64,000 nt of DNA. Source: Bdellovibrionales bacterium CG10_big_fil_rev_8_21_14_0_10_45_34 (lineage in GTDB: Bacteria; Bdellovibrionota; Bdellovibrionia; Bdellovibrionales; 1-14-0-10-45-34). Every line of letters starts with the position of its first letter. Position 1 is the first letter of the stretch. Below, piece after piece: positions 1-64,000 of the stretch. Location of the stretch: NCBI GenBank assembly GCA_002778785.1, contig PEZS01000013.1, forward strand, positions 45,448-109,447. Direction: 5' to 3'. The notes under the pieces are model-generated. The model was not told where the DNA came from, ran no database searches, and saw nothing but the letters and a program-made list of their open reading frames with translations. The position numbers and the translations under genes were made by a program.

Positions 1-524
1 CCGGCCTTGACGGACTCCCGTAAACTTAATCTTTCTTTTTCGATGAGACCCACTAAGAAACCTGCTAAATCAAAGTCGCCCGGCTGATAGAGCCCAGGAA
101 GTTCCGCCGTCTCACCGCCGACCACTGCAGTATCGATATTTTCGCAGGCGACAAAAATACTCTCTAAAATTTCTTGAGCCGTTTGTAGACTCAAGGAGGA
201 GGTGGCAAAGTAGTCTAAAAACAAACAAGGCCGAGCGCCTGAGACGGCCATATCATTCGCACACATAGCAACAAGATCTTGCCCAATGCCCGAAAAATTC
301 TCGAAATGGTTGGCCAATTTTACCTTTGTACCCACTCCGTCGGTGCAAGTGACTAGAATGGGCTTTTTGTAATCAGAAAACGGTAGCTCCGAAAATGCGG
401 CAAAGCCGCCCACGCCTGAGAGAGTGCCCTTTTTATGAATGGGATGGTTTTTGAGTCGAGCAGATATCCACTCGACCAGCTGGTCTGCCTTACCAATGTC
501 AACCCCTGCACTTTTGTAATCCAT
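1..524 (-). CDS. purM: Phosphoribosylformylglycinamidine cyclo-ligase PurM (5' part only)
   Basis: AIR synthetase converts FGAM to AIR with ATP, the fifth step of de novo purine synthesis, in the cytoplasm. The reading frame runs off the left edge of the window, so only about 174 N-terminal residues are present (family length about 345). It opens with MDYKSAGVDIG, the usual PurM start, followed by TDGVGTK, a DLVAMCAND segment and VVGGETAELPG, which form the characteristic nucleotide and substrate binding core. The ATG at 524-522 is chosen because it matches the family N-terminus. The gene is divergent from the LPS glycosyltransferase at 677. Identity is secure; the C-terminus cannot be judged. 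Confidence 0.95.
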   Translation of the reverse strand, partial: MDYKSAGVDIGKADQLVEWISARLKNHPIHKKGTLSGVGGFAAFSELPFSDYKKPILVTCTDGVGTKVKLANHFENFSGIGQDLVAMCANDMAVSGARPCLFLDYFATSSLSLQTAQEILESIFVACENIDTAVVGGETAELPGLYQPGDFDLAGFLVGLIEKERLSLRESVKA

Positions 525-676
525 GAATGCTCAAGGTTTATCAGCTTCGGAGAAAGCTTACAATGAGCTGGCACGATAACACCGGACGGCAAGAGCTCGA
601 GTAGTGCTTTGTTTTTGCTCAATCAATGGCTTACGAATTAAACTTCCTCTAAAAAGGACTCAAGACTCTGAAAACA

Positions 677-1717
677 GTGAAAAAAGCTTTAATTGTAAGA
701 TTCTCTAGTTTTGGCGACATCCTTCAGTGTCTTTGGGCTGCCAAGTTTCTCAAGGAAAGAGGCTACGAGATTACCTGGCTAGTGCGATCCGATTTTAAAG
801 AAATCGTGAGCCTGTCGCCTTATATAGATCAAGTCGTGTCTCTCGATCGCCGACTGGGCTTTAAAGGACTGCAAAAAGTCATCAAACAGCTTTCTATATT
901 AGATTTTGATTTGGTTTATGATGCCCATAACAATCTTCGCAGTTTTTTTGTTCGACTTCGCCTTAAAGCCCCTCAAGTAATTGTGCGGCCGAAGTCACGA
1001 ATACGGCGCTGGCTTCTCTTTCGTTTTCAAAAGAATCTGTTTGACCCCGAAGAGTTTCATGGCGCCATGACGTATCTTATTCCGTTCTTGCGCTCAAACT
1101 TTGAAACGTGTGCCGTATACCTTGATCAACCGAAGGCGTTCTTTGATCCGCTTTTTGAAACCCCCGCAATCATGGTACCAAGCGAAACTAAGCTTAAACT
1201 GACCCAAATGGTCCCATGGATTCATCATGCTGTTGCCATTGTTCCGGTCGCTGCTTGGCCACTAAAGCGCTGGCCACAAGAGTACTGGAAATCATTGATT
1301 TTAGAGTCTTCGCACAAATATTGGATCGTGCTGGGAGGCGGCAGTGATCAACATTGCCACGAACTCGCGGCGGATTGCAGCTCTTTAGAAAACGACATTC
1401 ATATCATTTCGCTTGCAGGAAAGTTAACTCTTACAGAGAGTCTTGCGGCCACATCACTTACTAAATTGGCGGTTAGCAATGATACAGGACTTTTACACGC
1501 CCAAGATGCTCTTTCTAAGCCAAGTATTGGCCTAATTGGACCTTCTGCTTTTGGAGAAACAAGTTTTAAAGACTCCGTCAATCTAAAGGCTTCTCTTTGG
1601 TGTCGACCCTGCAGCAAAGATGGCAGATCAAGATGTAAAAACCCAGAGACTCAGAAGTGTTTAAAAAGTATCAAGCCTACTGAGGTTCAAAATGAGCTCA
1701 CGAGGTACCTTCGTTGA
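677..1717 (+). CDS. Glycosyltransferase family 9 (heptosyltransferase-like, LPS core)
   Basis: A 346-residue GT9 enzyme, likely transferring heptose or a related sugar onto the inner core of lipopolysaccharide at the cytoplasmic face of the inner membrane. The N-terminus KALIVRFSSFGDILQ is the typical GT9 first strand and loop, and the C-terminal SNDTGLLH(A) segment with the later IGLIGPS is the ADP-sugar binding signature. The extreme C-terminus is Cys-rich (WCRPCSKDGRSRCK), as in many GT9 proteins. It starts at GTG with only a weak ribosome site. Its stop overlaps the TTG start of waaA by four bases, so the two are probably translationally coupled. Which heptosyltransferase it is (I, II or another) cannot be told from this sequence. 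Confidence 0.85.
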   Translation: MKKALIVRFSSFGDILQCLWAAKFLKERGYEITWLVRSDFKEIVSLSPYIDQVVSLDRRLGFKGLQKVIKQLSILDFDLVYDAHNNLRSFFVRLRLKAPQVIVRPKSRIRRWLLFRFQKNLFDPEEFHGAMTYLIPFLRSNFETCAVYLDQPKAFFDPLFETPAIMVPSETKLKLTQMVPWIHHAVAIVPVAAWPLKRWPQEYWKSLILESSHKYWIVLGGGSDQHCHELAADCSSLENDIHIISLAGKLTLTESLAATSLTKLAVSNDTGLLHAQDALSKPSIGLIGPSAFGETSFKDSVNLKASLWCRPCSKDGRSRCKNPETQKCLKSIKPTEVQNELTRYLR

Positions 1718-3069
1718 GTTTCCTCGTTTACGCCACCCTCAATTTTCTGAGTCGTTTTTCGAGTTTAATACTCAGATTGTCGCCAAAAAAACTTCAGAAT
1801 GCTCTTGCTGCTAACCGGACACAGTTGAAACCGCTTTCACGGCCTCTATCCCACAAAAACGCCTATTGGTTTCACAGTGCATCCGGCGAATTTGAATATG
1901 CTGTTGGCGTCATTCGAGAGCTCAAGGTTCTTCAGCCGAATAGTTTTATTTTTGTCAGCTTCACCTCTTCAAGCTACGCCAAAGTGATTCAAAGCTCTCC
2001 GTTAGTTGATGCTTGCGAAGCTATGAACCCTGTTGATCAAAAGAGAATGCGACAAATATTCGAAACTCTAAGACCAAAGTTTTTGTTGTTTGCTCGCACA
2101 GATATTTGGCCCCAAATGATTTTTGAAGCAAAACGACAGAACGTACCAACGATTCTCTTTGCCTGCTCCTGGCCTAGAATGAATCTTTGGCGCTCGTGGC
2201 TATATTCACAGCTCGACAATGTATATTGGGCCCACAAAGTGCCCCAGGGTCTTCACGCTGGGAAAGGCACTCAAGCAGTACAAAATATTTTAGGCGACCC
2301 TCGCGTCGATCAAGCACTGTTGAAACTCAGCGAGTCCACTATTCATCCCCTACCGACTAATGAGTCTCAGTTGATTAGTTCTGCGAATGAAACCTGCTTA
2401 ATTCTTGGCTCAACGTGGCCCGAAGACGAAGCTATTTGGCTAAATGCAATTAAAGAATTTACGCATACCTTAAAGATAATTTGGGTCGCCCACGAGCCTT
2501 CAACCATCGGAACGTCTAAGCTCCGAGATAAGCTCAAATCACTCGGGAGATCCCCTGTTATTGCCAGCGAAATACTGGCCTTGGTGCATCAGCAAGATAC
2601 ATCGACATCAACGAAAGGAACTGCGCCTCAAATAGCTGTTTTAGCGAGCGCATTCAATAAGGCTTCAGACCTTATTGTCGATGAAAAAGGTTATCTCTTT
2701 TCGCTTTATCAAATCGCTGATCTCGCTTTTGTCGGAGGCTCCTTTTCAAGACATGTCCACAGTGTACTTGAAGCGACTGCCGCAGGATGTCTCGTCGCGA
2801 TTGGTCCCAAACATGAAAAGAATTCGGAGTCACAGTGGCTGAAACAGACTTATCTCAAAGATCTGGAAGTCCCAGCCGTCACCATTGTGAATGACGAAAA
2901 AGAAATCTCCGATTGGGTCAATGCCTACTGCCAAAAAGTGCCACCTTTGGCTAAAAACCGGCGCGAAACCCTTAGATTTGAGCTACACGATCTCATATTG
3001 CATAAAAGAGGTGCCTCTCAGCAAATAGCCCGCAGGCTGGTTGACATGTTGGACTCGATTTTGCTCTAA
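1714..3069 (+). CDS. waaA: 3-deoxy-D-manno-octulosonic acid (Kdo) transferase
   Basis: Transfers Kdo from CMP-Kdo to lipid A precursor in the inner membrane; essential for LPS in most Gram-negative bacteria. The 451-residue length fits the family (about 425). The N-terminal half has the short hydrophobic anchor (LVYATLNFLSRFSSLILRL), an ASGEFEYA segment equivalent to the family ASVGE motif with the catalytic Glu, and the F-V-S-F-T-S-S-Y block. The C-terminal half has ILGSTWPEDEA and FVGGSFSRHVHSVLEA, the GT30 donor-binding region. It starts at TTG inside the stop of the upstream glycosyltransferase. The pair forms a small LPS operon. The call is firm, the exact start slightly less so. Confidence 0.88.
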   Translation: MSFLVYATLNFLSRFSSLILRLSPKKLQNALAANRTQLKPLSRPLSHKNAYWFHSASGEFEYAVGVIRELKVLQPNSFIFVSFTSSSYAKVIQSSPLVDACEAMNPVDQKRMRQIFETLRPKFLLFARTDIWPQMIFEAKRQNVPTILFACSWPRMNLWRSWLYSQLDNVYWAHKVPQGLHAGKGTQAVQNILGDPRVDQALLKLSESTIHPLPTNESQLISSANETCLILGSTWPEDEAIWLNAIKEFTHTLKIIWVAHEPSTIGTSKLRDKLKSLGRSPVIASEILALVHQQDTSTSTKGTAPQIAVLASAFNKASDLIVDEKGYLFSLYQIADLAFVGGSFSRHVHSVLEATAAGCLVAIGPKHEKNSESQWLKQTYLKDLEVPAVTIVNDEKEISDWVNAYCQKVPPLAKNRRETLRFELHDLILHKRGASQQIARRLVDMLDSILL

Positions 3070-3078
3070 CCTTGCATC

Positions 3079-3657
3079 ATGACTACTCAAACTCAAAATT
3101 TTGTCGGGCTTGGTTTATTAATATGCACACTTTGGCTAGGCGGGTGCGCTCCTCAAACCGAGGAGGCAAAGAAGAGCAACAAGCCCGATCTGATTATACT
3201 TAATGGTAATTCCGATTTGGGTGATGTGACCAGCATCACGGCCCAACCCCTAGGCCCGGTATCTTCAAGAAAAACCATTGGTGTTGAGTTCTCACTGCAA
3301 GATGCTGGATCCGTTCAGCTTTGCCTCTATTGTGATAGGGGGCTAAGCAAAGGCTACTCGCTCACCTTCAACCGAGTACAAAATGAGCTGCATGCAAATC
3401 TATTAAGCCCGTCGGGCGTGGAACACTCAATCTCGAGCGCATTTTCTCTTGTTAATGCATCCACAAAAGTTTCCTTGCAAATCGACTTCGACAATCAAGG
3501 CGTCACGTCACGACTTATCGTGAGCGACTCTTCGGGCACAAACATGATTCAACTTTACGATTCTGAAAATGGCGGCGACACAAGCGTTTTGGCCACAGGA
3601 AACTATCTTGGTATCAAGCAAATTAAAGCCCGGCTCGAAAGTTTGTATTTCCACTAA
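3079..3657 (+). CDS. Putative lipoprotein, unknown function
   Basis: 192 residues. The N-terminus has a hydrophobic signal segment ending in the lipobox LGGC (Cys about residue 23), so the mature protein should be lipidated and periplasm- or outer-membrane-bound. The rest is a soluble region rich in Ser, Asn and beta-prone stretches with a CLYC motif; it may be a lectin-like or LamG-like beta sandwich, but no family signature is certain. It begins nine bases after waaA, so it may be cotranscribed. Its last codons fall in a short tandem repeat. No function can be assigned. Confidence 0.7.
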   Translation: MTTQTQNFVGLGLLICTLWLGGCAPQTEEAKKSNKPDLIILNGNSDLGDVTSITAQPLGPVSSRKTIGVEFSLQDAGSVQLCLYCDRGLSKGYSLTFNRVQNELHANLLSPSGVEHSISSAFSLVNASTKVSLQIDFDNQGVTSRLIVSDSSGTNMIQLYDSENGGDTSVLATGNYLGIKQIKARLESLYFH

Positions 3658-3704
3658 TTTATTTCAGCTAATTCGCTTCCACTAATTTAATTCAGCTAGT
3701 TCAA
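3649..3704 (+). repeat. Two imperfect 28-bp tandem units across a stop codon
   Basis: Units at 3649-3676 and 3677-3704 share TTCCACTAATTT and TTCAGCTA cores and differ at a few bases. The first unit contains the end and stop codon of the lipoprotein gene; the second lies in the gap before the convergent gene. This is probably a slippage duplication. Confidence 0.7.
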
Positions 3705-3721
3705 TCAACCGACACAAATGT

Positions 3722-5707
3722 TTAAAGAAGCCCATCACATGCATTCTGCCCCGAGGCAGCTCGATGACCACTTGTAGTACCTGGTGGAATAACCGGTAAC
3801 GGTGAGCCGCCTTCGCGTGGGGCTGCTGCACTTAGCCCCTCAAGTCGTATATTATTAGCCAATATCGACATTGCTTCCACAACCTCGGCTTCGGAGGATT
3901 CCACATCCAGTTTGGCTTGCGCCCTTCCCATTTCGCGATCTTCGATGGAGCCCACATGGACTCCAAAAGACTGCGCAAAAGAAATGATTTCTTGTTCTTG
4001 GATATCTGAAGGCGGGAACAAACCCGAGGTGATTGCATTAAGACTCGCTCTTACATGCGAAGGTGCATCTTTCATCATATTCGCAAGACGACGATTAACA
4101 CCCCAAGTGTAAAGTTGTAGGCGAGCCACCAACACGTTCCAGCTTTGTTTAATTACCAGAGTCTCAGGAGCATCCCTTATTTTCATTTTCGAATAGATTG
4201 AGAAAGCTGTGACCCCAATCGCAAACATAGCCATCTTTGCGAGGTCAGAGCTGGTTAAACCCTGCCCACTTATACTTGGATCACCAGAGTGCAAGTAGGC
4301 CATAGATAATAATATATGACACAAAAGGGAGTTCATGAGCATCATAGTTCGAACTATCCTACCCACCGCAATTCGAGATACCTTGCCCTCATTCATCAGG
4401 CGGTCCTCGAAGGCTGGCGTAATATTGTCTATAGGCGACTGAACGAGCGTATTTTGTGCGGCTGCTGCCACTAACGTGTATGTGAAAAGCACCCCAAAAG
4501 CATTCGAGAAAACATTTGTTATAACTTCAGGAGGAGTCTCAAAACCCCCAAGGCCCCGCAACACTTGCAAAGATAGAAGCACCAACACAAACGGCACTTC
4601 AATGGCGAAAAAGCGCCCGAGACCTTCGCCAATGTCAAGACCAAGCGACGTCGACCCACGAATCAATTGATACACGGGCTCTGCGCTAATCCGCTCTGCA
4701 CTGATCTCATTTGAATTGCTCGACTCACCCACTTGAGTCTGACTAGGTAATCCTCTTATGCCATAATAAGCTTTATCGAGTTGGCGGATGAACCAATCCC
4801 TAAAATCCCGGACACGTAAAAGCTGATTGAAAAAACCAGGGAACATCTGAATAAGCGCTGAAGCCCCCGCCCCGCCAAAGCCTAGCATGGCGGGATTCGA
4901 TGTAATAAAGGCCAAAGGAGTAGTTGCCAGATTACCTACGACAGCAGCAATGCCTCCTGGATACTTGCTGCAAGAAAAAATAAAGAAGTTTCCGAAGAAT
5001 CTTAAAGCAACAAAGGCACTATTCTCTACTATGCCTACATTCGGCTGTAAAGATGAGGGCATAAGCTCTTCGAGTGTTTTTTCACTCAAAGTAGAAAGGC
5101 GCTGACGAAGTTCACCAAAGTGGCGGGGCCATCGACCCGAAACACCTTTAAGAACATTTTTCATTTTGGCGGCTCTATGCTGAGCGCGGGAGCTCTGCCC
5201 GCGAGTAGAAAGCTCAGAATCCCCTGCTTCTCTATCTGCCTGCAATTGACCGGCATTGCTTTCATAGGGGGAGTCTGACCCCGTGTACATCACGGTTATT
5301 CCCGCTGCACCAAAAGAGGAAGTGCCTTCATCAGTTCCAAATTCTCTCAGCGCTGCCACGCGATCTAAGAAGCTCCGCGCTCGCTCCTGAGGTTTTGAAA
5401 ACACGATATCGATGTCAGCGGCTAGGCTTTGATCGTTGTTTTTAGGTTTTTCTGACCAAAACTGGATTCTCTGAGCGACCTTGTCGACAATGGTGCCGGG
5501 GGTTTGTGCGTTGGGATTTACCCCAGTACGCTCAGTTGCTCCTGCTGATCTGGGGTTCGTTGGCCTTACAATCGGATTCGCTTCAGTATCAGAGTAGGCT
5601 TTCGGGTGATAGCCGAGGGTAAGCACAGTGATAATCGCCATCAGAATGAGATGAGAAAACGCCTGGGCCACATCTGTTTTTAAAGATTTGGTCCATTTCT
5701 TACTCAT
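3722..5707 (-). CDS. Large exported or membrane protein, unknown function
   Basis: 661 residues from the preferred ATG at 5707, which gives a clean signal segment (MSKKWTK then a hydrophobic stretch ending near KAYSD) and has an AAGGG ribosome site upstream. An in-frame ATG at 5836 would add 43 residues of non-signal-like sequence. The first 250 mature residues are polar; further in are several long hydrophobic stretches (around FGNFFIFSCSKYPGGIAAVVG, FAIEVPFVLVLLSLQVL, FGVLFTYTLVAAAA and LAKMAMFAIGVTAF), so at least four to six membrane spans. The C-terminal 130 residues are soluble. I recognise no family. It is convergent with the lipoprotein at 3079 and stands alone. Confidence 0.65.
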   Translation of the reverse strand: MSKKWTKSLKTDVAQAFSHLILMAIITVLTLGYHPKAYSDTEANPIVRPTNPRSAGATERTGVNPNAQTPGTIVDKVAQRIQFWSEKPKNNDQSLAADIDIVFSKPQERARSFLDRVAALREFGTDEGTSSFGAAGITVMYTGSDSPYESNAGQLQADREAGDSELSTRGQSSRAQHRAAKMKNVLKGVSGRWPRHFGELRQRLSTLSEKTLEELMPSSLQPNVGIVENSAFVALRFFGNFFIFSCSKYPGGIAAVVGNLATTPLAFITSNPAMLGFGGAGASALIQMFPGFFNQLLRVRDFRDWFIRQLDKAYYGIRGLPSQTQVGESSNSNEISAERISAEPVYQLIRGSTSLGLDIGEGLGRFFAIEVPFVLVLLSLQVLRGLGGFETPPEVITNVFSNAFGVLFTYTLVAAAAQNTLVQSPIDNITPAFEDRLMNEGKVSRIAVGRIVRTMMLMNSLLCHILLSMAYLHSGDPSISGQGLTSSDLAKMAMFAIGVTAFSIYSKMKIRDAPETLVIKQSWNVLVARLQLYTWGVNRRLANMMKDAPSHVRASLNAITSGLFPPSDIQEQEIISFAQSFGVHVGSIEDREMGRAQAKLDVESSEAEVVEAMSILANNIRLEGLSAAAPREGGSPLPVIPPGTTSGHRAASGQNACDGLL

Positions 5708-5836
5708 CCACTTACCCTTCGCGTTTTGTCGCCATTTGCTCGATTTAGAAGGAAATTCCGTTCTATAGAAATTTATATGCAAGGCTTGATCCCCCTGACG
5801 AGGGCTTAAACTAGTACGGTGCCATACTGGTATCAA

Positions 5837-6215
5837 CGAAACGACAATTTACATAGTCACTGTCTGAAATATTTTCACAAAACAATAAAACTGGTTTTTT
5901 TAGTAATTTTAATGGCTTGCAGCTGAACTTGTAGGGACTTCCTCGCTTTTTTAGATGTTGCACATATGCCTTCCGCAAAAACTGATAGTGACTCCACCCA
6001 TATAGTCAGCTCAATGGGCCCCTCCCAGAGTTCACCCGCAGGAGAGTGCTATCTCCCACAACGGTGAAAGCCGGGGGTTTAAAATACGTTTGTAATGGGT
6101 GGGCAAACTCCTAACGGCACAAGTCTCACTGGCGTTCTATTTTTTCTTGATTTGCTTTCGTGAACGTGTGACAAGTTACTGGTTTAACTGCTCATTTAAT
6201 TGGGGAAGGATACTA
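5837..6215 (+). other. Non-coding gap and leader upstream of rpsN
   Basis: I see no convincing gene here. Near 6020-6075 is a G+C-rich patch with a possible hairpin (GGAGA at 6041-6045 pairing with TCTCC at 6052-6056) followed by GGTGAAAGCCGGGGG. This looks structured, but it matches no riboswitch or ribosomal leader consensus I know. The frame of rpsN is open back to 6099, but the upstream residues do not resemble S14. Confidence 0.4.
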
Positions 6216-6521
6216 ATGGCTAAGCTATCAAAAGTTGTTCATACGAAAAGGCGTGAAGACTATGTCAATCGCTATCGCGCTCGCCGATTGGAATTGAGAG
6301 ATATGACAAAAGACATGAAGCTTTCTGAAGACGACAGACAAGAGGCTCGTCGAAAGCTCAACAATCTTCCCCGCTTATCTATAGAAACTCGTCTCAAACA
6401 ACGATGCCTCATCAGCGGGCGACCTCGTGGTTATCTTCGAAAATTCCAAATGTCTCGTATCGCCTTTAGAGAGCTTGCTTTGGATGCTAAACTTCCGGGC
6501 GTGACTAAGGCCAGCTGGTAG
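6216..6521 (+). CDS. rpsN: 30S ribosomal protein S14, zinc-independent long form
   Basis: 101 residues. S14 binds the 3' major domain of 16S rRNA in the small-subunit head. The sequence starts MAKLSKVVHTKRRE and carries the conserved LPRLSIETRLKQRCLISGRPRGYLRKFQ-type core and the terminal LPGVTKASW. It is the approximately 100-residue class without the CxxC zinc knuckle of the short form. The ATG at 6216 has a strong GGGGAAGGA ribosome site and matches the family start; the longer open frame from 6099 is ignored. It sits alone rather than in the spc ribosomal operon, so it may be either the only S14 or a paralogue of one elsewhere. Confidence 0.95.
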   Translation: MAKLSKVVHTKRREDYVNRYRARRLELRDMTKDMKLSEDDRQEARRKLNNLPRLSIETRLKQRCLISGRPRGYLRKFQMSRIAFRELALDAKLPGVTKASW

Positions 6522-6687
6522 CCCGCAGGTCGGAGCCGTTTTACGCCTATTTGTCTACGTCATGGACGTCTATTAACCGCCAAATTTGAGCGACTTCAGG
6601 CTCTTAAAACATAGCTGAGCGTCTGATTGTTGCTGGTCACACCTTATATTGGATTTGAAATGCCCAGCGAGTTTGGCCGAACAATTG

Positions 6688-6709
6688 CTCCTACGAAAGT
6701 TTGTAGGAG
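6688..6709 (+). promoter_or_regulatory. Hairpin sequestering the ribosome-binding site
   Basis: CTCCTAC (6688-6694) pairs perfectly with GTAGGAG (6703-6709) around an eight-base loop. The right arm is the Shine-Dalgarno sequence of the lipoprotein gene that starts at 6716. In the folded mRNA the site would be hidden, so translation could be limited by temperature, a protein or an RNA. The pairing is seen directly; the regulatory role is inferred. Confidence 0.55.
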
Positions 6710-6715
6710 GATCTT

Positions 6716-7141
6716 ATGCGGATTCAACTTTTATTTGTTTTGTTGGCTCTTGGAATGATCGGGTGCGCTCGCGGTAATCAAAACCAGGGAGTTGGTGCAA
6801 CTCCAGATACAACCTGTTTTCAGTATGGGACCTGCAATAACCACGGACAGTTTGGACCAGGATTTGGGGGCGGCATGGGCCCAATGCCTAATGGTGGTTG
6901 GGGTGGCGGTATGGGCGGTATGGGCCAGATGCCTAACGGTGGTTGGGGCGGCCGTATGGGCCCAATGCCTAACGGTGGTTGGGGTGGTCAAGTATCAGGA
7001 AGCTGCTTTCCGGCTAACGGCGGAGCTAACTTTCAACAGTGTGGCGGCGGAATCTGCGTCCCCATGGGCGGTGCTGGAATGGGTGGATACGGGTTTTGCC
7101 AAACTATGGGACGCGGCGGCTGGGGCGGCGGATACTGGTAA
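6716..7141 (+). CDS. Small Gly/Met/Trp-rich repeat lipoprotein
   Basis: 141 residues. A short signal peptide ends in the lipobox MIGC (Cys about 17). The mature part is low-complexity: three near-identical units of MGPMPNGGWGG type between residues about 54 and 91, then a region with six Cys (SCFP, QCGGG, ICVP, GFCQ) that may form disulphides, and a Gly/Trp tail ending GGWGGGYW. This suggests a small surface-exposed or structural lipoprotein; no catalytic motif is visible. The start at 6716 has a near-perfect TAGGAGG site that lies in a hairpin. Function unknown. Confidence 0.7.
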   Translation: MRIQLLFVLLALGMIGCARGNQNQGVGATPDTTCFQYGTCNNHGQFGPGFGGGMGPMPNGGWGGGMGGMGQMPNGGWGGRMGPMPNGGWGGQVSGSCFPANGGANFQQCGGGICVPMGGAGMGGYGFCQTMGRGGWGGGYW

Positions 7142-7236
7142 CAGCCGCACTCGAGCCTGGGTACTTGAAAAAATAAAGCTTCTTATAATGGGTCGGTTCT
7201 CGACCCAGAGTGTTTTGCGGGTATAAGCTTAGGGTT

Positions 7237-8076
7237 ATGGATTCTTTAGCGCCCGCAAGTTTTGTACTCAAAGCACTTCATCTATCGACCCGCTTAGCAC
7301 TTAAGCAAGTTGCCACATACATACCTATTTCTGCTGCAAATTCTTCGGGCTCGGAACTGGAGTATCAACTCGGCGAGCGAAGCTTTGTGTTTATTTACAA
7401 CTTCGGCGCAATCGCGTTTTTTAATGTCGCGGAGGAGGAGCAGCAGACCTATATCAAAGCCATATCGAATGTCTCACCTGTAAACCCCCAAGTTACGTCT
7501 GAAGACTTCAAGATTGTTGAGGTTAACGAAGCAGATCCTGTTAGCCAAAAGCATGATCTCACTTTTGATTCCATTCGAATTCGCGAGCTGACTTTAAAGA
7601 AGATCAAACTAGTTGCCGATATCATTGCCGAAAGTACGGCCATTGAGTATTTCGAGCAGATCGTCGAAAGAGATTTACTAACAGAATCTCGCAGTATCTC
7701 AAGAAGCTTAAGGAGTTCCGGCAAAACCTCTTTATCAATGAAAGATATGGCAAGGTTCGTCGGGACGTGCCTTGCCACAAAGCAGGACATCATATCTGAA
7801 CTTTATGTCGTGGATTCGCCAGAAGAAACTTGGGAAGATCAAAATTTTGCAAAACTCTATTTTGATCTCAAGCAGCACTTTGAAATCGAAACCCGCTATC
7901 GAGTGTTAGAGTACAAGCTGAAGCTTATTCAAGAAACAGTTGATGTCATAGTTGAGATGTTGCGTTTTAAGAGGCATCAGTTTCTTGAAGTTGTGATAGT
8001 AGCTCTCATCGCGGTAGAAGTTGTTTGGCCGCTGTTGCGAATGATGGTAAGCGGGCTCCCGCAGTTGGGGTTTTAG
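7237..8076 (+). CDS. RMD1/DUF155-family protein
   Basis: 279 residues from the ATG at 7237, preferred over an open-frame extension to 7210. The order of parts matches the Rmd1/Sif2 (YagE, DUF155) family: an N-terminal alpha/beta part with the hallmark YNFGAIAFFNV segment, a middle helical part (LTLKKIKLVADIIAESTAIEYFE), a long helix pair, and a C-terminal hydrophobic segment (FLEVVIVALIAVEVVWPLL) that would anchor it in a membrane. The bacterial members have no settled role; the yeast and human relatives act in meiosis and mitochondrial translation. No operon partner is evident. Confidence 0.8.
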   Translation: MDSLAPASFVLKALHLSTRLALKQVATYIPISAANSSGSELEYQLGERSFVFIYNFGAIAFFNVAEEEQQTYIKAISNVSPVNPQVTSEDFKIVEVNEADPVSQKHDLTFDSIRIRELTLKKIKLVADIIAESTAIEYFEQIVERDLLTESRSISRSLRSSGKTSLSMKDMARFVGTCLATKQDIISELYVVDSPEETWEDQNFAKLYFDLKQHFEIETRYRVLEYKLKLIQETVDVIVEMLRFKRHQFLEVVIVALIAVEVVWPLLRMMVSGLPQLGF

Positions 8077-8166
8077 GTTACTTTAGAGGCACTTCCTTGA
8101 AATAAAATGGGTTATTAGGACTTTCCTTCAAGTTCATGTTGATGCAATTTTGTAGTGATGATCCTG

Positions 8167-8195
8167 TTGAGTGTGAAGAACAATTCAACTACACT
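8167..8195 (+). promoter_or_regulatory. Sigma-70-like promoter of tRNA-Pro
   Basis: A TTGAGT -35 box (8167-8172), 17-base spacer and TACACT -10 box (8190-8195) stand about 15 bases before the tRNA 5' end. The spacing is optimal and the position fits a tRNA promoter. This is a by-eye match only. Confidence 0.5.
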
Positions 8196-8209
8196 GATCG
8201 GGCTTTGAA

Positions 8210-8286
8210 CGGCACGTGGCGCAGTCTGGTAGCGCACTTGCTTGGGGTGCAAGAGGTCGCTGGTTCGAATCCAGTCGTGCCGACCA
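8210..8286 (+). tRNA. tRNA-Pro (anticodon GGG)
   Basis: A full 77-base cloverleaf: acceptor arms CGGCACG and CGTGCCG, D-arm with TGGTA, anticodon stem CTTGC/GCAAG around the seven-base loop TTGGGGT (anticodon GGG), T-arm GCTGG-TTCGAAT-CCAGT, discriminator A and an encoded CCA end. It reads the Pro codons CCC and CCU. Confidence 0.97.
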
Positions 8287-8337
8287 ATTTTTCCTAGAAT
8301 TCGGATAGAACTGTGACGATGTGAATAGGGGGTTATT

Positions 8338-9141
8338 ATGCGTAAATTTTTATTCTGTAGTGCCATTCTGATAGCCGGGTATTCGAGCGTCCAACAAACG
8401 GCGGAAGTAAATAGGACAATCGCACAGGTAGCCTCACCGCCCCGAGCTATCACTGCAGATGCCTGTCTGTTAGAGGTGCAGAAGGACCTCAATTTTGTAG
8501 CCGCAGTTGCTGAGCGAACTGATCAAGGCGGACTAGCCGAGCGCCTCATTGTTGCAGTCAAGGTAGCCGTCAAAAATGGCCGGGTTTCTGATGCAAATAG
8601 ACCTCGCGATTTAGCCGAAGTATTAGAAGAGCTGGGGCGAGAAATCTATGGTGTAGATAAATTCTGCGAAAGAATAGAAAATACTGCGATTGATGGCATG
8701 ACAATCGTCACCTGTACTAGCCCGCTTTCGATTGACCCCGCAATCACAGACAACAATGCAGGCTTTGGGCAGAGTCAACAAATCTTCAAAACGTTTTTTC
8801 GTAACGAAGATTTTTTCTATGTTAAAGCCGAAAAGTACTTTACCACCGGCGGCGAGGGCGACCACCCAAGAGTTTTAGGTTTTTCAATAGAAAGCGAGTA
8901 CCATGTTCTCGATGGAGAATTATCTAAGCGTGACCGAGAAGCAGAACGAGACCCACACATCCGTCAGTTCGAACTTAAAGATGTTCTCGGCAGTGGCTTT
9001 TCGAGCTTTGGCTTTTCCCCATCGCGGTGGACAGCTAAGGATAAATCAACACTCGCTAATCGTCTCAGAAGTGGGAGTGTATTGAGAAAAATGCAGGAAA
9101 TGGGCGAACTAAGAGTCTGTAAAAAAGGCAAATTTCAATAG
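8338..9141 (+). CDS. Exported protein of unknown function with altered lipobox
   Basis: 267 residues. The N-terminus MRKFLFCSAILIAGYSS is a signal peptide whose end looks exactly like a lipobox (IAGCSS) except that the Cys is Tyr, so it should be processed, if at all, as a secreted rather than lipidated protein. The mature protein is polar, with alternating helical and beta-prone stretches and four Cys; no motif is recognised. It lies about 50 bases after tRNA-Pro and could share its promoter. Function unknown. Confidence 0.6.
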   Translation: MRKFLFCSAILIAGYSSVQQTAEVNRTIAQVASPPRAITADACLLEVQKDLNFVAAVAERTDQGGLAERLIVAVKVAVKNGRVSDANRPRDLAEVLEELGREIYGVDKFCERIENTAIDGMTIVTCTSPLSIDPAITDNNAGFGQSQQIFKTFFRNEDFFYVKAEKYFTTGGEGDHPRVLGFSIESEYHVLDGELSKRDREAERDPHIRQFELKDVLGSGFSSFGFSPSRWTAKDKSTLANRLRSGSVLRKMQEMGELRVCKKGKFQ

Positions 9142-9199
9142 TTGTGGCAAAAAACATTTAGCTTCCGTTGGCACCGCCAAGGTGAATCCTTTTGAACCC

Positions 9200-9337
9200 T
9201 CACTCATAAAACCCGAGAAGTACTTCGACATTACGATTCAATCTTCCTTGCACTCCATAACATACTCCACCCATGGCCCAAGCATCGAAACTTATAGTCA
9301 ATGCAAAACCGGCCAAAACTAACTTCGCAAACGTCAT
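9200..9337 (-). CDS. Very small exported peptide (45 aa)
   Basis: Starts at ATG 9337, four bases after a perfect GGAGG. It encodes MTFAKLVLAGFALTISFDAWA, a typical signal peptide with an A-W-A cleavage site, and then a mature peptide of about 24 residues with one Cys and several Gly. The signal peptide together with the ribosome site argues that it is real. Its promoter region borders the 5' break of the fic fragment. No homologue recognised. Confidence 0.5.
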   Translation of the reverse strand: MTFAKLVLAGFALTISFDAWAMGGVCYGVQGRLNRNVEVLLGFYE

Positions 9338-9357
9338 ATAACCTCCGTTTGTATTAG

Positions 9358-9750
9358 GCAGATCATATCCATGCAATATTAATGAAGGGCACCCGAGGAC
9401 GTCATGCCACACCGGGAGAAACTCGTAAAAGCCAGAATTGGATTGGTTTTCCTGGCTGCACCCTCCGCGAGGCAATGTACGTCCCTCCTCCTAAGGAAAT
9501 GGAAAAATGTCTCACAGATCTAGAAAAGTATGTGCATTCTGCTCCGAAAAAACCTGTTCTTATTCAATGTGCATACATTCACTACCAGTTTGAAGCGATT
9601 CATCCTTTTTTAGACGGCAACGGCCGCTTAGGAAGACTTTTGATAATTTTTCTGACGATCGAGCGGGGGTTGCTGCCCCAGCCGATTCTCTATCTTTCAA
9701 GCTACTTTCACCGGTATCGAGGCGAGTACTATACACGGCTCTTTGAGGTC
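9358..9750 (+). pseudogene. Internal fragment of a Fic/DOC family gene
   Basis: Fic proteins AMPylate or otherwise modify target proteins. The fragment keeps the central part: an IHAIL helix, RGRHATPGE, SQNWIG, VPPP, the helix before the active site, and the complete catalytic motif HPFLDGNGRLGR, then the YFHRYRGEYYTRLFEV helix. Homology starts directly after an in-frame TAG (9355-9357), so roughly the first 100 residues are missing. It stops at about 9750, where the frame runs into antisense of another gene, so the C-terminal helices are also gone. An ATG at 9382 leaves a 165-codon open frame, but the product would lack both ends of the domain and is unlikely to fold normally. Confidence 0.8.
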
Positions 9751-10012
9751 AGTTGGTATTGTTTCGCGGACGACGCGCATCTCTGGCTATTTTTTCAGGT
9801 TCAACTTTATCCAAAAAAAATAAAATTTCAGCGTGCGAGAAATCAGAGAGCCCGAGCAAGGAGTCCGGCGAGAACCTAAAGGAATCAAGTTCTACTACTG
9901 CCGTTTCTGAACCCCAACTGTCGTCTAACATTTCTGACCTTGAAGAACGCACTCGACCAATAAGTTTCATAACAATATCATCGCTCGAACTTCTATTCAA
10001 TGTAGCATCCAA
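9749..10012 (-). pseudogene. N-terminal fragment of a TrmO/TsaA-like SAM-dependent tRNA methyltransferase
   Basis: Intact members methylate t6A37 of tRNA. This copy has the family opening MKLIGRVRSSRSE, the LDDSWG segment, a FSHAEILFFLDKVEP strand and the ARRPRNN motif, then a TGA at the exact point where the fic fragment begins on the other strand. The C-terminal half, including the usual GIFAQR motif, is missing. Translation could start at 10012 or 9970. The gene and the fic fragment face each other tail to tail, which suggests that a deletion removed both 3' ends. Confidence 0.7.
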
Positions 10013-10029
10013 TAAGTACCAAGTCCCTT

Positions 10030-10077
10030 TCTGAGGATGGGACTTTATTGGGTTCTGAAAAAGGGACTTTATTGGGA
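10030..10077 (+). repeat. Two 24-bp tandem units
   Basis: Units at 10030-10053 and 10054-10077 share GGGACTTTATTGGG. Just upstream, AAGTCCC (10021-10027) pairs with GGGACTT (10039-10045), so the first unit can also form a hairpin. The array lies at the end of the lipoprotein gene that stops at 10069 and next to the trmO-like remnant; the hairpin could act as a terminator for the former. Confidence 0.65.
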
Positions 10078-10725
10078 GTGATAAGGGACCGTCTTATCCA
10101 AAGACGATGGACGCTCTTCAGGAGGTATTGCCCCCTTTGATTGTGTTCCCAAATAAAGTAGGCCCGCCTCCACTCTATAGACATTCGATACATGTCGAGG
10201 CACCGTAGCACCATAACACATTAGATCGCCAGCCTGCGCGCGCACATCACGCATCTGATCAATAGTCCAATCAGAAATGCCGCAGAGGCTAATTGCATTT
10301 GCCGCAGTGGCTCCTGCAACTGTAGCAGCCCCAGCCTTAAGCGCCAAAAAATCCATTTCAATGTTTTGGCCACCATCTGTCGTAACGCTGTCTTTATCTA
10401 TTTTAATGGTACCAGACTCTTCAAAGTTAAATACTGCCTCCCCGGTGCAATCTGACGTGCCGAAGAGACGAGTTTGTCGATTCACGTTCGCACCTTCAAA
10501 GCGGTATGTTACCTGTTGCGACTTAATTGACGACTTTCCGAGAGTCATTACCCCTGTCAATAACGCGTCTATTGGCTTAGCCATACACTGAGAACCAAAG
10601 GTCTTTCCTTGTAAGTCGGTATCTTTTGCTGCCTCAACTACATTAGCAACAGGATTGTTGTTTTGATCTTTTTGACAACCCACAATTAGCGTTGACACAA
10701 ATAACATAGCAAATGCGCTTTTCAC
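10069..10725 (-). CDS. Lipoprotein of unknown function
   Basis: 218 residues, starting at GTG 10725 behind a strong AGGAGG site. The signal peptide ends in IVGC (lipobox Cys about 17), followed by an Asn/Gln-rich linker QKDQNNNP, typical of a surface lipoprotein tether. The body has beta-prone stretches with two or three Cys pairs (SQCM, SDCTG, SLCG, MCYG) and an Ala-rich segment; it resembles small beta-barrel or lipocalin-like secreted proteins but matches no signature I know. Its 3' end overlaps a tandem repeat. Confidence 0.65.
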   Translation of the reverse strand: MKSAFAMLFVSTLIVGCQKDQNNNPVANVVEAAKDTDLQGKTFGSQCMAKPIDALLTGVMTLGKSSIKSQQVTYRFEGANVNRQTRLFGTSDCTGEAVFNFEESGTIKIDKDSVTTDGGQNIEMDFLALKAGAATVAGATAANAISLCGISDWTIDQMRDVRAQAGDLMCYGATVPRHVSNVYRVEAGLLYLGTQSKGAIPPEERPSSLDKTVPYHSQ

Positions 10726-10742
10726 TTTGGCCTCCTAGGACG

Positions 10743-10774
10743 TTTTTGTTCTTCTAAGTTTTTGTTCTTCTAAA
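10743..10774 (+). repeat. Two 16-bp tandem units in a 5' region
   Basis: TTTTTGTTCTTCTAAG (10743-10758) is repeated with one change at 10759-10774, just upstream of the lipoprotein gene ending at 10069 (minus strand). Copy number could influence its promoter. Confidence 0.7.
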
Positions 10775-11054
10775 TTGTTGCGCATCTTCAGCTGTATTTG
10801 ACTTTGGTACTCATGCGATCACAATGCAAAAAGCAGCCCATCTACAAAATGGCGCGTATTCGATTTGAGTGACTTGGCTCGGGGCCTTTTGGGACAACTG
10901 GTACAAAAAACACCAAATTTATTTTTAGCAAGTCTCTTCTTGAAAAGTATTTTGGAACACAGGAATTCGATACCTTCGCCCGTTGCCCTAGTTGATCCCC
11001 AACAGAAAATCTGTTTTCAAACCATCATAGAGTCTGCACTTTTTATGAAAAATA

Positions 11055-11903
11055 TTATTCCTGAGTTGAACGTAGCTCTTGAGTTGACTCATTTCTTACT
11101 TGTTCCCAGATTAAGACAGCGCGTTTCCGATTTGTTCCCCATCTATATTCACCGAAGGCACCGGTTTCTCTAATCACGCGGTGACAAGGGATGAGATAAG
11201 AAATTGCGTTTTGCCCTACGGCTGATCCGACGGCCCTCGATGCTCCCTTAGCACCTGCGAGCTTTGCCAAATGTGAATAAGAAACCACCGAACCTTCTGG
11301 GATACGCAGAAGAGCCTCCCAGACTTTGATTTGAAAAGGCGTGCCCCGTACAAAAAGTGATAGTTTGCCAGCACTAGATTTTTTAAACATTTGGCGAATC
11401 ACTTTGGCTGTTTCAGCTTTTGCGGATTTAAATGAGGCGTTTGGCCAAGATTCTTTCATTTGTGAAACTGCATCCGCCAAGCCTAAATCTACAAACGTCA
11501 AATGACAGACTCCCCGCTTTGTTACTCCTAAGAGACATTTACCAAACGGAGTCTCGTGAAATCCGTAGCGAATTTCAACACCAGAACCTTTTGCTTTGAA
11601 TTCTCCGGGAGTAACGGCTTCAATAGAAACAATTAGATCGTGAAGACGGCTTGGGCCCGACAAACCTGAATCTAAAGATGTCGACAGAATGTCGCGTGAC
11701 TCCGAAAGCAACTGCTTTGCGTGCCTCGCAGTCAAGTACTGAACGAAAGATTTGGGAGTAGCACCAGTCCATCGGCAAAAAAGCCGCTGAAAGTGGAACT
11801 CACTAAGCCCTGCTACATTAGACAATTCATGCAGTGAAGGTTGCGCCTTGTAATTTGAATCGAGAAATCTGATTACTTTTTCAATTCGCTCGTAGTCTGT
11901 CAT
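11055..11903 (-). CDS. Ada-type AraC regulator fused to O6-methylguanine-DNA methyltransferase
   Basis: 282 residues. Residues 1-100 are an AraC-type double helix-turn-helix (SLHELSNVAGLSEFHFQRLFCRWTG-like). About 110-190 is the Ada/Ogt N-terminal ribonuclease-H-like part, and 188-270 the alkyltransferase with GTPFQIKVWEALLRIPEG, the acceptor PCHRV (Cys240) and the AVGSAVGQN segment. The N-terminal zinc domain that takes methyl groups from phosphotriesters in E. coli Ada is absent, so this is the shorter Ada-like form. It removes methyl from guanine O6 in suicide fashion and may regulate its own or neighbouring repair genes. It stands near a photolyase gene. The ATG at 11903 fits the family start. 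Confidence 0.9.
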   Translation of the reverse strand: MTDYERIEKVIRFLDSNYKAQPSLHELSNVAGLSEFHFQRLFCRWTGATPKSFVQYLTARHAKQLLSESRDILSTSLDSGLSGPSRLHDLIVSIEAVTPGEFKAKGSGVEIRYGFHETPFGKCLLGVTKRGVCHLTFVDLGLADAVSQMKESWPNASFKSAKAETAKVIRQMFKKSSAGKLSLFVRGTPFQIKVWEALLRIPEGSVVSYSHLAKLAGAKGASRAVGSAVGQNAISYLIPCHRVIRETGAFGEYRWGTNRKRAVLIWEQVRNESTQELRSTQE

Positions 11904-12097
11904 AAAAGTATCCTACAAAGTATGCGAAGCCTCAGACACCCGATTGTTGCGATTCTAACTATTTGATTTAGCAAGACAAATTGCGAGTTAGACTTCGTGC
12001 CTGTTCCATTTCCCATTCAAGACCGGGCCCCACCCAAATGTTATTAGCAAATTCGTCCAATCTTGTCTCTAAGGTTCTGGGCCCACTGGCATGAGAC

Positions 12098-12508
12098 TTA
12101 AACGTAAAACTCCATATCGTCGTAGGGTTCTTTTTTTGTTGCTACTATTCTTTGCTTCCAATCAGATGTGTGAATTTCGAGTTTGTGCCCATCTGGATCA
12201 AGAAAGTAAACTGATTCTCCTTCGCTGGTGTTCTTCTTCCAAATTTTTGCGCCGTCGGAATGGATCTGGTCAGACAACTTTTCAAAATCCGCCTTTGCTA
12301 CAGTAAAGGCTATGTGTGTGTATTCTTCGAGTGGCAGCTTCCGAGTTTGAGCATCAAGTGTTAGACATAGCCAATTGTCGCCGGCAAGGAGATACGCCCC
12401 GCTCTTCCATTTAGCCAAAGGCTTGCAGCCAAGCGTCGTCATATAAAAGTTAAACGATCGATCTAAGTCACCTACCGATAAAGTTACGTGATTGATGCCT
12501 TCAATCAT
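12098..12508 (-). CDS. fosA: FosA-like fosfomycin-modifying glutathione transferase (VOC family)
   Basis: 136 residues from ATG 12508, which has GGAGG seven bases upstream; the longer frame to 12589 lacks this. FosA adds glutathione to the epoxide of fosfomycin in a Mn(II)- and K+-dependent reaction. The metal ligands are all present: His7 (GINHVTLS), His65 (YTHIAF) and Glu111 (KLEIH). The K+ loop and substrate residues of FosA are matched as Lys91, Ser95, Glu96, Ser99, Tyr101 and Arg120, within SEGESVYFLDPDGH. That is enough for a real FosA rather than a generic glyoxalase-fold protein, though host chromosomal relatives vary in activity. Single gene, probably with its own promoter. Confidence 0.85.
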   Translation of the reverse strand: MIEGINHVTLSVGDLDRSFNFYMTTLGCKPLAKWKSGAYLLAGDNWLCLTLDAQTRKLPLEEYTHIAFTVAKADFEKLSDQIHSDGAKIWKKNTSEGESVYFLDPDGHKLEIHTSDWKQRIVATKKEPYDDMEFYV

Positions 12509-12737
12509 TTTTTTGCCTCCGTGTTCAAAGCTCTCAAATTTGGAACTTAGTTTCCGCTTAGATGCGTGAAGCTTCTTGCAACTCGCCAAGTCAGAGAAGT
12601 CCCCTCGCTGCCGCTACTAAGACCCAGAAAAACGAACTGGACTAGACAATATTGGCTCTCTCGCGAAAACCTTATAGTATATGCCTCTACATCTCGCAAC
12701 TGAGTCCGCAGTTCGCTCTCTATGCGGGCACTTAACA

Positions 12738-13625
12738 TCACGAATCGTTCAACGTTGCTACAAAAAAGTCGTACGCATTTTTATAAAGAGAATCGGAGAT
12801 TTCAAGGTAGCGACTCTGAATGATATCTGTGTCAAAGACCTGGTCGTTCCAACTGCCCATACTACCGAATAGATCGCTCAGTACGGCAAATGCAATCACT
12901 CGCCTTGCGACCTCGAAATCAAAAGAAAGGCCCACAAACTCATCTAGCAGGCGGTGATATTCTTGAGATATCTGAACTCCCAGTTCTGAGAAGCCAAGTT
13001 GCTTAAGACCTTCATCCATTTGTTGTTGAGAGTTTCTCAGATGATGAAGATCCGGGTTTTGAAGAAAAAAAAGTGCTAAGGCAAAGGCCTCTGTAAAAGG
13101 GGTGTTCATTTCTTCAGAAAAACTACGCGCACGAATCACAACCTGCACGAGGTCGTTTTCAACAAGCTCAACTTCTTTGAGCGGTTTGACATTTTGGCTC
13201 GTTACCTCTTCAGAAATCCAAATATTGCTCCAGTTTATGAGATCAGAAACCTGATCCGTAAGATCAAGTTCAACCTCAGTACTAAATGCCCTGGCCCCGT
13301 CTTTTGTTTTCAGAACTAACACCAGACGTGACGTTCCTAAGAACGCTCCGGAGATTTGTTCTGGCATTTCATTGTCTGAGTAATCATATATACCGACTAC
13401 AAAATCTTCGATTTGCGATTTACGCAGCAGCTTCACACCTTCTATGAACGAACGATCCGTATTATCTTTAAAACGAAATCCTACCGAGTATCGACTTGGG
13501 ACAGATATTTCTTCGAGCTCAAAACCACGATGTTTTTTGCACTTATTAAAAAAGTTATCCATTTCTTCGGGGCGAGCTCGAATGGCCGCAACGGTCAGCG
13601 CAAAGGCCCAGTCTTCCATTTTCAT
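12738..13625 (-). CDS. Uncharacterised soluble protein
   Basis: About 295 residues from the ATG at 13625; a TTG at 13652 would add nine, and neither has a clear ribosome site. No signal peptide and no membrane segment. The sequence is acidic and mixed alpha/beta; the C-terminal half is mostly helical (FEVARRVIAFAVLSDLFGSM). I recognise no family. It is the second of a run of minus-strand genes but has sizeable gaps on both sides. Confidence 0.6.
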   Translation of the reverse strand: MKMEDWAFALTVAAIRARPEEMDNFFNKCKKHRGFELEEISVPSRYSVGFRFKDNTDRSFIEGVKLLRKSQIEDFVVGIYDYSDNEMPEQISGAFLGTSRLVLVLKTKDGARAFSTEVELDLTDQVSDLINWSNIWISEEVTSQNVKPLKEVELVENDLVQVVIRARSFSEEMNTPFTEAFALALFFLQNPDLHHLRNSQQQMDEGLKQLGFSELGVQISQEYHRLLDEFVGLSFDFEVARRVIAFAVLSDLFGSMGSWNDQVFDTDIIQSRYLEISDSLYKNAYDFFVATLNDS

Positions 13626-13779
13626 ATTTAAAGAGTAAGTTAAAAGCCTCAAAACACCAAGAGCTAGATTGGTGCCTACAGTTTCTAAGCCTGATCATGT
13701 CCAGATGAAAGTCATATTATTCTTTTTTCTTGGCTCGTAGATCAATGCCTAAGATTTGAAATAGAATACCTTGGTGCCA

Positions 13780-14163
13780 TTAATCAGCACTTTCATCGAA
13801 GGTCTCTCTAGCCAGGTTGGTAAAGACGACGGTCACGAGTGCTGCCATAAAACTTAAGAAAAACGAGACTCCAAAAATAATTAAAAATGCTCCTACCCAG
13901 CGCCCACCAGTCGTAGTTGGAACTATGTCGCCATACCCAACAGTTGATACTGTGCAAATAGCCCACCAGAGGGCATCGCCATAGCCTGTTACGGTCGCAT
14001 TGGATAGATGCTCGAATTGAAAAAACAAGTAAGCCGCCACAACCATTATAAAGTTGCCAGCAAGTGCCAGGTAAATGAGTAATGGCGTCTTTACGGCGTC
14101 GAGCAAAACAACCGAGTACTTGGGTACATGGTGCTGAACAGAAAAACCAACCTTCTTTTTCAA
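13780..14163 (-). CDS. Two-transmembrane potassium channel (Ion_trans_2)
   Basis: 127 residues. First membrane helix about 28-50, pore helix about 62-72, selectivity filter TVGYGD at 74-79, second membrane helix about 88-115, and a short acidic tail. This is the minimal KcsA-like layout without an RCK or voltage-sensor domain. It would assemble as a tetramer in the inner membrane and pass K+. The start is TTG at 14163 with GGTGAGG shortly upstream; an alternative start inside the first helix would be too late. Regulation is not evident. Confidence 0.85.
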   Translation of the reverse strand: MKKKVGFSVQHHVPKYSVVLLDAVKTPLLIYLALAGNFIMVVAAYLFFQFEHLSNATVTGYGDALWWAICTVSTVGYGDIVPTTTGGRWVGAFLIIFGVSFFLSFMAALVTVVFTNLARETFDESAD

Positions 14164-14329
14164 GACCTCACCCCTTTGTTGCTAGCTTCCCTCCATCATC
14201 ACTGAGGCAGCAGTCTTTTGCAATTTTTTCGGGCTTTTGGTTGGCCCGGATGCTCAACATTGATGAGCCCAGACATAAGGAGTAACGTGAGGCAGCTCCC
14301 GGTGGCAGGAAGAATCAAAGGAAGGCCCC

Positions 14330-14794
14330 ATGAATAAAAAATCTCTTGTTGAACGTAGTTTGTTTTTTCGTAGGATTTTTAGGTTTGTACCTTTACTTTT
14401 TCTTAGCCTGTCTCCTTCGTTTCCTGAGTCGGCCTTTAGCTCCTCACAAGCCCATCCCGGCACATCCTCTGCGGAGTGCCAAATAAGGATCATCGAAAGC
14501 AGTCAACAGTTGGCTAAGCTTGCTTTGAGTAACGTTTGGCAAATCCCTAATATGGATGCCTTAAAACCATCAGAGTTGTTCGACCTAGTGGCGTTCAAAA
14601 GCCAAACTCCGGGAACGTACAATCAAATCTTTAAACTAACGTTATCTTCAAGTCGTCCGAATATGAAGGGCGTGAAGGCTGTCTTCCGCTATAGCGTGCA
14701 GGATGCCAGCCAAGTCATGGACGGCGACAGCTGCGAAGATTTTGTACTTACCGACTTTAACACCTTTTATCCGTCCAGGCCGAAGCTTCGATAG
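14330..14794 (+). CDS. Small exported protein of unknown function
   Basis: 154 residues with a good AAGGAAGG site before the ATG. A long N-region (Lys/Arg-rich), then a hydrophobic signal stretch FVPLLFLSLSPSF, probably cleaved around AFSSS. The mature part has two Cys (ECQI and DSCEDF) that could pair. No family recognised. It is convergent with the photolyase gene. Confidence 0.6.
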   Translation: MNKKSLVERSLFFRRIFRFVPLLFLSLSPSFPESAFSSSQAHPGTSSAECQIRIIESSQQLAKLALSNVWQIPNMDALKPSELFDLVAFKSQTPGTYNQIFKLTLSSSRPNMKGVKAVFRYSVQDASQVMDGDSCEDFVLTDFNTFYPSRPKLR

Positions 14795-14815
14795 TAGTTT
14801 TCTAGATAAAACCAC

Positions 14816-16246
14816 TCAGATCTTTTTAAAAAGTGCGATCGATTTGAGGCGCTGAGTTTTATGATCCACTATCGGATAAGGATAGTTCTTCCCCAGGTCA
14901 ACTCCTGCCTTCGTCAGCGAATCAGCCTTTGCTAGCCAAGGTGCGTGGATATCCTTTTCAGACAGCCGTGAGAGTTCCGGAACATGGGCTTTTATATACT
15001 CCCCTTTCGGATCGAATTTTTCAGACTGAGTGACCGGATTGAAGATTCTGAAATAGGGCTGAGCATCTGCACCCGTTGAGGCAGACCACTGCCAACCACC
15101 GTTGTTCGCCGCTAAGTCGAAGTCGAGCAAGTGCCGAGCAAAATACTCCTCGCCCCACCGCCAGTCACAAAGTAAATCTTTGGTTAAAAACATAGCCACA
15201 ATCATTCTTAGCCTATTGTGCATCCATCCCGTAGCATTGAAGTTTCTCATGGCGGCGTCTACAAGTGGGTATCCCGTTACCCCTTCGCACCATCTTTGAA
15301 AGTCTTCGCGCGCTCCCGGCCAATCTATTGCTGCGCACTCGGGCTTAAAAGCTGTGCGTACAACCTCAGGAAAGTTAAAAAGTATCATTTGGTAAAAATC
15401 TCGCCATATCAGTTCAGAGAGCCAGGTTTGTGAACCCGCACTCCGAGAGCTTTTTGCCACCCGAACACATTCCCTGATCGAAACCGTTCCGAATCGTAAA
15501 TGAACCGAGAGACCTGAAGTTGCCGCTTCTGCTGGAAAGTCTCGCTTCTTACTGTAATCGGAAATCACATCCGTAAAGGCCTTAAGGCGCTCAAGACCGG
15601 CCTTCTCACCAGCCTCTACCCAAAGGTTTGCTTTTTTAAAACCCAGCTCATTAATATCCACGAAACTCCGCAGGGACTTCGGAATTTGTGCCTGCGCCAA
15701 AGGCCCTTTTTTCACTATTCGGTGCTGAACTTCAGCGGCCTTAAACTCCTTTAACCATGCATTTTTATAAGCGCTAAAAACGCGAAATGGTGTTTTTTGT
15801 TGCGAAAGCACCTCGCGCTCCTCAAAGATCACATGATCCTTGAAGCTGCGAAACTCAACTCCGACTTCCTTCAGGTTTTCTTGAACTTTCTGATCGCGCG
15901 ACAACGCGTAGGGTTCATAATCCCGGTTCGTGCAGACGCATTTAACATTTAACTCTCTAGCAATCTTTGGTATTTCCTGGCAAGCTACGCCCCTTAGCAT
16001 GAGCAGATCTGTCCCCGCCTTTTGAAGCCTATTTTGAATCTGAATAAGACTTTCGACAATGAATGTGATCCGTCTGTCTGCCTTGTCTTGAAGGTTTTTG
16101 AGGATCTCTGAGTCAAAGAGGAAGGCAACATATACCCGCTCAAAATTGTGAGTCGCAAAACTAAGAGCCGAATGGTCCTGCAGCCGAAGATCTCTACGAA
16201 TCCAAACTAGCGCTGAAGTCGCAGCTGTGGTGGCATTTGAGCTCAC
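14816..16246 (-). CDS. phrB: Deoxyribodipyrimidine photolyase
   Basis: 476 residues, the normal length for a class I CPD photolyase. Residues 12-135 form the N-terminal Rossmann domain (LVWIRRDLRLQDHSAL) that can hold the antenna cofactor. The C-terminal FAD domain has WLSELIWRDFYQMILFNFPEV, the CEGVTGYPLVDAAMRNFNATGWMHNR-type block, DWRWGEEYFARHLLDFDLAANNGGWQW, and the STGADAQPYFRIFNP tail. The Trp electron-transfer chain is probably present. It splits UV-made cyclobutane pyrimidine dimers using blue light. Start GTG at 16246 with GGCGGA upstream. Close to the Ada-like gene, which suggests a DNA-repair neighbourhood but not one operon. Confidence 0.93.
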   Translation of the reverse strand: MSSNATTAATSALVWIRRDLRLQDHSALSFATHNFERVYVAFLFDSEILKNLQDKADRRITFIVESLIQIQNRLQKAGTDLLMLRGVACQEIPKIARELNVKCVCTNRDYEPYALSRDQKVQENLKEVGVEFRSFKDHVIFEEREVLSQQKTPFRVFSAYKNAWLKEFKAAEVQHRIVKKGPLAQAQIPKSLRSFVDINELGFKKANLWVEAGEKAGLERLKAFTDVISDYSKKRDFPAEAATSGLSVHLRFGTVSIRECVRVAKSSRSAGSQTWLSELIWRDFYQMILFNFPEVVRTAFKPECAAIDWPGAREDFQRWCEGVTGYPLVDAAMRNFNATGWMHNRLRMIVAMFLTKDLLCDWRWGEEYFARHLLDFDLAANNGGWQWSASTGADAQPYFRIFNPVTQSEKFDPKGEYIKAHVPELSRLSEKDIHAPWLAKADSLTKAGVDLGKNYPYPIVDHKTQRLKSIALFKKI

Positions 16247-16342
16247 AGTGGTCCGCCTATGTAGAAAATACTTTGATTTCTAAAAACACGACAAACTCGA
16301 AAACTTTTTTCGAAGAGGTTGCCGTGATCACTCATTACAATT

Positions 16343-17350
16343 ATGTTCAGATTTGCTATGGACCAAAAACCCTTCATCAATGTTGAGCAGCTTTCAAAGT
16401 CGTTCAAGGTTCCTACTAAATCGCCAGGCATTGTTGGCTCGATTAAGGGCCTCTTTGCCAGAGAATACGTCACAAAAGCAGCAGTTCAAGAAGTTTCCTT
16501 TAAAATTCATGCCGGAGAGATCGTCGGTCTCATCGGCGCTAACGGCGCCGGCAAGACAACCATCGTAAAGTGCCTAGCTGGAATCATTAAACCCGACACC
16601 GGCTTACAAGAAGTACTTGGTTACAATCCGTGGGATCACGATCCCCATTATTTAAAGCAGATTGCTCTTGTGATGGGTCAAAAAGCGCAACTTTGGTGGG
16701 ATCTCCCGGCAGCTGACTGCTTTTTATTACTTAAAGAGATTTATCAACTTTCGGATGCAGACTATAAGTCTCAACTGGAACTTTTGGTTGAAAGTTTAGG
16801 GGTGGCCGATCAACTTCGAGTTCAAGTTCGAAGACTCAGTTTGGGTGAGAGAATGAAGATGGAGCTTATTGCGGCATTGCTTCATAGGCCTAAAGTTCTT
16901 TTTCTTGATGAGCCGACGATTGGCCTTGATCTCAATGCCCAAAACGCCATTCGCCGGTTTTTGATGGATTACAAGGCCAACAATCAAGTGGCTATGATTT
17001 TAACCTCGCATTACATGGAAGACATTGAACGGCTGTGTAAGCGGATTTTGCTGATACGTGAAGGTCACATTATTTACGACGGCCCTCTTCAAGATGTTTT
17101 GGGTAAATGGGGATTTCAGAAAACGTTGAGGGTGCAGGCCGAAGGCATTCACTTGTGGAGTGAGGGCTCAAAATACGGAAAGTTAGAATCTCCGGTTGCC
17201 AACGAAATATCTTTGCAGCTTCCTCGTCAAGAAATTGCAGCCGCCACCTCTGAAATCATCGCGAGGTTTGATGTGAAAGACTTGTCAATTGTGGAGCAAG
17301 ACATTGCAGAGGTCATCGCTACTATCATGAAAGACGGGATAGCTACTTAG
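16343..17350 (+). CDS. ABC-2 type exporter, ATP-binding subunit
   Basis: 335 residues, the COG4586-type ATPase that goes with two ABC-2 permeases. Walker A GANGAGKTT (about 65-73), a Q-loop near VMGQKAQLWWDLP, signature LSLGERMKMELIAALLH, Walker B VLFLDEPTIGLDLNAQ, and a switch His in LTSHYMED. A C-terminal extension of about 90 residues follows, as usual in this subgroup. It powers export of an unknown substrate across the inner membrane. The start could be 16343 or 16358; neither has a clear ribosome site. It is followed by its two permease genes. Confidence 0.9.
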   Translation: MFRFAMDQKPFINVEQLSKSFKVPTKSPGIVGSIKGLFAREYVTKAAVQEVSFKIHAGEIVGLIGANGAGKTTIVKCLAGIIKPDTGLQEVLGYNPWDHDPHYLKQIALVMGQKAQLWWDLPAADCFLLLKEIYQLSDADYKSQLELLVESLGVADQLRVQVRRLSLGERMKMELIAALLHRPKVLFLDEPTIGLDLNAQNAIRRFLMDYKANNQVAMILTSHYMEDIERLCKRILLIREGHIIYDGPLQDVLGKWGFQKTLRVQAEGIHLWSEGSKYGKLESPVANEISLQLPRQEIAAATSEIIARFDVKDLSIVEQDIAEVIATIMKDGIAT

Positions 17351-17399
17351 AAGAGACTAAATGTTTGAGGAAATGTAAATCAAGGTAATTTAAGGAATT

Positions 17400-18272
17400 G
17401 TGACTATCTGGCTTAATTCGCTGCGACTCCGAAGGATGGCCTACAAAGTTGAGCAATATTGTGTGAGTAACATGAGTAAGTACTGGGCAGCGATTATACA
17501 GCAATTGAAAAGGGCGACCGCCTACAGGGTGGACTTTTGGCTTCGCATGTTCTCAAGTACACTGCTACAGGTAGGGATCGCCTATGCCCTGTGGAGTTCC
17601 ATCTTTGAGGCGAGCGGACGAACGACCATCGAAGGATTTACCCTTAGCGGAATGGTCACGTATTACATTCTAGCCGCCGGCTTTGATCGCATCGCCAGAG
17701 GCAACGAAGATCATGAGCTATCTCAAGAGATCTACGAAGGGGCTCTTACAAGATACCTACTTTTCCCGGTAAGGTTCTTTCGCTACAAGTTTGCTTTCCG
17801 CATCGCTGACACTTTCATTCACACGCTGCAATCGTTAATTGTGTTATTACCTCTTTATTTTTTCGTATCAGCAAGTGAGTTCTCTGTCTCGCTATCACAG
17901 GTCAGCCTTGCAGTTCTTTTTATCTTACTCGCAGTTCTTAACGAATATTTGATTGCCTCGTGCCTACAGCTTGTCGCCTTTTGGGCAGACAACGTTTGGA
18001 GCCTTATGGTTATTCACAGATTCTTTATTAGTTTTCTCGGAGGAACATTTATTCCGCTCAGCTTGTTCCCTGCGTGGGCACAGCAAGCAATCGAGTACTT
18101 ACCATTTTGGACATTTGTGTCGGCTCCCGTAAAAATTCTTATGGGAGATGTCAGCGAAGGCCTGATTATTAAGGCATTGTTCGTATCGCTTTGCTGGCTG
18201 GCCGTGAACTCATTTATTTTAAACTTAGTTTGGCGCCGCGGTCGACTTATCTATACCGGAGTAGGGATTTGA
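17400..18272 (+). CDS. ABC-2 type exporter, permease subunit 1
   Basis: About 290 residues from the GTG at 17400; ATG codons at 17436 and 17472 are possible and give a more usual N-terminus. Six hydrophobic segments are visible, the first around MFSSTLLQVGIAYALWSSIF and the last around ALFVSLCWLAVNSFILNLVW. The layout and the IPLSLFPAWAQ motif fit the COG4587 permeases paired with COG4586 ATPases. It forms a heterodimer with the next gene. Substrate unknown. Confidence 0.82.
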   Translation: MTIWLNSLRLRRMAYKVEQYCVSNMSKYWAAIIQQLKRATAYRVDFWLRMFSSTLLQVGIAYALWSSIFEASGRTTIEGFTLSGMVTYYILAAGFDRIARGNEDHELSQEIYEGALTRYLLFPVRFFRYKFAFRIADTFIHTLQSLIVLLPLYFFVSASEFSVSLSQVSLAVLFILLAVLNEYLIASCLQLVAFWADNVWSLMVIHRFFISFLGGTFIPLSLFPAWAQQAIEYLPFWTFVSAPVKILMGDVSEGLIIKALFVSLCWLAVNSFILNLVWRRGRLIYTGVGI

Positions 18273-18414
18273 CGACACATCTACCTATTGAAATCAGAAG
18301 AACTCTGCCTATTGGAATTAGCAAATTTCTACATTCTGACACAGTTCGAAGCCTTGCCCCCCAGACAAAAGAGAGCGTTCCGTGGGCGGCTGGCGCCCTA
18401 AGAGAAAAATCGTC

Positions 18415-19203
18415 ATGAAAAGATATCTTAGGCTTTACGCTTATTTCTTACAGTTCTCTTTTTCAAAGGCGATGGAGTTTCGAGTTGATTTCACTTTTCG
18501 AATCGTAATGGATTCGATCTATTACCTGATTCAGATCGCTTTGTTTAAAGTGATTTATTTGCACTCAGCAACTATTGGAGGATGGACAGAGCCGCAGGCG
18601 ATGATCTTTGTTGCCTCCTTCCTACTTGTTGATGCTATTCACATGACTCTCTTTTCTACCAACATGTGGTTCTTGCCAGTATTCGTAAATAAAGGCGAGC
18701 TCGATTACTACCTCGTGCGCCCTGTTTCGAGTCTGTTTTTTCTATCGCTCCGGGAGTTTTCTGCAAACTCTTTTTTAAATTTGATTATGGCCGCGGGTAT
18801 TTATACTTGGGCCGTGAATGAGTATCCGTATTCTTTGGGATTCCCAGATATAGCGCTCCATTTGGTACTTATTTTAAATGGTGTCTTCATTTTTTACGCC
18901 TTTAATATGTTTATGACGATCCCCGTTTTCTGGAGTCATTCCAATCGTGGCCTTCAACAGCTGGGCTGGCAACTCTACCAACTCGGTGAAAGACCCGATG
19001 CCATTTACAAGCAATGGATAAGAAGAATTCTGACCACGGCTTTGCCACTTGCGCTGGTAGCCTCGTTTCCGGCTCGCATACTGTTTTCTGAAGATCGCGT
19101 AGGACTACTTGTGCACACATTCGCGGTCACGATTGCAATGGCCCTTTTGCTTAAATTTCTGTGGCAGAAAGCTCTCAACAATTACTCCTCCGCTTCTTCT
19201 TAA
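18415..19203 (+). CDS. ABC-2 type exporter, permease subunit 2
   Basis: 262 residues from ATG 18415, preferred over an open GTG at 18382. Six membrane stretches, a YYLVRPVSSLFFL motif after the second helix, and a late IPVFWSHSNRGLQQLGWQLYQLGERP loop typical of COG3694 permeases. It completes the three-gene transporter begun at 16343. The 140-base gap before it holds two similar stretches (around ACCTATTG and GCCTATTGG), probably a small internal duplication. Substrate unknown; polysaccharide, lipid or drug are all possible. Confidence 0.8.
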   Translation: MKRYLRLYAYFLQFSFSKAMEFRVDFTFRIVMDSIYYLIQIALFKVIYLHSATIGGWTEPQAMIFVASFLLVDAIHMTLFSTNMWFLPVFVNKGELDYYLVRPVSSLFFLSLREFSANSFLNLIMAAGIYTWAVNEYPYSLGFPDIALHLVLILNGVFIFYAFNMFMTIPVFWSHSNRGLQQLGWQLYQLGERPDAIYKQWIRRILTTALPLALVASFPARILFSEDRVGLLVHTFAVTIAMALLLKFLWQKALNNYSSASS

Positions 19204-19277
19204 TTGAAGTAGACGCTTCTTCCCCAATAGTTTCTTGTAATAAAGTCGACCCGCTCTAGTTGGGTAGATCCAACAGT

Positions 19278-20048
19278 TTAAAGAAGCAGTTTCAAAGAAG
19301 CAATGACATCGTCAACATTTTTGACATAGTAAGGGGCACTAGTAGAGACGCCTTCGCCCACACGAACGCCCGTAATGTTTGGGTTTTGCATTTTAAAAAC
19401 AAATTCATCCGTAATGTCATCACCGAAAAACAGAGCATGCTGCTTTTTGTAATGGCCCATCAACCAGACAAGGGCTTCGCCTTTATGCGGAAGCATTGCA
19501 GGGACGAGGTTCACAACGTGATATCCCTTAATGATTCGGGCGTTTCCCTCAAGCGCTTCGAGTCGATCATCGATTTCGCTTTCAACTTCTCTCTGCTCGT
19601 CAACCATTCCAAAGTGCACGGTAAATGACAATCCCTTGTTTTCAAGGATCAACTTCGGATACCTCTGTTTAAGATCCAAAAACAGTGCTTCCCACTTAGA
19701 AACAAGTTCTTTAACTTCTTCTTCATACTCCTCATGAGGCTTTCGGAGTGTACACTCCGCACCATGACTACCGACGGTGACAAACAAATCATCCTGCTGC
19801 AGTAGAAGCCCCAGGTCTCTGCGCATTCTTCCGGAAATGATCACGACCTGCCATTTCTTCATCAAATTTTTAAGAATAGCTTTGGTTTCATCTGACAACA
19901 CAGCCGCCATCGGATCGCGCACGATTGGCGTGATTGTGCCGTCGTAATCAAGCCCAATCAGGGTAGAAGCCCGGTCAAGTTTCTTAAGAACCTCGCGCCC
20001 TTGAGGGCCCAGCAAATCAACTGGTTTTTCGCCGTCGGTAACTTTCAT
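19278..20048 (-). CDS. otsB: Trehalose-6-phosphate phosphatase
   Basis: 256 residues from ATG 20048, which has AAGGA six bases upstream; a longer frame to 20081 would overlap otsA. HAD-superfamily phosphatase: nucleophile motif LDYDGTITP (Asp34 and Asp36), motif II VIISGR, a cap region with GSHGAE, and the late FFGDDITDEFVF acid motif. It removes phosphate from trehalose 6-phosphate, the product of the gene just before it. The two genes are 25 bases apart and surely one operon. It is convergent with the ABC permease. Confidence 0.93.
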   Translation of the reverse strand: MKVTDGEKPVDLLGPQGREVLKKLDRASTLIGLDYDGTITPIVRDPMAAVLSDETKAILKNLMKKWQVVIISGRMRRDLGLLLQQDDLFVTVGSHGAECTLRKPHEEYEEEVKELVSKWEALFLDLKQRYPKLILENKGLSFTVHFGMVDEQREVESEIDDRLEALEGNARIIKGYHVVNLVPAMLPHKGEALVWLMGHYKKQHALFFGDDITDEFVFKMQNPNITGVRVGEGVSTSAPYYVKNVDDVIASLKLLL

Positions 20049-20073
20049 TGGTATTCCTTTTAACTTTTTGCTT

Positions 20074-21861
20074 CTAAACAAGAAGTTTCACGAGCTCATT
20101 CTGCCGTTTTACCTGCAGGCCATCAAGAAGCATCGTACCGGCCCAGCGATAGATATTGTACTCTCTGATTTGATCTCGCAGATCTCGCATTCTCTCTCGA
20201 ACCTCTTGTTGTGGCATGACAAGCGCTTCTTCTAGGGCTCTTGCCGTTTGATCTATATCGTAAGGATTTACAATGAGAGCTTCTGCAAGCTCTCGGGCCG
20301 CGCCAGTAAAAACACTCAAAATAAGCACTCCGGAGTAATCATCTCGGGCCGCACAAAACTCTTTGGCAACCAAGTTCATACCATCATGCAAACTGCTTAC
20401 ATAACAGAGATCGGCAGCCCGAAAAAATCGAAATACCTCTGAAGCATCATGGTGCCGATATCGAAGTATAATTGGCGGAACTCCCAAATCATTTTTGAAC
20501 CTCTCATTGATTCTGTCTTTAAGCTCCATGACTTCTTTGGTGAATTCATTGTAAGCTCTAATTTGTGCACGCGACGGTGCTGCAATCTGCACAAAGGTCA
20601 AGTGTCCGATCCATTTTGGTTGAAGCTCCAGCAATCTTTCAATGGCCAGAAACCGCTCAACAATTCCTTTAGTATAGTCGAGTCGATCAACACCAACGCC
20701 AAGACGAACACTTTCTGGAAGTCCCAATTCGCTGCGCACGCTTTTTCTTGCTACATCAACCGATGGTTGATTTTCTAGCCACCTTGGGGGCCACTCAATA
20801 GAAATAGGATAAGCTTGAACTCCGGTGACCTCGCCTTTTCGCGTAACAGCCGAAAGTTCTTTATCGATGCGGCATTCAAGGTTTCTATCTACAGTTTCTA
20901 AAAAATTGTTGCAGTGAAATCTTGTGTGAAATCCGATTATGCTGCTACCAAGCAAACCCTTTAGGAGTTCCTCTTTATAGGGGCAAATAGAAAATACCTC
21001 TGGATTGGCCCAGGGAATATGCCAAAAGGTGATTATCACGGCATCAGGAAGCTTTTCGCGAACCATCTGGGGAAGCAAAGCAAAATGGTAATCTTGCACG
21101 AGTACAATAGGATCTTTTGACTGAGCCTCTTCAACAATTGCCTCAGCAAACTTTGCATTGACGGCTTTGTATTGCTGCCAGTCTTGAGCACGAAAAATCG
21201 GCCGAGTATGAGCTAAATGACAAAGTGGCCAAAGTCCCTCATTGGCAAATCCAAAATAGTAGCCTTGCTCTTCTTCTGGCGAGAGCCAAACCCGGCGCAA
21301 GACGTACTTGGGATCCTCTGGCGGCACAGAAACATGGTCTTGCTTGTCCACGACTTCGTTATCAGCATTCCCGCTGCCATGAGCAATCCAAGTACCTGAA
21401 CAAGCTCTCATAATCGGCTCAATCGCAGTGACCAAACCACTTGCGGGATGTAATACTTCGATCTCGCCACCGTCGTCGCTTCTTGAATGGATGTAGGGCT
21501 CTCGATTAGAAACTACGATAACCTGCCTATCTGCAAGCTCCCCGCGCACGACATCCTTGAGAGTTTCAGGGTTCCAGAATAGCAGACTAGCATCGAGGGT
21601 GTTGGACCGCTTTCTTTCGTACTGAGCAAAGAGACTTCTGAGTTCCTTTTGAAATGGAGCTACTTGTGCGGAGCGCACTGACTCCCTCGACGGCTTTTTA
21701 GACGTGTCACGCAGCGCTTGAAGAATATCTGCTAGGCGCCTACGCAAAACAATTTTTAGCGCACCAACAAATGCCACTCCCAAAACGAGCACTGCTGCGG
21801 AAATCAAAATTATTTTTTGAGCCCAGTAAAGGAACTCATTGTTTGTATTTTCAAAAAACAT
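20074..21861 (-). CDS. otsA: Trehalose-6-phosphate synthase with N-terminal membrane anchor
   Basis: 595 residues. GT20 enzyme joining UDP-glucose and glucose 6-phosphate. The catalytic part begins about residue 95 (VIVVSNREPYIHS) and shows QDYHFALLPQMVRE, FWHIPWANPEVF, IGFHTRFHCNNF, GVDRLDYTKGI, LRYRHHDASEVFRFFRAADLCYVSSLHDGMNLVAKE and VFTGAARELAEA, all standard OtsA motifs. Unlike the E. coli enzyme (about 474 residues) it has about 95 extra N-terminal residues with one clear membrane helix (IILISAAVLVLGVAFVGALKIVL) followed by a basic linker. It is therefore likely tethered to the inner membrane with the enzyme in the cytoplasm. Divergent from the GH15 gene. Confidence 0.93.
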   Translation of the reverse strand: MFFENTNNEFLYWAQKIILISAAVLVLGVAFVGALKIVLRRRLADILQALRDTSKKPSRESVRSAQVAPFQKELRSLFAQYERKRSNTLDASLLFWNPETLKDVVRGELADRQVIVVSNREPYIHSRSDDGGEIEVLHPASGLVTAIEPIMRACSGTWIAHGSGNADNEVVDKQDHVSVPPEDPKYVLRRVWLSPEEEQGYYFGFANEGLWPLCHLAHTRPIFRAQDWQQYKAVNAKFAEAIVEEAQSKDPIVLVQDYHFALLPQMVREKLPDAVIITFWHIPWANPEVFSICPYKEELLKGLLGSSIIGFHTRFHCNNFLETVDRNLECRIDKELSAVTRKGEVTGVQAYPISIEWPPRWLENQPSVDVARKSVRSELGLPESVRLGVGVDRLDYTKGIVERFLAIERLLELQPKWIGHLTFVQIAAPSRAQIRAYNEFTKEVMELKDRINERFKNDLGVPPIILRYRHHDASEVFRFFRAADLCYVSSLHDGMNLVAKEFCAARDDYSGVLILSVFTGAARELAEALIVNPYDIDQTARALEEALVMPQQEVRERMRDLRDQIREYNIYRWAGTMLLDGLQVKRQNELVKLLV

Positions 21862-21925
21862 TGGACTCTCACTGTATAAGACATAAAACTAGAATTGAGT
21901 AGAAGACTTTGCTCAAGGGTACCAT

Positions 21926-21954
21926 TTGCATGGTAATATAGCTGTCCATACTCT
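21926..21954 (+). promoter_or_regulatory. Possible promoter of the GH15 gene
   Basis: TTGCAT (21926-21931), 17 bases, TACTCT (21949-21954), about 35 bases before the GH15 start in the divergent otsA-GH15 spacer. A by-eye sigma-70-like match only. Confidence 0.35.
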
Positions 21955-21989
21955 TGTTAGTGTAAATTATTTCATTTTAGGTGTGCTGA

Positions 21990-23759
21990 ATGTATCCTCT
22001 CGGAATCGTCGGAAATTGCAATGTATCAGCCTTTGTCAGCCTCCAAGGCAGCGTCGATTGGCTTTGTATGCCGCGGCCAGATTCTCCACCGATTTTTGGC
22101 GGGCTCATCGATTCCGATGGTGGCAAGTTTGAAATCACACCGGTCGGAAAGTACGAAAGCACTCAATTTTATATGGAGAACACGAACATCCTCGTGACGG
22201 AGTTTCGTCTTCAGGATGGTGGTCGTTTTCGTATCGTCGATTTTTGCCCACGTTTTCACCAATTTGGGCGCATCTTTCGACCTCAAGCTCTCTATCGAAT
22301 CGTCGAGCCAGTTGAGGGCACGAGCCGTATTCGCGTAAACTTTAACCCCATAAATGGCTGGAGTAAGCAGACTCCTCATCGAAGCCAAGGCAATTCACAT
22401 TTGCGCTATAAAATGTCTGAAGGGGTTTTGCGCTTATCTACAAATGCACCAATTACTTACGTCAACGAGCAAGCTCCATTTCACTTAGATAAGCCACTTG
22501 TTTTTACGCTGACATGGGATGACTCGATACGCGATGATTTGCTCTCAAATGCTTACACGCAGCTCACAAAGACACGCTTGTATTGGGAGCAGTGGGTTCG
22601 CCACTGCAATATTCCGTTTCTCTTTCAAAAAGAAGTTATACGATCCGCTTTAGCACTCAAACTCAACTGTTTCGAAGATACCGGCGCCATTCTCGCTGCC
22701 CTTTCCACGAGCCTACCCGAAATTGTTGGCAGCGAGAGGAATTGGGACTATCGCTTCTGTTGGTTGAGAGATGCTTATTTCTTTTTGTCTGCATTTCGCA
22801 ATATTGGCCATTTCGAAGAAATGCTCGGATTCATGAATTTTCTTTTGGATTTGGTTTACACCGCTGACTCTGAGCGACTTGGTCCGGTTTACAGCTTGGA
22901 TCTTAAAAAGCCTCTTCCGGAGTATATTCACGACAATTGGACTGGCTACCAAGGATCCAGCCCTGTGAGATCAAACAACCAAGCCGGCGAACATGTGCAG
23001 AATGACATTTACGGAGAGCTCCTACTTACCTTGGCGCCTATATACTATGACGAAAGATTCATCGACCTAAGAACAAGTGAACACTCTCACGTGATTTCTC
23101 GGCTTATTGGGCTTGCTATTGACTCCGTCGGACAAGTAGATGCCGGGCTGTGGGAGTTAAGAAATCAATCTCTCGAACACACATTTACAAACCTTATGTC
23201 TTGGGCCGGCTTAAACAGATTTCGAGTCTGCGCGGAGCAATCGCGCATCCAGCTGGAATTAAACAAGATTACACAAGCTGAGGAGCTCGCTCTTGATCGA
23301 CTCGCAAAAAGCCAACACGAAGGCGTGCTGACAAACTCACCAAATGATTCTACTTTTGACGCTTCGTTGCTTCTAGCAACTGTACTTCGTTATCCGAATG
23401 ACCAAACAAATAGAAAAACGGTAGACAAAGTTATTGAACGGCTTGGCAATCCGCAGACTAAGGGCTTTGAATATTTACTCTATCGATACAGAAGAGCTGA
23501 CGACTTTGGAACTCCAAAACATCCTTTTGTGGCCTGCTCATTTTGGTTAGCCGAAGCTTTGTCTGCACTCGGAGAACACAAACGAGCGAACATCGCATTC
23601 GAACAAGCTCTAAGCACGGCTAATCACGTAGGGCTTTTCTCGGAGCACTTCGACATCCACACAAAAACGCAGACGGGTAACTTCGCGCAAGCGTATTCAC
23701 ATGCAGCTCTTATCAATGCAGCCTTCCGATTGAGTCCTCCATGGAGCCACATACTCTGA
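21990..23759 (+). CDS. Glycoside hydrolase family 15 (glucoamylase or trehalase)
   Basis: 589 residues, no signal peptide, so cytoplasmic. The N-terminal beta-sandwich region (about 1-190) carries IGNCNVSAFVSLQGSVDWLCMPRPDS, typical of bacterial GH15. The (alpha/alpha)6 catalytic barrel has SERNWDYRFCWLRDAYF near residue 255, with the general-acid Glu expected in the GLWELRN stretch, and a C-terminal GTPKHPFVACSFWLAEALSALG segment. Proteins of this type hydrolyse glucans or, in some mycobacterial and archaeal members, trehalose. Because it is divergently paired with otsBA I favour trehalose turnover, but that is inference. Confidence 0.85.
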   Translation: MYPLGIVGNCNVSAFVSLQGSVDWLCMPRPDSPPIFGGLIDSDGGKFEITPVGKYESTQFYMENTNILVTEFRLQDGGRFRIVDFCPRFHQFGRIFRPQALYRIVEPVEGTSRIRVNFNPINGWSKQTPHRSQGNSHLRYKMSEGVLRLSTNAPITYVNEQAPFHLDKPLVFTLTWDDSIRDDLLSNAYTQLTKTRLYWEQWVRHCNIPFLFQKEVIRSALALKLNCFEDTGAILAALSTSLPEIVGSERNWDYRFCWLRDAYFFLSAFRNIGHFEEMLGFMNFLLDLVYTADSERLGPVYSLDLKKPLPEYIHDNWTGYQGSSPVRSNNQAGEHVQNDIYGELLLTLAPIYYDERFIDLRTSEHSHVISRLIGLAIDSVGQVDAGLWELRNQSLEHTFTNLMSWAGLNRFRVCAEQSRIQLELNKITQAEELALDRLAKSQHEGVLTNSPNDSTFDASLLLATVLRYPNDQTNRKTVDKVIERLGNPQTKGFEYLLYRYRRADDFGTPKHPFVACSFWLAEALSALGEHKRANIAFEQALSTANHVGLFSEHFDIHTKTQTGNFAQAYSHAALINAAFRLSPPWSHIL

Positions 23760-23897
23760 CTGTGGCGTTGATCGTGGCTTTTCGGTGCTACAATATCTCT
23801 CTCAGATTGTGCCCATCTAGGTCGTGTGACCTGTTACGCACTAGCTTGCAGCCTGGTTTCGAATCGGAAAATCTTGCCAGTAAAAACAGTAGAACCC

Positions 23898-23918
23898 CGC
23901 GTTCATGGATAGAACGCG
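23898..23918 (+). terminator. Hairpin between convergent genes
   Basis: CGCGTTC and GAACGCG pair perfectly around a seven-base loop in the gap between the GH15 gene and the minus-strand lipoprotein gene. There is no long T run, so it may be a weak or bidirectional terminator. No other feature is seen in the 190-base gap. Confidence 0.4.
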
Positions 23919-23952
23919 TTCACAAATATAAGTTCTAATATGAGTTCTAAAT

Positions 23953-25317
23953 TTATTCAGAAACAATGAAACCACTAGGTTCAAGTTCGTCTTCCCATTC
24001 TTTTTCGTAAGTGACAAAGATTTTGCTTCCTTTGACCGGAGGACGGGCGAACTTAATTCTACGACCTACAACTTCAAAAGAAATTTCTTGCTCTGGAACA
24101 AGCTGAACTTCTACTGTAGAAGCGACAGGTGCAAACTTGAGTTCAAAAGAATTAATGAGTCTACGAATTTGATCACCAATTCGAGCCATCAGATGCGCAT
24201 AATCGGTTTGACAAATACTTGCTGTACTTCCGCCTGTTAGTCTTGCAGCTTCTGCGAGAAGCACTCCAAAATACGCTTCAACTCCGGTTCGGTTCTGCTC
24301 TGCGAGACACGCGGTGTCGCCGGGCTCGATTACAATCGAGTATATTGCAAAAGCTTTTTCCACTCCAAATGCACCATACACGGCGTTAAGAACATCTTCA
24401 CCTTTGGTGGCCTTTGATGGGCCTCGGCTCAACTCATCCTCGTCACTTAAAATAACTGCCGCAAAATCAGAGTTATCTCTAAAGAAGCCTGCGTTGTGAC
24501 TGTTTCGCTGACGAATCACATCGATAATTGCTCTCAACGGCTGCTCGTTAGAGCTTGGACAATCATAACCTCCTGAGCAGCCTTGAGTTTCTGGGCGTTG
24601 GACGGTTGCGCGAAACACTTTTTCAAGGTCATGGGTTCTCGGAGTGAGTATCTTTTCTTTAGAGCGACCTCCGAGCCTTAACAACTTCCCATTAGTAGAG
24701 TGGGGCCCTAAACTCAGGTCAGTCGTTGTCACACCAATCTGCCAATCAACATCTCGAAGTTGATCCGCAAAGCTGGTGAATCTTTGACCAAGTCGTGCCT
24801 GCTCGTATTCCATTGAAACAGAATTGTCCGTGACAAACAAAATGTCGGCTCTTTCGCCGTTGGGATTCTGTTGAAACTCTTCGGTAATTTTTTCTGCAGG
24901 AACTGGAATAACATCGGGTGGTGGTTGTGGAGTTGTAGGTTCATCAACTGGCGGCTCAACGACTACTGGCGGCTCAACGACTACTGGCGGCTCAACGACT
25001 ACTGGCGGCTCAACGACTACTGGCGGCTCAACGACTACTGGCGGCTGCACAACTACTGGAGGTGCAACTACCACCGGAGGAGTCTCCATCACAGGAGGAG
25101 TCGCTGGCTGGTTAGGAGGCTCACTTGGCGGAGTACCTTGATGGGACGGCACGTCGTTGCCCCCCCCTGAGGCGTCTGTATTCTGCGAAGCGATCGTTCT
25201 TGCCTTTTGAAACTGCACGGGTGAAGAGCAACCTGCACCAAGCGTTAAACTGACAATAGCTACTAGCGGAATGATCCTGAAAAAATATTCATCACTTTGA
25301 TCAAGTTTTCGGTCCAT
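23953..25317 (-). CDS. Lipoprotein with Pro/Val repeat stalk and von Willebrand A-like domain
   Basis: 454 residues; ATG 25317 has GGGGAG seven bases upstream. Signal peptide with the lipobox TLGAGC (Cys about 30). Then a Ser/Gly linker and a Pro-rich stalk of about 50 residues with repeated PPVVVE units that should extend the domain from the membrane. From about residue 155 comes a vWA-like domain: ILFVTDNSVSMEYEQ holds the DxSxS metal-site motif, and DFAAVILSDEDELS is the later strand. Four or five Cys (QGCSGGYDCP, TACLAE, SICQT) may form disulphides. It is probably an adhesion or protein-binding outer-membrane lipoprotein. Confidence 0.75.
   Translation of the reverse strand: MDRKLDQSDEYFFRIIPLVAIVSLTLGAGCSSPVQFQKARTIASQNTDASGGGNDVPSHQGTPPSEPPNQPATPPVMETPPVVVAPPVVVQPPVVVEPPVVVEPPVVVEPPVVVEPPVVVEPPVDEPTTPQPPPDVIPVPAEKITEEFQQNPNGERADILFVTDNSVSMEYEQARLGQRFTSFADQLRDVDWQIGVTTTDLSLGPHSTNGKLLRLGGRSKEKILTPRTHDLEKVFRATVQRPETQGCSGGYDCPSSNEQPLRAIIDVIRQRNSHNAGFFRDNSDFAAVILSDEDELSRGPSKATKGEDVLNAVYGAFGVEKAFAIYSIVIEPGDTACLAEQNRTGVEAYFGVLLAEAARLTGGSTASICQTDYAHLMARIGDQIRRLINSFELKFAPVASTVEVQLVPEQEISFEVVGRRIKFARPPVKGSKIFVTYEKEWEDELEPSGFIVSE
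24950..25075 (-). repeat. 18-bp coding minisatellite (five exact plus two degenerate units)
   Basis: GGCGGCTCAACGACTACT repeats exactly at 24950, 24968, 24986, 25004 and 25022, followed by two diverged units to 25075. On the minus strand each unit encodes six residues of the PPVVVE stalk, so any change in copy number keeps the frame and only alters stalk length. Confidence 0.95.
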
Positions 25318-25761
25318 ATAAATCTCCCCTGACTCCTATGCCTCCTTTCATTGCAATCAGTGGACCAAATTCAAATTTCGCAAAACCGATCAAAATCTAA
25401 TTTTTTTATTGGATCTAAATTGAGAATTTGTACAAAGAAAATGCAAAAGACAGCAAATACACACTGGCTGCGGGTTTCCGGCCGCCATATGCAGGCCTAA
25501 GGTCTAGCTCCCAATTCTAAACTATTTGTCGAATCGTTTCATATGGAACTTTTCTCGACACAAATCGATTGATTTCGACAAGGCACGAGTATCGTGCAAA
25601 GGCTGGGCACTTTTTGAACATCAAAATCATTTCTCTCTACATGTTCGACACTAAAACTAGAGCTCTTTGAGTCAAGCGTATTGGATCAAAAATGAAATGT
25701 TTTAGATTTTAAAAAGTAAATCACGCCTCAAAATTTAGGGCAATATGCCCACTCTTTTGCT
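25318..25761. other. Non-coding A+T-rich gap
   Basis: 444 bases with no convincing gene on either strand, between the lipoprotein gene start and the cardiolipin synthase stop. It should hold the promoter of the lipoprotein gene and the end of cls. A CATATGGAAC patch and scattered TCGACA/TGTCGA words are visible, but nothing I can name. Confidence 0.5.
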
Positions 25762-27195
25762 TTATAAATAAGGGCTCGCAAGCCGTGCAAATCCATCTCG
25801 AATTCGATTTAAAAGCGGCCGCCGACTAAATGAGCTAAGTGTAAGTCGGCGTGCTGAATGCCACTTCTTTTCGAAAATCTGTGAAAACCTCTGGCAAGCT
25901 GCCTCTCCTGCTATTTCCACATTCAGCTCGAAATTTAATCGGAGACTCCGTGGATCCCAGTTCGCGCTTCCCACTGTCGCCCACACTCGATCGACAATGA
26001 ATAGCTTACTATGATCGAAAGGTTTCGGTGTAAGCGCGACTTCAACACCAACTCCGAGAAGAGCATCTATAAAGTGGTTCATCGCCCAACCCACAAATCT
26101 AAGATTATTATTTTTTGGAAGTAAGACCCTTACCCGCACCCCCGATACAACAGCCAACCTGAGCGAAGAAAATAAACTCGCGTTGAGAATCAGATAGGGC
26201 GTCAATATATCGACCGTAGTTTTTGCGTTTCTTAAGGCATACAATAATAACATTTCGATCTTCTCTATATCTTTACCCGGGCCATCAGGTATAGCCCTAC
26301 CAGAGAAAGGCAAGCCTCTATCAAGTGCTTGATCCGTTTGCGCGCTCTCTTTAGCAAGTAGCTCGTTCTTATCAGTATTTGTTTCAACGTTTTTGCCAAC
26401 ATTGTGAAGCGGCGAACCTAGAACAACCGACGCGTGGTCTGTGGAAATTTCGAATTTTTCTCCGCCGGAGAAAATCCAATCGGCTAAAAATACTTCTGCC
26501 AACTGAAAACAAACCGGCCCGCGAATTAAAAAATGCAGATCAAGAATAGACTGTTTCGATTTAATGGTTTCGTCATGGCCGTCTCGAACATTCATGCCGC
26601 CCGTGAACACGAGTTCATCATCGACAATCAAAAGCTTTCTGTGATTGCGCAAATTAAAATAGTGAATTGTGCCCGGTTTAAAAATTGGAAGAAACGTGCG
26701 GCTCTCAAGGCCTGCCTTTTTAAGAGAGCCCACAATTGAGGGCCAAGTATATCTTCGCCCCACATCATCCAGCAAAATACGAACTTTCACGCCCCTCGTC
26801 TGCGCCGCAGCCATAGCTTCGATAAGCCGCTTTGCCACTTGCCCGTTGTCAAAGATATAAGTGCACAGATGAACCGTATGCTTAGCCCCCTCGATGGCCT
26901 GAAGCATTGAAGCGTAGACTTCCGAACCCTTTTCGTAAGCCTCAATGGAGTTCTGCTTTGTAATTTCGAATTCGATAGGAAGGCCGCGCGTCGCTAGCAT
27001 TTCGGCTTTGCGAGCTACGCGGTTAATACCGAGCAATAAATAGAGCAGCGTACCTACGCCCGGAAATACGAGAGCAAAAATTATCCAGCTAGCGGCAGAC
27101 TTAGAATCTCTTTTATGAAGAGCTATATGAGTTGCCGTTGCGAAGGCGACTGAATAGAGCGCCACCCCCCAAAAAGGGACAATCTGAAAATCCAT
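25762..27195 (-). CDS. cls: Cardiolipin synthase (phospholipase D family)
   Basis: 477 residues, typical for bacterial Cls. Two membrane segments at the N-terminus (about 5-25 and 33-56), then two PLD domains with HKD motifs: NHRKLLIVDD around His185 followed by FTGGMN, and DHSKLFIVD around His395 followed by VGSANWDPRSLRLNFE. It condenses two phosphatidylglycerols into cardiolipin in the inner membrane. The linker between the domains (about 245-300) is longer and more polar than usual. Single gene upstream of nothing obvious; the ATG at 27195 has a weak site. Confidence 0.9.
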   Translation of the reverse strand: MDFQIVPFWGVALYSVAFATATHIALHKRDSKSAASWIIFALVFPGVGTLLYLLLGINRVARKAEMLATRGLPIEFEITKQNSIEAYEKGSEVYASMLQAIEGAKHTVHLCTYIFDNGQVAKRLIEAMAAAQTRGVKVRILLDDVGRRYTWPSIVGSLKKAGLESRTFLPIFKPGTIHYFNLRNHRKLLIVDDELVFTGGMNVRDGHDETIKSKQSILDLHFLIRGPVCFQLAEVFLADWIFSGGEKFEISTDHASVVLGSPLHNVGKNVETNTDKNELLAKESAQTDQALDRGLPFSGRAIPDGPGKDIEKIEMLLLYALRNAKTTVDILTPYLILNASLFSSLRLAVVSGVRVRVLLPKNNNLRFVGWAMNHFIDALLGVGVEVALTPKPFDHSKLFIVDRVWATVGSANWDPRSLRLNFELNVEIAGEAACQRFSQIFEKKWHSARRLTLSSFSRRPLLNRIRDGFARLASPYL

Positions 27196-27249
27196 TTACT
27201 TAGGTTAGCCGTTTTGCGCCATTTCGCAAGTTCTGCCGACATGGCCAAA

Positions 27250-29007
27250 TTAAGCTGAATCTTTCACTAAGAGCTTTCGCTTAACTGCCACCGCGACAAA
27301 TCCGACATAAATGAAATGGCAGAGTACAAACAAAGAAACTTCTTTCACTCCGCCAACTCCAAAACCGTAGGTGTGAAGGCCCGCTCCCAATACATAGTTA
27401 ACTCCAAACCAAGCCATAATCACAAGACCAAAGCTAACTACCGAAGACGCAATAAAACCAAATGTCTTCAGCCAACCAGCTAGTCTGCCATGTAACACAG
27501 CGACATACCCCAAAAGCGCAATCAATGCCCAATTCTCTTTAGGGTCCCATCCCCAAAATCGTCCCCAAGAGTAGTCCGCCCATACTCCCCCTAAAATCGT
27601 ACCTGCAGCCAACAAGACAACGCCAATCATCAGAGCTCGGTAAATGGCGCGCGAAATATCTTGAATAATAGGATCGTGATCACGCTTTCCTTTAAGGTAA
27701 TGAAAAAGACCGATGTCCCCTAATACAAAGGCCACAAAGAATGCTCCATAAGAAAGAGTGATTGTTAACACGTGAACTGTGAGCCACAAATTACTTCTGA
27801 GTACCGATTCGAGCGGCTGAATCGAAGGATCTAGCACACTAGGAGCAAGGTCCGCTGTGATCAAGCAGACGACAGCGACTATCAATGACGAAAGCACAGT
27901 CAACGTCGAAAACTTTTTCGAACTATTCTGTGCCTTCTTAGCTGATTTTGATAAAGCGATGATCCCGCCAAATACGACAGCTCCCCAAGCGACCCAAACA
28001 ACCGACTCATACATATTTGATACAGGCGGCCGGCCCGTCAAAAAGACTCTGAGGGCAAATCCGTAACTGTGAATCAAAAAAGCGATGCCAGTAAAAAAGA
28101 GAGAAAACGTAAAGAGGCCTCTTTTGTCAAAAATCCAGCTAGCTAAAACGAAACAAGCAGCAAGAGCATAGAGAATCCATGCCCATTTAAAAGGATGAAA
28201 CTGGTTGTAATGAACCTCTGCTCGGATCAGTGATTCGTCGGCGTAACCTGCGGGATTGATCGCACGAGCATTCGAAATAAGCACTTTCACTGACCCGTCT
28301 AGGTTTGCAGCACTTCCCGTTTTGATGGCTTCAACAAATGCGCTCGCAAATGCAGAAAAGTCCGCAGCCGAGCTGTCGTTGGCTTTTGAAACTTCTGCAA
28401 CAGACACCCAAGATGTGTTTTGAGAAGCCGAAAATTCATCGTGGTCACTGCCAGTCACCTCCGTCTCTACTCTTGGCCAAAACTTGAGAGCATGCCCGCT
28501 TGCAACCATCGAAAAGAGATTTATCTGACTATCTAAAAGCTGAACGGCCTGATCAAACGGCAGCAATTTTTCTTTGTTCTGGCGCTTTGCTTGCACATCG
28601 CTCACCAAAGAGAGCCAGATAGAGCTCTTTTGCATGACTTCACTCAGTGTAAATAGCGACTTATCTTCGTTAAGCTCAAGTCGCGCCTTCAGCGGTTTAT
28701 TATTGATCTTAAACATCTCAACCTGCGACCAATGTTCCGGAACAAAGTGCCAGGTCAAAACGACCTCATTTGCGCTTTTTGAATTGTAAGTGTCTTTTCC
28801 GTAGATGAGCCGAAGCGCCTCACGTGCAAACGAATCGAAGGGTTTGATGCGTCCGCCATCTTGAAGCGGAATCTGACCAATTGCCGAAAAGTCTTGCGCG
28901 CAAGTTAACGAGCAGGTGAACAACAAGCTTAAACCAATATAAGCTGCAACGGTCTTTTTGCCGAATATCGTTTTCAAAGAACGAACCATGTTTGAAAAGT
29001 CTGTCAT
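27250..29007 (-). CDS. ccsA: Cytochrome c biogenesis protein CcsA/ResC
   Basis: 585 residues from ATG 29007, with AAGGAG seven bases upstream. Its ATGA overlaps the resB stop. System II cytochrome c maturation: with ResB it carries haem out of the cytoplasm and attaches it to CXXCH apocytochromes. A signal-like N-terminal helix is followed by a large extracytoplasmic region containing DGGRIKPFDSFAREALRL, as in the longer CcsA forms. Then come eight or so membrane helices with the haem-binding WWD-type domain WGRFWGWDPKENWALIALL and flanking His residues. The longer open frame to 29073 is unlikely because it runs deep into resB. Confidence 0.9.
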   Translation of the reverse strand: MTDFSNMVRSLKTIFGKKTVAAYIGLSLLFTCSLTCAQDFSAIGQIPLQDGGRIKPFDSFAREALRLIYGKDTYNSKSANEVVLTWHFVPEHWSQVEMFKINNKPLKARLELNEDKSLFTLSEVMQKSSIWLSLVSDVQAKRQNKEKLLPFDQAVQLLDSQINLFSMVASGHALKFWPRVETEVTGSDHDEFSASQNTSWVSVAEVSKANDSSAADFSAFASAFVEAIKTGSAANLDGSVKVLISNARAINPAGYADESLIRAEVHYNQFHPFKWAWILYALAACFVLASWIFDKRGLFTFSLFFTGIAFLIHSYGFALRVFLTGRPPVSNMYESVVWVAWGAVVFGGIIALSKSAKKAQNSSKKFSTLTVLSSLIVAVVCLITADLAPSVLDPSIQPLESVLRSNLWLTVHVLTITLSYGAFFVAFVLGDIGLFHYLKGKRDHDPIIQDISRAIYRALMIGVVLLAAGTILGGVWADYSWGRFWGWDPKENWALIALLGYVAVLHGRLAGWLKTFGFIASSVVSFGLVIMAWFGVNYVLGAGLHTYGFGVGGVKEVSLFVLCHFIYVGFVAVAVKRKLLVKDSA

Positions 29008-30461
29008 TTTAGTCTCCTTAAAAAGAGCATTGCAGAGCCAACCACCAATAATAAAGACCCGAGGTACTTCCAAAACCTGCCAGGATCTTTATTTACTGAC
29101 AACACAGAGGCCACTGGCCTACCGACTGAGTCCTCCTGAAAACTTGCTTGATAAAACGTAAAGCCCTCATGCTTGAGCGGTTCATTCATCGAAATGACTG
29201 AGGCGCCAAGCCCCGGAACTAATACTTCACTCTCGTAACTTTTGGCTCTCATTGTGCCCTGATAGCGGCCAATGCGAAACTCCTTGAGCTCAACGTCAAA
29301 CCCAAGATCTAACCTGCGGTTACCGTAGGTTAGAATGTATCCGAGATCATTTGTAAACATTCGTGCACCGCTATTAAGCCCCACCCATTGGGACTCTCCG
29401 GCAAATTCGATTTCAATCGCTGACGTAGTGACTTCACTAGGACGCTCTCGTTTTTCAAACTCGACCACCCGCTCTGCGGGTGCGATGAGATCAAGAAGTT
29501 TAAACTCGAAACCCATCCACGGCAGCATTACTCCTTCGTTGACTTTGAGTTTTGCGACTTTCAAAGGAGCGCTAGAATCCTTCGTTTGAATGGCGTAACC
29601 GAGCACGTTATCGGCGGCTAGCCACACCCACAACGCGTTGACGCCTAAAGATTTTACCATCGCAGTCTTAGCTTCTGATTCACTAGAAACCAGACTGACC
29701 TTAAGAGGTCCGAAAGACTCCGAGGATTCTAGTTTGCCGTCGTAAAAGACCCAACGACTCACCTTCGCTACAGGGCCCACTAATGCGAAGCTCATCGCAA
29801 CAGAGGGTTCTTTTTTGTCAGAGATTTTGTAAGTCTCTTTTCGGATGGCATAAGGATAGAATTGTCGAATCTTTAGTTTAGGAATGTCGCTTCCGATATC
29901 AACAACTAACGGATCTTCTAGTGTTGGCGGCGACTGAAGAAACTCAGCTGACTGCTGGTGAATCTGGCGGAAGGAGTCCCCTCCGAGCGAAGCGTACACT
30001 CTGAGATCGATATCACTTGTGGAGACCCATCTGTTAGTCTCACCGATGTTAAGAACTAAAGATCCATCTACGCCCGTCTGCTTTGTCACCCATGCACCGA
30101 CAACTATCGTCACCAAACCTAAGTGAGCTAGCAAAAAGGGGATGTGTCGCTTCTTCCAGGGCCATCTGTCGAAGGCAACACAGACGAGGTTTGTGACAAA
30201 AAGAGCTAGCACTCCGATCATCCACGGCGAGTGGTACACGAGCACCTTTGCTGTGTGTGCGTCGTACTCAGCTTCTACAAATGTTCCCCACGCAGAGACG
30301 ACTCCCATTGCCACTATCACAATCACGGCAAGTTTGATTGAAGCTAAGAATGCGAAGGTTTTTTCAAGGAGACCAATACCGATTCGTAGATATTCCTGAG
30401 CCCTGCTAATTCGATGTAATGCAGGTCCTTCTAGCTGTTGTGTTTCGTCGTTCTCTTGCAC
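29004..30461 (-). CDS. resB: Cytochrome c biogenesis protein ResB
   Basis: About 485 residues from the GTG at 30461, which has GAGGGA nine bases upstream. The frame is open to an ATG at 30554, but that would overlap the preceding gene by 47 bases and has no ribosome site. Four membrane helices: FLASIKLAVIVIVAMGVVSAWGTF, MIGVLALFVTNLVCVAFDRW, HIPFLLAHLGLVTIVVGAWV, and one near the C-terminus (YLGSLLLVVGSAMLFL). Between helices three and four lies a large periplasmic domain. The final FTFYQASFQ is a family hallmark. Partner of CcsA, translationally coupled to it. Confidence 0.88.
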   Translation of the reverse strand: MQENDETQQLEGPALHRISRAQEYLRIGIGLLEKTFAFLASIKLAVIVIVAMGVVSAWGTFVEAEYDAHTAKVLVYHSPWMIGVLALFVTNLVCVAFDRWPWKKRHIPFLLAHLGLVTIVVGAWVTKQTGVDGSLVLNIGETNRWVSTSDIDLRVYASLGGDSFRQIHQQSAEFLQSPPTLEDPLVVDIGSDIPKLKIRQFYPYAIRKETYKISDKKEPSVAMSFALVGPVAKVSRWVFYDGKLESSESFGPLKVSLVSSESEAKTAMVKSLGVNALWVWLAADNVLGYAIQTKDSSAPLKVAKLKVNEGVMLPWMGFEFKLLDLIAPAERVVEFEKRERPSEVTTSAIEIEFAGESQWVGLNSGARMFTNDLGYILTYGNRRLDLGFDVELKEFRIGRYQGTMRAKSYESEVLVPGLGASVISMNEPLKHEGFTFYQASFQEDSVGRPVASVLSVNKDPGRFWKYLGSLLLVVGSAMLFLRRLK

Positions 30462-30507
30462 TTTATTGCTTCCCTCTCGGACTTCTCTCGTCACGAAGAC
30501 CTCATGG

Positions 30508-31335
30508 TTAGAATGGCTTGCCTGCCCGCCTTGGCTCCGTGGCAATGGCCGCATGGATTTGCATGACGGCCTTTTGAACTACCAACTGCAATTGCTTCGC
30601 CTTCTCGGGTAGAAGCTGTTTGGTTTCTTCATCCATGTAGAGCGCACGGTTTAATTCCACCTGAATGCAGTTTTGACCAAGCTTTGGCTTACCATAGGTT
30701 TCTGTGATGCGACCACCAACATATGGCCAGTTTTCTTTAATTGTTAATCCCGCATTCGTAAAAGATTGAACGACAAGGTCCTTGAAGTGTTTCGAACAGC
30801 TCACACCATTGAAATCACTTACTACAGCATCGGCCCTTCTCTCACCGGGATCACGATGTTCCTTCGTGCCCACTGAAGGCATGCTGTGAGCGTCTAAATG
30901 ATACACCTGCGTAAAGCCTTTCTCAAAAAAACTCTTATATTGGGATCTAACTTGCTCATGAAAAGGCTCAAAGTGCTCAGTAACAATTTTTTGAAAAACC
31001 TCACGACTAATGGGCTGATCGAGTAGTTTCTGCCCCTTCGTAGTTATTTGCCAAATAAAGCCTCGTCGGTGCGAGGGCTCATTTGCTGCGCCCTCGACAG
31101 AATTGGCATCCACATCTTCTGGGGAACGATTCAAATCACAAAAATATCTGTGCCAGGGAGTAACAACAGATGGGATATCAAGGTCTTCGATAACGGGTCG
31201 ATAGAGCAGGTCGACAAAACGGTCAACATCACACATCTGTATTCGTTCATCCAGGCCTTGCAACCAGGTAGCTGCGGGAGGAATTCTCTCTCCAGAATGT
31301 GGAATCGAAATAAAAAAGGGAATTTTAGAGTCCAA
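30508..31335 (-). CDS. N-formylglutamate amidohydrolase family protein
   Basis: 275 residues. The family splits N-formylglutamate (histidine degradation) or related N-acyl amino acids with a metal. Characteristic parts are FFISIPHSGERIPP, DVDRFVDLLY, WHRYFCDLNRSPEDVD, VYHLDAHSMPSVG and the C-terminal NCIQVELNRALYM, giving the His/Glu/Asp metal ligands. It starts at TTG 31335 with GAAGGAG upstream. It heads the run with resB and ccsA, but no other his-utilisation gene is nearby, so the true substrate is open. Confidence 0.88.
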   Translation of the reverse strand: MDSKIPFFISIPHSGERIPPAATWLQGLDERIQMCDVDRFVDLLYRPVIEDLDIPSVVTPWHRYFCDLNRSPEDVDANSVEGAANEPSHRRGFIWQITTKGQKLLDQPISREVFQKIVTEHFEPFHEQVRSQYKSFFEKGFTQVYHLDAHSMPSVGTKEHRDPGERRADAVVSDFNGVSCSKHFKDLVVQSFTNAGLTIKENWPYVGGRITETYGKPKLGQNCIQVELNRALYMDEETKQLLPEKAKQLQLVVQKAVMQIHAAIATEPRRAGKPF

Positions 31336-31397
31336 GACTGAGCTATCTCCTTCTACTTTTGGATTAATTTGTGCTCTACTGACATCATGAGGTCAAC

Positions 31398-31961
31398 ATG
31401 AACTCTGGTGTAAGAAAATCAGCCATCTATACACGCTCAGGCGATCAAGGGATGTCATCGCTCATTGGAGGCCAAAAAGTCTCTAAAAACCATTATCGAC
31501 TAAGAGCCTACGGATCACTTGACGAACTCAATAGCTTTCTGGGTTTGGCGCATGTCAAATGTGAGTTTTCTGAGATTGGTGAGCAGGTTTTGGCTATTCA
31601 ATCAGATCTATTTGTTATAGGGAGCCATTTGGCTTGCGAGGATGCGGCTTTAAGTGCCAAGCTTCCGCAATTGTCTGAAGATCGTATCTCGGTGATCGAA
31701 AGAGACATCGACAAATTTGACGCGACTCTTTCGCCTTTGAAGAATTTTATTTTACCAGGTGGCAGTGAAGGGTCGGCTCTCCTGCACGTTTGCCGCACCA
31801 TTTGCCGTAGAGCCGAGCGAGAGATTGTTGCAATGCATGAAAGCGAAAAAACTGACGTCAGATATGTGGAGTACCTCAATCGACTCAGTGATTACCTTTT
31901 CGTGGCAGCACGGGCCGAAAACCAACATCGAAATGTGAAGGACACCGTATGGAATCCTTAG
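31398..31961 (+). CDS. Cob(I)alamin adenosyltransferase, PduO type
   Basis: 187 residues. Converts cob(I)alamin and ATP into adenosylcobalamin. The N-terminal YTRSGDQGMSSLIGG is the ATP-binding loop, RAYGSLDELNSFLGLA and IQSDLFVIGSHLA follow, and FILPGGSEGSALLHVCRTICRRAER is the signature block. The length is normal for the trimeric five-helix family. It is divergent from the amidohydrolase gene with only about 60 bases between them, so the two share a promoter region. GAGG five bases before the ATG supports the start. Confidence 0.92.
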   Translation: MNSGVRKSAIYTRSGDQGMSSLIGGQKVSKNHYRLRAYGSLDELNSFLGLAHVKCEFSEIGEQVLAIQSDLFVIGSHLACEDAALSAKLPQLSEDRISVIERDIDKFDATLSPLKNFILPGGSEGSALLHVCRTICRRAEREIVAMHESEKTDVRYVEYLNRLSDYLFVAARAENQHRNVKDTVWNP

Positions 31962-32151
31962 CTTTTCACCGTCGGTTATTGAATGTGCCAAATAGCCCAC
32001 CCGTAAGCGACTTTGCGGATTTACCCGCCTACAAGCTTGTCAGCTTTCGGGCTTGGTAGCAGGGGTTTGCAATTTTGTTAGTTTGCGCGCCTAAAAGTTT
32101 CCTTAGCCTGCCAACGCGCGACAGCAACTGAATAGAAATAAGGGGACTTCC

Positions 32152-33330
32152 ATGTCTACACCGGATGCAACTAACCAGGTCAGCCAAGTACATGAAGGCC
32201 AAACAATGGAACGCTGGCAACCGTTGACGCTTTTTAAAGCAAGAGAGTCTGATGATGCAGAACTTTGCCGATACTGGAGTCAGTTAAAGTGGTCATCTTC
32301 GGTAGACATACTTAAAGAGAGACGTCCTCCTTTTTTTTCTCATTACAGGCTTCAAACCGACGACTACGACAGTTATTTGCTGAGAGACGAAAAAGAAATC
32401 GTCGGTATGGGTAGTTTTCTTTTTCGAGAAGGTCTTGTGGGCGGGATGCCCGAGACAATTGGCTTTGCCACTGACCTTTCGATTTCTCACGACCGACGAG
32501 CCATCACCACATGGGCACAGCACTTTTTACCTGTGCTGCGAGGATCGACCGAACCACGCGGCTGCCGTTATGTGTTCACAGTTTTCGGCCCGGGCCAGCT
32601 GAATTCATTTAATTCACTTATCCGCCCGCGAACTCCTAAAAGAGCAATGCCCAGATTCTACTTGGTTCGAAAATTCAAGGCTGTAAGCATTCACGGTTTT
32701 ATGCCTTTCGTAAAACCTGTAAAGGCTATTCATGTACGTAATGCTGATATCAATGACCTAGAGGTTTTATCGGATTACTTAAAGAGAAAGTCGTCTGCCC
32801 ATTTGATGGCTTTCAATTACAACGCAGACTTATTGAATGAACGGTTTCGACGATGGCCCAATTTTTCAATTTCTGACTTTCTTATGGCATTTGACGGTAA
32901 GAAAAACTTGATTGGTTGTGTAGCGCCCTGGCAGAACACATCAACGGTGAAATACCATATCGACAAAGTAACAGGCTTTTCACTCACTCTGCAGAGCACG
33001 TTTTTTTGGACTAGTCTTTTAGGGATCACAAATAGGTTTCCAAAAACGAATTCAGAAATTCCTTTTTCTCATCTGACCCATTTTTATTATGAAAATCCAG
33101 ATGTCATGATGTCTTTGGCCTACCATGCATTTCGTGCACAATCTAATAGCCTCGCTCTTATCTATCCAAGTTTTCAAAATTCATTGAGAAATCTACCGCC
33201 CAGTGGCTGCATCCGTACCGAGCTGCCCTTTTCACTCTATGTGATGATGCCACCGGAAGCAGATTTGCCAGGCTTTCTAGGCGGCGGCGAACTCACTGCA
33301 GATCCTGACATTGAACTCGCCTTGATTTGA
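32152..33330 (+). CDS. GNAT-like acyltransferase family protein
   Basis: 392 residues with AAGGGGA before the ATG. The layout suggests two GNAT-like folds: the first around residues 28-180 (FKARESDDAELCRYW, then DSYLLRDEKEIVGMGSF) and a second around 205-380 (IHVRNADINDLEVLSDYL, then DFLMAFDGKKNLIGC). The strands that precede the acetyl-CoA loop can be seen, but no perfect Q/R-x-x-G-x-G/A loop is present. Enzymes of this sort acylate amines or tRNA-bound substrates; the target is unknown. The 3' end of the gene is echoed 137 bases downstream. Confidence 0.6.
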   Translation: MSTPDATNQVSQVHEGQTMERWQPLTLFKARESDDAELCRYWSQLKWSSSVDILKERRPPFFSHYRLQTDDYDSYLLRDEKEIVGMGSFLFREGLVGGMPETIGFATDLSISHDRRAITTWAQHFLPVLRGSTEPRGCRYVFTVFGPGQLNSFNSLIRPRTPKRAMPRFYLVRKFKAVSIHGFMPFVKPVKAIHVRNADINDLEVLSDYLKRKSSAHLMAFNYNADLLNERFRRWPNFSISDFLMAFDGKKNLIGCVAPWQNTSTVKYHIDKVTGFSLTLQSTFFWTSLLGITNRFPKTNSEIPFSHLTHFYYENPDVMMSLAYHAFRAQSNSLALIYPSFQNSLRNLPPSGCIRTELPFSLYVMMPPEADLPGFLGGGELTADPDIELALI

Positions 33331-33393
33331 GGTCGCCTGGCAGTTTTCCTTAGAACATCCCATTGTGCGTAGGTGATTCCATCTTTTTTGTAT

Positions 33394-33469
33394 TTCTAGG
33401 TGCGGTTGGGGTTGGGGTGTCGGTGAGCTGAGTACGTTTCCAGACATTGAACTCGCTTTGACTTGAGGT
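33394..33469 (+). repeat. Degenerate copy of the 3' end of the preceding gene
   Basis: GACATTGAACTCGC plus the following 13 bases, including the stop codon, at 33307-33333 recur with two mismatches at 33443-33469. Both copies are preceded by TTCTAGG (33277 and 33394) and a G-rich patch. This is a decayed duplication of the GNAT gene end; it has no coding role. Confidence 0.6.
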
Positions 33470-33604
33470 TGTGGGGATGGTGCGGCGAACCACTTAAGAT
33501 CAGTATCTGGCGGGAATATAGCTTGCGCGTTGTAGAGTGCGGAAATCATTGGCTGCTTAGTCTAAAAATATCAGTTTTCATCGTCGGGTTTTCATATTTT
33601 CGTT

Positions 33605-33727
33605 CAGTGATCTAGTTGCACAGCGATCTAGTTGCTCAGTGATCTAGTTGCTCAGTGATCTAGTTGCTCAGTGATCTAGTTGCTCAGTGATCTAGTTGCT
33701 CAGTGATCTAGTTGCTCAGTGATCATC
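33605..33727 (+). repeat. 16-bp minisatellite, seven units and a decayed tail
   Basis: CAGTGATCTAGTTGCT is repeated in seven units from 33605 (33605, 33621, 33637, 33653, 33669, 33685, 33701) with one-base changes only in the first two, then a partial unit. To about 33890 the sequence keeps echoing TTGCTCAG-like words, so an older and longer array has decayed. The rest of the 690-base gap between the GNAT and RAYT genes holds no gene I can support. Confidence 0.93.
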
Positions 33728-33970
33728 CTGTGCGGTGACTCTCCTGCTCCAGCACCTTCTGTTCATTGATATTCTTGTCCAGACATCCTATGGCTCGGCT
33801 TTCATCTTCCTGCTCAGCAACTCCCTTGTGCAAGGACTTCTTGCTCAGCAATCTTCTCGTTCATTAAACTTTTTGTTCAGTGATTGTCTCTTTTCTTAAA
33901 TTAAAAGGTAGCGGTACCATAAATATTTAATAACACAAAGCATTCGGAGTATTACAAGGTTGCAGAGTCC

Positions 33971-34017
33971 CGTGTTTTAACTTATCATTCCTCATCTCTG
34001 ACGTAGGACAAAACACG
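33971..34017 (+). promoter_or_regulatory. Inverted repeat at the RAYT gene start
   Basis: CGTGTTTT (33971-33978) and AAAACACG (34010-34017) can pair around a 31-base loop that contains GTAGGA, the only Shine-Dalgarno-like word before the ATG at 34019. It could limit transposase translation or be a recognition structure for the enzyme. Role inferred. Confidence 0.4.
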
Positions 34018-34018
34018 A

Positions 34019-34819
34019 ATGAAATCTAAGGGTGAGAGTTTGAATACACGATTTAAGAAAAAGCATTCAGATTCGAAAAACGCACCATTCAAAGTTGTTT
34101 CATCTAAGAAACAACATGAGAATTCTACCTGCAAAAGTCTCCTTAGTGTTTCAGGTAAAAACCAACTCGTGGATGCGGATGCGAAACCATCTAAACTCAG
34201 GCGTGTTTCGCGAAAAAAACAACTTGTTCTGATCAAGGAACCACGGCCAGACACGAAGCTTTGGTGGATTGAAACTCAGCACCAATACGGCGGTTCGCTT
34301 CACTACAGAAAGGTAAAGCGACCTTTTGATACGACCAAGCTTATTCATACTGTTTTTAAGGCGAAACTTGGTAAAAATATCTGGTTTACCAAAAGCCAAG
34401 TATCAATCGGGAGACTTTTAGAAACTGCTGCCAAAAGATACAAGCTAAAGCTCAAAGACAAAGCGATCAATAAAGATCATATACACCTTCTCATTGAACC
34501 TAATCAATCCCAACCCTACGATGAAGCCCGCAGGGAGTTTCTTAGATTCCTCAGGTTTTTTGCAGCACAAATGGCCCGAAAATACGAAGAAATTCACAAG
34601 CGCCTCGGACTGAAGAAATCCCAAGATTTTTGGATCGCAAGACCGTTCACTAGGCTTGTCGGATGGGGCCGAAAAACCCTTACTAACATCCGCAACTACT
34701 TTGAGAAAAACCGCAACGAAGCCGCCGGTTTCGTCACCTTCACACCTAGAAAACACAGACTAAATGCATTTTTAGCTAAATGGCAAACCCAAGCACAGAA
34801 ACTGGGCAACACTAGTTGA
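34019..34819 (+). mobile_element. REP-associated tyrosine transposase (RAYT, Y1/IS200-like)
   Basis: 266 residues. RAYTs are domesticated single-strand HUH nucleases that act on REP palindromes. The catalytic domain runs from about residue 80: LHYRKVKRPFDTTKLIHTV, the metal-binding pair DHIHLLIE (His154, His156) and the nucleophile in NIRNYFEKN (Tyr227). The SLHYRK opening rather than the YHV of mobile IS200, and the C-terminal extension (FVTFTPRKHRLNA), suit the RAYT class. An unusual basic, low-complexity N-terminal tail of about 75 residues precedes it. No flanking IS ends or target duplications are seen, so it is a single-copy host-type gene rather than an insertion sequence. Confidence 0.8.
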
Positions 34820-34975
34820 TTGCAGTATAGGCCCAGGTGCGGAATTTGAAGACACTTGCTAACTCTTCCCTCCAGAGTTTTGGTCGAAATACAACGACTT
34901 AGGCGAAATGACAGCCCACCCAGCCCTTGGTATAAGGATTGCTAAATACGTAGTTTATTAACGAAGAACCTCTCG

Positions 34976-35464
34976 GTGAAATCCTTGCTAGCCCTTATGT
35001 TTCTTCTCAGTTCGATATCTGCCCATGCGACAGACAGCTTGGGTCAACAAATTAAATTTTATACAACAAACGGTAAACCCAAGTTTGGTGTTCAAACCGC
35101 TGAAGGTATGTTTGTAATCACTTTTTCAGTAAAAGCTTATGACATCACTAAAAACGAAATGGTAACAAATGTAGCCATTCAATTTGTGAACAAAATCACA
35201 GGAGCAAAGTTGTCTGATTGGAAAGAGGTTTTTAAGTCTCAAGGGTCAAGCATGGTCGGTACTTTTGCATTCACCGCCTCGCTTGCAAATGTAGAGGCAA
35301 CTCGTTTCCATAAATCGTTGCGATCTGGTGCGATAAAGATCTCTGCTTTGAACCGGGACGAAATTGTTTCTTCAACATACATTGATCTTGGCTCCTACTG
35401 CGACTCCGCTAGCAATCATTTTTTAGATCTCGAAACTGGCAAACAAGGTTGCCCGTCTAAATAA
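34976..35464 (+). CDS. Small exported protein of unknown function
   Basis: 162 residues from GTG 34976. The signal peptide MKSLLALMFLLSSISAHA ends in a typical A-H-A cleavage site. The mature protein is beta-prone, with a FVITFSVKAYDITKNEMV stretch and two Cys near the C-terminus (SYCDSAS and KQGCPS) that may pair. No family recognised. Single gene. Confidence 0.6.
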   Translation: MKSLLALMFLLSSISAHATDSLGQQIKFYTTNGKPKFGVQTAEGMFVITFSVKAYDITKNEMVTNVAIQFVNKITGAKLSDWKEVFKSQGSSMVGTFAFTASLANVEATRFHKSLRSGAIKISALNRDEIVSSTYIDLGSYCDSASNHFLDLETGKQGCPSK

Positions 35465-35881
35465 TCCTTCAACAGAATAACAATGCGAAGTGATCAAATA
35501 CCCCTACCTGCCCCGGCCAATGCGGCAAACTTTTATCAGTCAAAGCTTTCAACCAATGCCGCTGTAGTGAAAGTAAGCACAGTTCAAGTTCTCCACAGAG
35601 ACCAGACAGGAGCTCTTCCCGAGGCCAACACCTCAGGAATTTTTCGGTGTTGGGTAGCTGCTTTTTTAGAGAGGCGGCAAGCCAGAAGAAACTTTGCGCG
35701 TCGCCAAAGCCGCCCTTTACAAACTTTAAATGGAAAACGACCCGTTTAGACTCTATTAGTCTAGGCACTTTTGGGTGTGGTTTAATACGACTAGATCGAT
35801 ACTAGCTACCTTCGAACTAAGTGAGATGCGAACGTTGGCACTGTTTATGCTCTCTTGGTGTGGGTAAGGAGCGTATTTACT
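35465..35881. other. Gap without a supported gene
   Basis: About 420 bases. Open frames of 88 codons (plus) and 99 codons (minus) overlap on opposite strands between 35469 and 35768; neither has a ribosome site or family resemblance. The stretch with CTTCCCGAGG and GAGGCGGCAAGCC is G+C-rich and could be an old gene remnant. A promoter for the gene at 35882 should lie at the right end. Confidence 0.4.
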
Positions 35882-37075
35882 ATGAACCCATCAAATACTT
35901 TTAAACAAATTGTACTTCCTATTTCCACAGCCATTTCCATGACGGGCGCCGCTCTCACTCTTAACGCCGCTTTAATATCCGGCGCGAATGTAGCGGCTCG
36001 AAATATTAACGAATTTTCTGCGCTAAACGGCATTAAAAGCACTGCTAATGCTTTAAATCCAACAATAGCTCGTGATTTCACTACTCAACCACCTCCACCC
36101 GCCATTCCAAGGAGCGCACCTAAACCTGCCATCTCGAAAAAGACTACAAAAACTTCTGTCAAACCCGCGTCTACTGCAAAAAAAATTGCAATCCAACGGC
36201 GACAAAATCAGTCACTTCGTCAAGTTCATATACAGATTCTCGAGCGAATTTTACCCACTCCTCATTTAGGTTTTGCAAGGCCACTTGATGCGAATTCATC
36301 AGGAATTGGCGGCGCAAACAACAACCCCATAGTTGATTTGGATGGCCCAGGATTCTATGAGGGGTTTGACCCGATCACTGGCAAAAACTGTTATGTTACA
36401 GTCTTCTACGGGCATACAACAAAATCACCAAACGGAATAGACATCCGCATCGATCGAACTTACAAAGTTTCTGCTTCTATTTATAGAGAAGATAGCGAAA
36501 CCCTCCCTCAGTCTACACCGCTGGCTGCGGCAACATCAAACTGCTCCGAGAAATCTTATGGAGACACAAGCGTATACCCTTTTACTGGCGGATCGACAGA
36601 ATGTGACACGGCTTCAGTAGCGAACTCAGGAAATCCTTCCGTAGCATATTCAGGAGCAACTTCATCAATGAATACGTCAACAACCGGAAGCATAGCTTCA
36701 GCCAGTTCTCAAGAACTAGTGAAAGAGCCTGTAATCTCCGCAACTAAGCTTGCCTCATTTGAAGCAACAGGTTTTGAGTATCAATCTGCCGAAATGCGAA
36801 GGACGCAGCGCTGGACTCAGCAAGTTGGTTCGGGATCTGCAAAACTTTTGGAGAACAAAACGAAGTCGCGACTCGAAGTAAGAAAAGTGAAACGCATTAG
36901 CAACTCCGTAGTTGAAAATTGGTACATGGTGATGATAGATCCCGGCACGTCAGCTACCCTAGCTTCGACGACAGAACCCAGCAGAAATGAAAGATCTTTC
37001 TGTTATGTGAGTCACGAACAGGTTCATGAAAACCAACGTCAATTGATTGGTCTTCGCAAGAGACCCAAATTGTAG
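35882..37075 (+). CDS. Exported Ser/Thr- and Pro-rich protein of unknown function
   Basis: 397 residues from ATG 35882, preceded by GTAAGGAG at slightly long spacing. The first 35 residues are hydrophobic (ISTAISMTGAALTLNAALISGA) and act as signal or anchor. A Pro/Lys-rich linker follows (PPPPAIPRSAPKPAISKKTTK), then a domain with DLDGPGFYEGFDPITGKNCYVTVFYG and, after a Ser/Thr-rich low-complexity stretch (about 250-290), a second basic domain. It resembles a secreted or surface protein. It directly precedes the T2SS operon in the same direction, but no role in secretion is shown. Confidence 0.55.
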   Translation: MNPSNTFKQIVLPISTAISMTGAALTLNAALISGANVAARNINEFSALNGIKSTANALNPTIARDFTTQPPPPAIPRSAPKPAISKKTTKTSVKPASTAKKIAIQRRQNQSLRQVHIQILERILPTPHLGFARPLDANSSGIGGANNNPIVDLDGPGFYEGFDPITGKNCYVTVFYGHTTKSPNGIDIRIDRTYKVSASIYREDSETLPQSTPLAAATSNCSEKSYGDTSVYPFTGGSTECDTASVANSGNPSVAYSGATSSMNTSTTGSIASASSQELVKEPVISATKLASFEATGFEYQSAEMRRTQRWTQQVGSGSAKLLENKTKSRLEVRKVKRISNSVVENWYMVMIDPGTSATLASTTEPSRNERSFCYVSHEQVHENQRQLIGLRKRPKL

Positions 37076-37260
37076 AACGACGCTCTATTGTAGCGGACAG
37101 GCATGAAATCCTTCAGCTCGAATCGTCTGCTTTGTACGCTCTCAGCCAAGAGGTAGGGGCTCGGGGTGTAGGGGTCATTTATCACCAGTCAGAGGGTGCG
37201 CGCTTCACACAAGCCGAAATGGCATTTTTAAAGGCCCTTCTAGAGTCTAAAGGCCTTTGA
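37030..37260 (+). pseudogene. Coding-like open frame without a start codon
   Basis: Open for 76 codons between stops at 37027 and 37258. It reads like a protein C-terminus: DRHEILQLESSALYALSQEV, GARGVGVIYHQSEGARF and TQAEMAFLKALLESKGL, with balanced composition. There is no ATG, GTG or TTG near its left end, and it overlaps the end of the previous gene in another frame. It may be the tail of a gene whose front was lost, or the out-of-frame end of the preceding gene after a frameshift. The bases from 37261 to 37515 hold no gene and should contain the gspC promoter. Confidence 0.35.
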
Positions 37261-37515
37261 TGTCCTTCGGTTCGCCTAAATTCAGTAACTAGACTAGTGT
37301 CGTGTCGAGTGCCGAAATACCATGAGCTAAACTCCCAATTTTGTTAAGCTTTTCATAGGACTCTTGATCTTTAAATCAGGTAACCGCCAAGCAGCCAAAA
37401 GATGTCTGCACCTGGCTTAAGGTCAAACAGTCATGAGGGAATCTGGAGAGCCGATTCGTGTAACTACAAACGTACACATTCTGCTTACTCCCAACTCTAA
37501 GGATGGGATCTTTGA

Positions 37516-38490
37516 TTGAGCATCTGGGATAAGCTTCGCTGGAGCAAACGACTCAACTTACCTTCTGAAACTAAGTTGAATACTCCTGCTTCTGCAACCG
37601 CAAACCAACTGGCCTCGCAGCTTCGGCGCTTATCAACTCCAGCGGTTGCAGTTTTTTTGGCTTTTGTTGTAGCTGAACTTTCCATTCTCTATATCAGAGA
37701 TCAATTTCTTCCCACGTCAGCCCCACCGTCAACTCCGGTTCAAGCAAGGCAGGCAACTACTCGGCCCCGCTCTAGTTACAATATCATCACGCAAAGAAAT
37801 ATTTTTGATTCCGACGGTGTCATCCCCGATGCCCTGTCAGTGTCTGAACAACAAGAGCTTCTCGACGGGCCGGCTGTACCAACAACTCTTCCTATTAATT
37901 TAGTTGGCACAATTGTTCATATCAACCCGCTAAGGTCGGTAGCGACTGTCGAAATCAAAAGTGCGGGCAACAAAGTGCTCCCCTACTTTGTAGGTGAAGA
38001 AATTGAATCCCTTGCTACTATTACAAAAATTGAAAGAAAAAAGGTTACCTTTAGAAATCGACAAACAGGCCGCTTAGAGTACTCAGAAATCAAAGATGAA
38101 TTTGCGGTCAAGTTTGGTGCTGCACCAAAAAAAGCGGCATCGGAAGGTATTGAACAGCAGGGCAATCAAGTCACCGTTGAGCGCAAGGTCGTAGAGGATG
38201 CACTCAAAGACCTCCCGAATATTCTTCAGCAAGCATCGGCTGTGCCCAATTTTATTCCGGGATCAGGTGGCCAAATCGATGGGTTTCGGCTCGTGCAGAT
38301 ACAAGATGGCAGCATTTTTTCGCAGCTAGGTCTGAAACAAGGCGACGTCATCAACGAAGTTAATGGTGAAGTCATCGATAGCATCACAAAAGCAATGGCA
38401 ACTTTTAAAGACTTAAAAACTTCGAATAAAATCACCGTTCAAGTAAACAGGGGCGGAACACCAACTGAACTGACGTTTTATGTTCGCTAG
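37516..38490 (+). CDS. gspC: Type II secretion inner-membrane protein GspC
   Basis: 324 residues from TTG 37516. GspC links the inner-membrane platform to the secretin. After a cytoplasmic N-tail comes one membrane helix (VAVFLAFVVAELSILYIRDQF), then the HR (PulC) region with NIFDSDGVIPD and LPINLVGTIVHINPLRSVATVEI, and a C-terminal PDZ domain from about residue 245 (IDGFRLVQIQDGSIFSQLGL, KQGDVINEVNGE). The PDZ form is typical of GspC rather than of PilP. First gene of the operon; gspD follows after 37 bases. Confidence 0.92.
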   Translation: MSIWDKLRWSKRLNLPSETKLNTPASATANQLASQLRRLSTPAVAVFLAFVVAELSILYIRDQFLPTSAPPSTPVQARQATTRPRSSYNIITQRNIFDSDGVIPDALSVSEQQELLDGPAVPTTLPINLVGTIVHINPLRSVATVEIKSAGNKVLPYFVGEEIESLATITKIERKKVTFRNRQTGRLEYSEIKDEFAVKFGAAPKKAASEGIEQQGNQVTVERKVVEDALKDLPNILQQASAVPNFIPGSGGQIDGFRLVQIQDGSIFSQLGLKQGDVINEVNGEVIDSITKAMATFKDLKTSNKITVQVNRGGTPTELTFYVR

Positions 38491-38527
38491 GTATTTGCAT
38501 ATTAGGTAAAGGTGCCAAGGAGGCAGC

Positions 38528-40939
38528 ATGATAAATTCATCGACAAAGTTTTTCTTCAGGGTGCTTGCAATTTTGGAGTCCCTGGCGGGGATGATGGCAC
38601 CGAGAGAAAACAAAAACGCCGTTTCAAGACTGGGCCGACCCATCAAGACACTCATGGTCATTAGCTTAGCGAGTCTTCTTGCGCTTCCCTCTTTCGCGCA
38701 AGATGATTTTTTTGGAGAGGATGAGTTTGACATTCCACCGCCCGGTTTTTCACCTCCGCCTCCTTTTGACCCCAATGCTAGTCCCGACGGCTTTGACGGG
38801 GGTTCAAGAAATGAACCAATTGCTCCGCCACCACCTGGAAACGATTCGGGCCCACGCACAAACTCCAATCCAAGACTCGACTCCTCAAAACGACGTCAAA
38901 CAAAACCCAAATTCAGCGAGGCTTTTCCAGAAGAAATCACGAACGAAAACTTCCCTGACCTCATAGAGAGCTTCGATTACCCTAACGCCGAAATCACTGA
39001 CGTTGTAAAAGCCATTAGTGAACTCACGGGCAAAAACTTTATCGTTGATCCGAACATCCGCGGAAAGATCACTATTATGGCGCCCACTCAGATAACTGTG
39101 GCCGAAGCCTACAAAGCTTTCTTAAGTGCGCTCGCCATCAACAACTACACTGTTGTACCTTATGGAAAGTTTCTAAAGATCATCCCTACGCGAAATGCCC
39201 AGAGAGATTCTCTAGAGATTTATTCTGGAGACTACTCGCCCAATACAGATCAAATGATCACAAGAATTGTGCACCTGAGACATATCACATCGACAGAGAT
39301 GAGAAAATTTCTTCAGCGCTTTGTCTCTAACGCTGGTGTGTTCGAGGTTTATGAACCCACCAACACGATCATCATTTCTGATCTAGGCGCCAACATAAAT
39401 CGGATTACAAAAATCATTGATCAGATTGATAACCCTGGCTTTGAAGAACAACTAGAAGTGCTACCGATTCGGCATGCGAAAGCAGAAGACATTGCTGACT
39501 TGATAGATCAAATCATCAACAAGGATGATCCTTCAAGGTCACGAAGTCGCCGAGGATCTTTTAGAGCTGGTGTGCCACGCTTTACGGCTCCAGGTCAAAG
39601 TGGTACGGCTCAACAGGCCTACTCGCTCGTGATACCTGATGAGCGTACCAATAGCATCATCATCGTTGGGAACAAAGACGGTATTAAAAAAATCAAAGAC
39701 CTCGTAATGAAGCTTGATTTTAATATGCCTCTAGATCAAAACGCCGGTATTCACGTTTACTACGTAAAGCATGGTGAGGCTAAAAAATTAGCCGACACGC
39801 TCAATGGCATCACAGAAAAAGGCAAAGACAACCAAAACCAACCTGGCCCGAATACTCCACCTCCAGCATTTTCAAACCCAATGGGATTTGGACAGGATGA
39901 GACCACCGCCGGCAGTCTACAAGGTAAGAACATCAAAGTTTCTGCCGATGAAACGAGCAACAGCCTCATCATCACTTCGCCAAGACAAGACTACGAAGTC
40001 ATACTGAATCTTTTAGCAAAACTCGATCGGCCGCGCGATCAAGTTTACGTCGAAGCGATTATCATGGAGATGTCTGCCGAAGGTTCGCAAGACTATGGAA
40101 TTTCTTACTACAACTTTATTGATGGCACAAACGGGCTTGGCAGAAGCGGATTTAGCTCTGGCAACTTTGGAACACTTTCAGATATAGGAGCGAGCGGTGC
40201 CATTCTTGGTTTTGCAAACGGAGGCAACGTACAGATCAACGCTGGCGGAAGCCAGGTTACAGTAAAGTCGCTCACTGGATTTATAAATTTTATCAAAAGC
40301 ACAACAAAAACAAATGTGCTATCGACTCCGCAGGTGCTTGCATATGACAATCAAGAGGCGCAGATAGAAGTGGGAGAAGAGGTCCCTGTTGGTACCAATG
40401 TCACCCAAGGAGCGGCTACCGCACAAACATCTATTCAGTTTAGAAAAGCGACTATCCGCTTAAAGATTAAGCCCTATATTTCGCCAGATTCCGACCGAGT
40501 GCGAATGGAAATCGATCAAGCTGTTGATGATATATCCGCCAAAATTCCCCGCGCTGAACAACTAAGAGCGTCGGCCCAAGGCATTAGTACAAGGACAATT
40601 AAAACCATGATCGCTATACCCGATCAAGACACAGCAGTTCTTGGTGGTTTGATTAGAGATCTTGAAACTGAGCAAACGGTAAAGATACCAATTCTTGGAG
40701 ACATTCCGCTACTAGGATGGTTGTTCAAAGGGCAAAAAACTCGAAAAGAAAAAGTGAACCTGTTTGTTTTTATAACCCCACGGATACTCAGAAACACAGA
40801 AGACACACGACAAGTTCTAGGCAAGAAACTTCAAGACAGGATTGATTTTGTTAAGAAAGAGCAAAGCGGTGAGGACCAGATGGGGCACTACTTCGAGGAT
40901 GCTCGTAGCCAAGTGGAAGGCACCAAGCAAAAACAATAA
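38528..40939 (+). CDS. gspD: Type II secretion outer-membrane secretin GspD
   Basis: 803 residues, AAGGAGG before the ATG. The signal sequence is preceded by a long N-region (about 47 residues) and ends at SFAQ. A Pro-rich linker leads to the N0 domain and N1-N3 repeats (VVKAISELTGKNFIVDPNIRGKITI, then ILRHITSTEMRKFLQRF-like and VLPIRHAKAEDIADLI), each a ring-forming domain. The C-terminal secretin domain has VYVEAIIMEMS, VLSTPQVLAYDNQEAQIEVGEEVPVG and the IPILGDIPLLGWLFKG signature. It forms the 15-mer outer-membrane pore through which folded exoproteins leave. Confidence 0.96.
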   Translation: MINSSTKFFFRVLAILESLAGMMAPRENKNAVSRLGRPIKTLMVISLASLLALPSFAQDDFFGEDEFDIPPPGFSPPPPFDPNASPDGFDGGSRNEPIAPPPPGNDSGPRTNSNPRLDSSKRRQTKPKFSEAFPEEITNENFPDLIESFDYPNAEITDVVKAISELTGKNFIVDPNIRGKITIMAPTQITVAEAYKAFLSALAINNYTVVPYGKFLKIIPTRNAQRDSLEIYSGDYSPNTDQMITRIVHLRHITSTEMRKFLQRFVSNAGVFEVYEPTNTIIISDLGANINRITKIIDQIDNPGFEEQLEVLPIRHAKAEDIADLIDQIINKDDPSRSRSRRGSFRAGVPRFTAPGQSGTAQQAYSLVIPDERTNSIIIVGNKDGIKKIKDLVMKLDFNMPLDQNAGIHVYYVKHGEAKKLADTLNGITEKGKDNQNQPGPNTPPPAFSNPMGFGQDETTAGSLQGKNIKVSADETSNSLIITSPRQDYEVILNLLAKLDRPRDQVYVEAIIMEMSAEGSQDYGISYYNFIDGTNGLGRSGFSSGNFGTLSDIGASGAILGFANGGNVQINAGGSQVTVKSLTGFINFIKSTTKTNVLSTPQVLAYDNQEAQIEVGEEVPVGTNVTQGAATAQTSIQFRKATIRLKIKPYISPDSDRVRMEIDQAVDDISAKIPRAEQLRASAQGISTRTIKTMIAIPDQDTAVLGGLIRDLETEQTVKIPILGDIPLLGWLFKGQKTRKEKVNLFVFITPRILRNTEDTRQVLGKKLQDRIDFVKKEQSGEDQMGHYFEDARSQVEGTKQKQ

Positions 40940-40995
40940 TAATTGATGAGGCAAATGATCTAGGTTCGGGCTCGCCAGGGCAATGGTCTTTAAAA

Positions 40996-41031
40996 ATGAG
41001 ATTTTGGTCGCATCGGCCACCAAAATCTCAT
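40996..41031 (+). terminator. Bidirectional terminator after gspD
   Basis: ATGAGATTTTGGT (40996-41008) pairs perfectly with ACCAAAATCTCAT (41019-41031) across a ten-base loop, between the convergent ends of gspD and the copper-storage gene. The A+T-rich arms and position fit a terminator in both directions. If it works, gspE onward needs another promoter. Confidence 0.75.
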
Positions 41032-41039
41032 CGCAAAAC

Positions 41040-41516
41040 TTAGGCTTTCAAATACTTATCGCAAGCTTTGACACATTCTTCACACGCTTTAAGGCAAGCC
41101 TTACAAGACTTGTGCATCTTTGCATGTGGTTTACAAGCCTCAGCGCAGGCCACACAAAGATCGCGACAAACTTGCACTAACGCCTTAACGTGAGCGGCAC
41201 CGGCGGTCTTGTTTCTGACGATCTCGTTGACCGCAGTTACGACAGCCAGCATATTCTCGTCAGCAGACAAGCAATCCTTTAAATCAACGTGCCCCTCTCT
41301 CAGCTCAGAAATACAGTGGGCACGACAGGCCTTTCCTGTCTCTATGCAATCTGCTGTAGTCTCTAAGATCTCTTTCTCAGCTTTTGTGTACTCGATGTCA
41401 TGATGATGATGCTTTTCTGTTTGGTGAGCCTTCGCTTTGCTTGCGCCAAGCACATTTGCAGCAACTACGGTCGCCCCACCTAAGGTAGCCTTCTCAATAA
41501 AACTTCGACGGTCCAT
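41040..41516 (-). CDS. csp1: Tat-exported copper storage protein, Csp1-like
   Basis: 158 residues. The signal MDRRSFIEKATLGGATVVAA has the twin Arg, so the protein is probably exported folded with metal loaded or ready. After a His-rich stretch (HQTEKHHHHD) comes a four-helix bundle of the DUF326 type with 13 Cys: DCIETGKACRAHC, DCLSA, VCRDLCVACAEACK and the SCKACLKACEECVKACDKYL-like end. Methanotroph Csp1 is likewise Tat-exported and has 13 Cys, each binding Cu(I) within the bundle. The role is copper storage or buffering in the periplasm. It lies backwards between gspD and gspE and so interrupts the T2SS operon. Confidence 0.85.
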   Translation of the reverse strand: MDRRSFIEKATLGGATVVAANVLGASKAKAHQTEKHHHHDIEYTKAEKEILETTADCIETGKACRAHCISELREGHVDLKDCLSADENMLAVVTAVNEIVRNKTAGAAHVKALVQVCRDLCVACAEACKPHAKMHKSCKACLKACEECVKACDKYLKA

Positions 41517-41791
41517 GTTATCCCCCTATGGAAAATTTTTTGCATTCTGTAGAGTAGCACATTCTTTTAAAATGTACGTTCTTTTGAATACTGACAAAGA
41601 ACCTTAACTATCTAGGCCTCATTGATCCCCTGTTAACCCTTTACACCAGCAAGTGATCACCAACACTAAGCCCTCACTCACCAAAGCTGAAAGGGCAAAA
41701 GAACATTCAATCCACCCAATTTCTTCATCGCTCCTAGACTTAATGCTAGGCCTTTTCTTCTTACAAATCCCAGCGTAGAATACTGAGGAAG

Positions 41792-43480
41792 ATGGCGACA
41801 GAAAGTCTTGGCAACACCTTGTTAAAAAGTACCTCAATTTCCGAACGCGAATTGAGCTCGCTTTTTCAGTTAGAAACCAAAGAGGGTTTAACTCTTGGGG
41901 AAACTCTTGGGAAAAAGAACATTTCCTCTGCTGATGAGATTCTTGCATTTGTTTGCGATGCTCTGGGGCTCAACTACTTAAAAGACATCCCCTACAACGA
42001 AATTAACCCAGAGTGGATTCGCAACATTCCGATCAACTACGCAAAACAGCATGAGGTGCTTCCCTTAAAAGATGATGGCCTAAAAATGCATATTTTGGTC
42101 ACCAATCCCCTAAACTCTCGCCTCATCGACGACATGAGAGTGCTTTTTAAAAAGCCAGTCGCAGCTGTCGTAACAACCTCTCTAAGAATTCAAGATGCCA
42201 TTAATAAGGTTTACGAAAAAAGCACCGCGAACTTAGAGGGGCTCGATGAAATCGAAGACGGTGAATACGACCTCGACGAGCCCATTATAGATTTGCTAGA
42301 AGCTGGCGATGATGACGCGCCGGTAATTAAACTTGTGAATACTCTTTTGTTCAGAGCCGTTAAAGAAAAGGCGTCAGACATTCACATAGAACCTTACGAA
42401 CGTGACATGGTTGTGCGCTTTCGAATAGACGGTGTACTTTACGATATTTTTAAGCCGCCTAAAAAGCTGCAAAACGCCATCACCTCAAGAATCAAAGTGA
42501 TGGGCAATCTAAATATTGCGGAGAAACGCCTCCCTCAAGACGGCAGGATTCCGTTAAAGCTTGCGGGAAAAGACATTGATGTTCGCTTAAGCACAGTTCC
42601 GACAGCATTTGGCGAGCGACTTGTTATGCGTCTTCAGGATCGCTCGAACGTGGTTCTCGAGCTTGAGCAATTGGGGTTTCCGCAAATTATGCTGGTTTCG
42701 CTTGCGAAGCTCTTAGCAAAAACACATGGAATCATCTTGGTAACCGGACCAACAGGTTCTGGTAAGTCGACGACTCTCTATGCTTGTATATCAAAGATTA
42801 ACAACATTGAAACCAACATCATCACAGTGGAAGATCCGGTTGAGCAACGAATTCATGGCATAGGTCAGATACAAGTGAATCATAAAATCGGGCTGACTTT
42901 TGCAAACGGATTGAGAGCCATACTCAGACAAGACCCAAACGTCATTATGATTGGTGAGATTCGTGATAGCGAGACGGCCGACATTGCAATCAACGCCGCA
43001 CTGACCGGTCACTTGGTGCTCTCTACGATTCACACTAACGATTCTGCCGGAGCATTTCCGCGACTTATCGACATGGGCTGTGAACCATTTTTGATTGCAA
43101 GTTCTCTATTGGGTGTTGCCGCCCAGCGACTTATTCGTGTGCTTTGTCCACACTGTAAAACTCCGTATATTCCTACAGATGCGGAGCTTGCCACGCTTGA
43201 AATCACGCGCAGCGAAGCGGCCCAGGGCACTATTTTTAAAGCGGTCGGATGCAATCAGTGTAATCAAAAAGGTTACATAGGGCGAACCAACATTGCAGAA
43301 CTCCTCATGGTGTCAGATGAAATTCGCCAAATGATCATGCAGCGAATAGATGGAGGTGCTATAAAAAAGCGCGCCATTCAAGACGGCATGTTGACTCTAA
43401 GAACCGAGGGAATTCGCAAAGTACTTGCTGGAATTACAACGATTGAAGAACTTCTCACCAACACTCAGACGGACGAGTAA
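41792..43480 (+). CDS. gspE: Type II secretion ATPase GspE
   Basis: 562 residues. N-terminal N1E domains (about 1-165) bind GspL. The catalytic part has KEKASDIHIEPYERDM (about 191-206), Walker A GPTGSGKST (319-327), the Asp box ITVEDPVEQ, Walker B QDPNVIMIGEIRD, and a His box HTNDSAGAFPRL. Near the C-terminus are two CxxC pairs (LCPHCKT and CNQCNQKGY) forming the zinc site typical of GspE and PilB. It assembles as a hexamer at the inner face and drives pseudopilus growth. The ATG at 41792 has GAGGAAG close by; gspF starts six bases after the stop. Confidence 0.97.
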   Translation: MATESLGNTLLKSTSISERELSSLFQLETKEGLTLGETLGKKNISSADEILAFVCDALGLNYLKDIPYNEINPEWIRNIPINYAKQHEVLPLKDDGLKMHILVTNPLNSRLIDDMRVLFKKPVAAVVTTSLRIQDAINKVYEKSTANLEGLDEIEDGEYDLDEPIIDLLEAGDDDAPVIKLVNTLLFRAVKEKASDIHIEPYERDMVVRFRIDGVLYDIFKPPKKLQNAITSRIKVMGNLNIAEKRLPQDGRIPLKLAGKDIDVRLSTVPTAFGERLVMRLQDRSNVVLELEQLGFPQIMLVSLAKLLAKTHGIILVTGPTGSGKSTTLYACISKINNIETNIITVEDPVEQRIHGIGQIQVNHKIGLTFANGLRAILRQDPNVIMIGEIRDSETADIAINAALTGHLVLSTIHTNDSAGAFPRLIDMGCEPFLIASSLLGVAAQRLIRVLCPHCKTPYIPTDAELATLEITRSEAAQGTIFKAVGCNQCNQKGYIGRTNIAELLMVSDEIRQMIMQRIDGGAIKKRAIQDGMLTLRTEGIRKVLAGITTIEELLTNTQTDE

Positions 43481-43486
43481 CCACCT

Positions 43487-44701
43487 ATGGCTTTGTTTGA
43501 ATACCGAGGCCTTAAGCGCGACGGAAAGCCAGTTAGAGGCGCTATCGATGCAGATAATCAACGTACCGCCCGCGCCCGACTTAAAAAAGAGGGTGTATTT
43601 CTTCAAGAAATAAAAGCAAAGAAAACTCATTCACAAAAGAAAAGCAGCGGTTTTGCTCATGGCGGAAAAGTCGGCGTTAAAGATATGAGTATGATGTTTC
43701 GCCAGCTAGCCACTTTGGTAAAGGCCGAAGTTCCACTCGTGGAATCACTCAGTGCCGTGGCTGAACAGGTGGAACACCCTCTACTCAAAGCTTGCCTTAC
43801 TGATATTCGAGACATGGTTAACGAAGGTAATCCTCTTTACAAAGCCATGCAGAAGTACAACAAGATTTTTAACAGAATTCAGATTTCGATGGTAGAAGCA
43901 GCGGAAGCAACGGGGGCACTGGGAGTTATTCTTATTCGGTTAGCAGAATTTCTTGAAGCGCAAAATGAGCTAAATTCAAAAGTTGCCAGTGCCATGTTCT
44001 ACCCGATCATTATGCTCATCATGACTGTCGGAATGCTTTTTGGACTTTTCATTTACGTGATTCCTAAAATCACGGAAATTTTTGAACAAAGCGAACTAAC
44101 CCTTCCGTGGTATTCTCAGCTCGTCATCGACATGAGTGGGTTCATGGTCGAGTATTGGCATGTACTTGGCGTTTCTGGATTAGCCCTTGCCTTCTTGTTT
44201 CGAAACTGGAAGAACACGCCAAAAGGCTCCGATCAGTGGGATGCCATTTTATTGAAACTTCCTGTTGTCGGAAAACTCACCCGTATGATTGCCGTGAGTC
44301 GGTTCACAAGAACGCTCTCCACACTTTTAGCAGGCAGTGTTCCTATTGTTGCTGCACTTGATATCGTCAAGAACGTGGTTGGTAACTCAGTGCTTGCCAA
44401 AGCGATTTCTGAAGCAAGAGACAACATCAGTGAAGGAGAATCCGTAGCAGTACCTTTGAGAAAGTCTGGGGAATTTCCTCCGATTGTTACGCACATGATC
44501 ACCATCGGAGAAAAGACCGGGGAGATCGAGTCGATGCTAACGCAGGTCAGCGATTCGTATGACTTTCAGGTCAAGAATTCAATTCAGGCCTTAACGAGTG
44601 TTCTTGAACCTATTATGATTGTGATAATGGGTGGTATCATTGGAGTGATCGTTTTCGCAGTGGTTGTACCCATGATGGAACTATCTAATATTGCTAGATA
44701 A
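43487..44701 (+). CDS. gspF: Type II secretion inner-membrane platform protein GspF
   Basis: 404 residues, the usual length. Two GspF/PilC domains (about 65-190 and 270-390), each starting with a conserved FRQLATLVKAEVPLVESL or FTRTLSTLLAGSVPIVAAL block, with three membrane helices: FYPIIMLIMTVGMLFGLFIYV, a middle one near VLGVSGLALAFLF, and the last IMIVIMGGIIGVIVFAVVV. The N-terminus YRGLKRDGKPVRGAIDA is standard. It is the core of the assembly platform, contacting GspE and GspL and moving pseudopilins into the pilus. Confidence 0.96.
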   Translation: MALFEYRGLKRDGKPVRGAIDADNQRTARARLKKEGVFLQEIKAKKTHSQKKSSGFAHGGKVGVKDMSMMFRQLATLVKAEVPLVESLSAVAEQVEHPLLKACLTDIRDMVNEGNPLYKAMQKYNKIFNRIQISMVEAAEATGALGVILIRLAEFLEAQNELNSKVASAMFYPIIMLIMTVGMLFGLFIYVIPKITEIFEQSELTLPWYSQLVIDMSGFMVEYWHVLGVSGLALAFLFRNWKNTPKGSDQWDAILLKLPVVGKLTRMIAVSRFTRTLSTLLAGSVPIVAALDIVKNVVGNSVLAKAISEARDNISEGESVAVPLRKSGEFPPIVTHMITIGEKTGEIESMLTQVSDSYDFQVKNSIQALTSVLEPIMIVIMGGIIGVIVFAVVVPMMELSNIAR

Positions 44702-44795
44702 ACGCTGCTTTGATCGCGTATAGGCTGTTGCGTTTATTTTGAAGCAATAGTACTAGTAAAAGACTACCACTAACTTTTGAGGAGTTAAGAGCCGA

Positions 44796-45257
44796 ATGAA
44801 AATTATTTCCTTTGAACTATTTAGCAATAATTTAAAGAAGATTTCTCAGTCGCATGCCAAAGGCATGACTCTCATTGAAATCATGATCGTTCTTATGATT
44901 TTGGGAGGGATATTGGCGCTCGTTGGTACTCAAGTGAATAAGAATTTAAGGAAGTCCAAAATCAGCCAGGCCAAAGTGCAAATGGGTGAAATTAAACGAG
45001 CCCTTGAAACCTATTACACCGATTGTGGAAGCTTTCCGCCTTCAGAGCAGGGGCTCAATGCACTTCTTGAGGCGCCTGAGAGCTGCCCTAATTGGGGTCC
45101 AGAGGCTTATACGAAGAAGCAAGTTTTAGATGATCCTTGGGGACAAAGATTTATCTATGAACAAGATGGTGCAAACTTTACTTTAAGGTCGCTTGGTGAA
45201 GACAAAAGAGAAGGCGGGTCTGGCTACGCGGCGGATATCTCCTCTGAAGACAACTGA
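44796..45257 (+). CDS. gspG: Major pseudopilin GspG
   Basis: 153 residues. The prepilin leader of 23 residues ends at Gly23, followed by MTLIEIMIVLMILGG with Glu at +5 of the mature protein, so prepilin peptidase GspO cuts here and methylates the new N-terminus. The body has the GspG signature: DCGSFPPSEQGLNALLEAPE, then YTKKQVLDDPWGQRFIYEQ and the Asp-rich end SSEDN that binds calcium. It forms the main pseudopilus shaft. A 94-base gap precedes it. Confidence 0.95.
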   Translation: MKIISFELFSNNLKKISQSHAKGMTLIEIMIVLMILGGILALVGTQVNKNLRKSKISQAKVQMGEIKRALETYYTDCGSFPPSEQGLNALLEAPESCPNWGPEAYTKKQVLDDPWGQRFIYEQDGANFTLRSLGEDKREGGSGYAADISSEDN

Positions 45258-45394
45258 ATCGGTTATCAAGTTTTGACCTCCCGCTCGTTTGTTCCTGCAC
45301 GAGGCAGAATTGCACGAGTGACAACAGAGCGGCGAAACACCATCGCGCAAATTAAATTGGTTTTGGTTTTCCCGCCAACGGATATGGCAGGACA

Positions 45395-46003
45395 ATGGTA
45401 AAAGAGACTTCTCCACTTAATAGCGGTTTTACTCTCATTGAAGTTCTTATTGTTCTTATGATATTGGCCGCGGTAACCGCGACAATTGCACCCCGCCTGT
45501 CTTCTGATAAGACAAAACTACAACAGGCTGTTAGACAAATGGCTCCGCTGGCGCGCGAATTGCGGGCGTCCGCAGGAATCAGAGGAAAGATTTTAAGACT
45601 CGCCGTCTCTTTTGAAAAAGACAAAGCCGGTCAGTACTGGGTAGAGGCCGCAGATCGCCAAACAGTTATCGCATCGGTCGAGCAAGGAAAAGAAGAGATT
45701 GAGAAGCAACAAAGTTCGGATACTCCGCAAGAGGGGCCATTTGCACTTGATATGGGCGTTCTCAAAAAAGTCAAAGAGCTCCCTAAAGGTTTAAAGTTCA
45801 TTCGCCTCGAGCTTTCGCGTGAGGAGCAGACAATTGAAGCCGGAATGGGTTACATTTACTTCTTTCCAGAAGGACTTGCCGACGAAGCACTTCTCGTTGT
45901 GGGCACAGACGAAAAATTGCGCTGGTCTATTTACTTTCCTTCTTTGAGTGGGGCGGCCGAAATATTTGCTGGTGAAAAACACCTCAAAGACTTTAAACTT
46001 TAA
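45395..46003 (+). CDS. gspH: Minor pseudopilin GspH
   Basis: 202 residues. Short leader ending at Gly11, then FTLIEVLIVLMILAAVTA with Glu at +5. The rest is a GspH-like beta-rich head with a long loop rich in Glu and Lys. By order (between gspG and gspI) and size it is GspH, although the head is poorly conserved in sequence as usual. It probably caps or joins the pseudopilus tip complex with I, J and K. 137 non-coding bases separate it from gspG. Confidence 0.85.
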   Translation: MVKETSPLNSGFTLIEVLIVLMILAAVTATIAPRLSSDKTKLQQAVRQMAPLARELRASAGIRGKILRLAVSFEKDKAGQYWVEAADRQTVIASVEQGKEEIEKQQSSDTPQEGPFALDMGVLKKVKELPKGLKFIRLELSREEQTIEAGMGYIYFFPEGLADEALLVVGTDEKLRWSIYFPSLSGAAEIFAGEKHLKDFKL

Positions 46004-46118
46004 GTTGCCCTGAATCTTTCGAGCATTCTAGGCGTGTTTAGCGTAAACTTTAAGTGCATGCGTACTCTCGAGGCTAGTGAATACTGGCTATCTCAAAATG
46101 GGGAAGGTGTCGCCACCA

Positions 46119-46757
46119 ATGCGCAACTTGGAATTAATGAGAATAAGCAAATTCAAACTGAAAGTTCCAACATCCCAAGTTCGAGGGTTTACACTCGTGG
46201 AAGTGATGGTTGCGCTTATGTTGCTCACTATGGGCATCATTGCTCTTTCGAGCAGTTGGAGTGGGAGCCTATTCTCTTTTCGAAAAAGTCAGATTGTGCG
46301 CGACGCTGTTTTTTTGCTTAAGACAAAAATGAGCGAAGTCGAGAACAAGTACACGGGAGACGGCTTTGCAAGTATCCCTGAAGAAGAAGAGGGAGAATTT
46401 GGTGAGGAGTATCCCGCCTTTAAGTGGAAGATAGAAAGCAAAGAGATTGAGTTCCCGGACATGACATCTTTTATGCTGAGTAACAGCGAAGAAGGTGTCG
46501 ATCAACTCCAGCAAACTGTTATTGCTCAACTGACAGATCAGCTCAAACAAAATGTGAAAGAGGTTAAGCTCACCGTCATTTATACAAAAGGCAAAAAACC
46601 CATCAGCTATTCATTGGCAACAATGTTCGTGAATTTTGGCGCAAACTCCCTAGGCGCGCTCGGCTTTGGAGCGGGAGCCACGAATCCTTCTGGGCCAAAC
46701 ACCAATAGCGATTCGTTGCAGCCTGGTTTAGGGAACCCGGCTGGGGGAAATCCATGA
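46119..46757 (+). CDS. gspI: Minor pseudopilin GspI
   Basis: 212 residues from ATG 46119. The leader is then 23 residues to Gly23, the same as in GspG, and GGAAGG lies about ten bases upstream. A GTG at 46077 would add 14 residues. The mature N-terminus is FTLVEVMVALMLLTMGII with Glu at +5. The head includes LKTKMSEVENKYTG, typical of GspI, and the C-terminus is a Gly/Pro/Asn-rich tail (about 45 residues) not present in short GspI proteins. It initiates the tip complex with J and K. Its last bases overlap gspJ (ATGA). Confidence 0.88.
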   Translation: MRNLELMRISKFKLKVPTSQVRGFTLVEVMVALMLLTMGIIALSSSWSGSLFSFRKSQIVRDAVFLLKTKMSEVENKYTGDGFASIPEEEEGEFGEEYPAFKWKIESKEIEFPDMTSFMLSNSEEGVDQLQQTVIAQLTDQLKQNVKEVKLTVIYTKGKKPISYSLATMFVNFGANSLGALGFGAGATNPSGPNTNSDSLQPGLGNPAGGNP

Positions 46758-47677
46758 ACAGCAAAGGCCTCACACTTATTGAACTTATAATTGCTCTGTC
46801 GTTAATGGCTTTTTTGACTTTGTTTATTAGCAATCAGATTCGCCAGTCGCTGAGGCAAAAAGACAAGCTTAGCACCGACATTTCAGAAAGATCGAAGGTG
46901 AATACCGCCCTCAGAATTATGGAGCATGATATTAAAAAGGCCTTTAACGAAAGAGACATTCTGGCTGAAGTCGTTCAGAAAATGAAAGAAGCTGAGACGG
47001 CGCAGAATAGTAGGAACGCAAATAACAATCCAAACAACCCGGCAGCACAAACGCCTCCTCCGGTACCGCCTCCTAATGCAGTTCCACCTCCCAACGCGCC
47101 TGGCGCGCCTGCAAAGAAGTTTGAATACACGGCGCCTCCGAAGTTAACCGGTTTTTTAGGCTCAGAGAATGCACTTTATTTTACAAGCCACAACCAGCCT
47201 AGGTATGACAAAGACTCTAAGGTTAGCCATTTAATGGAAGTCGGATACTATCTAAAACCTTGCCCCAAGAATGACACCTACACCGAAGACAGAGGGAACT
47301 GCTTAGTTCGATCGGTCTCTGCCCATCTCGACGGCAGGTTAGAAGAAGGCGGCAATGAAACTATTTTAACCGACCATGTAGAGGCTTTAGAATTTTTGTA
47401 TATTGGCGACGAAAGCCCTGACTGGGTCAAAGAATGGCGGACCGACGAGAGAGGGGCTGCCTACTCGATCGGGAAGTTTCCAAGATATGTGCAAATTGGC
47501 ATCAAAATCGAAAAGAACAAAAGAAAGTTCGCATCAAAAACCATTGCTGAAATTGTTTTACCAAATAACCTCAGCCCTAATCAAAATACAAACAATCCTC
47601 TAGATGGGCGACCAGAGGACAACAATTTCACCCGGGATTCATTTATCGACCAAATGCTGGAGAAGCCAGAAAATTGA
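46754..47677 (+). CDS. gspJ: Minor pseudopilin GspJ
   Basis: 307 residues. A four-residue start then Gly5, LTLIELIIALSLMAFL with Glu at +5 of the mature chain. The head carries an unusually long insert of Asn/Pro/Ala-rich low-complexity sequence (about 95-128: NNPNNPAAQTPPPVPPPNA and so on), then FLGSENALYFTSH and DHVEALEFLYIGDE, as in GspJ. Longer than typical (about 200-240) because of that insert and a C-terminal extension. ATGA overlap with gspI and overlap with the gspK start show tight coupling. Confidence 0.88.
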   Translation: MNSKGLTLIELIIALSLMAFLTLFISNQIRQSLRQKDKLSTDISERSKVNTALRIMEHDIKKAFNERDILAEVVQKMKEAETAQNSRNANNNPNNPAAQTPPPVPPPNAVPPPNAPGAPAKKFEYTAPPKLTGFLGSENALYFTSHNQPRYDKDSKVSHLMEVGYYLKPCPKNDTYTEDRGNCLVRSVSAHLDGRLEEGGNETILTDHVEALEFLYIGDESPDWVKEWRTDERGAAYSIGKFPRYVQIGIKIEKNKRKFASKTIAEIVLPNNLSPNQNTNNPLDGRPEDNNFTRDSFIDQMLEKPEN

Positions 47678-49185
47678 AACAACCCAATGACTCCACTAAC
47701 AGGAATGATTCGCGTACGTCGAGCGACGAGTACGCGGTGAAACGCCACCTCTCCGCAGCGGGGACCCGCAAGAAGAAGCCAGTTTCACAAGGCTCGAGAA
47801 GCGAAGGCGTGCATTCGCGTACGTCGAGCGACGAGTACGCAGTGAAACGCCACTTCTCCGCAGCGGGGACCCGCAAGAAGAAGCCAGTTTCACAAGGCTC
47901 GAGAAGCGAAGGCGTGCATTCGCGTACGTCGAGCGACGAGTACGCGGTGAAACGCCGCTTCTTGGCAGCGGGACAGCGGGGGGCGGCGCTGATATTTACT
48001 ATCTTCGCCCTCATGATCATGATGTACGTGGCCTCTGAGATTGTTTACGACACAGCCGTTGACTACAGAGTAACTAATTCTGAGTACAAAAGTCTGAGAG
48101 CGCATTATAATGCGAAGGCAGGAATTGAGTTTAGCCTGCTTAGGCTCATGATCTTTCGACAGGTTAGCAATCAATTTAAAGATCAACAGCAGATGACCAA
48201 CATGATCTGGCAATTCCCAATGGCCTGGCCGCTTGTGGCGCCCGATAAATCGCTTGATTCGGAAAAAAGAAATATAGAAGAGACCGCAGGAGAATCGCTG
48301 ATAGAAGGTTCTTTTGTCACTACCATCACACCTGAAAGCACCAAGATCGATATCAATGATTTAGCGATCGATAATGAAGCCTACAGAAAGATCATCATCC
48401 AGCAACTGGCCGCCATAATTCAGAACGCTTTGGATGCCGACACGGAGTGGGCACGAAATAAACGCGGCGAATACCAAGCAATGGAGATCGCAAATAACAT
48501 AGCCGACTGGGTGGATCAAGATAGCGATGCCCGAAATGGCGGCTCAGAAAGTGCGCCCTATAGCCCGGATGAATACGGAACTGACGTCATTTACCCTCCA
48601 AACCGCACATTTAGAACTATCGACGAACTTCATATGGTAGCTGGAGTCGACGACGAGATTTTTAAATTGTTGCTTCCGAACATAACTCTTTTTGGCTCCA
48701 AAGGAATACTTATTAACCAGGCCGGAAAAGACATCCTGATGGCTATTGATCCGATGATCACAGAGCAAGTTGCTGACGCCATTCTTGAAAGAGTAGCCGA
48801 CCAGGCCCAAGGTCCGTTTAAAGGGCCCGATGATTTTTACACTTTCTTGCAAAACCAAGGGATTAATCCCGCGCCACTGAGAGAGGCGAACTTGCCGCTC
48901 GTGTTCTCTGAAGAAGTTAACTTTCGTATCTCGAGCCAAGGCCAGTTTCAGTCTGTCGGCAGAGAAATCATTGCGGTGACTTATGACTTTGATACAGTAA
49001 AAGACAGGTTGCAGAAGTTGGTAACACCGCCCGATCCACAGGCTCCAAATGAAGCGAATCAGGATCCGGCAAATCCTCAAAATCCAGCGCCTGCCAACCA
49101 GAATCCCAATCAGAGTGCGCCTCCTACTCAAGAGAGCAAACCTGCAGTGGGAAGACCCGAGGTTGTTTTTTGGGAGGAGCGTTAA
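47674..49185 (+). CDS. gspK: Minor pseudopilin GspK with repeat-expanded leader
   Basis: 503 residues from TTG 47674, overlapping the gspJ stop. The core is GspK: processing site QRG/AALIF at Gly103, the hydrophobic helix without the +5 Glu as usual for GspK, NSEYKSLRAHYNAKAGIEFSL, then the large head with DINDLA, IADWVDQDSD and helix-hairpin-helix-like SAM motifs, and a Pro/Asn-rich C-terminal tail. What is odd is the leader: 103 residues against about 7-15, made of two complete 35-residue units and part of a third, all encoded by a 105-bp repeat. An internal TTG at 47962 would give a normal seven-residue leader and may be the real start. Confidence 0.88.
   Translation: MKQPNDSTNRNDSRTSSDEYAVKRHLSAAGTRKKKPVSQGSRSEGVHSRTSSDEYAVKRHFSAAGTRKKKPVSQGSRSEGVHSRTSSDEYAVKRRFLAAGQRGAALIFTIFALMIMMYVASEIVYDTAVDYRVTNSEYKSLRAHYNAKAGIEFSLLRLMIFRQVSNQFKDQQQMTNMIWQFPMAWPLVAPDKSLDSEKRNIEETAGESLIEGSFVTTITPESTKIDINDLAIDNEAYRKIIIQQLAAIIQNALDADTEWARNKRGEYQAMEIANNIADWVDQDSDARNGGSESAPYSPDEYGTDVIYPPNRTFRTIDELHMVAGVDDEIFKLLLPNITLFGSKGILINQAGKDILMAIDPMITEQVADAILERVADQAQGPFKGPDDFYTFLQNQGINPAPLREANLPLVFSEEVNFRISSQGQFQSVGREIIAVTYDFDTVKDRLQKLVTPPDPQAPNEANQDPANPQNPAPANQNPNQSAPPTQESKPAVGRPEVVFWEER
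47711..47973 (+). repeat. 105-bp tandem repeat (2.5 units) with REP-like palindromes
   Basis: Units begin at 47711, 47816 and 47921 (partial), nearly identical. Each holds CGCGTAC and GTACGCG arms around GTCG/CGAC, and a second imperfect palindrome with GTGAAAC and GTTTCAC arms and an inner AGAAG/CTTCT pairing. All three frames of the repeat are open along the gspK sense. The unit length is a multiple of three, so the frame is kept. The paired palindromes resemble REP/BIME elements. Confidence 0.88.
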
Positions 49186-49231
49186 TACTGAGTCGACGTA
49201 ATTCGAGCGCTAGGCCTAAGGAGAAAGCTGC

Positions 49232-49315
49232 ATGAACAATACTCAGGCGAATAAGTCACAAAGCGCACGAATCAGTTGGCAATGGTGTAAGCCATGCAGG
49301 TCTGGGTGTAATTAG
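49232..49315 (+). CDS. 27-residue Cys-rich peptide between gspK and gspL
   Basis: The ATG at 49232 stands eight bases after AAGGAG. It encodes a polar N-terminus (MNNTQANKSQSARIS) and the end WQWCKPCRSGCN. The stop TAG shares its G with the GTG start of gspL, which itself has no good ribosome site, so translation of gspL probably depends on this ORF. It could be a leader peptide that senses metal, redox state or ribosome pausing, or just a coupling device. No known homologue. Confidence 0.5.
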   Translation: MNNTQANKSQSARISWQWCKPCRSGCN

Positions 49316-50991
49316 TGAAAACAATCGGTATTGATATTGGTCAATCTAGGGTCAAAGTCTCAGTCATAGAAGGAACAAATCGACAGTTTCGTATACTTAA
49401 CTACGTCGAGTACGATGTTTACTCCGATGAGGCAGACGACAATCACAAAAAAACTGTCGAGGCGTTAAGACGTATCCAAGAAGAGTTCATCGATGGTCAA
49501 CTAAAGGTGATTGTGGGTTTACCGCAAAGTTCCGTGATCTCTAGGCACAAGGTCTTTCCTTTTCGGGAACGCATCAAAATCGCTCGTTCGTTACCTTTTG
49601 AATTAGAAGATGAAATACCGTTAGATCAAGACGAAGCTCAGTTTGAATTTAAGACGATTCAAACGACAAGATCTGCCGCTGAAGTCCTTGCCTTTGTGGC
49701 CCCCGATCAAGCCATCGCACAAACATTGAATGTGCTGGAGTCGGCTTTTGTCGACCCCGACGTCCTCTCCGTCGAATCCGCAGCAGTATCAAATCTCTTT
49801 GAAAACTGGAGCGAGCCTCCGCCAGAAGTTGAGCGGCTTGATATTTTGGATGAAAATGAAAGTGAGCTACTTACTGCTGAGGGACCAACAGAAGATGGGG
49901 CAGTACTTATAGATTTGGGGCATTCTAAATCCGTCCTCAGTGTTTACCGACGCGGAAGACTCTTGGCTCAACGGACCATTGATTTTGGTGGCGCCACTTT
50001 AATCGGAGCGCTTTGCAATGCTTATTCTCTAAGTAGCGAACAAGCGCGCACGATTCTAGAAGAAAAAGCCTTTCTTCTTATTACAAAAGATAAAGCCAAC
50101 GAAGATCAAATCCGCTTTGCCGAGACGCTTGCTCAGCCCTTTGACGAATTTGCTAAGCGAGCAAAGATGTCGATTTTAGAGCTAGAAACTCAATTTCAGT
50201 TTAAGGCGACAAGAGTTTCACTTATTGGGGGGCTCTCCCAAGTATTGAACGTCGGCCCCTATCTTACACAAAGACTAGAGGTCGCTACCAACGTACAAGC
50301 GCTTGAGACTCCCTTTGCGAATTCGGCAGTCACGTTTGATAAACCAACAATGGCGAAGGCGGCCGTGAGCTTAAGTTTTGCGATTGAAGGCTTAAAGAGA
50401 CCTAGAAACCCGGCCATTGATTTTCGAAAAGGTGCCTTTGTTAAAAAAAGTCTCTCGATGCAGCTTATGTGTGAGAACTGGTCGCCCATTTTTTACGCAG
50501 CGGTGGCCATATTTTTTATAGCTAGTATTTACAGCGTTTCGCGCGAAATGATGGCAGAAAGTCTTAGCGACGCAAGTTATCAGGCAATGCTTGATCAAGC
50601 CCGATCTCCAGCAGTAGGACTCAAGGGTTCAGCGGCGAGCGCAGCGGGGGTGAGTAAATTTCTTCGAACAAAAAAGAAAGAAATCCGCGATCGCGAGCTG
50701 ATGGAAAAATTGACGAAGATGAATTCTTCTTTGGATGTGCTCAAAGAGATTTCTAACAAGATGCCTGCCAGGTCCGCTGGCCGCATTGACGTGAGAGAAG
50801 TTCAAATTGCTAGCAACCAAGTGACTGTTTTTGGCTTGGCCTCTCAAGCGAACTTGGTAAGCCAAATTGAAAATACCCTTAAGGCGATGAGCCTTAACGG
50901 CAAAGTGGAAACTATGCCTACCCAAATTAAACCCGCCGCTGGCCAGCTAGCGTTCGGTTACAAATTCGAAGTGGATCGCATTGAAAATTAG
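49315..50991 (+). CDS. gspL: Type II secretion protein GspL, PilM-like
   Basis: 558 residues from GTG 49315. The N-terminal cytoplasmic part has the actin/PilM fold (KTIGIDIGQSRVKVSVIEG, then VIVGLPQSSVISRHKVFPF, PFELEDEIPLD and the second-half AVLIDLGHSKSVLSVY, RTIDFGGATLI). It binds GspE. One membrane helix about 390-410 (FYAAVAIFFIASIYSV) leads to a periplasmic ferredoxin-like domain. Classical GspL lacks such a full second actin lobe, so this looks closer to a PilM/PilN fusion. The gene position and downstream gspM and gspN support the role. Confidence 0.85.
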   Translation: MKTIGIDIGQSRVKVSVIEGTNRQFRILNYVEYDVYSDEADDNHKKTVEALRRIQEEFIDGQLKVIVGLPQSSVISRHKVFPFRERIKIARSLPFELEDEIPLDQDEAQFEFKTIQTTRSAAEVLAFVAPDQAIAQTLNVLESAFVDPDVLSVESAAVSNLFENWSEPPPEVERLDILDENESELLTAEGPTEDGAVLIDLGHSKSVLSVYRRGRLLAQRTIDFGGATLIGALCNAYSLSSEQARTILEEKAFLLITKDKANEDQIRFAETLAQPFDEFAKRAKMSILELETQFQFKATRVSLIGGLSQVLNVGPYLTQRLEVATNVQALETPFANSAVTFDKPTMAKAAVSLSFAIEGLKRPRNPAIDFRKGAFVKKSLSMQLMCENWSPIFYAAVAIFFIASIYSVSREMMAESLSDASYQAMLDQARSPAVGLKGSAASAAGVSKFLRTKKKEIRDRELMEKLTKMNSSLDVLKEISNKMPARSAGRIDVREVQIASNQVTVFGLASQANLVSQIENTLKAMSLNGKVETMPTQIKPAAGQLAFGYKFEVDRIEN

Positions 50992-51000
50992 GATAAAAAT

Positions 51001-51663
51001 ATGGCTTTAGAAGAGCTGAAATCAAGATTCAAAGATCAATTGCAAAATGCCTGGAGCGCATTTGAGACATCGACTGTTTATCTCCAGATTCGAGAAAAGT
51101 ACGACGACCTCAACCCGGCTGCTCAAAAAGGCGTGCTTGGGTTTTTAAGTGTTGCGATTATAAGTGTTCTTATATGGATTCCGTACACATTTTGGGCTAG
51201 TTCTGAAGAGCAGCTCAGTTATTTTATCGAGAACAAGGAGCTGATTCGAGAAGTACTCCGGGTACAGAAGCAGCTGGCGGCTTCAAGTGATGTGCCGATT
51301 GCCATAGACTCTGGAATGCTTCGGACGCAGGTGGAAAGCCAACTTCAAACAGTGGGGCTACTACCCGAACAAATACAGGCAGTTAATATTGCCGATTTTA
51401 CCGAAGGTATCAAAATCTACGCAACAGGCGTGGTCGCCGAGGGCATCCGTGCGTCGGTCATTAACCTCAATGTCACTCAGATCGTTGAAATCGGTTACAA
51501 GCTACAGCAAATCGACCCAAGTGCCAAAATGATTGGAATGAAAGTAAGAGCTAGCCCCGAGAGAAGTCATTATTACAACGTTGAATATGAGCTGGCGACT
51601 TTTCGATCAGAAGCACCTGCGGAGCCACCAGCGGGAGGCAACAAAAAATCAAACAACGGTTGA
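51001..51663 (+). CDS. gspM: Type II secretion protein GspM
   Basis: 220 residues, nine bases after gspL. A cytoplasmic N-tail, one membrane helix (VLGFLSVAIISVLIWIPYTFW, about 45-65), a coiled region and a small periplasmic domain of the GspM/PilO ferredoxin-like type. The C-terminus is Pro/Gly/Asn-rich. It pairs with GspL to hold the assembly platform. Sequence similarity to classical GspM is low, but context, topology and length fit. Confidence 0.8.
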   Translation: MALEELKSRFKDQLQNAWSAFETSTVYLQIREKYDDLNPAAQKGVLGFLSVAIISVLIWIPYTFWASSEEQLSYFIENKELIREVLRVQKQLAASSDVPIAIDSGMLRTQVESQLQTVGLLPEQIQAVNIADFTEGIKIYATGVVAEGIRASVINLNVTQIVEIGYKLQQIDPSAKMIGMKVRASPERSHYYNVEYELATFRSEAPAEPPAGGNKKSNNG

Positions 51664-51712
51664 AGTAGTGTAAGAAAAGGCTATTAACTAAGAATCACCT
51701 AGGCGATCGAAA

Positions 51713-52672
51713 ATGGAACAACTCAGATCATTTATCAGCAAATACAAAGCTTCCCTCTTACTCTTTTTTCTCGCCCTTCCTGTTTTTTTGGTGCTGTTAT
51801 TTCCACTGAGCGACATTGGCGATCTCGTTTCAGCGAAAGTTGCTGAGTTCACAGATAACAAAGTGTTTTTGCAATTTGACGAAATGTCGATCACCCTTTT
51901 GCCAAGACCTGGCGTCGCCTTCGAAAATGTGCAGCTTTACACTCCATTTGTTCAGGGCCTCAAAGTTGACAGACTCACCGCAGCCCCGAGTTTAACCGGT
52001 CTTCTGACTTTCAAACCCGGAATCTCATTTTACGCGCAAGGAGTGCTGGGGGGCGAAATTGGTGGATCCACACGCGGAGGAGAAACCACTCAGCAAGGAA
52101 CTCTTCGCCAGAAGATAGATCTTAACCTGAACAACGTTGATCTTCGGGCAATTGTAAAAGCATTTGATTTATCAATTCCGGCGGTAGGTTCGGTGTCGGC
52201 GACAGTTAATCTTGATGTCGATCCATCTTTTGTAGAACCGCCAACAGGGTCGGCCAAAATCACGGGCAGTGAAATAACCGCTAATGCTGTGCAAATACCC
52301 ACCCAGATGGGCCCGATAAGTTTACCGAATCTGAAAGTGAGTAGTTTAGAGATACAGGTCGATTTAAAAAAAGGGGAAGCCATTGCTAAAACCCTACGAG
52401 TCGGCACCCCCACAGACCCGCTTCACGTGAGTGCCGACGGCAAAATCGAAGTACGCACAAGCCCCGGGCCCGGAGGGCAGCCCAATATCGAACTAGGGGG
52501 ATATGATTTTTCTGTGCGTTTAGATGCCTCAAAAGAATTTGAATCTCAAATTGGGTTTTTGGGCTTTCTAGATAGCTACAAAGCGCCGACCCAGCCCCCA
52601 GGCCGGAGCGCCTATGCCGTGAGGATTTCGGCACCTTCCATTCAGTCACCTGCCCGTATGAATTCGCTGTAG
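51713..52672 (+). CDS. gspN: Type II secretion protein GspN
   Basis: 319 residues. One N-terminal membrane helix (LLLFFLALPVFLVLLFPLSDI), then a long periplasmic beta-rich domain of the GspN/AsmA-like kind (ITLLPRPGVAFENVQLYTP, SLTGLLTFKPGISFYAQG, VDLRAIVKAFDLSIPAVGSVSATVNLD). GspN is an optional T2SS protein of unclear role, found mainly in delta-type and Xanthomonas-like systems. Last gene of the operon; a hairpin covers its stop codon. Confidence 0.85.
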   Translation: MEQLRSFISKYKASLLLFFLALPVFLVLLFPLSDIGDLVSAKVAEFTDNKVFLQFDEMSITLLPRPGVAFENVQLYTPFVQGLKVDRLTAAPSLTGLLTFKPGISFYAQGVLGGEIGGSTRGGETTQQGTLRQKIDLNLNNVDLRAIVKAFDLSIPAVGSVSATVNLDVDPSFVEPPTGSAKITGSEITANAVQIPTQMGPISLPNLKVSSLEIQVDLKKGEAIAKTLRVGTPTDPLHVSADGKIEVRTSPGPGGQPNIELGGYDFSVRLDASKEFESQIGFLGFLDSYKAPTQPPGRSAYAVRISAPSIQSPARMNSL

Positions 52673-52690
52673 GCAACTTATTGCCCACAG
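52667..52690 (+). terminator. Hairpin at the end of the T2SS operon
   Basis: CTGT-A-GGCAA, loop CTTA, TTGCC-C-ACAG forms a nine-pair stem with one mismatch, starting in the gspN stop codon and followed by an A+T-rich run. It is a likely transcript end for gsp. The next 260 bases hold no gene. Confidence 0.5.
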
Positions 52691-52949
52691 AATTTGATTT
52701 TCGCGGTTCGCAATTTTATGGCGTTGATTGCCGCTTTGCCAAAAAAACTTCACCGACGCGCTCGATCTCTTCCACAGCCTGCAGCATTGCTGTCCACATG
52801 CTATAACGCGCCGCATTTTTCTCAATTCTCGATTGGTTTGCAAAAAGTCTGAAGGAAACCTGACAAAGTTTTGCTTGGCGATTGAAGCCTAGTCGTTTTA
52901 GTGTTCTAGGGGAGATCTGCACAGGACGTGTAGAAAAAGAGGGGGGAGC

Positions 52950-54401
52950 ATGAAAGGTTCGAACTTCAATCGCAGAGAGTTTGTTTTAAAGACCCTAGGT
53001 CTTGCAACATCAGCCGGCGCTTTGGCGACTCTCAGCCCAGAAAAGCTTCTCGCACGGCACATGCTTAATGATCCCTCTCGCATCATCACTATTGATGACG
53101 ATCCCAAAAGCCTAATCGATTTTAATGAAGACTTAATACTTGGCGAGGGAGAAAATCTCAGAAACGGCCTAACAGACTCCCAGAAGGTTTCGATACTTCA
53201 AGGCGGCACTTCCAAAACACAAACCATCATCAACCTAGCACTTCCTAAGAACACGAAGTTTAACGTAGCACTTATTGAGCAAATTACCGGCGAAGCCCAA
53301 CATATCGTCAGTGACACATCTCAGACTTTTAGTTTTCATTCTTACCGCTTGAGATCACTCCATTTTTCTAAACTGAGCCCCTCACTTCAGTATGTTCTCG
53401 AAGTAAAATCCGAAAGCGGCAGTTTAATTGATCGCCGTGGAGTTCGGACAATCGATACAGACAAAGAGCCGGCCCGGGTAGCATTAGCCTCTTGTGCGCT
53501 CGATCTTGCCTACGGCACTCGAGAACTCGCGTGGAAAAATCTGGCTAAAGCTAAGCCCGACGTTATTTTGCTCATGGGCGACAACTTTTATGTAGATATT
53601 CCTATGCCAGTCACGTCGTGGGCACCGCAAAGACTCATCTGGGGCCGCTATATGCAAAATAGGCGCACCCAAGGACTCTACTTTTTAGACCACCTGATTC
53701 CCGTATTGGCCACGTGGGACGACCATGATTTCGGTAAAAACGACACAAACGGCCAAGTGCCTTGGCGTGAGTTTGTGCAAAAAGAATTTCGGAGATTCTT
53801 TCCGGTTTTGGATGGCGACGGATTCAGCCGCGGTCCTGGCATTAACTTTAAGTGGAGTGCTTTTGGCCAAGATTTCTTTATGATGGACAGCCGCAGCTAC
53901 CGGCAGCATAGCTTGTTCTCTTTTACCAAAAGTACATTTTGGGGCAACGACCAAACACAGTGGCTTTTTGACAGCGCAGAAGAGAACGGCAATACAGGCT
54001 GGATTTTGAACGGACTGCAGTTTTTCGGTGGATATCTTCCGAGGGAAGAATCGTTCGAGGCCACTAGTAAGGCCGAACTAGAGAGCCTTTTAACTAATCT
54101 AAAAAAGAAGTCTAGAAAGTTTATCTTTTGTAGTGGTGATAAGCATCATACAGAAGTTATGAAAATTGAAAAAGAATATCTGGGATACTCCTCGTTGGAG
54201 CTTACAGCCAGCGGGATTCACCAGCTTCAATTAAGGAATCCCTGGTCAACATCTCCAAACCCCCGACAAATCGCAGCAGCGGGAGGCCATGAGAACTTTA
54301 TGGTCATAAATATTAAGCGCCAAAAATCGACTTACTTGGATATTTTTTCAGTTGCCAGCAAGCACAACAAAATACTGTACGGATTTTCACAAAAGATCTA
54401 G
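52950..54401 (+). CDS. phoD: PhoD-family alkaline phosphatase or phosphodiesterase, Tat-exported
   Basis: 483 residues. The signal NFNRREFVLKTLGLATSAGALA has a twin-Arg motif, so it is exported folded. A beta-sandwich N-domain (about 60-170) precedes the metallophosphatase core with RVALASCALDLAYGT, DVILLMGDNFYVD, VLATWDDHDFGKNDTNG and FCSGDKHHTEVM, the PhoD metal-ligand blocks (Asp, Asn and His residues for Ca/Fe). It cleaves phosphomonoesters or diesters in the periplasm or after secretion. AGAGGGGGGAG upstream supports the ATG. It follows the T2SS operon and might be one of its clients, though that is speculation. Confidence 0.88.
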   Translation: MKGSNFNRREFVLKTLGLATSAGALATLSPEKLLARHMLNDPSRIITIDDDPKSLIDFNEDLILGEGENLRNGLTDSQKVSILQGGTSKTQTIINLALPKNTKFNVALIEQITGEAQHIVSDTSQTFSFHSYRLRSLHFSKLSPSLQYVLEVKSESGSLIDRRGVRTIDTDKEPARVALASCALDLAYGTRELAWKNLAKAKPDVILLMGDNFYVDIPMPVTSWAPQRLIWGRYMQNRRTQGLYFLDHLIPVLATWDDHDFGKNDTNGQVPWREFVQKEFRRFFPVLDGDGFSRGPGINFKWSAFGQDFFMMDSRSYRQHSLFSFTKSTFWGNDQTQWLFDSAEENGNTGWILNGLQFFGGYLPREESFEATSKAELESLLTNLKKKSRKFIFCSGDKHHTEVMKIEKEYLGYSSLELTASGIHQLQLRNPWSTSPNPRQIAAAGGHENFMVINIKRQKSTYLDIFSVASKHNKILYGFSQKI

Positions 54402-54559
54402 GGCGTGTCCTCATTTGGGCGAGCGTCGCGAGAAAGCCAGTTTAACGCGAGATCAAAGCGCGAGGAGAAGCCATAGCGCCTCTTTGGCGCCGACGAGCAA
54501 CGCTGAGGTCGCTTTAAATTGGCTTTTGCAGTAGTTCGACCAAACGAGGACACGCCCTA
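54399..54559 (+). repeat. 161-bp imperfect palindrome (REP/MITE-like)
   Basis: The 20-base outer arms 54399-54418 and 54540-54559 pair with a single mismatch (TAGGGCGTGTCCTC and its complement). Inside, AAAGCCAGTTTAA pairs with TTAAATTGGCTTT, and further partly paired blocks follow, so the whole folds into a long hairpin. It begins in the stop codon of phoD. The AAGCCAGTTT word is shared with the 105-bp gspK repeat. No open frame. It may also end phoD transcripts. Confidence 0.85.
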
Positions 54560-54705
54560 AACAAAGGCCGCGTTGGCTCGCCGAATTCGGCGTTCGGTTC
54601 TTTTTGTTTTGGTTTGGCGGTTATTTGATTGCTGCGCCAGAAGGTCACTTGCACCTGCCGGCAGCAGATGCCAGGATACTCAACTTATTAACCAGGAGAG
54701 GGGCT

Positions 54706-55122
54706 ATGTCAGGAGTAAACAAAGCAATTATTGTCGGAAGATTAGGTGCAGATCCCGAAGTGAAGTTCACTCAGTCGGGACAACAAGTTGCTCGATTCAG
54801 CGTAGCAACAAGCGAAAATTGGACAGATCGTGATGGTCAAAAGCAAGAAAGAACAGAATGGCATCGCGTGGTGGTTTGGGGCAAGCTCGCAGAAATATGC
54901 GGCAAGTACCTTTCAAAAGGTCGCCAAGTTTTTGTAGAAGGTCGAATTCAAACGCGCTCGTGGGAAGACAATCAAGGTCAAAAAAAGTATTCTACAGAAA
55001 TCGTTGCTTCTACAGTTCAATTCTTAGGTACTGGCCAAGAAGCTAGCTCTCATGATTCTAGCGGGCCCGGAGACTTTGCAGACGAACCATCGTTCAACCC
55101 CGACGAAGTCCTCCCATTTTAG
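54706..55122 (+). CDS. ssb: Single-stranded DNA-binding protein
   Basis: 138 residues from ATG 54706 with AGGAGAGG upstream; the open frame back to 54604 is not SSB-like. OB fold: [74 protein letters not shown], then a short Ser/Gly linker and the acidic partner-binding tip ending DEVLPF. It coats single-stranded DNA in replication, repair and recombination. The 14-base palindrome CGCCGAATTCGGCG lies upstream (54579-54592) and could be an operator. Confidence 0.96.
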
Positions 55123-55206
55123 ATAGGCACGGATCGTTTGAACGCTACTAACTAAAAGGTCGACGCTATTAAATTGCTCAGCAATACAACATTTTTTTGC
55201 TGACTG

Positions 55207-55233
55207 GGAGCTCAGCAGTCTCTACTGAGCTCC
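55207..55233 (+). terminator. Inverted repeat between convergent genes
   Basis: GGAGCTCAG (55207-55215) pairs perfectly with CTGAGCTCC (55225-55233) around nine bases, covering the stop codon of the minus-strand gene and lying about 85 bases after ssb. There is no clear T tract on either side, so a terminator role is probable but not certain. Confidence 0.45.
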
Positions 55234-57648
55234 TGCGGGTTTAAAGCGTTCAAGTCTTTGATCCCTGCGCTCTTTTGCAATCGCATTTGAGACAGAACAG
55301 ATTCTACGAAGGCGAAAGTCCTCGATACCTTCATTTGTTTTACGTTTAATCAATTCGTCATAGACAATCTTTGCGGGCCCAAACTCTTTCGTTTGTGTTC
55401 TACATTGAGGGTACTCTTTTGGTGGCTCTTTAAGAAGTGTAGCCAAGCAGAGGTTTTTTAGCAGCCTGGGGTTCGGCCCACCCTGCTCATAAGAAGGCGC
55501 TCCTCTAAGATACCCTAAGCCGTAATCGAGGTACTCATCAAGTAGCGAGGAGTAACCTTCAAGAGATGATCTCGCCGTTTCCTCCGCATTTGCCATTGTA
55601 TCTCTTTTTTGTGTCGGAGTGCCCGAGACTCCAAGAACAGTTTCAAATAGATCGTCCGTTATAAACCCCATAGCGCCCGAAAGTTGTGTTTTTTCGGCTA
55701 TCAACTTTGCATCCATGGCTGACTGCACCAGCTTTCCAAATGAAAGAAAAGCTTCCCCTTTATCACTGGAAGTTGCACCCGGATTTTCGCTAAAGATTTC
55801 AGAAAAGGCCTCGACGATTTTTTCTTCTTCTTGTGGGGTAATCGTGCCGGCCTTCCATTTGTCTTCGGCCTCTATAATATATTTTAACCTCTCACGATAA
55901 TACGCAAGTCCCATGCGTTGAAGTGGCGGACTTGCCCTAAGAGTGTCCAAGAATTCTCCAAGCACTCTTGCTTGCGAAGCCGGGCTTCTTTCTTCAAATG
56001 GGCCACCTTCATAGAGGCTAGTAAGTGCCTTAGTTCTTTCAGCTGTAGTGAGTCTGTCCTGCGTGCTTTCAATCACCTTGGCCCGCCACTGCTCCAGTTG
56101 CGCGCGAATTTTCTTTATTGTCTGAGGGGATTCCAAAACAGCCCGAATCTGTTGCATTTCAGCGAAATCACTAACTCCATTAAACGTCTGCCTTATGCTT
56201 CCAAAGGTGAATTTATCTTTTGCTTGGCCCTTTAGCATCGAATCGTCCTTTAGGTGTGCTTCTATTCTAGCATCGAATGCGCGAGCGAAAGTCTGAGCCT
56301 CTTGTTCTGAAAAACCGAGCATCAGAAAAAAGCTATTCTCTCTGACTGATGGCCCAAACTCGTCGATGATTTTTCGTAAGTTATCCAAAACCAAACTATC
56401 AATTTCGCCCCGATAGAGATCTGATTCGCGGTTAAGGCGCGGGACCCCCTTCATTCGAGGAGTGAGAATATTCTCAGGTACAGCTATGGAATCGAAAAGC
56501 GCATCTACTTGAGAAGGAGTTAGACGTTCGGCATTGCCTATCTCTGATTCAACGGCATCGAGGCTACTACTTATTTTAGTGACGAAGTTGGTTTCAAACA
56601 CCGCTCTCGTCTTACGGTATAATTGACTTCTTCTAATATCGGTTCTTGACAGCATCGATTCATTGTACCATTTAGACAGACCTTCAACGGCAAAGCGAGT
56701 GTCGGATTGAAGTGCCCCCAAGGATCCTAGGCCCTTCGAGCTGCCGTTATCTTCATCCGCTAATCGCTTTGCTTTTAGAACTCGGCAGTATTGTTCGCCA
56801 GTTTTTTCAAATGCACAGGTAAGACCAAGTACCAAGTTAGAATTATCTAAACTCCCCATGACCTCCTCACGCATGCTTCCGAACTTAGAACTTTTAAGTG
56901 CGCTGAGAGTTCGTTGAAGCACCTTACCTGCCAAATTAACTGCTAAGCCCGCTGGAGTTGAAAAGAAAAAACCAGAAACGCCTAGCAAACTTGATGATAC
57001 CCGGGCCTCAATGTTTTTTTCAGAACATCCAGACTGCTCAAGGGCTTCGCCAAGTGTTTGAGACCACAGATCCAGCTGATCAAATCCCTCAATAAATCGC
57101 TGTCTTGCATCTTGAGCGCGCTGAACACTCAATGCAGCTCTCAGATCGGGGTAGCTTCGTTTTATCTGGCGGATAGAACTTTGGATTTCGTCCTCACTAG
57201 GCCATAAACCTTTCTCTCTCTCTGGGAGTTTTCGCACGAACTCGAGGTCGATTTGAAGTTCTTCTAGCTGCTCAATAGCAGATTGAATCGCCAAAGAGTT
57301 TTCTTCTGAGTCAAATCTGCGAATGATGCTGGTTATCGAGGGTAAAGTATCAAATGTCCTTGCAATGCCTTCACATCCTTTTTTGTCCGCTAAGATTTTG
57401 CTATAGATGCCATTTAGATTCTCAAGTTTATCGGCGAGTCTTCGAACTACATTCTTGTGCTCATTGCATCCAAAAGAATCGAGCAATACGTCGCCAGTGT
57501 TAGCAACCCCGTCAGGTGCACCTTTACTTTTTGCTATACCTGATGCCACGAACAATACTGTGATGAGACCCGCCATCAAGCTAGATATGGTTATTTGCGA
57601 TATCTTGATTTTTACTTTGCCCTTGCGCTGGCAACTTCGACTGAACAT
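55222..57648 (-). CDS. Large exported helical protein of unknown function
   Basis: 808 residues. A signal segment (about 15-40: ISSLMAGLITVLFVASGIAKS) is followed by an almost wholly helical, polar protein with many Glu, Arg and Lys and coiled-coil-like stretches, and about nine Cys spread along its length. One hydrophobic patch (VSGFFFSTPAGLAVNLAGKVL, about 225-245) might insert in a membrane. No known motif. It starts one base after the stop of the preceding gene (57650), so the two are coupled in one operon. It could be a large periplasmic or secreted structural or effector protein. Confidence 0.7.
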   Translation of the reverse strand: MFSRSCQRKGKVKIKISQITISSLMAGLITVLFVASGIAKSKGAPDGVANTGDVLLDSFGCNEHKNVVRRLADKLENLNGIYSKILADKKGCEGIARTFDTLPSITSIIRRFDSEENSLAIQSAIEQLEELQIDLEFVRKLPEREKGLWPSEDEIQSSIRQIKRSYPDLRAALSVQRAQDARQRFIEGFDQLDLWSQTLGEALEQSGCSEKNIEARVSSSLLGVSGFFFSTPAGLAVNLAGKVLQRTLSALKSSKFGSMREEVMGSLDNSNLVLGLTCAFEKTGEQYCRVLKAKRLADEDNGSSKGLGSLGALQSDTRFAVEGLSKWYNESMLSRTDIRRSQLYRKTRAVFETNFVTKISSSLDAVESEIGNAERLTPSQVDALFDSIAVPENILTPRMKGVPRLNRESDLYRGEIDSLVLDNLRKIIDEFGPSVRENSFFLMLGFSEQEAQTFARAFDARIEAHLKDDSMLKGQAKDKFTFGSIRQTFNGVSDFAEMQQIRAVLESPQTIKKIRAQLEQWRAKVIESTQDRLTTAERTKALTSLYEGGPFEERSPASQARVLGEFLDTLRASPPLQRMGLAYYRERLKYIIEAEDKWKAGTITPQEEEKIVEAFSEIFSENPGATSSDKGEAFLSFGKLVQSAMDAKLIAEKTQLSGAMGFITDDLFETVLGVSGTPTQKRDTMANAEETARSSLEGYSSLLDEYLDYGLGYLRGAPSYEQGGPNPRLLKNLCLATLLKEPPKEYPQCRTQTKEFGPAKIVYDELIKRKTNEGIEDFRLRRICSVSNAIAKERRDQRLERFKPAGAQ

Positions 57649-57649
57649 G

Positions 57650-58090
57650 CTAACGGGCCTTTGTGTTAAAGCGGATCTTGGCTAAAGCTTTCGACAAGTA
57701 ATCGCTGTCTGCTGTCAAAATAACCTCATCGCCCTTAGTGCTATAAATAGATATCTGGTTGTCCAGTTCGATAAGAAAGAAAGATGGATGCATTTTACTT
57801 TTTGCCGTGAGAACTTTAAGTCTACTGCCTTTCTTATTATGCGAAAGCTTTCGTGCCCACCGAACAGATATTGGTGGGTGTTCCTTCCTAATAACATTGA
57901 AGACTTCTTTTCGTGACTCAACGATTGTCAGTTTACCCGAGTAGTAGAATTTGTGATGAAGCGATTCTGACTTATCTAAAGACAATGACATATGCTCAGT
58001 GAGCGGAATCATTTTCCCTGCGATGGCGGGAGAAATCTGTAGCAAGCTAAAAACCGCCAAGAGAAAGGCAGTAGTATTGGAGAAATGCAT
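57650..58090 (-). CDS. Small exported protein, partner of the 808-residue protein
   Basis: 146 residues from ATG 58090, preceded by AGGAGGGCGAG; a longer frame to 58123 lacks a site. Signal peptide MHFSNTTAFLLAVFSLLQISPAIAG. The mature part has mixed strands, many Lys, His and Ser and no Cys. It lies one base before the large exported protein gene, and joint action is likely. No family recognised. Confidence 0.65.
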   Translation of the reverse strand: MHFSNTTAFLLAVFSLLQISPAIAGKMIPLTEHMSLSLDKSESLHHKFYYSGKLTIVESRKEVFNVIRKEHPPISVRWARKLSHNKKGSRLKVLTAKSKMHPSFFLIELDNQISIYSTKGDEVILTADSDYLSKALAKIRFNTKAR

Positions 58091-58168
58091 ATCTCGCCCT
58101 CCTGAATAGGATAGATGCATCACTCGTTTAGGCTAAATCAATTCAAAGTTTTTCAGTCTAAGGTCGAG

Positions 58169-58957
58169 TTAGAAGGTAAAGCCGACGCCAACGCGCCCGC
58201 CTAAACTTTTGGTTGTGACTTCGTCGGACGGAGGCAAAAACATTCCGTACTCAAACTGCGCTGTAAAGTACCAATTTGCCTTCATCCAGTAGTCAAATCC
58301 AAGTCCTGGCGAAAGCACAGTTGCAGTTGAAACTGCTGTCGTGTCTAAGGTATTGCTCGTAACAGACGACGGGAAGTACCAACCTATACCTAAGCCTAAC
58401 CAAGGCCTAAACCGCTTGGTCATGATGAGGTAACGGGCCCATGCTGTAAAAGTGACGTAATTGATCTCGGTATTACAAGCGCTAGATCCTGTGCATCGAT
58501 TTTGTGCACTGGTACCACTCGCCTTAAACTGCTCATACCCCAATATTCCCCGAAGTCTGAGATAAGGTAAAAGAGCATAGTCAGCAAATCCGCCCAGTCC
58601 AATTCCTGCTCCGGTTTTAGAAAAACTCTCAGATGAACTGCTTGATGTCAGCTTTACGTCCATCGTATCTTGCATGTATCCCAATAAAACTCCACCTGAC
58701 CAACGCGAGCTACCAGAACTTTTGGCACCTTTCTTTTTTCGAACTACCCTTCGCTTTTTCTTAGCAGGTGGTGCGGGATTTTGCGCAACCAAAGTTGCAC
58801 CAGGGTTTAATTCTGTCTGCTCGGATGCTTTCACAGCATCGTCTGCAACTACGTGCTGAGCATCCATTAAAATAGCTGTCATCAAAGCAATAGCAAGCCA
58901 CGGACGAACTGCCGTCAATTTCTGATTTCTGAGAATTTTCTTTTGCTGCGTCTTCAT
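58169..58957 (-). CDS. Outer-membrane beta-barrel protein
   Basis: 262 residues; GAGGGA seven bases before the ATG. A signal peptide (hydrophobic about 18-35, AQHVVADD), a Pro/Lys-rich linker with an RRVVRKKKG patch, then from about residue 85 a series of alternating aromatic strands: RWSGGVLLGYMQDTMDVKL, TGAGIGLGGFADYALLPYLRLRGILGYEQF and so on to the final GGRVGVGFTF, a barrel-closing strand ending in Phe as BamA clients do. It matches the OmpA/OmpW-like porin-fold class of unknown cargo. Two Cys (RCTGSSAC) sit in a loop. Confidence 0.8.
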   Translation of the reverse strand: MKTQQKKILRNQKLTAVRPWLAIALMTAILMDAQHVVADDAVKASEQTELNPGATLVAQNPAPPAKKKRRVVRKKKGAKSSGSSRWSGGVLLGYMQDTMDVKLTSSSSSESFSKTGAGIGLGGFADYALLPYLRLRGILGYEQFKASGTSAQNRCTGSSACNTEINYVTFTAWARYLIMTKRFRPWLGLGIGWYFPSSVTSNTLDTTAVSTATVLSPGLGFDYWMKANWYFTAQFEYGMFLPPSDEVTTKSLGGRVGVGFTF

Positions 58958-59149
58958 GTTTGTGTCCCTCAGAGATGCCGTACGATAGAGAAGTTCGCGA
59001 GCGTCAACCCTACCATCCGCCCATTTTGCTCCTCTTGCCCATTTACACCACGTGCCTATTCACCACTATAGCTAACTGCTTCAATTTGAGACACCCTCGC
59101 TTTCGAATCCCGACTTAAGTCAATCTCAAAGAGAGCCGATGTTAAGAGT

Positions 59150-59749
59150 ATGAGACCTTTGTTCGTTGTATTTTTCTTTCTCACCACACTTCTATTTGGG
59201 TTTCAAAACTGCGCACTACATCGCAGCGAACAGCGGACGCTTCTTGAAAACCATGGCTTTCAAGCCGTTTTAAAGACGGATTGCCTACCCTACCTGCTTT
59301 CAAGCCAAGCCAGTGCCATTTTTGCGTCAGACTATTCCCTCTCTCTTTCTCTCACCGAGGGCATTAATCAGAAAGGATGTATTATCTCGACGCTCGACAA
59401 TTCGAGCTCCGGGCTTGGTACGGTGACCTGTACCTTTACAACAGACACAAAGATGAACTTTTTCAATCTCGATGGTACGAGCAAAGACCCCTACCAGCCG
59501 GTCGAAGCTTTGACAGTTAACTCGTTTGCAGTTGAATCGGGTCACGGTGTTTCTTATACAAGACAGGATCAAACCACCCTCCGAAGCCACGTCATTGCTA
59601 TGGGCTCAAGAGCTGATGTGCTTGAAGGAATCAATTGTGGGTTTACATTCTTAGACCAAGCAGATTTCATCCAAAGCAAAGACAAAGCAGAATCAAATGC
59701 ACAAAAACTAGTACAAATAATTTTGGATAATCTCGCCCCCGATCAATAA
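59150..59749 (+). CDS. Putative lipoprotein, unknown function
   Basis: 199 residues. The N-terminal hydrophobic segment ends in GFQNCALHRS; Cys is in lipobox position but -1 is Asn, an unusual lipobox, so lipidation is likely but unproven. The mature part has Ser-rich, beta-prone stretches (SDYSLSLSLTEGINQKGCIIS, GTVTCTFTTDTKMNFF) and four further Cys. No family recognised. Followed by a compound repeat. Confidence 0.6.
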   Translation: MRPLFVVFFFLTTLLFGFQNCALHRSEQRTLLENHGFQAVLKTDCLPYLLSSQASAIFASDYSLSLSLTEGINQKGCIISTLDNSSSGLGTVTCTFTTDTKMNFFNLDGTSKDPYQPVEALTVNSFAVESGHGVSYTRQDQTTLRSHVIAMGSRADVLEGINCGFTFLDQADFIQSKDKAESNAQKLVQIILDNLAPDQ

Positions 59750-59754
59750 CTTTA

Positions 59755-60016
59755 CGCGTGCGAGCGCTTCACGTTCATCCGGGACGGCATCGCCCACTAA
59801 CTCTCTTCCTTTCTTGGCCAGACACGGACTCCTGTCCTCGCCGGCGTCGCAGCTATCGCGTGCGAGCGCTTCACGCTCAATCGTTGGTACAACCCACTAA
59901 CTCTCTTCCTTCTTGGCCAGACTCGGACTCCTGTCCTCGCCGGCGTCGCAGCTGACGCGTGCGAACGCTTCACGCTCGCCGGAGGTCTGGCCAAGAAGGA
60001 AGAGAGTTAGTGGGTT
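59755..60016 (+). repeat. Compound repeat: three direct units and a 32-bp perfect inverted repeat
   Basis: CGCGTGCGAGCGCTTCACG-like unit starts lie at 59755, 59857 and 59956 (third with one change), about 100 bases apart. A 32-base stretch in unit two (59891-59922) returns as an exact inverted copy at 59985-60016, ending unit three, with a 62-base loop. The G+C content is much higher than in the flanks. No coding frame makes sense across it. It fits a BIME-like palindromic mobile repeat and could terminate the upstream transcript. Confidence 0.9.
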
Positions 60017-60046
60017 GACGTCTACTTGAGTTATCCTTTTACTCAA

Positions 60047-60733
60047 ATGGTTTTGTCTAAGCGCCCAGTCGCCCTCGCCCTCGCTCTATCCTACGTTGTT
60101 GTGACGTTTCTTGGGATTCTCGTTTCTGGCAGCTTAGGTGCAACCATCGACAACTCTACGGTTAGGCGCGACGTTGATGTGCCCATTGAGGTTCGAGAGC
60201 TTTCTGGTGAAGAATTTCGATTTGTAGAACGAAAACGAATCTACGGCTTCTATTCTTACGAATCGTGTTTGTATCGGTCTGAAAACTACATTGTCATCAA
60301 ACACTATTGTTTTCCTACCGGACAAAAAAGGGCGCGCTCACTTCAAGTTGTATCGGCACAATTAGGCTCGGTAGTTTTTTATCAAGAGCAACTCTCCAAA
60401 GAAAAACGAGAGTTACGCATCGAGATTTTTGCTGAAGACCTTAAAGCAATTGCTGGAACACGATTTTTGAAATGGTCCTTATCAGAATGGGATGCCTTCT
60501 ATCGAAAGCTATCTGCGCGCTTACTCCCTGCCTGCTGGACAACGAATTTCGACCAAGCATCCGCTCAAGCGAGAGCTGATTGTTACCAAGAAGAAATCGC
60601 AAGCTTTCCATTATTTAATAATAGTGGGCTCAATTTAGTAAACTCAAAAACCCATTGGGATGAAACCTACATTGCAATTGAAAAAATGCTTACGGACAGA
60701 TATTCTCAGACGAGATCGATAACCACCGAGTAA
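60047..60733 (+). CDS. Exported protein of unknown function
   Basis: About 228 residues from ATG 60047, which gives a good signal sequence (LSKRPVALALALSYVVVTFLGILVSGSLG). A TTG at 60026 is open too. A small perfect inverted repeat, TTGAGT and ACTCAA, sits directly before the ATG (60026-60046). The mature protein is mixed alpha/beta with four Cys (ESCLYR, HYCFP, PACWT, ADCYQE). No family known. It starts close behind the compound repeat, which may carry its promoter or isolate it. Confidence 0.6.
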   Translation: MVLSKRPVALALALSYVVVTFLGILVSGSLGATIDNSTVRRDVDVPIEVRELSGEEFRFVERKRIYGFYSYESCLYRSENYIVIKHYCFPTGQKRARSLQVVSAQLGSVVFYQEQLSKEKRELRIEIFAEDLKAIAGTRFLKWSLSEWDAFYRKLSARLLPACWTTNFDQASAQARADCYQEEIASFPLFNNSGLNLVNSKTHWDETYIAIEKMLTDRYSQTRSITTE

Positions 60734-60768
60734 AGATTTAAGTAAGTTTTAAAGAAAAAAGGAATTTT

Positions 60769-61227
60769 GTGTTTTTTCGCTGTACGCCAACTTGTTTTGT
60801 AGCTGTTTTCTTTTTGGCGCTTTCTTTTATTCAAATTTCGCAGGCCGCCTCGAAGGGAGTCCCTCAAGTGAACGAAACCTCGAACTCAGAAGAATTAAAA
60901 AAGATTGAAACTAAGATCTTAGAGGCTTTAAAAGACCACGCCCGAATGGCTTTTTGGAAGAGGCATAACCTTAACATAAAAGTCATTCCGCAGTTGATGG
61001 ACGAGAAGATGCTCCGTGAGTGGTATGAGCGCTGGCAAAAATATGAAAATTCCCCAGAGATTAATTCAGAGCAAAAAGCTCTTCTTAAAAAGATCAAAGA
61101 CGGTACCGCAAGCAACATCTACCGTGTCTTAGTGAATGCTGATAAAGGCCCCACTGACAAGAGCTTAACCATTACTTATGATGCAGCAAGAAGTGTTGTC
61201 ATTCATATCATGCAACACCGAACATAG
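60769..61227 (+). CDS. Small exported helical protein of unknown function
   Basis: 152 residues from GTG 60769 with AAAAGGA upstream. Signal peptide PTCFVAVFFLALSFIQISQA, mature chain mostly helical and charged (EELKKIETKILEALKDHARMAFWKRHNLN). It lies 35 bases after the previous gene and probably shares its transcript. No family recognised. Confidence 0.6.
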   Translation: MFFRCTPTCFVAVFFLALSFIQISQAASKGVPQVNETSNSEELKKIETKILEALKDHARMAFWKRHNLNIKVIPQLMDEKMLREWYERWQKYENSPEINSEQKALLKKIKDGTASNIYRVLVNADKGPTDKSLTITYDAARSVVIHIMQHRT

Positions 61228-61381
61228 TTGTCTCGTAAAGTACGTTTCCGGAGAATATTTGTGCTAATTGAGTTGCAACAATTGGCATCCCCCGGTGAAC
61301 CGTGACTGTTGTCTGCTTGTTTGGAAAATCGCTTTGCATTTTATTGCTTGACCAAATTCGTATTCCTTTTAAGCTTTTTGA

Positions 61382-62173
61382 GTGACACTTTTAGTGACTT
61401 CTTTAGAGACAGTAAAATCCGTTGGTGTAGGCGTTTTGATACTAAAATCATTTCGCAAATTAAAGTGTAGGTTTCGATGGCAATTGTGTCTCTCCCTATT
61501 TTCATCTTTCGTTGCAACTTCCGCAATTGCTAGTTTCTCAGAGTTCGCGGAGAAACACATTACCCAACCTTATCGAGATGGCTTCGATACTCACGGTTTA
61601 CTCATTGCCGGCGGAGGCTTACTGGGAGTCGCCGCAACTCAAACGCAAGATTACAATTGGCGGGCTGATTGGGCTAACTACAATCGAATGAGCCATCAGA
61701 CTGCGCGTGTTGGCGACTACTTGGGCATGGGACTTATGGCTGCTGTAGTAGGTGGAGCGCAGCTGCTGTGGGATAACGAAAATGCTATTCATCATATCGA
61801 GGCTCTCGCTCATACCTTCGTAGTAACAAGTATTTTGAAACAAATCAGCAATCGCGCTCGTCCAGCAAGTTCGAATCATCACAGCATGCCATCGGGTCAT
61901 ACATCTATCGTGTTTGCGACAGCCTCACACTTGGCGTATGCGTACGGTTGGAAGGCGGCTATTCCCGCCTATCTTGCAGCAACATTTGTGGCTGCATCAA
62001 GATGGAGCGATGATGCTCATTGGCTCAGTGATACCGTGGGTGGCGCCGGAGTCGGAATCTTTTTTGGCAGAGCCACTTACTTAGACGCCGAACACGATGA
62101 TAGCCCTGAGGTTTGGCTCCACTGGATCAACCAGGGGCCATTTGTCTCCGTGAAGTTTCCCACCCCTTTTTAG
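61382..62173 (+). CDS. PAP2-family phosphatase
   Basis: Up to 263 residues from GTG 61382; the true start may lie later, near the signal segment FRWQLCLSLFSSFVATSAIA. The three acid phosphatase motifs are present: KQISNRARP (KxxxxxxRP), MPSGHTS, and SRWSDDAHWLSD (SRxxxxxHxxxD) with the nucleophilic His. Membrane stretches flank them. It removes phosphate from lipids such as undecaprenyl pyrophosphate or phosphatidic acid, or from sugar-lipid intermediates, at the periplasmic face. Substrate unknown. Confidence 0.85.
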   Translation: MTLLVTSLETVKSVGVGVLILKSFRKLKCRFRWQLCLSLFSSFVATSAIASFSEFAEKHITQPYRDGFDTHGLLIAGGGLLGVAATQTQDYNWRADWANYNRMSHQTARVGDYLGMGLMAAVVGGAQLLWDNENAIHHIEALAHTFVVTSILKQISNRARPASSNHHSMPSGHTSIVFATASHLAYAYGWKAAIPAYLAATFVAASRWSDDAHWLSDTVGGAGVGIFFGRATYLDAEHDDSPEVWLHWINQGPFVSVKFPTPF

Positions 62174-62434
62174 CGACATTTAGTTACTGTTGTTTACCAA
62201 GAAAAATGACTGTTTTTTTGGTGACCATTTAGGATCGGTCATAATCGTTGATCGATTTCCCTTGGTAATTACAAGGGCGTTTTTAGTGACGCTGAAAGTC
62301 CCAAATTGGTCGACTGTCTAACTACTAGTCAGTCCCAGTCTAATACACTCGATTTTCTTCAATGATTCTCTTCAGTTAATGCAAAGTCTTTCGGCATTCA
62401 TGTTGCTCCCTCTATTGGGTACGGAGGCGGAAGC

Positions 62435-63781
62435 ATGAAACAGCATCTTTCAAGACGAGCTATTAAGGCCATAGCCTACTCTTCAGCTTTGGCATTTCTG
62501 ACTGTGGCTGGGGTTTCACTTTTGACTTCGCACGATAGTATTGATTTTGACCTGTATGGTGAAGCTCGGCTCATGAGCCTTTCAAACCCCACCCAGATCA
62601 ACTCAAAACCAAAAGATGTAGAGTCTCTTGTACTTCTTAATGATCCTGCAATCTCGCGAAACTGGGGCCTTGCTGGAACAGATGGTAAAGCAGATATTTC
62701 TGTATTCAAAGCCTGGAATATTTCAAAAGGCTCGAAAGACATCGTGGTTGGCATTATCGACACGGGCATAGACATTCATCACCCAGATTTAAAAGACAAT
62801 CTTTGGGTTAACCAAGGCGAAGTAGGTCTTGATAAAAACGGCAAAGACAAGAGAACTAACGGAATTGACGATGATAACAACGGCTGTATTGATGATGTTC
62901 ATGGTTGTAACTTCATCACCGGGCGAGGCGACGTTGAGGATCGTCATGGTCATGGCTGCAGCATCGCAGGAATTGTCGGCGCCAAGGGCGGTAATGGTAT
63001 TGGAATTAGCGGGGTTTCACCCGAGGTGAGCCTAATGGTACTTAAATACTACGATCCTACTAGTCGCGGAAATGACAATTTGAAGAACACTATTAAGGCT
63101 ATTGACTATGCTGTTCGTATGAATGCGAAAATCATCAACTACTCCGGCGGCGGGCTTGAAAAGAGTGATGAGGAATATAGCGCCATCAAGCGAGCTCAAC
63201 AAAAAGGTATCCTTTTTGTTGCTGCGGCGGGGAACGAATACTCCAACTCAGATCAAGCACCTTACTATCCAGCAAACTACGGTCTAGACAACATCATTTC
63301 AGTAACGGCTATCGACCCTAAGACAAAGGTTCTTACGAGTAGCAACTTTGGTGAAAACACAGTTGATATTGCAGCGCCAGGCGAACAGATTTACTCCACT
63401 TTGCCAGGGGGCAAGTATGGTGCGATGACTGGCACCTCTCAGGCCACAGCATTTGTAACAGGCGTTGCCGCTCTGATTATGGCCAACAACAAACACTTTG
63501 ATTACAAACAAGTGAAGAAGCAAATTCTCTCGACGGCAGACTTTGAGTCGAACATGAAAGGAAAGACACGAACTTCTGGCAAACTGAATTCCTTTGCTGC
63601 CTTAGCCATTCAACCAAATATTTCAGTAACGGGCCTTCCGGTCAACTTAGCGCCGCTGCTGCCTCGTGAAGAGAATAGCGAAATTGCAGCCATTGGCGGA
63701 CTTGTACCCGAGACAACGAGTCCGATCAATTCTCTTTCACCCATACTCGAAGCCCTGAGCAGAAAACCCGCGAATAACTAA
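62435..63781 (+). CDS. Subtilisin-like serine protease (S8)
   Basis: 448 residues, GGAGG before the ATG. A signal segment (about 10-30, AIAYSSALAFLTVAGVSLL), a short pro-like region, then the S8 domain: Asp109 in VVGIIDTGID, His173 in DRHGHGCSIAG, oxyanion Asn267 in AAAGNE, and Ser335 in GTSQATAF. The usual HGTH is HGCS here and the usual GTSMA is GTSQA. An Asp/Asn-rich loop (about 132-155, NGIDDDNNGCIDDVHG) is common in exported S8 enzymes and may bind calcium. The C-terminus (about 55 residues) is a Pro/Leu-rich tail. A secreted protease, possibly degrading host or prey protein. Confidence 0.92.
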   Translation: MKQHLSRRAIKAIAYSSALAFLTVAGVSLLTSHDSIDFDLYGEARLMSLSNPTQINSKPKDVESLVLLNDPAISRNWGLAGTDGKADISVFKAWNISKGSKDIVVGIIDTGIDIHHPDLKDNLWVNQGEVGLDKNGKDKRTNGIDDDNNGCIDDVHGCNFITGRGDVEDRHGHGCSIAGIVGAKGGNGIGISGVSPEVSLMVLKYYDPTSRGNDNLKNTIKAIDYAVRMNAKIINYSGGGLEKSDEEYSAIKRAQQKGILFVAAAGNEYSNSDQAPYYPANYGLDNIISVTAIDPKTKVLTSSNFGENTVDIAAPGEQIYSTLPGGKYGAMTGTSQATAFVTGVAALIMANNKHFDYKQVKKQILSTADFESNMKGKTRTSGKLNSFAALAIQPNISVTGLPVNLAPLLPREENSEIAAIGGLVPETTSPINSLSPILEALSRKPANN

Positions 63782-63842
63782 GTCGGCCTCGCCCCTCTAC
63801 CGTCTTCGAGTTCTGCATTTCTGAGTTTAGTAACTCTAAGTT

Positions 63843-63906
63843 ATGCAGCGTTTGTGTTTGGTAACTCTGCGTTTCGCACACTTTGTGTCATGCAGCGTTT
63901 GTGTTT
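63843..63906 (+). repeat. Two copies of a 17-bp word
   Basis: ATGCAGCGTTTGTGTTT occurs at 63843-63859 and 63890-63906, joined by related GTGTT/GCGTTTCG text. It seems an older or degenerate part of the repeat zone at the right edge. Confidence 0.75.
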
Positions 63907-63910
63907 TGAT

Positions 63911-64000
63911 CTAAGTGTTCTCTATCTAAGTGTTCTCTATCTAAGTGTTCTCTATCTAAGTGTTCTCTATCTAAGTGTTCTCTATCTAAGTGTTCTCTAT
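63911..64000 (+). repeat. 15-bp minisatellite, six or more units, runs off the window
   Basis: CTAAGTGTTCTCTAT is repeated exactly six times from 63911 to the last base, so the array probably continues beyond. Non-coding, behind the protease gene. Perfect identity implies recent expansion or active slippage. Confidence 0.95.

Follow-up and report, generated by a model that had tools for sequence, protein, structure and literature searches.

REP sequences are high-copy, dispersed palindromes of 20–40 bp with an unpaired GTAG/CGTC end tag and an associated RAYT transposase. Like BIMEs, they are short, GC-rich and mostly intergenic, and some REPs sit in the 5′ ends of open reading frames (PMC3733652). 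In Rickettsia, palindromic elements (RPE-1 and others) have inserted in protein-coding genes, and N-terminal insertions of these elements were reported to be expressed in vivo (PMC3733652). Class III (prepilin) leaders are hydrophilic, end in a Gly that is required in the prepilin peptidase motif and are followed by a hydrophobic helix; a review gives 6–26 residues for known leaders and describes none near 100 (PMC4471445). Here we describe a gene for the tip pseudopilin GspK of a type II secretion system (T2SS) whose leader contains a tandem array of a palindromic repeat, and we compare it with these systems. The window is the whole stretch of 64 kb that was analysed.

The gspK leader and its tandem array

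The gene gspK spans 47674–49185 and has gspJ (46754–47677; PF11612 and N_methyl) as its upstream neighbour; both genes and all elements of the leader given below lie on the plus strand. GspK is recognised by its T2SSK domain (PF21687 T2SSK_1st, E 8e-12; PDB 3ci0 chain K, E 2.6e-4), a leader ending in Gly, a hydrophobic helix and its place after gspJ. Its TTG start at 47674 overlaps the gspJ stop codon as TTGA, and the frame is stop-free from there to the stop at 49185. The prepilin peptidase motif QRG (47974–47982) is conserved in relatives, with cleavage predicted after 47982, between QRG and AALIFTIFALM. The leader up to the cleavage Gly thus has 103 residues, as an earlier note on this DNA had reported, whereas ordinary class III leaders, with which it shares the hydrophilic character, the terminal Gly and the following hydrophobic helix, have 6–26 (PMC4471445). 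The genome encodes one prepilin peptidase domain (PF01478, E 9e-21).

The length is due to a tandem array at 47708–47972, which is the top-scoring array of the window in Tandem Repeats Finder (period 105, 2.5 copies, 96% matches, score 495). Unit 1 (47708–47812) and unit 2 (47813–47917) are each 105 bp long and 98% identical, differing at 2 of 105 positions, and are followed by a partial unit 3 of 55 bp (47918–47972), of which the first 38 nt equal unit 1 and the last 17 have diverged by four differences, with homology running to 47972. The array of about 2.5 units announced in the earlier note is therefore real, although the note let it span 47674–47973; the repeat is confined to 47708–47972, and 47674–47707 is the ordinary, native 5′ part of the leader (MKQPNDSTNRN...). 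The changes in unit 3 replace S by L and H by R beside the cleavage site. Divergence confined to the end of unit 3 is not what a simple recent insertion would give; selection on the residues nearest the cleavage site, or a complex junction, may account for it.

The composition of the array differs from that of its surroundings. Its G+C content is 61% versus 46% in the window, and in a leave-one-out test its codon use scored below all 89 gene pieces tested, so that the array fits captured non-coding DNA. The peptide that it encodes is strongly charged. The earlier note had also pointed to the absence of stop codons in the gspK frame, and the units are indeed open; this is weak evidence on its own, since a shuffled unit is stop-free in a given frame in 34% of shuffles and four of the six reading frames of the array are open.

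Each unit carries a 24-nt hairpin, GCGTACGTCGAGCGACGAGTACGC, with a 9-bp interrupted stem (47712–47735, 47817–47840 and 47922–47945), and a further palindrome, GTGAAAC...GTTTCAC. The window holds three copies of the hairpin versus zero expected, so that the repeat itself cannot be a product of chance; the copies on other contigs are not identical to it at this place. The palindromes that had been noticed before are present, yet the folding of a single unit exceeds that of shuffled sequence by little (z −0.67 and −1.82). The 300-nt region as a whole folds strongly (z −5.35), and in view of the low values for single units this largely reflects mutual pairing of the tandem copies.

The dispersed family and the REP label

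Outside gspK, the core of the unit (GAGAAGCGAAGGCGTGC...ACGTCGAGCGACGAG; 47786–47842, with a second occurrence at 47891–47947) is found in three intergenic places of the genome. The gspK, C8 and C6 copies align with 89% mean column identity. One copy, on contig C8 (7095–7148), has a rarA-like gene on one side and a secretin gene on the other; one on contig C6 (238750–238819) closely follows a histidine kinase gene; and a partial one on C6 (200517–200566) lies downstream of groEL, the neighbouring genes being named by reading their translated open reading frames. By eye, the similarity of the C8 copy extends into the flanking portion GTGAAAC...CGCAG, and contig C10 holds an extra weak match. 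In 139 other genomes of the order, the core gave only isolated single-mismatch matches whose surroundings are unlike the element. The gapped, exact core pattern was absent from genome contigs of 84,980 species and from viral contigs, a distant blastn search of the region against plasmids gave no match, and Rfam had none in the array region. As far as the searched collections show, the repeat family therefore appears to be small and lineage-specific. The comparison of the unit with its own and related genomes, which had been proposed as a check, thus returned three further loci at home and none among the 139 relatives, and it supports the suggestion that a mobile repeat entered the gene.

The same note had called the element REP/BIME-like, a label that the tests do not bear out. 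Although the element, like REPs and BIMEs, is a short GC-rich palindromic repeat and mostly intergenic, the copy number of the gspK family is far lower (core at four loci and one weak match in a genome of 3.06 Mb), and visual comparison with a description of REPs revealed no GTAG/CGTC end tag. A connection through RAYT was considered and rejected: the genome contains RAYT-like genes (seven Y1_Tnp matches, six of them over the cut-off), but their flanks, 1.5 kb on each side, share no repeat with the gspK family. That the gspK repeat is a REP is thus not proven.

The closest analogue is the in-frame Rickettsia palindromic element, to which the gspK element is likened by description. Both are palindromic repeats that are in frame and open within genes and have further genomic copies (PMC3733652); here, a net insert of 264 nt without a stop lies in the conserved gspK, and the same element is found elsewhere in the genome. 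The gspK element differs from the Rickettsia elements in having only about four loci, of which one is intragenic and tandemly amplified, in sitting in a leader that is probably cleaved off and in belonging to another lineage.

Several other repeats were observed in the window and the genome. A second tandem and inverted GC-rich element (59755–60017; 99-bp unit, 1.9 copies) lies in a gene gap, with an inverted copy in its flanks (CCCACTAACTCTCTTCC.../...GGAAGAGAGTTAGTGGG). A partly self-complementary sequence of 165 bp (54395–54561), shortly before an ssb-like gene, is a MITE-like dispersed repeat with 94.5% identity to a stretch of C8 (L081:15414–15578). A RAYT-like Y1_Tnp gene (34207–34819) has several paralogues of 77–85% identity in the genome (L064, L065, L067), some of which have a GGTAGCGGTA-containing sequence in common in their flanks, and less than 1 kb upstream of this gene the 16-bp unit TCAGTGATCTAGTTGC is repeated 7.6 times (33604–33749). 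At 63909–64000 the 15-bp unit ATCTAAGTGTTCTCT is repeated six times up to the window end, where a gap of 24 N follows (L073:1–24). Intergenic elements common to C10, C8 and C6 (L059:1423–1692, L004:1360–1437, L005:1367–1647) match at 86% over 78 nt and 75% over 126 nt. They suggest that several small families of repeats form a mosaic in this genome.

Junction geometry, start sites and rival explanations

The gspJ–gspK junction was compared with those of 29 relatives, all from other families of the source genome's order. In 28 of these the cleavage site lies 10–92 nt past the gspJ stop, in contrast to 308 nt in the source genome; in the remaining one (L028), the open reading frame taken as gspJ ends just beyond the cleavage site. 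Depending on the choice of start, the leaders of these 29 relatives have mostly 7–37 residues and possibly 54 in one case, and their gspK starts at or near the gspJ stop. In eight of them an ATG in the gspK frame overlaps this stop as ATGA, and in L031 the overlap is TTGA as in the source genome. Removal in silico of 47708–47971 (264 nt, 88 codons) leaves 44 nt from the gspJ stop to the cleavage site and a leader of ordinary length, MKQPNDSTNRNGQRG followed by AALIF(TIFALM), which counts 15 residues. The edges of this insert are the points at which repeat homology starts and stops. Homologues sharing the long leader would have spoken against a mobile origin, but no relative shares it: among 56 relatives with a GspK match, the longest open frame has 490 codons versus 534 here. 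A search for related loci with GspK as query gave no confirmed match. Given the distance of 308 versus 10–92 nt and the restored leader of 15 residues, insertion in frame with tandem amplification is the best reading of the array, ahead of slow growth of the leader.

TTG is a weak start codon. The one at 47674 is preceded by an SD-like GGAG (duplex −6.4 kcal/mol), and opening its start region costs 7.5 kcal/mol; these and the energies below are model values without a translating ribosome and only rank the candidates. Within the array, two internal codons come into question. The GTG at 47947–47949 would yield the leader MKRRFLAAGQRG of 12 aa, of textbook length and charge, with a weak SD duplex (−2.5) and an opening cost of 26.8 kcal/mol. 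The TTG at 47962–47964, the one named in the earlier note, is thus a candidate but not the sole one; it would yield a leader of 7 aa, its SD-like GGTGA forms a duplex of −7.6 kcal/mol, and opening it costs 20.2 kcal/mol. We also considered an ancestral start at ATG 47687 or ATG 47705, the latter directly adjoining the array, which the array would have shifted out of the gspK frame. It was set aside in favour of TTG 47674, since relatives often have a start that overlaps the gspJ stop, in one of them as TTGA.

The leader of textbook length and charge from GTG 47947 and the SD-like motif before TTG 47962 would suit an untranslated, structured spacer upstream of a GspK that starts at either codon, in which folded RNA would lower GspK relative to GspJ and the number of units might tune the effect. 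The lack of a coding signature in the array and the strong folding of the 300-nt region are in line with such a spacer, and for several species REPs at the 5′ ends of open reading frames are regarded as control elements that do not code (PMC3733652). However, the internal starts are predicted to be buried in stable structure (20–27 kcal/mol versus 7.5 at TTG 47674), the folding is largely pairing between copies, and a spacer would not need an array that is in frame and free of stops, so that we consider this reading rather unlikely; its earlier form, with the start at TTG 47962, is not supported, given the lower opening cost at 47674 and a native start that has been kept in frame. The odds that the frame was kept by luck are estimated at about 1 in 9, the product of about 1/3 for a length divisible by three and about 0.34 for an open frame. 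Together, the accessible TTG 47674 and the kept frame favour translation of the whole leader, which is probably translated from this codon and then removed by prepilin peptidase.

If the leader is translated, it could also have a function in the cytoplasm, either as a domain or as a switch of variable length, and be kept because extra units slow or regulate GspK insertion, processing or pseudopilus assembly. A unit length that is a multiple of three makes gain or loss of units frame-neutral, the peptide is strongly charged, and the two residue changes of unit 3 lie beside the cleavage site; against this, such a leader is missing from all 56 relatives with a GspK match, the same DNA is non-coding at other loci and its codon use is unlike that of genes, which makes a functional leader highly improbable. 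A very improbable and unsupported idea is that the array is a frame-neutral dial of length and structure at the gspJ–gspK junction, with a strain-variable unit number setting the amount or processing speed of the tip pseudopilin. An assembly artefact, in the array itself or in its copy number, is very unlikely. The assembly does contain short gaps of N, of which two fall directly on or next to tandem repeats (at the window end and start of L073, and in the flank of L067 on C13) and one adjoins the C8 family copy, although a run of N can also be a masked stretch. The array, however, is free of N, units 1 and 2 are distinguished by two positions and unit 3 has diverged, so that one read stretch was not simply duplicated, and the unit has homology independently on C8 and C6. 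With some tandem repeats of this assembly interrupted or bordered by N, the number of units in the array is itself uncertain.

A probable passenger in a presumably disposable leader

We give a probability of roughly 60% to the reading that a dispersed repeat inserted in the gspK leader and was amplified there, and that the leader is translated, cleaved and tolerated. A small lineage-specific repeat would have entered the cytoplasmic leader just before the prepilin peptidase motif and would then have been amplified in tandem on site, with a net insert of 264 nt (88 codons) that would keep the native TTG start in frame. The leader would be made as a hydrophilic cytoplasmic tail of 103 residues, and prepilin peptidase, which we assume to cleave a leader of about 100 residues, would cut after Gly103 and leave the mature pseudopilin unchanged. 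On this reading, gspK tolerates the insert since the leader is disposable. The biology of the array is probably neutral, and the array is most likely a tolerated genomic parasite or passenger rather than a tuning device. If the leader is translated and cleaved, prepilin peptidase would accept a leader roughly fourfold longer than the longest one described, which has 26 residues, cleaved leaders would offer a safe landing site for small repeats, and a lineage outside Rickettsia would carry an in-frame palindromic repeat in a conserved gene.
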